From positions 1 through 26,659 of the IMG/VR virus record IMGVR_UViG_3300042451_001133: DNA of 26,659 nucleotides. One strand, written 5' to 3'. The notes beneath the pieces are model-generated. The model worked only from the letters and a program-made list of their open reading frames with translations, was not told the origin of the DNA and searched no databases. Shown here one piece after another: positions 1-26,659 of this stretch. How positions within the stretch are numbered: position 1 is the stretch's first letter; each line of letters starts with the position of its first letter. Both the position numbers and the translations under genes were made by a program. Origin of the DNA: a virus.

Positions 1-1039
1 TCCTACGACCTTTGATTAGCTCGCGCATGGCGTCGTTGATCCCCCGTTCGCAGATCTCGAAGCGCTCGGTCTTGTTCTTGGCCGGGACGATATGGGCGCA
101 GGTGTCGCAGGGGAGCGGATCTCCGTTCTTGTCCATGCTGATCTCATGGGCGCAGGTGGTCGGCCTGAATGTCCGGAGATGCTGCCAGAGGTCGTCGCTG
201 ATCTCGACGGGTGCCGGGATGGCCTCGGCGTACTGGCCGACGACGCGGAGGTAGCGCTTGCTCACCGGCTTGCCCTCTTCGTACTCGACTCCCTCGCTGA
301 TGTCGCTCCACTTGGCCCGCGCCACTTCGTTGTTGCGGAGCGCCAGCCTGGACATGAAGACGTAGACGATCCAAAGAGGGGAACGGGCTTTCAGCAGCTC
401 GTTGCCTTTGTTTTCTAGGGCCATCACTTCCTCCCTGGTGAAGGGGATGAATCCCGCTTCCCGATCGCCCTTGAAGTCTCGCTTGGCCCGGAAGCCGTCG
501 AGATTCGGAAGGATGAGGCCCTTGTAGAGTGACATGACCTTGGGGCTCACGATGCACCGTGCCTGGGTAAGGCTGGCATGGATACTATGGTCGGGTCGTC
601 CTTTCGCCCTCTCCTTCCCGATATAGCTGTCGAGGGTCTCCTCGGTGAGGATCGAGGAGGAGAGCACCCGAGGCTCATCCTTGCCAGTGACGACTCGCAG
701 GAGGGTCTCCATGGCGGAGATGTAGTTGTTCCTGGTGGCTGGTGCGATGTCCCGCTCGGCTGCCATGTAGCGGTCCAGGATCTCGCCTACGGTGGCGAGG
801 CCGGTAGTCGAGGCAGTCACGGGTTTCTTGGGCTCTTTCTTCCAGTCGTTCTTCTCCAGCTTGTCGAGCTCCACCTTGGCCTGCTTGACGGCCTGATCCT
901 TCAAGGTGGTCCCGAGGGTCTTCCAGATTGCCCGGCCATCCCGGCGGAGGCGGAGATAGAGATTGTCCCCACGCCGCCAAAGCGTGTAGCTTTTGCCCCG
1001 GTGAATAACGACGATCTCGGATCTTTCTGCGGTGCTCAT
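1..1039 (-). CDS. int: Tyrosine recombinase (phage integrase), 3' end cut off by window edge
   Basis: The minus-strand frame stays open from ATG at 1039 to the window edge, giving 346 residues. The motif ALRNNE (residues 233-238) followed by VARAKWSDI matches the Arg-I box of tyrosine recombinases, so R235 is the likely first catalytic arginine. Residues about 80-180 look like the SAM-like core-binding domain. The frame ends just before the expected HxxR box, so the second Arg, the His/Trp and the nucleophilic Tyr are off the window. An unusual Cys/His cluster (C296, H298, C311, C314, H316) interrupts the catalytic domain. The gene lies beside the attP-like region, as expected for a phage that integrates into a tRNA gene. 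It would catalyse integration and, with an excisionase, excision. The family call is secure; the C-terminus is unseen. Confidence 0.93.
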   Translation of the reverse strand, partial: MSTAERSEIVVIHRGKSYTLWRRGDNLYLRLRRDGRAIWKTLGTTLKDQAVKQAKVELDKLEKNDWKKEPKKPVTASTTGLATVGEILDRYMAAERDIAPATRNNYISAMETLLRVVTGKDEPRVLSSSILTEETLDSYIGKERAKGRPDHSIHASLTQARCIVSPKVMSLYKGLILPNLDGFRAKRDFKGDREAGFIPFTREEVMALENKGNELLKARSPLWIVYVFMSRLALRNNEVARAKWSDISEGVEYEEGKPVSKRYLRVVGQYAEAIPAPVEISDDLWQHLRTFRPTTCAHEISMDKNGDPLPCDTCAHIVPAKNKTERFEICERGINDAMRELIKGRR

Positions 1040-1052
1040 GGTAATGGTTCCT

Positions 1053-1278
1053 TGCTACGCCCCAGCCTGCTACACGTTCTGCTACACGTCAAGCAGGTTA
1101 AGAATGGTGGTCTCTGGTGGTTTCCAGTGGGAACGGTTTGTAGCATCGGACAGAGAGAAATGAGGGAATTGTCAACCTTCACAGAGTAACGCCGCTTTAG
1201 CTCAGTCGGTAGAGCATCTCATTCGTAATCATCTTTCTCTCTCTTTCGGCGGTCGTTTGCTACGCGTTTTGCTACACC
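1053..1278. other. Candidate phage attachment site attP: tRNA core with flanking arm-type repeats
   Basis: The 265 bp between the integrase start and the next gene contain a tRNA 5' half (1191-1229) flanked by repeats of the form TGCTACRC. Left copies are TGCTACGCC (1053-1061), TGCTACACG (1068-1076) and TGCTACACG (1080-1088). Right copies are TGCTACGCG (1258-1266) and TGCTACACC (1270-1278). An inverted relative, TTTGTAGCA, is at 1137-1145. The close pairs on both sides have the same 12-bp period. Paired direct repeats on both sides of a core, beside an integrase gene, are what lambda-type attP sites look like. That integrase binds these repeats is inference. Confidence 0.7.
1191..1229 (+). 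tRNA. 5' half of tRNA-Thr(CGT), the probable integration core
   Basis: Positions 1-39 of a tRNA can be read without gaps: acceptor strand GCCGCTT, TA, D-stem GCTC/GAGC around an 8-nt D-loop, A26, anticodon 5' stem TCTCA and loop TTCGTAA with U33 and anticodon CGT at 1224-1226 (Thr). T39 still pairs with A31, but the next base, C1230, cannot pair with C30 and the tRNA pattern stops. No variable loop, T-arm or acceptor 3' strand follows. It is therefore not a functional tRNA by itself. It is best explained as phage identity with a host tRNA-Thr gene up to the anticodon arm. Confidence 0.85.
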
Positions 1279-1304
1279 TTTTGGAGGCTGGCGGGGTTGG
1301 TAGT

Positions 1305-1499
1305 TTATTCCCTGGGTGGGTGTTTCTCGGGAGGTGTGGCGCCGGGTTTCTGGGGCCCGGCGATGGTGGTGATGTCCTTGCTGGCTCGCTGCATCCTGGT
1401 CAGTGCTCGGATGACCATGACGACGAATCCCGGCGGGTGCTTGGCGAGCAGGTCGCGGATGACCTGCTGCGCGGTGGCCTTGGCGTCCTGGTGGCTCAT
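1305..1499 (-). CDS. Hypothetical protein, 64 aa
   Basis: The ATG at 1499 overlaps the TGA of the upstream gene in an ATGA junction, which decides the start over longer options. The protein begins MSHQDAKATAQQVIRDLLA and ends in a proline-rich stretch (about residues 50-64, PQKPGATPPEKHPP). The N-terminal half could form an amphipathic helix. It is the last gene of a leftward pair with the 169-aa gene, and its 3' end runs to the edge of the attP region. I recognise no family. Expression by translational coupling to its neighbour is likely. Confidence 0.6.
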   Translation of the reverse strand: MSHQDAKATAQQVIRDLLAKHPPGFVVMVIRALTRMQRASKDITTIAGPQKPGATPPEKHPPRE

Positions 1500-2005
1500 G
1501 CTTCGGCCTCCTCTTCTGCATACCACCATCCGAGAGCATCCGCGGCCTGCTCGATCTTGCGAAGTGTGGCATATCCCTGGTGATCGTGGAATGTTTTGCC
1601 ACGCTTCAGGGTGGCGACTGCTTCGTCGTGGCGGAGGTAGTAGTGAGCATGGAAGTCATTCACCGCAGCAAACAAGGCATCAAACTCCTCGCGGGCAGTT
1701 GGGTTAAACAGAAATTCCTGATTGGTCTCGTTGTGCCAAACCTCGGCGATGGTCTGCGCTCCGTCTTCAAACATATCCATGCCTGGCTTTACCCACTTGT
1801 TCCACCAATCGCTCCCGACCTCATGGCCGGTACTCTCTTCCCTCGTAGCTTCCTCGAACTCCGAGCGGGTGAACTTCTGGAAGCTAAACCCGGCGGGTGC
1901 CTGGTCGCGGAGTGATTGAAGGAACTCGGCTTGATTTGAGAACGTGAATACTTGGACTTCTGAGGTGTGCGGAACTTGAACGTAAATGATTGCGTCTGTT
2001 TTCAT
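1496..2005 (-). CDS. Hypothetical protein, 169 aa
   Basis: The start is ATG at 2005 (MKTDAIIYVQVPH). It is preceded by a leader rich in A and C (minus strand) with no Shine-Dalgarno site. The first 30 residues look like a beta-rich segment (IIYVQV, VQVFTF), and the rest is helical, acidic and rich in aromatic residues (SDWWNKWVKPGMDMFEDG, ending WWYAEEEAEA). No signal peptide or membrane segment is visible. It is translationally coupled to the 64-aa gene downstream. No family is recognised. Its place between the integrase and the repressor suggests an accessory or lysogeny-associated gene. Confidence 0.7.
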   Translation of the reverse strand: MKTDAIIYVQVPHTSEVQVFTFSNQAEFLQSLRDQAPAGFSFQKFTRSEFEEATREESTGHEVGSDWWNKWVKPGMDMFEDGAQTIAEVWHNETNQEFLFNPTAREEFDALFAAVNDFHAHYYLRHDEAVATLKRGKTFHDHQGYATLRKIEQAADALGWWYAEEEAEA

Positions 2006-2052
2006 GGGTGTGGGTGGGTTGTGGTTAGTGTGGTGCGTTGTGGGTGGGCTGT

Positions 2053-2226
2053 CTAGTTTCTGAAGGGGTTGGGGAGTTGGAGGTTCGAGGGGCTGGACCA
2101 GTGCCAGCGCCCTTCAAACTTGGCGATCCATGCCCGGCAGGTGGTTTGCTTTGGTTCCTGCTTGGTGGCCGCGAGGCGGCGCAGGTAGTCACGACGCGCT
2201 AGGTCTTTGACTTTGCGGAGGTTCAT
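2053..2226 (-). CDS. Small basic hypothetical protein, 57 aa
   Basis: This short ORF runs from ATG at 2226 to TAG at 2053-2055. Its start overlaps the stop of the upstream 86-aa gene in an ATGA junction, which is the main evidence that it is real. The N-terminal half is strongly basic (MNLRKVKDLARRDYLRRLAA) and is followed by a Trp-rich part (CRAWIAKFEGRWHWSSP). It may bind nucleic acid, but nothing shows this directly. It is the last gene of a three-gene coupled set starting at 2785. Confidence 0.6.
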   Translation of the reverse strand: MNLRKVKDLARRDYLRRLAATKQEPKQTTCRAWIAKFEGRWHWSSPSNLQLPNPFRN

Positions 2227-2483
2227 GGCTGGGCCTCCACCTTATACACACTCCACCCTCGCGGCAGTTTTCCATACAGGTATGGGTGAACTTTTAGCCC
2301 CTGAAGCGCCGCGGCATTCTCGGCGTCTTTCTTGCGGCGATAGTTACCGACCATGGTGATTTTTGACCCATTAAAGGGGCTTACATACGTTTCTCCTGGT
2401 TCAGCAAATCCAAATCGGAAACGACTAAACCCCTTGGTTATGTCTCGCTCCTCGAATTTAGGAAGTTCTTGTAGTGAGTTCAT
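2223..2483 (-). CDS. Hypothetical protein, 86 aa
   Basis: The ATG at 2483 sits in an ATGA overlap with the upstream gene, and the stop overlaps the downstream 57-aa gene in the same way. Sequence features are a charged N-terminus (MNSLQELPKFEERDITKG) and a mixed beta-like middle with NGSKITMVGNYRRKKDAENAAAL. The YRRKKDAENAAALQGLKV segment resembles the small domains that help phage accessory proteins handle nucleic acid, but I cannot assign a family. The strict coupling on both sides supports expression as one unit. Confidence 0.65.
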   Translation of the reverse strand: MNSLQELPKFEERDITKGFSRFRFGFAEPGETYVSPFNGSKITMVGNYRRKKDAENAAALQGLKVHPYLYGKLPRGWSVYKVEAQP

Positions 2484-2785
2484 CCCTGCACCTCCTCGCC
2501 GGTTGCCTTGGCGATTGCTTCCCTAGCTTGTTCCCGTGCTAGGAAACGGAGTGTTTCACTATGAGGGGAACTTTCTGCCCGCTCCAATTCGATCAAAGCG
2601 GCCAAGAGTTCCGGCGCAGCCGCGATGAGTCGGGCATTGGCTCGTGCTTCTAGTGGCCATGCGCGTTGATTTCCCATTATGGCAATTATGCATGGAGCTT
2701 CGTCGGCCATTACTCCCAGTTCTCCCTTGCGGCCTATGTTTCCCATTACGCTCCAAGGGCCTGCGGTGTGCTGTGTTGTTGTCAT
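2480..2785 (-). CDS. Phage/prophage protein with HTAGPW and ANARLIAAAPELL motifs, 101 aa
   Basis: The protein starts MTTTQHTAGPWSVMG and contains ANARLIAAAPELLAALIELE at about residues 59-78. This pairing of an N-terminal HTxGPW motif with a helical ARLIAAAPEL(L) motif is found in a very common family of small proteins in phages and prophages, whose function is not known to me. The start is ATG at 2785 after an AC-rich leader (minus strand) without a Shine-Dalgarno site. It is the first gene of an ATGA-coupled set (101, 86 and 57 aa). A hairpin at 2843-2867 separates it from the gene upstream. Confidence 0.8.
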   Translation of the reverse strand: MTTTQHTAGPWSVMGNIGRKGELGVMADEAPCIIAIMGNQRAWPLEARANARLIAAAPELLAALIELERAESSPHSETLRFLAREQAREAIAKATGEEVQG

Positions 2786-2804
2786 GGTGTGCTGTGCCGG
2801 TTTG

Positions 2805-2820
2805 CGGTTGGCTCTTCCGT
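2805..2820 (-). promoter_or_regulatory. 16-nt conserved leader element, copy 1
   Basis: On the minus strand this reads ACGGAAGAGCCAACCG and lies about 20-35 nt upstream of the ATG at 2785. An identical 16-mer lies at 3268-3283, about 22-37 nt upstream of the ATG at 3246. The same position relative to two different genes suggests a shared promoter, operator or 5' UTR element. Which of these it is cannot be decided from sequence. Confidence 0.45.
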
Positions 2821-2842
2821 TTTGGTGTTGGTGTTGGTGGGT

Positions 2843-2867
2843 GGCTGCCGGGATCGGACCGGCAGCC
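2843..2867 (-). terminator. Stem-loop between two leftward genes
   Basis: GGCTGCCGG and CCGGCAGCC form a perfect 9-bp GC-rich stem around a 7-nt loop. It lies just after the stop of the 120-aa gene (2884) and before the leader of the 101-aa gene. No U-tract follows in either direction, so it is a weak intrinsic-terminator candidate. It could also stabilise the upstream 3' end or attenuate read-through. Confidence 0.5.
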
Positions 2868-2883
2868 GGTGAGGGGTCGCAGG

Positions 2884-3246
2884 TTAGTCGCAGATGCTCC
2901 GGTAATTATCTTCCCAGTCGTCCATGGTCATCGTCTCAGGGTCAAAAGGCATCGAGGCCGGAACGGGAGGCGTTACAGCTACGGGCTCTGGCTCGAGCAT
3001 TTGCAGAAACTCGGCACGAGTGACGGCTTGTGAGGTTGCTTCGAAGTTAGCGCCAGTCAATTCCCTATACCCCTGGTATGTTGCGCGCATTTCCCCAGTC
3101 ACTTTGCAGTGGCGGTGCCTGGTAGGCTCTCCGACGAGGAAGGCCCCGTTTTTGTGGTAGGCTGGCGGGAGACATCCGAGCATTTCCCAGAATGTATCTT
3201 CTGTGCAGGGTTCCCAGTTGGCTGCGGTGGTGTTTGCGGTTTGCAT
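2884..3246 (-). CDS. Hypothetical protein, 120 aa (possibly DUF1419-like)
   Basis: The ATG at 3246 (MQTANTTAANWEPCTEDTFW) is chosen over an in-frame GTG at 3309, because the region between holds an operator-like motif and the conserved 16-nt leader element. The middle reads FWEMLGCLPPAYHKNGAFLVGEP and later GYRELTGANFE. The pattern of a W/M-rich start, LPPA and FLVGEP is reminiscent of DUF1419-type phage and plasmid proteins, but I could not verify this. The C-terminus is Pro- and Asp-rich (MPFDPETMTMDDWEDNYR). Function is unknown. Confidence 0.65.
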   Translation of the reverse strand: MQTANTTAANWEPCTEDTFWEMLGCLPPAYHKNGAFLVGEPTRHRHCKVTGEMRATYQGYRELTGANFEATSQAVTRAEFLQMLEPEPVAVTPPVPASMPFDPETMTMDDWEDNYRSICD

Positions 3247-3267
3247 TTCATCATTTGCCCGTTTGGT

Positions 3268-3283
3268 CGGTTGGCTCTTCCGT
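3268..3283 (-). promoter_or_regulatory. 16-nt conserved leader element, copy 2
   Basis: This is identical to the element at 2805-2820 (minus-strand ACGGAAGAGCCAACCG). It sits in the same relation to the downstream ATG (3246), just beyond the operator-like GTTCCCACTGGAA motif at 3302-3314. Confidence 0.45.
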
Positions 3284-3293
3284 GGTGATACTC

Positions 3294-3315
3294 TCTCACT
3301 GGTTCCCACTGGAAC
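3294..3315. promoter_or_regulatory. Operator-like CTCACTGG/CCACTGGAAC element
   Basis: The stretch contains CTCACTGG followed by TTCCCACTGGAAC. The 13-mer GTTCCCACTGGAA (3302-3314) recurs exactly, inverted, at 1122-1134 in the attP region. TTCCCACTGGAAC recurs at 5779-5791, and CTCACTGG recurs in the inverted repeat at 18076-18099. Three of the four sites are intergenic. A regulator binding site is a reasonable inference; the protein is unknown. Confidence 0.4.
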
Positions 3316-3365
3316 GCAAGTAAAATCTTTAGAAATCTTTTATGGCCTGCGAAACGGCTTGGAAT

Positions 3366-3641
3366 CTAGCTCGGCGGGCGGTTGCGGTCGTCTTTCTCTG
3401 CTGCTCTCCGTGCTTTCTGGAGTGTGTTCGAGGGGATCTTCCCGGTGCCTGTCACTCGGGGGAACGTGGTGCCATTCAGGACTGAGGCCGTGACGGCGGC
3501 GCTGATATACCCGCCCCGGCTCAGTCCGCTCTCGGCGGCAAGGTAATCCATGGCGGCGAGGACCTCGACGCAGAGCGTAGAGGAGATAGAAGCCTTTCCC
3601 TTCCCAGGGCCGTTCCCGGTGCGTTCGTTCTTCTTGGTCAT
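3366..3641 (-). CDS. Putative ribbon-helix-helix DNA-binding protein, 91 aa
   Basis: The start is ATG at 3641, overlapping the TAA of the upstream lipoprotein gene by one base. After a basic, Gly-rich N-terminus (MTKKNERTGNGPGKGKA) comes a strand-helix-helix pattern, ASISSTLCVEVLAAMDYLAA then SGLSRGGYISAAVTASVL (about residues 17-54). This fits the RHH fold, in which the strand contacts operator DNA. The C-terminus is basic. It is the last gene of the leftward lysogeny-side operon. It could be a secondary repressor or antitoxin-like regulator; no toxin gene is seen beside it. Confidence 0.6.
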   Translation of the reverse strand: MTKKNERTGNGPGKGKASISSTLCVEVLAAMDYLAAESGLSRGGYISAAVTASVLNGTTFPRVTGTGKIPSNTLQKARRAAEKDDRNRPPS

Positions 3642-3955
3642 TAGTAGGTGAAGTTGGAATTTGTGGCGTTGGTGAGTTCCTTCTGAATCAATGCCGCCGC
3701 CTTGATGGCAATGTCGCGCTCTAAGATCGGCCGCCATAGGCTGAGGGTCCCACCATTGGCCGGGATGCGGTCCAGCTCCCACGCTTCGCCCGTGGTCGTA
3801 TCAATCCGGATGGTGTTCCTTGATCCGTTTTCTGGGTCGGTTCCTTCGTGGAGGGCGTACCTTGGCGATTGCGAACAGGACGCGCACAGAAGACAAAGGA
3901 ACAACAGGAGCTGGCGTATCACAAAGGCCCTTGCTTTCTTTGGCTGGTTTCTCAT
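3641..3955 (-). CDS. Predicted lipoprotein, 104 aa
   Basis: The ATG at 3955 is preferred over an upstream TTG because it gives a clean signal peptide: basic MRNQPKKARAFVIR, hydrophobic QLLLFLCLLCA, then ASC at residues 25-27, a near-canonical lipobox with C27 as the lipidated residue. The mature part (about 77 aa) contains TGEAWELDRIP, which resembles small phage lipoproteins with a single beta-sheet domain. It is expressed from the repressor operon, so it may act in the lysogen, for example in superinfection exclusion. That role is inferred from position only. Confidence 0.7.
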   Translation of the reverse strand: MRNQPKKARAFVIRQLLLFLCLLCASCSQSPRYALHEGTDPENGSRNTIRIDTTTGEAWELDRIPANGGTLSLWRPILERDIAIKAAALIQKELTNATNSNFTY

Positions 3956-3973
3956 AGAGGTATGGTGCAATCT

Positions 3974-4288
3974 CTACGATGTTGTGCGGCGGCGCGTTTG
4001 GTTTAATCCGGCGACGGGTCCGGGGTTATTCTTCTTGGCATGAAAACCAATCCTGGGCGTGTTCGCCGGGGGCTCTTCGGCCACTTTAGCTGTTTCTGTT
4101 TGTGCAGGAGGATAGACGCGGCTTAGGAGGTTGGTCCGGTCTAGCTGCTCTATCGTGTCGAGAAACTCAGAGATGGCCGTGACGGCCAAGTCCGCCTTGG
4201 TGATCCCTCGATCATCACAGAACTTATCAAGCCTGGCTTTTAATGCCTTTGGCAGTCTGAAGTTGAATGTGCTTTCCCGCTTCTTCAT
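3974..4288 (-). CDS. Ribbon-helix-helix repressor candidate, 104 aa
   Basis: The start is ATG at 4288 (MKKRESTFNFRLPKALKARL). Longer upstream frames would cross the control region and are rejected. Residues 6-45 give an RHH domain: strand STFNFRLP, helix KALKARLDKFCDDRG, turn, then helix ITKADLAVTAISEFLD. A Pro-rich tail of about 50 residues ends basic (NQTRRRTTS). It is divergent from a second RHH gene (4381) with clear similarity in the domain (LKARL...FLD in both). TGTGCCACA lies 9 bp upstream of its start. This arrangement suggests a lysogeny repressor acting on the 4289-4380 region. Confidence 0.75.
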   Translation of the reverse strand: MKKRESTFNFRLPKALKARLDKFCDDRGITKADLAVTAISEFLDTIEQLDRTNLLSRVYPPAQTETAKVAEEPPANTPRIGFHAKKNNPGPVAGLNQTRRRTTS

Positions 4289-4380
4289 GCACCCAATGTG
4301 CCACAATGGATTTCTGTCGCCATAAGAATTTTGCTTATTTGTGTTTGACTTGTGCCACAGATCATATACAACTCGTGTCC
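4289..4380. promoter_or_regulatory. Divergent control region with TGTGCCACA operators
   Basis: This 92-bp AT-rich gap separates the divergent RHH genes. TGTGCCACA occurs at 4297-4305 and 4351-4359, 54 bp apart (about five helical turns). A third copy, inverted as TGTGGCACA, lies inside the rightward gene at 4522-4530. A rightward promoter is suggested by TTGACT (4346-4351) and TATACA near 4366, but the spacing is shorter than ideal; TGTTTG (4343-4348) would give 17 bp. The second operator overlaps this promoter candidate, as expected for repression. Confidence 0.65.
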
Positions 4381-4569
4381 ATGCCCGATCAACTCGACGC
4401 AACCATGACGATGAGAATCCCCGTTGAACTCAAGGCGCGACTCCGCGCGGAAGCCGATAAACACTGGCTGAAACCTTCCGATGTCGCCCGCATCGCCATC
4501 CGTGATTTCTTGGATGCAAAGTGTGGCACAACCGAATTGCAAGCGAATCACGAGGAGGAATCAAAATGA
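4381..4569 (+). CDS. Ribbon-helix-helix protein, 62 aa (Arc/Mnt or Cro-like role)
   Basis: The start is ATG at 4381 (MPDQLDATMTMRIPVELKARL); further in-frame ATGs lie a few codons downstream. The RHH pattern is strand TMTMRIP, helix VELKARLRAEADKHW, then LKPSDVARIAIRDFLD. It aligns with the divergent 104-aa protein: R[LI]P, LKARL, a polar turn and AI.[ED]FLD are shared, so the two are probably paralogues. Its own coding sequence carries a copy of the putative operator (4522-4530). As the first gene of the rightward early operon it could act as an antirepressor or a Cro-like regulator. Confidence 0.75.
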   Translation: MPDQLDATMTMRIPVELKARLRAEADKHWLKPSDVARIAIRDFLDAKCGTTELQANHEEESK

Positions 4570-4700
4570 GCGCCCATTCATTTATTCTGGAGCTTTTGGG
4601 GATTGGTTTCCTGCTTTCCCTGGCGATCTTCTCCGGGCCGATCTCTGCCGCCGCCTCTTCTTTTTTTTATGGGAATTCCAACAGGAGGGTCAGGAAATGA
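4566..4700 (+). CDS. Small membrane peptide, 44 aa
   Basis: This short ORF is linked to both neighbours by ATGA overlaps (4566-4569 and 4697-4700), which is the main support for it. MSAHSFILELL leads into GIGFLLSLAIFSGPISAAA, one hydrophobic segment at about residues 11-31, followed by a short basic tail (NSNRRVRK). It could be a single-pass membrane peptide or a short secreted peptide. An 8-T run at 4661-4668 lies in its coding sequence. No family is recognised. Confidence 0.55.
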   Translation: MSAHSFILELLGIGFLLSLAIFSGPISAAASSFFYGNSNRRVRK

Positions 4701-4918
4701 TACCAGCCGGAGAGCTAACTCGGCTGGAAGTCTGGCCGTCGAGGAAGACAAGGGTGATCCTCGAAAAGCTGAAACCTGCATGGCTCCTCGCCATGCATCC
4801 GGGCGTTTCTTTTTTTTATAGGGTAGAAGTCAATAATGTGACGCAGGCATTCACAGAAGATCCCATCAAGGCGCGAAACGTCTTCCGGGATGAGTGCCGA
4901 TTCGCTTGCAAGGCATGA
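4697..4918 (+). CDS. Hypothetical protein, 73 aa
   Basis: The ATG at 4697 is chosen because it overlaps the upstream stop (ATGA) and the frame ends in another ATGA with the next gene. The protein reads MIPAGELTRLEVWPSRKTRV and later VEVNNVTQAFTEDPIKARNVF, with mixed beta and helical character. It contains a second T8 run (4810-4817) in a context, TTTC-T8-ATAGGG, almost the same as in the preceding gene. Function is unknown. Confidence 0.6.
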   Translation: MIPAGELTRLEVWPSRKTRVILEKLKPAWLLAMHPGVSFFYRVEVNNVTQAFTEDPIKARNVFRDECRFACKA

Positions 4919-5112
4919 GCGCCACACCCTCCACCCCGGCCCGCTGGCTGACTTCGAGGGAGGTCTGTGACCGTCTCGGGATCCACTTGAACACGCTCGC
5001 CCGTTACGTCGCTGCTGGCGAGTTCGGCAAGGTCTTGTTCCTATCCCGAAAGGATCGCCGCATCTCTGAAACTGCCCTGGATGCGTTCATCGCTCGCCGA
5101 CTTGTAGGTTGA
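4915..5112 (+). CDS. Excisionase/MerR-type helix-turn-helix protein, 65 aa
   Basis: The ATG at 4915 overlaps the upstream stop. The core reads WLTSREVCDRLGIHLNTLAR, then YVAAGEFGKVLFLSRKDRR and ISETALDAFIARR, which matches the layout of excisionase-family or DNA-binding HTH_17 proteins: a helix-turn-helix, a beta wing that recognises DNA, and a closing helix. Proteins of this size next to a phage immunity region often act as Xis, directing the integrase toward excision. The integrase is on the other side of the immunity region, so a transcription-factor role is also possible. Confidence 0.78.
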   Translation: MSATPSTPARWLTSREVCDRLGIHLNTLARYVAAGEFGKVLFLSRKDRRISETALDAFIARRLVG

Positions 5113-5114
5113 CC

Positions 5115-6071
5115 ATGGCAAAGCGTTCCAAGCCTTCACTCCTGGATCAGGTGGCCGCCGATGAGGCCGCCGCCCCTTCTCTTTTTTTAGTTTCTACGGA
5201 AGAGGAAGGGAATCAGGAGATGGAGCGCCGTGGAGAGTTCACCGCTGAAAGGCTGATGGAATCCCGTCCGACGATATACAAGGCGCTGGTCGATGGACTC
5301 GGTCAAGGTCTCGGTGTTCGGCAACTCTGCCGTGCTTACCGTGTATCCCATCATACCGTCGCCGCGGTCATGGCTCGGGAGTCTCAAGCTGTAGCCACAG
5401 TGAAAGAAAGGACTGTGAGTGTGTTGCGGACATTCGGACGGCTCGCCGCCGATCGCCTGCTCGATGAGGTGGATCAGATACCTATCCAGTCACTTCCCAT
5501 TGCCCTGGGAATAGCCGTCGAGAAGGCTGAACTTCTTTCCGGTGGAGCTACTTCAAGAATAGAGCACGCCGAAAGCGGCCCCACGCATGAAGACTATCTG
5601 CGGATGATTAGTGGGAAGGTGATTGATGCCGAGGTTGTCCCGGTGATCGGTTTAGAAGGGGAAGAAGCGCCACAAAAGAGCGCCGATCCCGCCGCCCTGG
5701 TGCAGGCCGAGCCCCTCGAGGTGAGCGCTCCCGGTGCCGGGGCCGGTCCTGTCCTGGCGTTGCCTACTGCTGTCGAGATTCCCACTGGAACCCATGAGAA
5801 TCCGTCACCATCTGATGAGCAATCAGATGATTTAGAGGGTTCCGACTCTGTAAAGGATGGGATTGCTACACATTCCGCTACACATTCGCCCAGCTTCGAG
5901 GCTGTCCACGATGCCTCGCCAGTCGTCCAGGAGCCGGGCCAGCACGTCGAGAGCGTCGAGACGTCCATCGATGCGACGACGACGACCGGAGAGCGTAAGA
6001 GGGCAAGGCGAGCGCGAACAGAGGGGGGGAGGGGGTCCGCAAAATCACGCCGGGTGTCCGGGGGGCATTGA
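5115..6071 (+). CDS. HTH protein with long low-complexity tail, 318 aa
   Basis: The start is ATG at 5115 (MAKRSKPSLLDQVAADEAAA), 2 nt after the previous stop. Residues about 50-95 contain GLGVRQLCRAYRVSHHTVAA, a clear helix-turn-helix, followed by a helical region with FGRLAADRLLDEVDQIPIQS and ELLSGGATSRIEH. This resembles small-terminase-like or Mor-like DNA-binding proteins, but the gene sits in the early operon, far from the large terminase. Residues from about 170 on are low-complexity, acidic and then basic (ERKRARRARTEGG), and are probably disordered. The coding sequence carries an arm-site-like pair (5864-5884) and a GTTCCCACTGGAA-type motif (5779-5791). Confidence 0.65.
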   Translation: MAKRSKPSLLDQVAADEAAAPSLFLVSTEEEGNQEMERRGEFTAERLMESRPTIYKALVDGLGQGLGVRQLCRAYRVSHHTVAAVMARESQAVATVKERTVSVLRTFGRLAADRLLDEVDQIPIQSLPIALGIAVEKAELLSGGATSRIEHAESGPTHEDYLRMISGKVIDAEVVPVIGLEGEEAPQKSADPAALVQAEPLEVSAPGAGAGPVLALPTAVEIPTGTHENPSPSDEQSDDLEGSDSVKDGIATHSATHSPSFEAVHDASPVVQEPGQHVESVETSIDATTTTGERKRARRARTEGGRGSAKSRRVSGGH

Positions 6072-6097
6072 TCCATTCTCAGAAAATTTTCACTAAA

Positions 6098-6469
6098 ATG
6101 AGCACCACACCAACACCAACCAATACCACCGAGGAGAAACCCTCGCTGATCAACCGCATCCTGCCCGGAATCGCTTCCAAAAAAGAAAAAGGGGGGGCGG
6201 CTGGGCCGATGGGGAAGACGGCACCCGAGACCTCGGGAGCTTCCGACCAAGGGAACGACCGGCGTGTCCGCCTCTATGTCGCCCGGATCGGGAAAAACAA
6301 GAACCTCCTTCAGGCACGCAGGATGCATGGACCGGAGGATGAGCTACTGGCGGTCGGCTGCAAGGATGCCCAGGCATTCCGGGTTAAGACCTACATCGAG
6401 GCGGAGGCCGATGCCGATGGCCGTCTCTACATCGTGGAGGAGAAGCGCTGGCTTCGTTTCGCAAAATGA
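6098..6469 (+). CDS. Hypothetical protein, 123 aa
   Basis: The ATG at 6098 (MSTTPTPTNTTEEKPSLINR) is preferred to an upstream TTG; it has no Shine-Dalgarno site. The first 60 residues are low-complexity. The C-terminal part, RRVRLYVARIGKNKNLLQAR to VKTYIEAEADADGRLYIVEE, looks like a compact alpha-beta domain. A run of A6-G-A5-G7 (6179-6197) lies in the linker, encoding KKEKGG. It is coupled to the next gene by ATGA at 6466-6469. Function is unknown. Confidence 0.65.
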   Translation: MSTTPTPTNTTEEKPSLINRILPGIASKKEKGGAAGPMGKTAPETSGASDQGNDRRVRLYVARIGKNKNLLQARRMHGPEDELLAVGCKDAQAFRVKTYIEAEADADGRLYIVEEKRWLRFAK

Positions 6470-6681
6470 AGCGGCTCTCGAACATCATGGGCTGGCGTTA
6501 CCGCCATGCCGGTAGCATCGACTCCTATCTCGCCGATCGGGAGGGATCCGGCGCGGCATCAGCCCGGTCGGCCATGAGCGCCGTCCAGTGGAGCCAGTTC
6601 TGGTTCCTCATGCGCGATGCCCTGAAAAAAGAAGGGGTCCACGCTCCACGCTACGCATCCAGTGTCAGGAGGGCCGCCTGA
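6466..6681 (+). CDS. Hypothetical protein, 71 aa
   Basis: The ATG at 6466 overlaps the upstream stop and the TGA at 6679-6681 overlaps the next ATG. It reads MKRLSNIMGWRYRHAGSIDS and later WSQFWFLMRDALKKEGVHAP, basic and aromatic-rich, probably helical. It has A6-GAA-GGGG at 6625-6637. Its position directly ahead of a YdaU-like replication gene suggests an early DNA-replication or regulatory role. No family is recognised. Confidence 0.6.
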   Translation: MKRLSNIMGWRYRHAGSIDSYLADREGSGAASARSAMSAVQWSQFWFLMRDALKKEGVHAPRYASSVRRAA

Positions 6682-7583
6682 TGCACTTCTACAAGTTCCA
6701 CATCAACGACTACGCCGTCCAGACACGGCATCTGTCCAATAACGAGGATCTCTGCTACCGACGGCTGCTCGATCTCTACTACACGGAAGAGTCTCAAATC
6801 CCACTGGATACCCACTGGGTTGCCAGGCGTATTCAGATTTCGCATGACGATGTCGAAGTCGTGCTGAAAGACTTCTTCACCAAGACTGAAAACGGGTGGA
6901 AAAACGGCAGGGCAGATGCCGAGATCGCGGAATACCACGCTGTTTGTGAGAAAAACAAGAGCAACGGCAAAAGAGGTGGACGGCCTAAAAAAGCGAAACG
7001 AAACCCAGAAAAACCCACTGGGAACCCAGAGGAAACCCAAACGAAAGCGAGTCGAACCCTATCATTAATCAGTAATCAGGAATCAGATACCCCTATAGTC
7101 CCCGTGAACGGGGACGTTCAGACGGATCTCATCGACAAGAATCTGCACCTCAACCGAGCCCGGATGCTCTTCCGGATGCGTCCCTCGACTCAACTTGATT
7201 CCGCACAGCTCCGTTCGTGGAAAAAAAATAAAGGGGTCGTCGAGACCACCAGCGAAGAGGACTGGCTCCTGCTTGAGTGGCTCTTTGCCCAGGGCACAGG
7301 CAAGGGGGAGGCCGGAGAGTACCGCCGCAAGGATCTCGGTACCCTGCTCGCCAACTGGAACGGCGAGATCCAGCGAGCCCGCACTGAGGCCAGTAACCGG
7401 GGCGCGGACTTCCTGAAAAAAGAAAAACGGGGGGGCGATCCCGAGCCCGAAGGATGGAGGCGCATCCTGGTCGAGTTGTACGACGACAGCGACCCCGAGG
7501 CCGTCGAGAGCGCCACATGGGAGGGGCTGCCTCCCGCCGTCAGGGCTCAGATCAAGGAACGCATGAGGGAGGTAACTGTATGA
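6681..7583 (+). CDS. YdaU/DUF1376-type phage replication protein, 300 aa
   Basis: The ATG at 6681 overlaps the previous stop (TGATG). The N-terminus, MHFYKFHINDYAVQTRHLSN followed by CYRRLLDLYYTEESQIPLD, is the YdaU/DUF1376 signature (a winged-helix-like domain of phage replication proteins). A basic linker (KRGGRPKKAKRNPEKP) follows at about residues 105-120. The C-terminal half, including WKKNKGVVETTSEEDWLLLE, is mixed and helical. In many prophages such proteins pair with a helicase or helicase loader; here a DnaB gene lies 3.4 kb downstream. Homopolymer-rich motifs occur at 7221-7236 and 7416-7435. Confidence 0.85.
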   Translation: MHFYKFHINDYAVQTRHLSNNEDLCYRRLLDLYYTEESQIPLDTHWVARRIQISHDDVEVVLKDFFTKTENGWKNGRADAEIAEYHAVCEKNKSNGKRGGRPKKAKRNPEKPTGNPEETQTKASRTLSLISNQESDTPIVPVNGDVQTDLIDKNLHLNRARMLFRMRPSTQLDSAQLRSWKKNKGVVETTSEEDWLLLEWLFAQGTGKGEAGEYRRKDLGTLLANWNGEIQRARTEASNRGADFLKKEKRGGDPEPEGWRRILVELYDDSDPEAVESATWEGLPPAVRAQIKERMREVTV

Positions 7584-7798
7584 TTGCATACCGCGACACG
7601 ATCTTCTGCACCGGCGACGGGTGCATGAAGTTTGGCTCAGGCTGCAAGCGATCGCTCACCGAATCCGTGAAGGCTGGCGCTGCTCGCTGGTGGGGCGGCG
7701 ATGGTGCGCCGATCTCAGTCATGGGCTCCCCGAAGGATCTCCCCTGCTACGTCCCCCCAGCCCCCGACCAGCGCCCCGAGGAGGTGGCAGTGTCATGA
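7580..7798 (+). CDS. Hypothetical protein, 72 aa
   Basis: The start is an ATGA overlap with the YdaU-like gene. MIAYRDTIFCTGDGCMKFGS is followed by a Cys and basic segment (GCKRSLTESVKAGAARWWGG) and a Pro-rich end. Cys10, Cys15 and Cys22 could hold a small metal site, but the spacing is not a known zinc motif. It is coupled downstream by another ATGA overlap. Function is unknown. Confidence 0.55.
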   Translation: MIAYRDTIFCTGDGCMKFGSGCKRSLTESVKAGAARWWGGDGAPISVMGSPKDLPCYVPPAPDQRPEEVAVS

Positions 7799-8169
7799 GC
7801 AGCGCCGCCACCAGCAACCGGACAGAGCGATGGGGTGGAGGATCCCGCATGAAGGATGCCCCCGCCATCGACCTGAGCGAACTCTCCACCGTCCGGCATA
7901 ACGGCTCCGCCCTCTCCGTCGAGCCCGAGCCCGGCACCGGAGTCTGGAACTGGTGGGAAGTTGCGAATGCCAAGATCGTCGGCGACGCCTGCGACCGCTG
8001 GCTGCGCGAACGCTACGAGCGCACCCGCGACCGGCTTATCAGCCCCGTCGAGTACCACAGGGCCGTCCTCACCCGCGAGATCATCATGGCCGTCGAGGCC
8101 AAGCGCGAACGCGGCGAGACCGTCATCATCCCCGAGAGACCACCCCAACAGCCTCTTCCCCATGAGTGA
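7795..8169 (+). CDS. Hypothetical protein, 124 aa
   Basis: The ATG at 7795 overlaps the previous stop. After a low-complexity N-terminus with WGGGSRMKDAPAIDLSELST comes VWNWWEVANAKIVGDACDRW, a Trp-rich helix, then LRERYERTRDRLISPVEYHR. The charged, helical pattern may be a protein-interaction domain. The stop is inside the next gene (8-bp overlap). No family is recognised. Confidence 0.6.
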   Translation: MSSAATSNRTERWGGGSRMKDAPAIDLSELSTVRHNGSALSVEPEPGTGVWNWWEVANAKIVGDACDRWLRERYERTRDRLISPVEYHRAVLTREIIMAVEAKRERGETVIIPERPPQQPLPHE

Positions 8170-8365
8170 CACCGAGACCATCGACGCACCGTGCGCCCTC
8201 TGCGGGTGCAACCACCCCGAGATCGCCAAGCTCCACGAGCCCGGCATCGGCCCCTTGTGCGAGGAATGCCGGGTCGAGACCGAACTGGTCGAGAGCCGCC
8301 TGCTCGATAGCGGCCTCCGGCCGATGACGAGGGGAGAGCTGAAAAGGATGAATGATGAAAGCTGA
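8162..8365 (+). CDS. Zinc-ribbon protein, 67 aa
   Basis: The ATG at 8162 starts MSDTETIDAPCALCGC. CALC and CEEC (near residues 11-14 and 31-34) make a CxxC-x16-CxxC arrangement, typical of a treble-clef or zinc-ribbon fold in phage DNA- or protein-binding factors. The C-terminus is helical (ETELVESRLLDSGLRPMTRG). It is the last gene of the coupled early operon; its stop codon lies in the GAAACCT repeat tract. Confidence 0.65.
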   Translation: MSDTETIDAPCALCGCNHPEIAKLHEPGIGPLCEECRVETELVESRLLDSGLRPMTRGELKRMNDES

Positions 8366-8383
8366 AACCTGAAACCTGAAACT
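8364..8383 (+). repeat. GAAACCT tandem repeat
   Basis: Nearly three copies of GAAACCT fill the gap between the zinc-ribbon stop and the ATG at 8384. The TGA of the upstream gene overlaps the first copy. A second tract of the same unit is at 10192-10222. Confidence 0.9.
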
Positions 8384-9235
8384 ATGAATACCAAACAAAA
8401 GACAGACGCGATCCTGATTCTCTGCCCAAGGATAGAGGACAGATGGGTGCACTTTGATTGGCTTTATTTCGTCGATGGAGAATGTGTTTTGCGAAGGAAA
8501 TCTACATCAACCCTCAGCCACAACGAGCAGGGTCCATTGTTCCCGTCATTTAGATACAATGATGTGGCAGAGTGGCTTGTCTCTGATGACAAGAAGAAAT
8601 ACCGCGAGTATGCGCTAAAGAATGAGGGTTTCTGCGACATGCAAATGTCAGTCGATCTTATTAAAGAAAACGACGTTTCATCTTATTGGTATGAGCGCAC
8701 ATGGGCTCCGGAGGCTAAAGAACTCAACATCATAGATGTCTATGTGTTTAATGCCCCCTACATCGACCCGCGCAATGGAGAGGTTTGGTATTGTCCTCCA
8801 CTATTGCTGCCATGTTGGAATCAGCCAGAAATTAACAGGTACTTGCCGCATTGCAGTAAGGGTAGTGCCTTTAAGATTAAGAGGAGACGCATGGCAGACT
8901 CTGCCGTTATTAGCAGGCTGCCTTGGCTAGTTAAAACGAGAGAGGCATGTTTGCTCGGAATAGATCCACGCAGATGGATGGAATGTAAGCAAGAAACCGT
9001 CTTCCTGTCAGGAGATCGCTTTAAGGCAATTAAGGAACTCCTTTACCTAAAAGGACCAGACCCCCGCGCATTCCTCTACGAGAAGAAGGAGCGCATCCGC
9101 AAGTCACAGATCGTGACCTTTATCAGCCGCCGTATTCGGAAGATTTCCAAGATTCGGCCAGTCAGCAAGTCGGAGAAGTTCTTCTTCCAGTCCCTGATCG
9201 GGATCAAGCGACTGATGGATTTAGTAGCAGCATAA
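8384..9235 (+). CDS. AT-richer hypothetical protein, 283 aa; probable cargo gene
   Basis: The ATG at 8384 directly follows a repeat tract, without a Shine-Dalgarno site. The base composition is visibly AT-richer, with many AT-ending codons, unlike the GC-rich genes on both sides; this suggests recent acquisition. The protein starts MNTKQKTDAILILCPRIEDR, has an aromatic- and Pro-rich middle (YVFNAPYIDPRNGEVWYCPP) and a strongly basic C-terminus (ISRRIRKISKIRPVSKSEKF). No signal peptide or clear membrane span is seen. I do not recognise a family. Its place as a composition island between early and replication genes fits a moron or defence/anti-defence gene, but that is speculation. Confidence 0.75.
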   Translation: MNTKQKTDAILILCPRIEDRWVHFDWLYFVDGECVLRRKSTSTLSHNEQGPLFPSFRYNDVAEWLVSDDKKKYREYALKNEGFCDMQMSVDLIKENDVSSYWYERTWAPEAKELNIIDVYVFNAPYIDPRNGEVWYCPPLLLPCWNQPEINRYLPHCSKGSAFKIKRRRMADSAVISRLPWLVKTREACLLGIDPRRWMECKQETVFLSGDRFKAIKELLYLKGPDPRAFLYEKKERIRKSQIVTFISRRIRKISKIRPVSKSEKFFFQSLIGIKRLMDLVAA

Positions 9236-9259
9236 ACACCAAACCCAAAACACAACACC

Positions 9260-9862
9260 ATGACAACACTAGCAAAACACCACACCAAGATCCCTGCGGC
9301 CAGCGCTCCGCTTATCTCTGAGTTCGCAGCGCTGATCACTCAGGGCCTCGAATGCTGGGCCAAGGCCGGAGAGGTCGTCGTCGCGCTGATCGACGAGCAC
9401 GGACTGACCGTGCCGGAGATCGCGGGGTCGTCCTCGTGCCTGACCGAGGCCATCGTCGGGAGGTTTGAGTCGCTGGGACGCAAGCAGATCGTTCCTCGCC
9501 TACTTGTCGCCGACTATCCGGCGGCGGATCACATGATCAAGCTGCCCTACTCCGAGCAGGCAAGGCTTCAGGATGGAACCGTCGAGCTGCTCATCATCAC
9601 GGAATCCGGCACGGAGACCCTTCAAGTGGCTCCCGAGAACCTGACACCCGCGCAATGCAGGCAGGTATTTGACCGGGGAGCCGTTCGATCCTTGGCCGCG
9701 CAGAGAGCGTTCATTGAGTCCAGGAACGAGGCAGACCGCGCCAAGGGCAAGGTCATGTCTTCCCTTCCCGTTTATAGCGTGCGTGGCCGCAAGGTGATCA
9801 TCAATCACCCCTGCGAACTGAGTGCCAGACAACTCGCCAGCATCCTCTCCGAAATCCAGTAA
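9260..9862 (+). CDS. Hypothetical protein, 200 aa, replication-adjacent
   Basis: The ATG at 9260 follows an AC-rich leader (acacaacacc) without a Shine-Dalgarno site. The first half is helical (ISEFAALITQGLECWAKAGE) and includes VGRFESLGRKQIVPRLLVAD; the second half contains a charged helix (FIESRNEADRAKGKV). It ends near a short beta-like segment (SVRGRKVIINHP). It sits immediately upstream of the SSB-like gene and may belong to the replication module. No family is recognised. Confidence 0.7.
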   Translation: MTTLAKHHTKIPAASAPLISEFAALITQGLECWAKAGEVVVALIDEHGLTVPEIAGSSSCLTEAIVGRFESLGRKQIVPRLLVADYPAADHMIKLPYSEQARLQDGTVELLIITESGTETLQVAPENLTPAQCRQVFDRGAVRSLAAQRAFIESRNEADRAKGKVMSSLPVYSVRGRKVIINHPCELSARQLASILSEIQ

Positions 9863-9886
9863 CCAACAACCAACAACCCAACCACC

Positions 9887-10189
9887 ATGCCCATCTCCAT
9901 CGACATCGACGTTACCCTCCTCGACAAGGAGCGCTTTAAGCGGATCACCCGCAAGTCCGGCCAGCCAGCCGTCTTCGTGAACCTAGTCCTCTTTGACAAG
10001 CCCGATTCCCACGGGAATGACGGATTCGTCAAGCAGAGCCAGTCCAAGGAAGACCGCGAAGCAGGCGTCCAGCTTCCCATCCTGGGTAACTGGAAGCACC
10101 TCGGGGAGAAGCGCCAGGCACCCGCCCCTGCTCCGAAGCCCCCGGCCGCACCACAGCCCGACATGGCCGAGGATGACATCCCGTTCTGA
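9887..10189 (+). CDS. SSB-like protein with C-terminal DDIPF tip, 100 aa
   Basis: The start is ATG at 9887 after an AC-rich leader. The last residues are AEDDIPF, matching the acidic C-terminal tip of bacterial SSB (consensus near DDDIPF) that recruits partner proteins. The N-terminal 65 residues, starting MPISIDIDVTLLDKERFKRI and running through GQPAVFVNLVLFDKPDSHGN, are beta-rich and fit a small OB-like fold. A Pro/Ala linker (APAPAPKPPAAPQP) separates the two, as in SSB. The family is not certain because the OB fold is not obvious. It would coat ssDNA during replication near DnaB. Confidence 0.72.
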   Translation: MPISIDIDVTLLDKERFKRITRKSGQPAVFVNLVLFDKPDSHGNDGFVKQSQSKEDREAGVQLPILGNWKHLGEKRQAPAPAPKPPAAPQPDMAEDDIPF

Positions 10190-10191
10190 GG

Positions 10192-10222
10192 GAAACCTGA
10201 AACCTGAAACTGGAAACCTGAA
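10192..10222 (+). repeat. GAAACCT tandem repeat
   Basis: Four degenerate copies of GAAACCT run from just after the SSB-like stop to the ATG at 10223. Confidence 0.88.
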
Positions 10223-10297
10223 ATGAACGAGACACTCCTAACCGGATTCACAGCCCTTGTGCTGGCGGTCCTCTTCTTCTTCACGCCGAAGACCTAA
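10223..10297 (+). CDS. Very small membrane peptide, 24 aa
   Basis: ATG at 10223 to TAA at 10295-10297 encodes MNETLLTGFTALVLAVLFFF plus four residues: one hydrophobic helix with a polar start and a basic end. It sits between two repeat tracts. Short single-span peptides are frequent in phages, but the ORF is too short to be certain by itself; a real gene is plausible. Confidence 0.4.
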   Translation: MNETLLTGFTALVLAVLFFFTPKT

Positions 10298-10298
10298 A

Positions 10299-10325
10299 GA
10301 AAGGCTGAAGGCTAAAGGCTGAAGG
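10299..10325 (+). repeat. GAAGGCT tandem repeat
   Basis: Copies of (A/G)AAGGCT lie between the 24-aa peptide gene and the AC-rich leader (10326-10358) of the lipoprotein gene. The same family occurs at 17992-18026, and in reverse orientation (AGCCTTC) in the late region. Confidence 0.85.
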
Positions 10326-10358
10326 AAAACCAACCACCAACCAACCCATACATACACC

Positions 10359-10631
10359 ATGACAACAAACATCAAAAACAACATCACTATCCTAGGCATC
10401 GCACTCACGCTCCTTGTCTTAACTGGCTGCGAATCACGTCAAGACCGAGAGGCGCTATATAACGCCTGGTGTAAATTCTACGGTCGCTCTGACATCAGTC
10501 TTAGCGAATGGCAGATGCTTCGAGAGAACTACATGCTGCCCGGAGGCGAGGCTAAAAGGGCCGCCGACAACGCTGCAACCACCACCGCAATGAGCGCGGC
10601 GGCGATTGGTATTTCCGCGTCGCGTCGATAG
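10359..10631 (+). CDS. Predicted lipoprotein, 90 aa
   Basis: The ATG at 10359 follows an AC-rich leader. The N-terminus MTTNIKNNITILGIALTLL continues into VLTGC, a canonical lipobox with C24 as the lipidated residue. The mature part is about 67 aa, with a basic, Ala-rich end. It might be an entry-exclusion or lysis-related lipoprotein. Its location amid replication genes does not indicate which. Confidence 0.75.
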   Translation: MTTNIKNNITILGIALTLLVLTGCESRQDREALYNAWCKFYGRSDISLSEWQMLRENYMLPGGEAKRAADNAATTTAMSAAAIGISASRR

Positions 10632-10659
10632 TCACCCCTAACTCCTAACTACCAACACC

Positions 10660-10950
10660 ATGACAACCACCATCAACTACGATCCCTACGAGTTCGCCCA
10701 GGTGAACACCAAGCCAGCCCATCCCGACAACCCCGATGCCATCTTCTGGATGGTCATCAGGCTCGGGTCGGGCTGCGTCACCAAGGCCGACGCCCACCCC
10801 ACCCGCGAGCACGCCACCTATCAGGAAGCGTGCGCCGAGGCGCTGAGACTGGCCGCCAAGCATCCGACTCATGCCCGAGGCTTCGCCGTCCTGAAGGCGT
10901 GCATGATCGTGAAGGCCGAAGTCTCCATCACCAGCAGGAACCTCGTATGA
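10660..10950 (+). CDS. Hypothetical protein, 96 aa
   Basis: The ATG at 10660 follows an AC-rich leader (actaccaacacc). The protein has a DPYEF-x-VNTK start, a middle with YQEACAEALRLAAKHPTHAR and a C-terminal beta-like strand (GFAVLKACMIVKAEVSI). The helix with EAxxEAxRLAxKHP followed by FxVLK resembles small phage proteins of unknown function. It couples to dnaB by an ATGA overlap (10947-10950), so it is likely co-expressed with the helicase. Confidence 0.65.
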   Translation: MTTTINYDPYEFAQVNTKPAHPDNPDAIFWMVIRLGSGCVTKADAHPTREHATYQEACAEALRLAAKHPTHARGFAVLKACMIVKAEVSITSRNLV

Positions 10951-12317
10951 GCGACGACCTCACCCGCAGTGGCATTCCCTACAACAGGGATGCCGAGAAG
11001 GGAGTCCTCTGCTCCTGCATGATTCAGCCCGAGTGCATGGAGGAGCTGGGGGATCTCACCGGGGATCACTTCTTCGATCCCACCCACATGGTCGTCTGGG
11101 AGTGCCTGAAGCAGCGCTTCCTCGACCGCAAGCCCATCGACCTCATCTCGATCAGCGACGCCCTGCGCGACCTCCCCGTGATCAAGGAGAACCCCGCCTA
11201 CCTCACCGAGATCGCCATCTTCATCCCGACCTCCGCGAATGTCATCGCCTATGCAGACATCCTGCGGGAGAAGGCCATGAGGAGAGCCATCCTGCGGGTC
11301 GCCAATGAGACCGCCCGCATGGCCGTGGAGAGCGTGAACGAGCCCCATGTCCTGCTGAATGAAGTCGAGGCCCGCTGGCTCCAGCTCCGTGGAGGGACCA
11401 AGGCCGAGACCTCGCTGAAGCACATCGAGGGGTATGTCATGGAGGCCATCGAGGGGATCGAGTCCACCTACAAGAACCGTGGCAAATGCGTCGGCCTCCC
11501 CACCATGACCACCGACTTCGACCGCATGACCGGCGGATTGCGCCCCGGCCAGATGGTCGTCGTCGCGGGACGGCCCGGCATGGGGAAGAGCGCCCTCTCC
11601 GTCCAGTGGGCCACCTCCATGGCCGAGGGTGGCTTTCCTGTGGCCGTTTTCTCACTGGAAATGACGGGAGTCGATCTCGCCTCCCGCATGATCTGCACCG
11701 AGATGCCGCTCGACCTGAAGCGGGTGCGGGACGGATTCATGAACAAGAACGACATGCAGCGCATGCCGGTCGCCGCCAGCAAGATCGGACACCTCCCGCT
11801 CTACATCGACGAGACCCCGAGCCTGAATATCTTCGACTTCCGGGGTCGCGCCCGCCGCGCCGTCGTGAAGCACGGGGTGAAGTGCATCGTCGTGGATTAT
11901 CTCCAGCTCATGCGGAGTACGAGCAAGCGGGCCCAGGAGAACCGCGCCTACGAAGTGGCCGAGATCTCCATGGCCCTGAAGGCCACCGCCAAGGAACTCG
12001 GCGTCCCCGTCATCGCCGCCACCCAGCTCGGGAGGAATGCCGAGGAACGGAGCGCTCCGAAGCTCGCCGACCTGCGCGAGAGCGGCCAGATCGAACAGGA
12101 TGCCGACATCGTCGTCATGCTCCACCGGCCGAAGAAGGGGATGAAGGACAGCGCCGGGAACAGCCTCGATGACGGCTCGGTCGAGCTGATCGTCGCCAAG
12201 CAGCGCAACGGCCCCGTCGGCACCGTGAACCTCAAGTTCGAGGCCGAATACACCCGCTTCGCCAACGTCACCGAAGCCCTCTACTCCAACAACAAAGAAA
12301 AACGCCAGAAGCACTAA
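10947..12317 (+). CDS. dnaB: DnaB-type replicative DNA helicase, 456 aa
   Basis: The start at 10947 is set by the ATGA overlap. The N-terminal DnaB domain (PYNRDAEKGVLCSCMIQPEC at about residues 11-30) includes the usual AEKxVL motif. The RecA-like ATPase domain has TGGLRPGQMVVVAGRPGMGK (Walker A at 207-215), an FSLEM motif, Walker B-like CIVVDYLQLM (about 310-320), and DLRESGQIEQDADIVVMLHR. Length fits bacterial and phage DnaB (about 450 aa). It would unwind the phage genome at forks; a separate loader is not obvious, though the YdaU-like protein is a candidate partner. Confidence 0.97.
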   Translation: MSDDLTRSGIPYNRDAEKGVLCSCMIQPECMEELGDLTGDHFFDPTHMVVWECLKQRFLDRKPIDLISISDALRDLPVIKENPAYLTEIAIFIPTSANVIAYADILREKAMRRAILRVANETARMAVESVNEPHVLLNEVEARWLQLRGGTKAETSLKHIEGYVMEAIEGIESTYKNRGKCVGLPTMTTDFDRMTGGLRPGQMVVVAGRPGMGKSALSVQWATSMAEGGFPVAVFSLEMTGVDLASRMICTEMPLDLKRVRDGFMNKNDMQRMPVAASKIGHLPLYIDETPSLNIFDFRGRARRAVVKHGVKCIVVDYLQLMRSTSKRAQENRAYEVAEISMALKATAKELGVPVIAATQLGRNAEERSAPKLADLRESGQIEQDADIVVMLHRPKKGMKDSAGNSLDDGSVELIVAKQRNGPVGTVNLKFEAEYTRFANVTEALYSNNKEKRQKH

Positions 12318-12331
12318 TTATGAAAAAGAAG

Positions 12332-12355
12332 AAATCAGGAAATCAGGAACTCAGG
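12332..12355 (+). repeat. AATCAGGA tandem repeat
   Basis: Three degenerate copies of AATCAGGA lie between dnaB and the ATG at 12368. The same unit recurs at 16119-16142. The repeat falls inside an in-frame extension (ATG at 12320) of the next gene, and this argues for the later start. Confidence 0.85.
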
Positions 12356-12367
12356 AAAAAGGATCCC

Positions 12368-12829
12368 ATGTTCACGCCAGCTCATGTCGCCTACATCGCC
12401 TCTCTGAAGGATCGCATCGCCGAGCTGGAGAGCCATCTCTCCGGGAAGCCTAGCAACTCCATCCTGAGCGAGGCCGAGCACCTCACCACCCAGGACAGGA
12501 ACGACTCCTACGGCCACCCCTCCCATGACTACGGACGGGTGAGCGCCGCGTTTAACTCACTGACCGGCCACCGGCTCACCACCGAGGATGCCATCCTCTT
12601 CATGGTCTGCGTGAAGCTGGCACGGGAGGCTTACAAGCCCAAGCGGGATAACCGCGTCGATGCCGCCGGATACCTGAACTGCCTCGACATGGCCGTCCAG
12701 GCACGGGATCAGGGATTTGAATTTACCACGGGCAGTCAACCCGGCAGGCCGGTGGCCGCTGGGCTCCATGGTGCTGGAGAGACTGAAAAGGATTGGCCAT
12801 CCGTTCCCGTGGGAACTTTGGGGAAATGA
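12368..12829 (+). CDS. DUF6378-like phage protein, 153 aa
   Basis: The ATG at 12368 (MFTPAHVAYIASLKDRIAEL) is preferred to ATG 12320, whose extra 16 residues are encoded by an intergenic repeat. The motifs SILSEAEHLTTQDRNDSYGH and LTTEDAILFMVCVKLAREAY followed by KPKRDNRVDAAGYLNCLDMA match the DUF6378 phage family, known for the pattern RxxxYGHP...EDxxLxMxxxKxxRE..KxDxxxDxAGY. The role is unknown, though the fold is often compared to nucleotide-metabolism domains. The C-terminus is a low-complexity extension. Confidence 0.8.
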   Translation: MFTPAHVAYIASLKDRIAELESHLSGKPSNSILSEAEHLTTQDRNDSYGHPSHDYGRVSAAFNSLTGHRLTTEDAILFMVCVKLAREAYKPKRDNRVDAAGYLNCLDMAVQARDQGFEFTTGSQPGRPVAAGLHGAGETEKDWPSVPVGTLGK

Positions 12830-12854
12830 TGAAGGATGAATTATGAATGATGAA
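12824..12854 (+). repeat. 31-nt dispersed repeat containing stop and start codons
   Basis: An identical 31-nt block lies here and at 13164-13194. In both, the block begins at the stop codon of the upstream gene and contains the ATG of the downstream gene 19 nt later. It is made of GATGAA/AATGA units and is related to the AATGAAG tracts near 26012 and 26192. Confidence 0.85.
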
Positions 12855-13169
12855 ATAAAGAACCTGCAATCCCAGCAATCCATCGAAGAGAAGCGACGCC
12901 GCAAGGCGATCTTGAGAGATAGATCAACCATTCCCATGGACTTCTCGGCCCCTCCTCCGCGCCTCTGCGCCTCTGCGGGAGATCAGTCATCCGATCCCGA
13001 TCCCCTATGGAAGCGTGTGTGGAAGACCGAGGGGATCCGCTATCTAGGCCGCGAGGGGAATGGGGTGATCGACGCCATGGAGCGCTTCGAGCACGCCTTC
13101 ATGCTCGGCTACCGGCATGGAGTCGGGGACATGCTCGGCGAGGCGCAGTGGCTGATTAAAGGCAAATGA
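12843..13169 (+). CDS. Hypothetical protein, 108 aa, with repeat-derived segments
   Basis: The ATG at 12843 lies in a dispersed 31-nt repeat. An alternative ATG at 12937 would drop the repeat-encoded N-terminus. Residues about 38-46 (PPPRLCASA) are encoded by a dispersed element of the form CGCCTCTGCGCCTCTGCG. The C-terminal half, with RYLGREGNGVIDAMERFEHA and GYRHGVGDMLGEAQW, is the conserved-looking part and probably helical. No function is assigned. Confidence 0.55.
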   Translation: MNDEIKNLQSQQSIEEKRRRKAILRDRSTIPMDFSAPPPRLCASAGDQSSDPDPLWKRVWKTEGIRYLGREGNGVIDAMERFEHAFMLGYRHGVGDMLGEAQWLIKGK

Positions 13170-13182
13170 TGAAGGATGAATT

Positions 13183-13938
13183 ATGAATGATGAATTAAAG
13201 ACAACTACAGAAGTCAGTGGCCCTTGGGAATGCTTCAGCGACCCCTGTTATTACGACATGGCAAGGCTCCGCAGGAAGGATGGCCCCAAGGATTTCAACA
13301 CGGGATTTCACCTCAATACTCTGCGCGAGGCCCAAGAACTCCGAAACATCCTTAATAGCTACGAAGCCCGACTCGCCCCCGCGCCAGAGGAATCAAAGAC
13401 CAGCTACGAATACCTACCCAAGCCCAACCATGACCTAGTTCATCGCACTCCCGCGTCGGAGGAGCCGACTCACGAGGGAATCACGATGCAAGAATGGTAT
13501 GGAGGCTTCTCCAAGATCGAAAGCACGGAACCCGCTAACCCGACTTGCGCCAACACCACGCACAAGTTCAGCCATTGCGATTGCGAGAAACCGACACCAA
13601 TAGAGCCCGTTCCCGAATGGCGAGAGCTTGGCCCTGACGAGGAAATCCACACAGGGGATCAAGTCCAAGCAAAGCACCACGATAGGCTGCACGGAGTATG
13701 GCTTGATGTTTTCCCATACGAGGCGGGTGCAATGCCTATAGACCATGAGGCGTTCAGATACCGCACCCGCCGCCCGTTGCCAAAGCAGGAGGTGCCGCTG
13801 GATGATGAACTAAAAGACATCGACCAATACGCCGACAAGCAAAACGACTTCCACACTTGCCGAGTCTTCCAGTCGATTGAGTATTCCCTGCACTACCTCC
13901 GCGACGAGATCCAGAAGCTGAAGGAGGCCAAGCCATGA
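13183..13938 (+). CDS. Hypothetical protein, 251 aa
   Basis: The ATG at 13183 lies in the second copy of the 31-nt repeat (MNDELK, like the previous gene). A Cys/His cluster (CANTTHKFSHCDC, about residues 121-133) may bind metal. Other parts, such as WECFSDPCYYDMARLRRKDG and RELGPDEEIHTGDQVQAKHH, fit phage early proteins of the kind with small DNA- or nucleotide-related domains. The C-terminus (SIEYSLHYLRDEIQKLKEAK) is a helix. Function is unknown. Its stop overlaps the next start (ATGA). Confidence 0.7.
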   Translation: MNDELKTTTEVSGPWECFSDPCYYDMARLRRKDGPKDFNTGFHLNTLREAQELRNILNSYEARLAPAPEESKTSYEYLPKPNHDLVHRTPASEEPTHEGITMQEWYGGFSKIESTEPANPTCANTTHKFSHCDCEKPTPIEPVPEWRELGPDEEIHTGDQVQAKHHDRLHGVWLDVFPYEAGAMPIDHEAFRYRTRRPLPKQEVPLDDELKDIDQYADKQNDFHTCRVFQSIEYSLHYLRDEIQKLKEAKP

Positions 13939-14111
13939 GCGCCGGGAAGGGAGACAGCCCGAGGAGCTGCTTCAGCCGGGAGTATCGGGAGAACTGGGAT
14001 CAGATTTTCGCGCAGAGACGCAGAGACGCAAAGAAGAAAGAAAAGCCCTCGACTCTCGACTCTCGACCCTCGACTCAGCCATCCCCCCGCACCGTTCCAC
14101 CCCATCCATGA
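13935..14111 (+). CDS. Small protein partly encoded by tandem repeats, 58 aa
   Basis: The start (13935) and stop (14109-14111) both form ATGA overlaps with neighbours. MSAGKGDSPRSCFSREYREN continues WDQIFAQRRRDAKKKEKP. The AQRRRDAKK part is encoded by a dispersed CGCAGAGA repeat and the C-terminus (PSTLDSRPSTQP) by the CTCGACT repeat (14048-14080). The N-terminal part (SREYRENWDQIF) resembles short phage proteins with a YRENxDxIF motif. The repeats seem to have become part of the coding sequence. Confidence 0.6.
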   Translation: MSAGKGDSPRSCFSREYRENWDQIFAQRRRDAKKKEKPSTLDSRPSTQPSPRTVPPHP

Positions 14112-14392
14112 GCTTCAAGCGCATCTGCACGGCCACGATCCTCGGCAAGCGGTGGACCATCGGCTTCGGATTCCCCGGCAAGACAGGAGGTGTCGTCGAT
14201 GACGGCTCCGCTGACAAGGATCTCCGCCGGATCGTGATCCATGCCGCACGGAATGGCCGCACCCGTTCACTCGTGGAATGCACCGTCCACGAGCTGCTGC
14301 ATGCGCGATTCCCCGACATCGAGGAGCAGGCCGTCACCGAGTTCGGCGAGCTGGTCGCCCGCGTCTACGAGAAGCTCGCCTCCCACGAGTAA
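14108..14392 (+). CDS. HExxH-type metalloprotein, 94 aa
   Basis: The start at 14108 is set by the ATGA overlap. VECTVHELLHARFPDIEEQA holds HELLH (residues 61-65), an HExxH zinc motif, with EE at 72-73 as the possible third ligand. The small size and position before the large terminase fit the SprT/WLM-like or phage minimal-zincin class of proteins. Whether it is a protease is not shown. The N-terminal half (GKRWTIGFGFPGKTGGVVDD) looks beta-rich. Confidence 0.65.
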   Translation: MSFKRICTATILGKRWTIGFGFPGKTGGVVDDGSADKDLRRIVIHAARNGRTRSLVECTVHELLHARFPDIEEQAVTEFGELVARVYEKLASHE

Positions 14393-14412
14393 CCCTCAGC
14401 CCTTCCCCAGCT

Positions 14413-14501
14413 CTCGACTCTCGACTCTCGACCCTCGACTCAGCCTCCCCTCATCCCTTCCCCTAGCCCTCGACTCTCGACTCTCGACCCTCGACTCAGC
14501 C
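14413..14501 (+). repeat. Two 33-nt CTCGACT repeat blocks upstream of terL
   Basis: Two identical 33-nt blocks made of CTCGACT units and ending in CAGCC lie at 14413-14445 and 14469-14501. A third, in the coding sequence of the 58-aa gene, is at 14048-14080. The last ends one base before the terL ATG. Inverse units (AGTCGAG) appear at 20755-20784 and 24510-24538. Confidence 0.92.
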
Positions 14502-14502
14502 C

Positions 14503-16119
14503 ATGCCCAAATCCTGGACACCTACCCCGCATCCCGCCCTGCCGGTTCCTCCCGCGACGCTTCCTCCCGATCAGTGGCTGGCCGCCGCCCAGCTCCGCGA
14601 AGAGCTGATCCGCAAGGAGCGCGAGGATCCCTTCCGGCATGGCTTCGTCCCCGATCACTGGAAGCGGGCCAGCGCCGTGCTGGAGCATGACCGGGAGGTG
14701 CTGGTCATGGGAGGGAACCGCTCGGGGAAATCCTCATGGGCTGCCCGCGAGGTGATGCGTGCGCTGGTGGAGAAGCCTCGTGCCCGCGCCTGGTGCTTCC
14801 AGACGACCGCTCCGAACTCGGTCGAGATGCAGCAGCCCTACATCTGGCACAACATGCCCTTGGAGTGGAAGACCGCCAAGAAGACCCAAGTGACGAATAT
14901 CTCCTACTCGCAGAAGAACGGCTTCTCGGAGAATGCCTTCGTCCTGCCGAATGGATCGCAGTGCTGGTTCCGCAACTACGCCCAGGATGTCTCGACGATC
15001 GAGGGTGGCGAGCTCGACATCATCTGGTGCGATGAGCTGGTCCCGCTCGACTGGCTGACCACCATGCGCTACCGCCTGCTCGACCGGAATGGGAAGCTCA
15101 TCGTCTCATTCACGCCGGTCGAGGGTTACTCCGCCACCGTGAAGGACTACCTCACCGGGGCCGAGACGGTCGAGGAGACCGATGCCGAGCTGCTCCCGAT
15201 CTACGGCGATGTCGATGGGAAGCGCACGCTCACCGGCCATGAGAAGGTGCCGGTCATCCAGAAGTGCGTCCGCAGGAAGGCGAGCGTCTTGTATTTCCAC
15301 ACCCGGAACAATCCCTGGGCAGGCTGGACCCGCATGAGGGAGGAGCTGGAGAAGGCCGCCCGCCCCGAGATCCTCTGCCGAGCCTACGGCGTCCCGACCA
15401 AGGCGATCGCCGGACGCTTCCCCCTCTTCAGTGACCGCGTCCATGTCATCCCGCAGAGCCGCATCCCGACCAAGGGGACACGCTACCAGTTTGTCGATCC
15501 CTGTTCAGGCCGGAACTGGTACATGATCTGGCTCCTGATCGACGACTCGGGCAGGGCCTTTGTCTATCGGGAGTGGCCCGGACAGGACTACATCGACGGC
15601 GTCGGCTACGCGGGCGCATGGGCCGAGCCCGACGGGAAGAAGGCCGACGGCCGTGCCGGTCCGGCGCAGAAGAGCTTCGGCTTCGGACTGGAGCGCTACA
15701 AGGAGGAGATCGAGCGACTGGAGAAGGGAGAGCAAGTCTTCGAGCGCTGGATGGATTCCCGCTATGGGAATGCCGCCACCGTCGCCCGCGAGAGCGCCAC
15801 CACGCTCATCGAGGAATGCGCCGAGATCGGCCTGAACTTCGTCGCCACCCCCGGCACGAATATCGACGAGGGGATCGACCTGATCAACGACTGGCTCCAC
15901 TACGACACGGGGAAGCCGGTCGATGCGCTGAACCAACCCCGGCTCTACGTCTCCGAGGAGTGTAAGAACACCATCCATGCGCTGAAAGAATGGACCGGCG
16001 CGGACGGGAAGACCGGCGCGCTCAAAGACCCCATCGACTGCCTGCGCTACTTCTGCCTCTCAGGAGTCACGAATGTGGAAGGCGAAATCCTGAGCGTGAG
16101 ATCAGGGGGAAGTTATTAA
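14503..16119 (+). CDS. terL: Terminase large subunit, 538 aa
   Basis: The start is ATG at 14503. MGGNRSGKSSW (Walker A, GGNRSGKS at residues 70-77) and LDIIWCDE (Walker B, 171-178, with the D-E pair) define the packaging ATPase. The C-terminal RNase H-like nuclease is indicated by acidic motifs near YQFVDPCSGRNWYM and WMDSRYGN. About 540 aa fits the terminase family. It would translocate DNA into the prohead through the portal and cut concatemers. No separate small terminase was identified; the HTH proteins at 5115 or 17769 are possible candidates. Confidence 0.96.
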   Translation: MPKSWTPTPHPALPVPPATLPPDQWLAAAQLREELIRKEREDPFRHGFVPDHWKRASAVLEHDREVLVMGGNRSGKSSWAAREVMRALVEKPRARAWCFQTTAPNSVEMQQPYIWHNMPLEWKTAKKTQVTNISYSQKNGFSENAFVLPNGSQCWFRNYAQDVSTIEGGELDIIWCDELVPLDWLTTMRYRLLDRNGKLIVSFTPVEGYSATVKDYLTGAETVEETDAELLPIYGDVDGKRTLTGHEKVPVIQKCVRRKASVLYFHTRNNPWAGWTRMREELEKAARPEILCRAYGVPTKAIAGRFPLFSDRVHVIPQSRIPTKGTRYQFVDPCSGRNWYMIWLLIDDSGRAFVYREWPGQDYIDGVGYAGAWAEPDGKKADGRAGPAQKSFGFGLERYKEEIERLEKGEQVFERWMDSRYGNAATVARESATTLIEECAEIGLNFVATPGTNIDEGIDLINDWLHYDTGKPVDALNQPRLYVSEECKNTIHALKEWTGADGKTGALKDPIDCLRYFCLSGVTNVEGEILSVRSGGSY

Positions 16120-16142
16120 TCAGGAAATCAGGAAATCAGGAA
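16119..16142 (+). repeat. AATCAGGA tandem repeat
   Basis: Three exact copies of AATCAGGA begin at the last base of the terL stop and end just before the short gene at 16147. Confidence 0.92.
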
Positions 16143-16146
16143 TTTT

Positions 16147-16371
16147 ATGACAACAGAAACAACCGACACACCGAGAACCGATGCCGTGTTTTGGAAATTC
16201 CACACGCATGACGACATCGTGAATCTCGCACGGGATCTCGAACGAGAACTAAATGCATCCACCGCCGCCTTGGATCAAATGACCCGTGACGCCATGGCCA
16301 CGGCCCGCGACCGGGACGAATGGATGGCCAAGGCCATGCAGTCTCCCAAATCTCAACCCCTAACAGTCTAA
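16147..16371 (+). CDS. Small phage protein, 74 aa
   Basis: The ATG at 16147 follows an AATCAGGA repeat. MTTETTDTPRTDAVFWKFHT is followed by DDIVNLARDLERELNAS, a helix with the ARxLEREL motif common in small phage proteins. The stop TAA is within the TAACAGTC tract. A likely coiled-coil protein; role unknown. Confidence 0.7.
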   Translation: MTTETTDTPRTDAVFWKFHTHDDIVNLARDLERELNASTAALDQMTRDAMATARDRDEWMAKAMQSPKSQPLTV

Positions 16372-16390
16372 CAGTCTAACAGTCTAACAG
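16361..16390 (+). repeat. TAACAGTC tandem repeat
   Basis: Four copies of TAACAGTC (the last TAACAGCC), period 8, span the end of the 74-aa gene and lead into CAGCCTAAACCCCTA before the ATG at 16409. That 15-mer is repeated upstream of two other genes (24265-24279 and 25456-25470). Confidence 0.92.
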
Positions 16391-16408
16391 CCTAAACCCC
16401 TAATCACC

Positions 16409-16732
16409 ATGAACCCCATCACCTACATCCTCAGCTACCTCCGCTCCCTCTTCAGCCCCAGCTCCTATCTCCCAGCTTCCAGCTTCTACCGTCTCTCCGA
16501 GGAGGAGAGACGGATGGCCTTCTCCGTCGGGCTCGATGATGAGCCGCTCTGGTGGCGGGGATTGCAGGAGCTGCTTGCCGATGCCGAGGCCGATCAGATC
16601 GAGCTGGTGAGCGCGGCGACCGTGGCCGACAAGCCGGGTCTGCTCGCTCATTGTGCAGGAGGGCTTGACATGATCCGCACAGTGCGTCACGAGTTGGAAC
16701 GCAGGCGTCAAGAGTCGGTCCGTCAGCGTTGA
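16409..16732 (+). CDS. Hypothetical protein, 107 aa
   Basis: The ATG at 16409 follows an AC-rich leader. MNPITYILSYLRSLFSPSSY is moderately hydrophobic and is followed by YRLSEEERRMAFSVGLDDEP and LWWRGLQELLADAEADQIEL, a mainly helical protein with a basic C-terminus. No clear membrane span. Its stop lies in a hairpin (16718-16737). Position between terL and the phosphoesterase suggests a packaging-module accessory; the function is unknown. Confidence 0.65.
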   Translation: MNPITYILSYLRSLFSPSSYLPASSFYRLSEEERRMAFSVGLDDEPLWWRGLQELLADAEADQIELVSAATVADKPGLLAHCAGGLDMIRTVRHELERRRQESVRQR

Positions 16733-16760
16733 CGGACGCTCATCCCCCGTATCTCGGGGG
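16718..16760 (+). terminator. Two adjacent stem-loops at gene end
   Basis: GTCCGTCA/TGACGGAC (16718-16737, 8-bp stem, GCGT loop) overlaps the stop of the 107-aa gene. CCCCCG/CGGGGG (16744-16749 and 16755-16760, TATCT loop) follows. No U-tract is present, so transcriptional termination is doubtful; an RNA processing or translation-control role for the next gene is possible. Confidence 0.5.
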
Positions 16761-16773
16761 AGAAAGGGACACT

Positions 16774-17772
16774 ATGGGAAAGAAACAACCACGCATTCCA
16801 CGGTCCGCCAGCGTCCGCTCGGAGATCCAGACTGCCGCCTCGGCTGCCGAGATCATCCGGCTGAAGGAGCAGCTCAAGGCCAGCGAATCGGCCAAGGCCA
16901 AGCTCGCCGCCACACTCGACCGCCACCTCCACACCGCCAAAGTGCGACCTGTCGCGCCTGCACGCCCCACCCGCCGGGGGAAGGAGGACATTGTCAGGGT
17001 CATCATCCCAGACACCCACGGGGCCAAGGTGGACAAGGGGGCTCTGGCCGCCTGCCTCGGCGACATTCAGGCCCTCGATCCGGATGAAGTGATCCTGCTG
17101 GGAGATCATGTCGATTGCGGCGGATTCCTGGCCCAGCACCATACTTTGGGCTACGTCGCGGAATCAGCCTACACGTACGAAGCCGATATCGCCGCCGCCA
17201 ATGCCTTCCTCGATGCCGTCCAGTCGGCAGCCCCCCGTGCCAAGGTGGAGTATATCGAGGGGAATCACGAGCGGAGGATCGAGACCTGGGCTCTCACCCA
17301 GACACTCCGCAACTCCAAGGATGCCGAGTATCTCAGGCGGGCCTTCGCCCCCGAGTTCCTGCTGCGGCTGGCCGAGCGCGGGATCCCCTACTACCGGCAG
17401 GGTGAGTTCTACGACGACCTCCCGCTGCCCGGAACGATCAGGAAGGGGAAGTGCTATTTCTTCCACGGATCGAGCACCAGCAAGCAGGCGACCACCACGA
17501 CGCTCAACTCCTTTGCCGGGAACGTCTGTTTCGGTCACACCCACCGGGAGCAGTCATCGAGCGCCCGCCCGGTCCATGCCGGTCAGATCAAGGCATGGAA
17601 CCCCGGATGCCTCTGCGAATTGCAACCCCTCTGGCAGCACACGAACCCGACATCCTGGACCCACGGCTTCGCCGTCCAGCTTGCCGCGAGAAGCGGAGAG
17701 TTCCTCCACCTCAATATCCCGATCATCGGCGGGAAGAGCCTGCTCGGCTCACTTGCCGGGAAGTTCCAATGA
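16774..17772 (+). CDS. Calcineurin-like metallophosphoesterase, 332 aa
   Basis: The ATG at 16774 is preferred to an upstream TTG that would run through the hairpins; AAAGGGA upstream gives a weak Shine-Dalgarno site. Residues 20-50 form a coiled coil (EIIRLKEQLKASESAKAKLA). The catalytic motifs are complete: PDTHG (79-83), GDHVD (110-114), GNHE (162-165), HG (230-231) and GHTH (253-256). These bind two metal ions. The substrate could be nucleic acid ends, protein phosphates or cyclic nucleotides. It lies between terL and the scaffold gene. Confidence 0.93.
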   Translation: MGKKQPRIPRSASVRSEIQTAASAAEIIRLKEQLKASESAKAKLAATLDRHLHTAKVRPVAPARPTRRGKEDIVRVIIPDTHGAKVDKGALAACLGDIQALDPDEVILLGDHVDCGGFLAQHHTLGYVAESAYTYEADIAAANAFLDAVQSAAPRAKVEYIEGNHERRIETWALTQTLRNSKDAEYLRRAFAPEFLLRLAERGIPYYRQGEFYDDLPLPGTIRKGKCYFFHGSSTSKQATTTTLNSFAGNVCFGHTHREQSSSARPVHAGQIKAWNPGCLCELQPLWQHTNPTSWTHGFAVQLAARSGEFLHLNIPIIGGKSLLGSLAGKFQ

Positions 17773-17999
17773 AGCGCCCGCCACCACTTGTCTCCATGCG
17801 TACCCTCAAGGAGGACGTCGTGCCGGAAGGTTGGTTCACCACCGAGGAATGTGCTAAGGAATGGAATCTCGCCCGAGTGACGGCAGCCAGCCTGATCAAG
17901 CAGGCCCTTGTTTCCAAGCAATGCGTCATGCGGAAATTCCGCAGGATGACGACAGGCCGCGGCATCTACCCCATCCATCATTACAAGTTCAAAGGCTGA
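17769..17999 (+). CDS. Winged-helix/HTH protein, 76 aa
   Basis: The start at 17769 forms an ATGA overlap with the phosphoesterase. PEGWFTTEECAKEWNLARVT then AASLIKQALVSKQCVMRKFR resemble a winged helix-turn-helix, and the end (GRGIYPIHHYKFK) is a likely wing. It may be a small-terminase-like or regulatory DNA-binding protein. The stop codon lies in a GAAGGCT repeat. Confidence 0.65.
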   Translation: MKRPPPLVSMRTLKEDVVPEGWFTTEECAKEWNLARVTAASLIKQALVSKQCVMRKFRRMTTGRGIYPIHHYKFKG

Positions 18000-18026
18000 A
18001 GGCTGAAGGCTGAAGGCTGAAGGCTG
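17992..18026 (+). repeat. GAAGGCT tandem repeat
   Basis: Five units (AAAGGCT then GAAGGCT) start within the last codons of the winged-helix gene and run into the intergenic space. AGCCTTC tracts in the opposite sense occur at 22959-22986, 24251-24270 and 25438-25460. Confidence 0.92.
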
Positions 18027-18224
18027 CTAGGTTCTCCTCCCGTTTTATCATTCATCATTTTTCATTCTTCATTTCTTTCTCACTGGAACCAGTGAGAAAT
18101 ATATTGACACCTCCCCCCTCGATACCTGACGAGTGCGAGTTATCAGGCGGCAGCACCTAGCCCGGCCAGCCTGATCGGAGAGCAGGGACAAATGGGGCTT
18201 GTTTCCACTTAGGGGATTTTACCT
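18027..18224. promoter_or_regulatory. Intergenic control region ahead of the virion genes, with an inverted repeat
   Basis: This 198-bp gap before the scaffold gene holds an inverted repeat with 11-bp arms, TTTCTCACTGG and CCAGTGAGAAA, spaced by AA (18076-18099). TATATTGACA follows, possibly part of a late promoter. CTTCATT-type repeats precede it at 18045-18072. A 6-codon ORF (MGLVST, 18192-18212) with GGAGAG-like spacing upstream may be a leader peptide. The two-base spacer makes an operator likelier than a terminator. The rest of the gap shows no gene. Confidence 0.45.
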
Positions 18225-19283
18225 ATGGCAGCAGAGAACGAGATAAGTCTGACGGACATCGCGGCATTCCTCCCGGAGAGCATCCGAGTTGAAAGCGCGA
18301 AGCCCGCAACGGAGGAAGAGGAACCCACGGCTGAGAAGCCCGAGGCGACCGAAGACTCCGGGAACGATGACACAGCATCATCCGTGCAGGAGGAAGCCTC
18401 CACGACGGATGAGGAGAAGAAAGAGGAAGACTCCAAGGAGGATGAGGAATCATCCGACGAGGAGGACGACGACGCGGAGGAAGCCGACGGCGAGGACACA
18501 GAGAAGGGCGAGGCCCGGTCCCCCAAGGCTGACAAGCTGCTCAAGCGCATCGACAAGCTGACCGCCAAGCGGCGCGAGGCCGAGGAGGCGCTGGAGAAGA
18601 CCCGCGAGGAAGCCGAGAAGCTCAGGACGGAACTGGCCGCCGCCTCCAAGGTGGTGCTCCAGCCGACTCCCGAGGATCCGCTCACCGACGTCGAGTCCAT
18701 CGAGGACCTGGATGCCAGGATCGCCACCGCCAAGCGGGTGCGCACCTGGGCCATGACCAACCGCGACGGGGCCACCGTGAAGGGGGCCGATGGCAGTGAG
18801 GAATATGTCGATGCGGCCGAGATGGCCCGACACCTCGCAGCCGCCGACGCGATCGTGACCGATCACGGGCCTGCCCGCAGGGCATGGTTGGCGCAGAGGG
18901 AGACCAGTCGGGCCGAGGCCCAGACGGCCTACCCCGCCTTCTTCACCCAGGGCTCGGCCGAGAGCAAGGCGCTCCGGGACATCCTCAAGCAGTACCCCGC
19001 ATTGGGCAAGTATCCCAATGTCGAGCTGATCATCGGTGACGCCCTTGTCGGCCAGCAGGCCCGCATGGCGCGTCAGGAAGCACAGGCCAAAGCTAAATCA
19101 GCCTCAGCCCCCGCCGCTTCCCCATCCCGGAAGGCGCAGTCACCCGCGCCGGAACCTCCGAAGGTGACAGGCAAGTCGAAGATCCCGGCCAAGAGCGCAC
19201 GCGACGCCGCGTCGCTACAGAAAGCTTTGGAGGGTGGAGACCGGGACTCGGTCACAGCCCTCATGGAATCACTCATCGGATAA
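18225..19283 (+). CDS. Scaffolding protein candidate, 352 aa
   Basis: The start is ATG at 18225. The N-terminal 100 residues are extremely acidic and low-complexity (EEEEPTAEKPEATEDSGNDD), the centre is a coiled coil (DKLLKRIDKLTAKRREAEEA) and the C-terminus is basic and Ala/Pro-rich (SPSRKAQSPAPEPPKVTGKS). This layout and the position directly before the major capsid gene are typical of phage scaffolds, which assemble the prohead and are then removed. No protease motif is seen. Confidence 0.82.
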   Translation: MAAENEISLTDIAAFLPESIRVESAKPATEEEEPTAEKPEATEDSGNDDTASSVQEEASTTDEEKKEEDSKEDEESSDEEDDDAEEADGEDTEKGEARSPKADKLLKRIDKLTAKRREAEEALEKTREEAEKLRTELAAASKVVLQPTPEDPLTDVESIEDLDARIATAKRVRTWAMTNRDGATVKGADGSEEYVDAAEMARHLAAADAIVTDHGPARRAWLAQRETSRAEAQTAYPAFFTQGSAESKALRDILKQYPALGKYPNVELIIGDALVGQQARMARQEAQAKAKSASAPAASPSRKAQSPAPEPPKVTGKSKIPAKSARDAASLQKALEGGDRDSVTALMESLIG

Positions 19284-19337
19284 CTCCTCGGATAGGCACA
19301 ACTACCCCCGCCGACTCCGAACAACCAACCAACCATC

Positions 19338-20357
19338 ATGCCTCTACTCACTATCAATGACCAGATCAGCAAGGGCCTCCGCGAGGACCTGAGCGATCTC
19401 ATCGCCGTCGTGGACGCCAAGTCCAAGCCCCTCCTCGCCCTCGCCAAGAAGGGTGCCGAACTCGTCAACCCCGACGTCTTCTCCTGGCAGGCCGACGGCT
19501 ACAATGCCCCCTCCTTCGCTGGCGTCATGGCCGGTGACGACGTCTCGACCTACGACAGCCCAGCCGCCCAGCGTGCGAAGCTCTCCGGCCGTTGCCAGAA
19601 GTTCCGCCGCTCCATCATGGTCGATGACTTCGCCGCGAACATCTCCGATGTCGCCGGTGTCGGCCGCAAGAAGGAGATGGCCCGTGGTGCCGCCAAGTCC
19701 ATCGAGGAGCTCGGCCGCGACATCGAGGCCGCCTTCTGCTCGGACAGCGACAGCGTCCAGCAGAGCGGAGCCAGCACCCCGTACCGCACCCGTGGTCTCG
19801 GAAGCTGGATCGCCTCCGGAGCCCAGACCGATCTCCCCGTCCCGAGCGACTACCGCACGGTGGCCGGTGCGATCAGCACGACCGCCACTGACTCGATCAC
19901 CGAGGGTTCCATCCAGAACCTCCTCCAGGCGATCTACGAGCAGACCGGCACGGTCAAGAACCTCGTGCTGCTCTGCGGCCCGACCCTGAAGCGCCGCTTC
20001 ACGGAGTTCACCCGCACTCAGGCTGGCTCGGCCAACGTGGCCTTGAACGTCAAGACCTACAACCAGAACGCCTCCGAAAAGAAAATCGTTTCGACGATCG
20101 ATCTTTTCGAGGGTGACTTTGGATCGACCCAGCTCCTCCCTTCCTTGCTTCTGGCCCAGGACGGGAACGCAGCGGTTCAGAGCCGCCGTGGATACATCAT
20201 CGACCCCGAGATGGTCGAGGTGCGCTACGGTCGCCGTCCCGCCTTCCGCGAGCTTGAGGATCGCGGTGGTGGTCCCCGTGGCATCATCGACGCCATCGCT
20301 GGCCTCGTCTGCCACAACCCCCGTGGCTTCGGCAAGATCGCTTCGACCGCTTCCTAA
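19338..20357 (+). CDS. Major capsid protein, SU10/DUF5309-like, 339 aa
   Basis: The start is ATG at 19338 after an AC-rich leader (aaccaaccaaccatc). The protein starts MPLLTINDQISKGLREDLSD. LVLLCGPTLKRRFTEFTRTQ and VSTIDLFEGDFGSTQLLPSL with a later RRGYIIDPEMVEVRYGRRPA match the SU10-type capsid family (HK97 fold): the pattern LVLxGxxLKRxF...DxxEGDFG is characteristic. About 340 aa is the usual length. Strong codon bias suggests high expression. A hairpin follows at 20375-20404. Confidence 0.9.
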   Translation: MPLLTINDQISKGLREDLSDLIAVVDAKSKPLLALAKKGAELVNPDVFSWQADGYNAPSFAGVMAGDDVSTYDSPAAQRAKLSGRCQKFRRSIMVDDFAANISDVAGVGRKKEMARGAAKSIEELGRDIEAAFCSDSDSVQQSGASTPYRTRGLGSWIASGAQTDLPVPSDYRTVAGAISTTATDSITEGSIQNLLQAIYEQTGTVKNLVLLCGPTLKRRFTEFTRTQAGSANVALNVKTYNQNASEKKIVSTIDLFEGDFGSTQLLPSLLLAQDGNAAVQSRRGYIIDPEMVEVRYGRRPAFRELEDRGGGPRGIIDAIAGLVCHNPRGFGKIASTAS

Positions 20358-20374
20358 TCGGGTGGTCTGACACC

Positions 20375-20404
20375 GGATGCTCCCCTGTCATGGGGGGAGC
20401 ATCC
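20375..20404 (+). terminator. Strong hairpin after the capsid gene
   Basis: GGATGCTCCCC and GGGGAGCATCC form a perfect 11-bp stem with an 8-nt loop. There is no T-run after it. It may terminate or stabilise the abundant capsid transcript, which would let the capsid be made in excess over downstream genes. Confidence 0.6.
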
Positions 20405-20431
20405 CAGCCAGATCACAGATCACACAGGGGA

Positions 20432-20755
20432 ATGATTACTGAAGAGAACATAGGGATCGACGATCCCGAGGTGCTTGACCTCATCAAGAAGGAGCTCTAC
20501 TCCGGCTGGCACGCCTCCGCCGTCATGGCCGAGATCCGCCAGCGTCAGGTCGCCCAGGCGCATTCCCGCATCGAGAGCGCCATGATCGAGGGGATCGGCC
20601 AGCACACCATGAGCGTCGATGCCGACGCCTACTGGTACTGGAACTGGAAAGAGCGCGGCTGCTGGCAGGACAAGGGATTCCGCACCGAGTTTCTCAAGAA
20701 GAACCCCCACTGCGCCGCACCGAAAGCCGAGCGCAAGATCCGCATTACACGCTGA
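20432..20755 (+). CDS. Hypothetical virion-module protein, 107 aa
   Basis: The ATG at 20432 has AGGGG five bases upstream, one of the few good Shine-Dalgarno matches. It reads MITEENIGIDDPEVLDLIKK and SGWHASAVMAEIRQRQVAQA, helical and charged, followed by AYWYWNWKERGCWQDKGFRT, which is aromatic-rich, and a basic C-terminus. It lies between the capsid and portal genes. It may be a decoration or connector protein; no family is recognised. Confidence 0.65.
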   Translation: MITEENIGIDDPEVLDLIKKELYSGWHASAVMAEIRQRQVAQAHSRIESAMIEGIGQHTMSVDADAYWYWNWKERGCWQDKGFRTEFLKKNPHCAAPKAERKIRITR

Positions 20756-20867
20756 GTCGAGAGACGAGAGTCGAGAGTCGAGAGCACCCCATCAGCCCCC
20801 CCCAACTCCCAGCTTCTAGCTCCCAGCTGCCACTTCTCCCTCCATCCCTTTCATCCCCTTCATCCCC
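20755..20867 (+). repeat. AGTCGAG tract and dispersed TTCATCCC element before the portal gene
   Basis: AGTCGAG units at 20755-20784 are the reverse complement of the CTCGACT family near terL. They are followed by CCCAGCTT-type units and by CCTTTCATCCCCTTCATCCC, which leads into the GTG start of the portal gene. Related TTCATCCCTGTGAATC elements occur near 25418-25434 and 26084-26111. Confidence 0.8.
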
Positions 20868-22922
20868 GTGAGTCTTCCCCGCGCCCAAATCTCCTCTCTT
20901 CTCTCCGAGATCTCCCAGGCTGAGGCCGATGCCTCCTACTACTACGGGCGGAAGGTAGAGAACTTCAACACCCGCTTCTGCTTATGGGCGGGCCAGAGCG
21001 AGGATGGCCGCAAGCATCAGTCGGCCCTTGGCCGCAAGCCCTTCCCATGGGACGGAGCCTCCGACAGCCGGATCCGACTGGCCGACACCATCACGAATGA
21101 GAATGTCCGGCTGCTGAAGCGGGCCTTCTTCGCCGCCCGGATGCAGGTCCAGCCGGTCGAGTCGAGCGACTCCATCATCAAGCAGGCCGTCCAGACCGCT
21201 CTGAACTGGATGATGAAGGTCCACTGCCTCGACGACCTCCGCCGCGAGGTGGAGCTGGCGCTTCAGATCAGGGAGACCTTCGGACTCTCCTTCATGGGGA
21301 TCTTCTGGAGGACCACCACCCGGATCGAGAAGAAGGCGATCACCCTGGAGGAGATCCAGAATGTCGCGCTCCAAGGTGATGGAGCCGCCGCCGCCCTGGT
21401 CGAGGCGATCCTCGATCCCCTTCAGGAGGAGAGCGCCCGCGCCATGCTGGGCCTGCTGGCCGAGGAGGCCGGGAAGCTCTCGGCCGTCCGCGCCCTGCGC
21501 GAGAAGGGGATCTTCGAGTATGAGTCACCCTACATCTTCGAGTCCAAGCCCGAGTGGGTGGCGCTGGAGCCGCTGGAGGACATCCTCTTCCCCGCCTCCT
21601 GCTGGTCGATCCAGAGGGCACCATGGGTCGCCCGCCGCGAGCTGATCACCGAGGAGGAGCTGCGCGAGAGGGAGCTGACCGAGGGCTACGACGCCGAGTG
21701 GGTCGAGCGCGCTGTGAAGCAGAAGGGCATGACCCAGCGGGTCAACCGGAACATCCTCCGCAACAACGAGCACCTCACCGACAACGACCGCGACCTGATC
21801 GAAGTCTTCCACCTCTACCGCAAGGTCCACGACAAGGGAGCCACCCGTGTCGAATGCACCGTCCTGAATACGGCCGTGACCGACCTCGTCGCCAAGCACG
21901 ACATCTCCCCCTACCAGCACGGCCAGTTTCCCTTCATCGAGCTACCCCGCGAGCGGACCAGCCGGAATCTCCTGGAGTCACGCGGCATCCCCGAGCTGGT
22001 CGCCACCCAGCAGATGGAGATCAAGACGCAAAGGGATTACCGGAGCGACCGCGCCTCCATCGCCATCTTGCCTCCCGTCCGCGTCCCGGCAAATCGTGGG
22101 AAGATCGAGCTGGTCTTCGGCCCCGGCACCCAGATCCCCGAGCGCAGGCCCGGAGAGTTCGGATGGATGGAGCCCCCGCCGTTTGACAAGGGGACCATCG
22201 AAGTCGAGCAGTCCACCCGAGGCGACGTGGATGAGTATTTCGGCCGTGCGACGGCCGCCATCGCCCCGGCCCGCACCATGCTCGCCCAGCAGGACTTGGT
22301 CGATAGTTTCCTGACCGACATGAAGCTGGCCGTCGCCCAGACACTCCAGCTCATGCAGCAGTATCTCACCGACGCCCAGGTCCAGCGGATCGTCGGGATG
22401 CTGCCCGGCAAGTTCCAGCTCACCCGCGAGGAGATCCAGGGACAGTTTGATCTTCAGAGTGACTTCGACGTGAGAGACTTAGATAACGAATTCCTCGGCA
22501 AGAAGCTCGACTACATCGCCAAGGTGGCCATCCCGCTCGATGTCGCGGGAGTCATCGACCGTGCAGGGCTGGTCAAGTTCATCATGGGAGCCGTGGATCC
22601 CGTCCTGGGAGAGAACCTCGTCCGGGATGCCGGAGTGGCCGCTGCGGCCGAGGCCGAGGATGAGCAGGTGCAGTTCACCAAGATCGCCGCCGGTGCCGAG
22701 CCCCCGCTCAAGGAGGGTGGCAATCCCCAAGTCCGCCTCCAAGTCCTCCAGCAAACCATCCAGTCCAACCCCGCCGTCACCCAGCGCTACCAGCAGGACG
22801 AGATCTTCCGGAAGATGATCGACGCACGGGTCCAGTCCTTCGAGTTCCAGATGCAACAACAACAGAACGCCCAGATCGGACGGGTAGGCGCGGTACCGGC
22901 GCTTCAGAATCTAGGGAACTAG
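20868..22922 (+). CDS. Portal protein, 684 aa
   Basis: The start is GTG at 20868; no in-frame ATG lies near. The early part (PWDGASDSRIRLADTITNEN) resembles phage portal proteins, as do WVARRELITEEELREREL, DLIEVFHLYRKVHDKGATRV and HGQFPFIELPRERTSRNLLE. About 680 aa is in the range of podovirus-type portals. It would form the dodecameric DNA channel at one capsid vertex and contact terminase and adaptor. The C-terminus is Gln-rich and helical (FEFQMQQQQNAQIG). Portal after capsid is an unusual order. Confidence 0.82.
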   Translation: MSLPRAQISSLLSEISQAEADASYYYGRKVENFNTRFCLWAGQSEDGRKHQSALGRKPFPWDGASDSRIRLADTITNENVRLLKRAFFAARMQVQPVESSDSIIKQAVQTALNWMMKVHCLDDLRREVELALQIRETFGLSFMGIFWRTTTRIEKKAITLEEIQNVALQGDGAAAALVEAILDPLQEESARAMLGLLAEEAGKLSAVRALREKGIFEYESPYIFESKPEWVALEPLEDILFPASCWSIQRAPWVARRELITEEELRERELTEGYDAEWVERAVKQKGMTQRVNRNILRNNEHLTDNDRDLIEVFHLYRKVHDKGATRVECTVLNTAVTDLVAKHDISPYQHGQFPFIELPRERTSRNLLESRGIPELVATQQMEIKTQRDYRSDRASIAILPPVRVPANRGKIELVFGPGTQIPERRPGEFGWMEPPPFDKGTIEVEQSTRGDVDEYFGRATAAIAPARTMLAQQDLVDSFLTDMKLAVAQTLQLMQQYLTDAQVQRIVGMLPGKFQLTREEIQGQFDLQSDFDVRDLDNEFLGKKLDYIAKVAIPLDVAGVIDRAGLVKFIMGAVDPVLGENLVRDAGVAAAAEAEDEQVQFTKIAAGAEPPLKEGGNPQVRLQVLQQTIQSNPAVTQRYQQDEIFRKMIDARVQSFEFQMQQQQNAQIGRVGAVPALQNLGN

Positions 22923-22958
22923 CCACAAAATGCACAAGAAGCACATGAATCATACCAT

Positions 22959-22986
22959 CAGCCTTCAGCCTTCAGCCTTCAGCCTT
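22959..22986 (+). repeat. CAGCCTT tandem repeat
   Basis: Four exact copies of CAGCCTT lie just before the fibre-like gene. They are the reverse complement of the GAAGGCT tracts at 10299-10325 and 17992-18026. Confidence 0.95.
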
Positions 22987-22993
22987 TCTCCCT

Positions 22994-24058
22994 ATGTCCG
23001 CTAATCTAATCGTCGGCAAAGATCCTGATGGCAACAAAGTCCCAGTGGCCGTCGATGCAACCGGCCAACTGAAAATTGTTGGTGGCGGAGGCGGAGGTGG
23101 TGGATCCACCGACATGACCGTGGCCAATGCTCAACTGATCGCCATCAATGCCAATACCGACGGATTGGAAGGCAAGGCCGATACGGGCAACGCCCTCCTG
23201 ACCACACAGGCTGCCGACACGGCGCTGATCAAGGACGAGGTCATTGCCATCGACGCCAAGCTCCCCTCCTTGTCCAGCGGCAGGATTCCTGTTGAGTCAA
23301 ACAACGCCGCATCGCAGGTCCTCAACTACACCGCAACGGGTGCGGTTGCTAACGGAACAATTCTAGTCCCATCGACAGAGTGTTCTTTGCTACGCGAAGT
23401 GAGCGTCCACCTTGTTGCGTCTGGAGCTGGGTTTTTTTTCAGGCTTGAGATTTCAAACGACAACGCAAATTGGATTTCTTGCCCAGCAACAACATCGTCG
23501 GGAACAGTAAGCATAGCTCAATTTGGAACCGCTGGAGTAATCTATAACTACAACCTATTGGGAGCTAGATTCTTCCGTATTACTCAAGCCGCCACACAAA
23601 CCGCAGGCACGACAACCCTCGTCGCCTACGCCTCGCAACAGGCGACTCCGAAGCTGTATCAGAGTGTGGCGGTCACGGGGACAGTTTCCGCCCAACCGTC
23701 AATTTCTAACAATATCGGATTTACTACGTACCACACGCTAGTTTCTGCCGCATCCACGAATGCAACGAGTGTAAAGACCAGCAGCGCAAACATTGGAACT
23801 CTGATTTTAACAAATACGTCGGCAACTTGGGCTTACTTTAAGCTAATCAATAAATCATCGTCACCAACAGTCGGAACGGACACGGCAATTATCAATATCG
23901 GAGTAGCTCCTAATACTACGCTGGATTGCTCAACCGCATTTGCTGGCCTCCGAATGTCAACAGGTCTTGCATACTACGTCTCGGCGGGAACCTCGCTCAC
24001 CGACAACACGGCACTCCCTGCCGCTGGCACGTTCCTTGTCAACATGACCTATGTTTAA
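22994..24058 (+). CDS. Fibre- or decoration-like structural protein, 354 aa
   Basis: The start is ATG at 22994. MSANLIVGKDPDGNKVPVAV is followed by an octaglycine linker (residues 30-37), a helical segment and a long Ser/Thr/Asn-rich beta-type region with repeated AT..T and NTS motifs. From about 23340 the DNA becomes AT-richer with different codon use, as if the C-terminal receptor-binding part had been exchanged. Such proteins occur as tail fibres or head fibres. Position downstream of the portal does not decide between them. Confidence 0.65.
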   Translation: MSANLIVGKDPDGNKVPVAVDATGQLKIVGGGGGGGGSTDMTVANAQLIAINANTDGLEGKADTGNALLTTQAADTALIKDEVIAIDAKLPSLSSGRIPVESNNAASQVLNYTATGAVANGTILVPSTECSLLREVSVHLVASGAGFFFRLEISNDNANWISCPATTSSGTVSIAQFGTAGVIYNYNLLGARFFRITQAATQTAGTTTLVAYASQQATPKLYQSVAVTGTVSAQPSISNNIGFTTYHTLVSAASTNATSVKTSSANIGTLILTNTSATWAYFKLINKSSSPTVGTDTAIINIGVAPNTTLDCSTAFAGLRMSTGLAYYVSAGTSLTDNTALPAAGTFLVNMTYV

Positions 24059-24272
24059 GCTAATTCTCAAAACTACCGGCAACGAACTCTTCGACCGCAT
24101 CGCTGGTCTCGTCGGATCTGAAGCTGGCGAGGTGACGGGATCTCCCTTCACGGGCGGCAAGCAGTTCTACTGCGCCACGTTCAGCGGATACGGCGAGGTG
24201 ACATGGATTCCTGCCGAGTGCTGCACCGTCACGGAGATTTCTGAACCTAACAGCCTTCAGCCTTCAGCCTAA
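24051..24272 (+). CDS. Hypothetical protein, 73 aa
   Basis: The ATG at 24051 overlaps the end of the fibre-like gene by 8 bp. It reads MFKLILKTTGNELFDRIAGL, then KQFYCATFSGYGEVTWIPAE, with beta-strand character and Cys57-Cys58. The last residues (NSLQPSA) come from the CAGCCTT repeat, so the repeat forms the C-terminus. Possible tail or capsid accessory protein; unrecognised. Confidence 0.55.
   Translation: MFKLILKTTGNELFDRIAGLVGSEAGEVTGSPFTGGKQFYCATFSGYGEVTWIPAECCTVTEISEPNSLQPSA
24251..24270 (+). repeat. CAGCCTT tandem repeat
   Basis: Nearly three units of CAGCCTT cover the end of the 73-aa gene. The leader of the following gene, CAGCCTAAACCCCTATG, starts inside it. Confidence 0.9.
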
Positions 24273-24278
24273 ACCCCT

Positions 24279-24503
24279 ATGCAGACCCTCCGCGATTTCC
24301 GGCTCTTCCTCCGCTGCTACCCCATCGCCCGCGGTCGCGTCTGGGCGGAGCGCCCGCAGAAGTACCCCGGCACCGTCCTGCACATGATCGCCTACAACGA
24401 GACCAGGACGGAATTGATCCGACGCGGCATCAGGGAAGACAACCAAATCACCGGAGCCGTGGTGATGATCGCCGTAGGACTTGCTTACATCCTGAACCGA
24501 TAA
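24279..24503 (+). CDS. Hypothetical protein, 74 aa, with a C-terminal hydrophobic helix
   Basis: The ATG at 24279 directly follows CCTAAACCCCT. MQTLRDFRLFLRCYPIARGR is basic and aromatic; the end (ITGAVVMIAVGLAYILNR) is a possible single membrane segment. It is in the virion module, perhaps a membrane-associated or lysis accessory protein. No family is recognised. Confidence 0.6.
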   Translation: MQTLRDFRLFLRCYPIARGRVWAERPQKYPGTVLHMIAYNETRTELIRRGIREDNQITGAVVMIAVGLAYILNR

Positions 24504-24509
24504 GCCAAG

Positions 24510-24609
<100 letters not shown>

Positions 24610-25326
24610 ATGAGAACTACAAGCTACGAGAAGATCCTCACCGGTGTCGCCGCCCGCATGGGCCTCGATCCCTCGGCCACCCTCCAGACCTCCACCCGCG
24701 CCGCCCTCACGGAGTACCTGAACTCCCGCATCTCGATCGCCTGGGAATGGGATCGCTGGCCGGAGCTCTGCCGGATCGAGCAGCGCACCGCCGAGCTGGA
24801 TGGTGACTCGCTCTATCTCTCCTACGAGCAGGCGGGACAGGAGCCCTTCGGTGAGATCTTCGGGATCTACCTGGAGGACCCTGACAAGACACTCACCCCC
24901 AAGGAGGTGGGATATTCCCTGCGCGACGAGAGGATTCTGCTTGACCCTGATCTCGCGGTGACGGACGTATGGGTGCACTATCGCCTCCGTCCCTATCAGT
25001 ACGGCGCGGTGTCATGGAGCGCGGCAACTTCCTATGCCGCCGGGGACATCGTGCGGTTCACGGACGGCCACTGCTACGAGGCCCTGATCGCCCATTCCGC
25101 TGTCACCCCTCCCACGGGAACACACTGGAAACAGATCCCGGTCCCCCAGATCCTCGCCGAGTACCTCAAGCTCTCGGTCGCCAGCGACGCCCTCCGTGAG
25201 GATGGACAACTCGACAAGGCTAACAATGAGGAATACCGCGCCGAGGGCCACTTGATCCGAGAGAGCGACAAGATCGGCCTCCAGATCGGCGTGATGGGAG
25301 GAAGGTGGACGGCAAGAGTGGGATGA
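24610..25326 (+). CDS. Head-tail adaptor candidate with an inserted carbohydrate-binding-like segment, 238 aa
   Basis: The start is ATG at 24610. The N-terminal RTTSYEKILTGVAARMGLDP continues through ALTEYLNSRISIAWEWDRWP, a helical adaptor-like pattern. Residues about 136-170 contain SWSAATSYAAGDIVRFTDGH with a later HWKQIP, resembling the chitin-binding module type CBM5/12 (W..xxY..GD.V). The protein would connect portal and tail. The inserted module may bind glycans on the host surface. Both assignments come from pattern only. Confidence 0.65.
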   Translation: MRTTSYEKILTGVAARMGLDPSATLQTSTRAALTEYLNSRISIAWEWDRWPELCRIEQRTAELDGDSLYLSYEQAGQEPFGEIFGIYLEDPDKTLTPKEVGYSLRDERILLDPDLAVTDVWVHYRLRPYQYGAVSWSAATSYAAGDIVRFTDGHCYEALIAHSAVTPPTGTHWKQIPVPQILAEYLKLSVASDALREDGQLDKANNEEYRAEGHLIRESDKIGLQIGVMGGRWTARVG

Positions 25327-25330
25327 AAGC

Positions 25331-25475
25331 AAAAAGCTAAAAGCTAAAAGCTAAAAGCGAAAACCTGAGTCTCCCCATTTCCCATTTCCACTTTCCCATT
25401 TCCACTTTTCCCCCCCCCTTCATCCCTGTGAATCAATCCTTCAGCCTTCAGCCTTCAGCCTAAACCCCTACCACT
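25331..25475 (+). repeat. Complex intergenic repeat region
   Basis: The gap holds AAAAGCT units (25331-25357), CCCATTT/CCACTTT units (25370-25410), a TTCATCCCTGTGAATC element, CAGCCTT units (25438-25460) and the leader CAGCCTAAACCCCTA before the ATG at 25476. No coding sequence is seen. Confidence 0.85.
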
Positions 25476-25724
25476 ATGTCCGCCAGAGACCAATTCCCAG
25501 CAGCAGTCGGCCAAGTCATCACCGACACCAACACCGTCAACGGAACCTTCCGCGAGATCCGGGTCGTCACCCCGGCACAGTTCCACACGCTGACAGGAAG
25601 TGTCGCCGGGGCCGCCAATACCACCATCGGCAGCGCCCCGACCTATCCCGCCAACCATGTCCTGAGCGGTCTCTTCAGCGAGATCCGACTCCACGGCGGA
25701 ACGGTCGTCGCCTACCAGAACTAA
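25476..25724 (+). CDS. Small structural protein candidate, 82 aa
   Basis: The ATG at 25476 follows the repeat region. NTVNGTFREIRVVTPAQFHT and VLSGLFSEIRLHGGTVVAYQ share a G-x-F-x-E-I-R pattern, a small internal duplication. Similar short beta-rich proteins with a final GxVxAYN are common in phage virion modules. It might be a decoration, connector or tail protein. Confidence 0.65.
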   Translation: MSARDQFPAAVGQVITDTNTVNGTFREIRVVTPAQFHTLTGSVAGAANTTIGSAPTYPANHVLSGLFSEIRLHGGTVVAYQN

Positions 25725-25728
25725 CGCG

Positions 25729-26016
25729 ATGTCGGCCTCGGCCTCCTCACCCCTTCCTCACCCGGCGGTGCTGGCCCTCTCGGCCGTGGCCGCCTGCTCG
25801 GGAGGTGCCGCCCTCTTCACCTTCTTCAGCCTCTACTCAGCCCTCCACCTCCGGATGGAGCGGGTCGAGAAGCTCAACGAATCCCAGGATGCTCGACTCT
25901 CGGAACTCCAGAGCGAAGCCGCCCAGCGACGCGAGGTACTGGCCGCCGCCATGGCGACACTGACCCAGATCGACCAGCGCACCCGCCGAATCGAGGACAG
26001 GATCCTCAGTAAATGA
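25729..26016 (+). CDS. Membrane-anchored coiled-coil protein, spanin-like, 95 aa
   Basis: The start is ATG at 25729. One membrane segment (about residues 12-40, LSAVAACSGGAALFTFFSLY) is followed by a charged coiled coil (MERVEKLNESQDARLSELQS to TRRIEDRILSK). This layout resembles an inner-membrane spanin or a small lysis accessory protein. No outer-membrane partner is visible in the window. It is located just before the holin, which fits lysis. Confidence 0.6.
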   Translation: MSASASSPLPHPAVLALSAVAACSGGAALFTFFSLYSALHLRMERVEKLNESQDARLSELQSEAAQRREVLAAAMATLTQIDQRTRRIEDRILSK

Positions 26017-26124
26017 AGAATGAAGAATGAAGAATGAAGAATGAGAAATGACTGAAGGTTCAGCCTTCAACCTTTCCCTATCCCTTTCATCCCGTTCATC
26101 CCTGTGAATCTCTAATCAAACCCT
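26012..26124 (+). repeat. AATGAAG tract and dispersed TTCATCCC element
   Basis: AATGAAG units (26012-26045) start at the stop codon of the spanin-like gene. They are followed by AGCCTTC-like and TTCATCCCGTTCATCCC sequences up to 26111. A second AATGAAG tract is at 26192-26224. Confidence 0.88.
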
Positions 26125-26126
26125 TT

Positions 26127-26183
26127 GCTACGGGCGGGGAGTCCGAACCCCCTGCGTCGGATGTCGATCCGTCCGTGGCACCA
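26127..26183 (+). ncRNA. tRNA-like fold without a D-arm, ending in CCA
   Basis: GCTACGG (26127-26133) pairs with CCGTGGC (26173-26179), allowing one T-G pair, and is followed by A and CCA (26181-26183). In between, GGGG-A-GTCCGAA-C-CCCC looks like an anticodon arm with U33 and anticodon CCG (Arg), then a short variable stretch and CGGA-TGTCGA-TCCG resembling a T-arm. A D-arm is missing, and the total is 57 nt. It could be a decayed tRNA, a tRNA-like RNA or chance. Confidence 0.35.
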
Positions 26184-26191
26184 CTCAGGGA

Positions 26192-26289
26192 AATGAAGAA
26201 TGAAGAATGAAGAATGATAAATGACTGAGGTTCTTCAGGTTCCACTTTTCACTTTCTAACCTTTCACTTTCTAACCCTCCCCTATCCAC
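26192..26289 (+). repeat. AATGAAG tract and pyrimidine-rich leader of the holin gene
   Basis: AATGAAG units at 26192-26224 are followed by CTTTCAC/CTTTCTAACC repeated units (26245-26275) and CCCTATCCAC before the ATG at 26290. No gene is seen here. Confidence 0.85.
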
Positions 26290-26659
26290 ATGCCCTGGGA
26301 CATTCCACAGATGGTGACAACTCTCGGCGGGATCGTGAACAAGTTTGTTCCCGACCGGGATCAAGCTGCCAAGATCCAGGCGGAACTCAGCGTCAAGCTG
26401 ATGGATATGGAGGCTCAGATGAGCAAGGCGCAAACCGATGTCAACGCCATCGAGGCATCAAGCAGTAACCTCTTTGCCTCATCCTGGAGGCCCGCCGTGG
26501 GATGGGTCTGTGCTTCGGCGTTCGCGTGGCAGTTCGTGGGCCAGCCCCTCTTCAGTTTCTTCTACACGCTCTACACCAAGCAGCCCGCACCCGTCGTCGC
26601 CCTCGATCACGATGCGCTCAACACCGTCCTCTTCGGCCTCCTCGGTCTAACCGGCGCTC
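26290..26659 (+). CDS. 3TM-type phage holin, cut off at window end
   Basis: The ATG at 26290 opens a frame to the end of the window. NAIEASSSNLFASSWRPAVG continues WVCASAFAWQFVGQPLFS; the pattern NA-E-A-S...SWRPAxGWxC is the signature of the GTA/3TM holin family (three membrane segments). The first 60 residues form an amphipathic helix with MDMEAQMSKAQTDVN. Holins open the inner membrane at the end of infection. The remaining C-terminus is not visible. Confidence 0.88.
   Translation, partial: MPWDIPQMVTTLGGIVNKFVPDRDQAAKIQAELSVKLMDMEAQMSKAQTDVNAIEASSSNLFASSWRPAVGWVCASAFAWQFVGQPLFSFFYTLYTKQPAPVVALDHDALNTVLFGLLGLTGA

What the first reader, a model, noticed from the sequence alone, without database searches (positions are those of the whole stretch)
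1053..1278. attP that carries the 5' half of a tRNA-Thr gene, flanked by 12-bp-spaced arm repeats
The sequence 1191-1229 matches tRNA positions 1-39 and then diverges inside the anticodon stem. TGCTACRC repeats lie on both sides, with pairs spaced 12 bp (1068/1080 and 1258/1270). Most tRNA-integrating phages carry the 3' half. With a 5' half, the restored tRNA would keep the host 3' part but gain phage sequence upstream, so the phage may have to supply the promoter.
Basis: partly seen in the sequence, partly recalled or inferred. Interest (0 to 1): 0.7.

Follow-up and report, generated by a model that had tools for sequence, protein, structure and literature searches.

The report
Phage attachment site carrying tRNA-Thr front half
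This is the docking site of an uncultured virus of freshwater Verrucomicrobia: it carries the front (5') half of a host threonine tRNA gene, so that when the virus inserts itself it rebuilds the gene from the promoter side, a known but uncommon layout in which the host's own tRNA promoter is cut off.

Summary
Confirmed and extended. Window 1191-1229 is nt 1-39 of tRNA-Thr(CGT), flanked by 12-bp-spaced TGCTACRC pairs beside a lambda-type integrase gene (2-1039, minus strand, cut by the window edge). Host tRNA genes with the same 39 bases exist in Spartobacteria MAGs. One related viral contig (L007) is a natural left junction: 64/64 bases of host sequence upstream of that tRNA, the 39 shared bases, then phage. 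All 13 integrase relatives in IMG/VR carry the 5' half (98.5% mean identity, against 46% and 51% in the flanks), with arm pairs at fixed positions whose sequence changes phage by phage. Distant relatives integrated in tRNA-Lys and tRNA-Ser show both ends: a restored tRNA beside int, and a displaced 5' half that diverges right after the anticodon loop. So this is an attP with crossover in the anticodon loop and 5'-half capture. The kind is known (4% of Islander islands; archaeal pTN3) but uncommon. The promoter idea is only partly borne out: Ser-type relatives carry a host-type promoter (TTGCCA-N16-TATTAT) on the element side, but no sigma-70-like promoter is recognisable before the window's 5' half. 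A right junction of the Thr phages was not found.

The parts
2..1039 (-). int: lambda-type tyrosine integrase, N-terminal 346 aa, cut off by the window edge
   Evidence: Translation. Full-length relative L005 (423 aa) hits phrog_1 integrase at 1.7e-12; its AlphaFold model has lambda Int as top PDB match; Pfam gives no hit for it.
1053..1087 (+). P-arm (int side) sites TGCTACGC 1053-1060, TGCTACAC 1068-1075, TGCTACAC 1080-1087; the last two 12 bp apart
   Evidence: A pair at about -123/-111 from tRNA nt 1 recurs in most relatives, in a phage-specific sequence.
1139..1145 (-). Reversed partial arm site TGTAGCA
   Evidence: function inferred.
1151..1186 (+). Two CAGAG boxes (1151-1155, 1182-1186), 31 bp apart; likely accessory-protein sites
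   Evidence: At -40 and -9 from tRNA nt 1 in most Thr relatives. The motif also occurs around the core of a 3'-half relative, L057. Function inferred.
1191..1229 (+). 5' half of tRNA-Thr(CGT), nt 1-39: the attP/attB identity block
1222..1228 (+). Anticodon loop TTCGTAA: proposed 7-bp overlap (crossover) region
   Evidence: Identity ends at nt 39 here and directly after the anticodon loop in the tRNA-Lys relatives. Cleavage sites inferred from the lambda-type/tRNA precedent, not tested.
1237..1244 (+). CTCTCT box on the right (P') side, inverted relative to CAGAG
   Evidence: CTCTG at +49 in several relatives.
1258..1277 (+). P'-arm pair TGCTACGC/TGCTACAC, 12 bp apart
   Evidence: a pair at about +66/+78 in all 12 phages compared.
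1040..1190 (.). 151-bp int-tRNA intergenic region; would be the upstream region of the restored tRNA after integration
   Evidence: No sigma-70-like promoter found.
4918..5112 (+). Small HTH_17 protein, a possible excisionase/directionality factor (weak candidate)
   Evidence: Pfam HTH_17 5.3e-11; role inferred from domain type only.

Best explanation
Window 1053-1277 is the attP of a temperate tailed phage of Spartobacteria-like Verrucomicrobiota. The phage's lambda-type integrase binds paired arm sites on both sides and recombines attP with the host tRNA-Thr(CGT) gene inside the anticodon loop (TTCGTAA). attP carries tRNA nt 1-39, so the host 5' half with its native promoter is displaced to attL, while at attR the phage 5' half joins the host 3' half into a complete tRNA gene. 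That gene now lies 151 bp from, and divergent to, int, so its transcription must start in phage sequence. Shown: sequence, host match, a natural attL, conservation, arm-site layout, and both junctions in distant relatives. Inferred: exact cleavage points, Int binding to the repeats, and expression of the restored tRNA.
For: Host genes with the identical 39 bases, in MAGs mostly labelled Spartobacteria or Verrucomicrobiota. Natural attL: L007 has 64/64 host bases, 39 shared bases, then phage sequence. The in silico attR is called tRNA-Thr by ARAGORN and attL is not. 13 of 13 integrase-sampled viral relatives carry the 5' half; 12 of them give 98.5% identity in the half against 46% upstream and 51% downstream. 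12-bp arm pairs at fixed places, with a phage-specific sequence shared between P and P'. Restored and displaced halves in tRNA-Lys (G141, G168) and tRNA-Ser (G342) elements. Lambda Int is the best structural match.
Against: No attR junction of a Thr-type phage was found. L007 carries only 64 bp of host at a contig end, so an assembly join across the 39-bp repeat cannot be wholly excluded. No recognisable promoter upstream of the half. The window's int is truncated and gives no Pfam hit.
Confidence: 0.94

Rival explanations
1. Same attP, but the restored tRNA is silent. The 5' half is kept only because the integrase needs it as DNA, and the host lives on tRNA-Thr(TGT), which can read ACG by wobble.
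For: No sigma-70-like promoter upstream of the half. The host MAGs checked also have a tRNA-Thr(TGT) gene.
Against: Nt 1-22, beyond the expected core contact, are 97% identical across phages whose flanks are 46-51% identical, and the only variation is in the D-loop. In G141 the displaced half carries a change in the acceptor strand while the restored half pairs with the 3' strand. Both point to selection for a working tRNA.
Confidence: 0.2
2. The 39 bases are a decayed phage-borne tRNA gene or a captured fragment with no role in integration.
For: The phage carries only a partial tRNA.
Against: The end point is always the anticodon loop, the half always sits between arm-site pairs beside int, it is conserved above its flanks, and L007 joins host and phage exactly there.
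Confidence: 0.02
3. tRNA-dependent lysogeny as in some mycobacteriophages: integration wrecks the tRNA and a phage tRNA gene replaces it.
For: Same target class and integrase type (PMC10865867).
Against: That mode has a common core of about 8-10 bp and a complete phage tRNA gene. Here the core is 39 bp, the tRNA is rebuilt in silico, and ARAGORN finds no phage tRNA in the 26.7-kb fragment.
Confidence: 0.02

Closest known systems
Lambda-type tyrosine-integrase attP in tRNA anticodon loops (3'-half capture, e.g. mycobacteriophages in PMC10865867)
   Same: Arm-site pairs on both sides, common core of 30-45 bp, tRNA rebuilt at one junction, crossover in the anticodon loop
   Different: The identity block is the 5' half, so the tRNA is cut from its native promoter instead of its native 3' flank
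Archaeal pTN3-like integrases (PMC5495485, PMC8371274)
   Same: attP = 5' half of a tRNA (41 bp of tRNA-Leu); the restored tRNA is separated from its original promoter
   Different: pTN3 attP lies inside int and splits it on integration (suicidal type). Here int stays intact, 151 bp away, in a bacterial phage with arm sites
The 159 islands with a 5' tDNA fragment in Islander (PMC4383910)
   Same: Same configuration: displaced 5' fragment at one end, whole tRNA at the other
   Different: Counted but not described there by family; here a conserved phage clade with matching int, arm sites and host
tRNA-Lys and tRNA-Ser elements of Verrucomicrobiota found here (G168, G141, G139, G342, G393)
   Same: Related integrase, int divergent from the restored tRNA, TGCTAC-like 12-bp arm pairs, 5'-half capture
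   Different: Other tRNA targets. The Ser type carries a host-type promoter before the half; the G168 element carries a restriction system rather than evident phage genes in the 20 kb read

Membership tests
tRNA-targeting attP of a lambda-type tyrosine integrase | Integrase gene next to the site | tested here: met
   int 2-1039; phrog_1 and the lambda Int fold for the full-length relative
tRNA-targeting attP of a lambda-type tyrosine integrase | Identity block with a host tRNA gene, ending at the anticodon or T loop | tested here: met
   39 bp, nt 1-39, ends beside the anticodon loop
tRNA-targeting attP of a lambda-type tyrosine integrase | Arm-type repeats on both sides | tested here: met
   binding itself not tested
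tRNA-targeting attP of a lambda-type tyrosine integrase | Integrated relatives with junctions at the site | tested here: met
   attL in L007; both ends in the Lys and Ser relatives
5'-half capture type (pTN3-like layout) | Restored tRNA has element-derived 5' part and host 3' part; displaced 5' half at the other end | tested here: met
   attL seen for the Thr phage; attR only in silico for Thr, but real in Lys and Ser relatives
5'-half capture type (pTN3-like layout) | Restored tRNA transcribed from an element promoter | tested here: inconclusive
   Host-type promoter in Ser-type elements; none recognised in the window family
pTN3 suicidal integrase | attP inside int, gene split on integration | tested here: not met
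   attP lies 151 bp outside int
tRNA-dependent lysogeny | Short core (about 10 bp), tRNA not restored, phage tRNA of the same isotype | tested here: not met
   39-bp core, tRNA restored in silico, no tRNA gene in this fragment

The most novel reading that the evidence does not exclude
The prophage puts a host tRNA gene under its own control: after integration tRNA-Thr(CGT) is read from an unrecognised promoter in the 151-bp arm region that also carries the int start and the Int/accessory sites (CAGAG boxes at -40 and -9), so occupancy by Int or the excision factor could switch the tRNA on or off with the lysogenic state.
Probability: 0.15. Interest if true: 0.65.

Novelty: new member of a known kind. 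Interest (0 to 1): 0.42.

Why it matters
It documents 5'-half tRNA capture as a conserved trait of an uncultured phage clade and of related Verrucomicrobiota elements at several tRNAs, ties these phages to hosts, and gives a clean natural comparison of elements with (Ser type) and without (Thr type) an evident replacement promoter, which makes the question of how a promoter-severed tRNA is kept alive testable.

Tried and rejected
Thr-type attR in IMG/VR: none with three D-loop variants nor with a 28-base tRNA pattern crossing the divergence point. Prophages of the Thr type in genomes of the host family, order, class and phylum: none beyond the G004 contig, which is in attP form. L013 was rejected: its 5' end differs (GCCGAATTAGC) and neither the arm sites nor the flanks match. 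The CAGAG boxes as a tRNA promoter: not favoured, because the same motif surrounds the core of a 3'-half relative (L057) and CAGAGTAA is found nowhere else in the window. The rule 'identity block always on the int side' was rejected: L103, L109, L110 and L114 have a 3' half on the far side. One origin against several for 5' capture: tree not resolved (3 changes at least on the best tree, but starred branches force only 1). Cultured relatives: none by integrase in INPHARED.

Full report
Observation. The 39 bases at 1191-1229 are present as described and equal nt 1-39 of tRNA-Thr(CGT). The window is itself a linear IMG/VR virus record of 26,659 bases, with a DnaB-like helicase, terminase, major head protein and a weak portal match. 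The TGCTACRC count is far above chance (7 against 0.58 expected). Directly to the left lies an integrase gene on the minus strand with its start at 1039. ARAGORN and Rfam find no complete tRNA.

Host. A scan of 84,980 species genomes for the half plus two host bases gave 17 hits; 16 are intact tRNA-Thr(CGT) genes, most of them in MAGs titled Spartobacteria or other Verrucomicrobiota. The C17 variant carried by the window (AGTCGG) occurs in three of these hosts (L016, L021, L026) and in most of the phages; other hosts have T17, as have the phages L033, L034 and L035. One MAG (G004) holds both an intact tRNA and a separate contig with an attP of this family (L019 and L021).

Natural junction. 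Viral contig L007 begins with 64 bases identical, 64 of 64, to the DNA upstream of tRNA-Thr(CGT) in Spartobacteria MAG RH-27jun17-232 (L026), continues through the 39 shared bases, and then runs as phage, with blocks 77-96% identical to the window. This is attL: host promoter plus displaced 5' half joined to the phage right arm. Joining the window's left side to the host 3' half in a script gives a tRNA-Thr(CGT) by ARAGORN with four hosts; the reciprocal attL gives none. A Thr-type attR was not found in IMG/VR.

Conservation. Thirteen viral loci found by the integrase alone, without using the tRNA, all carry the half at the same place. In 12 of them the half has a mean pairwise identity of 98.5% (nt 1-22: 97.4%), against 46% for the 39 bases upstream and 51% downstream. 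The integrases are as little as 33% identical to L005. The only variants seen are in the D-loop (positions 16-17). This indicates selection to keep the half working as tRNA sequence.

Arm sites. In each of 12 phages a 12-bp-spaced pair lies at about +66/+78; on the P side a pair at about -125/-111 was recovered in most, though in L011 and L015 the automatic search chose another place while TGCTACG copies still lie at -122 and -111. The sequence differs between phages (TGCTACRC, TTTGCTGTGG, TTTTGCGTCGG) and in most phages the P and P' arms share the same version above chance. That is what one arm-binding domain recognising both arms would leave. The L005 integrase model has an N-terminal beta domain and lambda Int bound to DNA as best PDB match; the model is moderate (mean pLDDT 78.8, pTM 0.51), and the sequence profile also reaches only lambda Int (E = 0.003). 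R235, R353, H375 and Y385 are invariant among the Thr-type integrases, with Y350 at the usual histidine position (the catalytic assignment is mine).

Relatives with both ends. Integrase relatives in Verrucomicrobiota genomes show the reaction finished. In G141 contig 265 an intact tRNA-Lys(CTT) with integrase-like sequence upstream (no long integrase frame remains there) lies 27.2 kb from a displaced 5' half; the two agree to the end of the anticodon loop (CTCTTAA) and then diverge, with a 12-bp arm pair following the displaced half. The two 5' halves differ in the acceptor strand (GCACCGTT restored, GCACCATT displaced); only the restored one pairs fully with the 3' strand, which also suggests a crossover 3' of nt 6. 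In G168 contig 58 an intact integrase and tRNA-Lys lie 45 kb from a displaced 5' half; integrase-like sequence upstream of that half suggests a tandem insertion. G139 has the uninserted attP form for tRNA-Lys. In G342 a restored tRNA-Ser(CGA) lies beside int, and on another contig the displaced half lies beside the host upp gene, followed by the right arm and a terminase gene about 10 kb on. Intact tRNA-Arg and tRNA-Pro genes lie divergent from related integrases in three more loci (L100, L101, L104), without displaced halves checked. Other relatives use a conventional 3' half (L057, L059, L090).

Promoter. Host tRNA-Thr(CGT) genes have TTGCC[AT]-N16-TAnnnT 14-20 bp upstream in most MAGs. After 5'-half capture this promoter stays at attL. 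In the Ser-type elements the element side carries TTGCCA-N16-TAGTAT or TTGCCA-N16-TATTAT at the same distance (p about 0.007 each by shuffling with an ad hoc score), while the host's own TTGCCT-N17-TACCAT remains at attL. In the window family and the Lys type no such element is found near the tRNA (best p 0.13), nor in the window within 150 bp upstream or across 1-3400. Either the promoter is of another type, or it is weak, or the tRNA is silent. tRNA-Thr(TGT) is present in the host MAGs checked, so loss of tRNA-Thr(CGT) may be tolerated (inference from wobble rules).

Consequences of layout (inference). In circular phage DNA the leftward genes at 1305-3309 could read through attP into int; in the prophage they are parted from int, which then depends on its own promoter in the 151-bp region shared with the restored tRNA.

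Known or new. Islander reports 3760 islands with a 3' and 159 with a 5' tDNA fragment (PMC4383910). pTN3-like archaeal integrases use a 5' half, leave the tRNA apart from its promoter, and the review calls the situation seldom met in bacteria (PMC8371274, PMC5495485). So the kind is known; this is a well-supported new member, a conserved phage clade with no cultured relative by integrase in the phage collection searched.

Noticed in passing
L123 (G168:C58:43000-62900): The 45-kb tRNA-Lys element with 5'-half capture carries type I restriction R and S genes and a reverse transcriptase gene beside its integrase, so it looks like a defence island rather than a phage.
   Followed up: partly
L103, L109, L110, L114: Related integrases have a 3' tRNA half with the anticodon end facing int, a different geometry from both the window and L057/L059; which half is kept and on which side of the crossover seems to vary within the integrase group.
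   Followed up: partly
L019, L021 (MAG WB4_3_0938, titled Proteobacteria): The tRNA-Thr/tRNA-Ser neighbourhood and promoters match Spartobacteria MAGs, and the genome falls in the same family set as G008, so the record title is probably wrong.
   Followed up: no
Integrase position 350 of L005 (alignment A1): The Thr-type integrases have Tyr where the catalytic His of HxxR usually stands (YELRR), while relatives L090 and L057 have His.
   Followed up: no
window 4918-5112 +: A 64-aa HTH_17 protein, a possible excisionase or other small DNA-binding protein, lies away from int.
   Followed up: partly
window 1151, 1182, 1210: CAGAG boxes at -40 and -9 are followed by TAGAGC inside the tRNA D-arm itself at +19, giving spacings of 31 and 28 bp; whether the tRNA's own sequence serves as a third box is unknown.
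   Followed up: no
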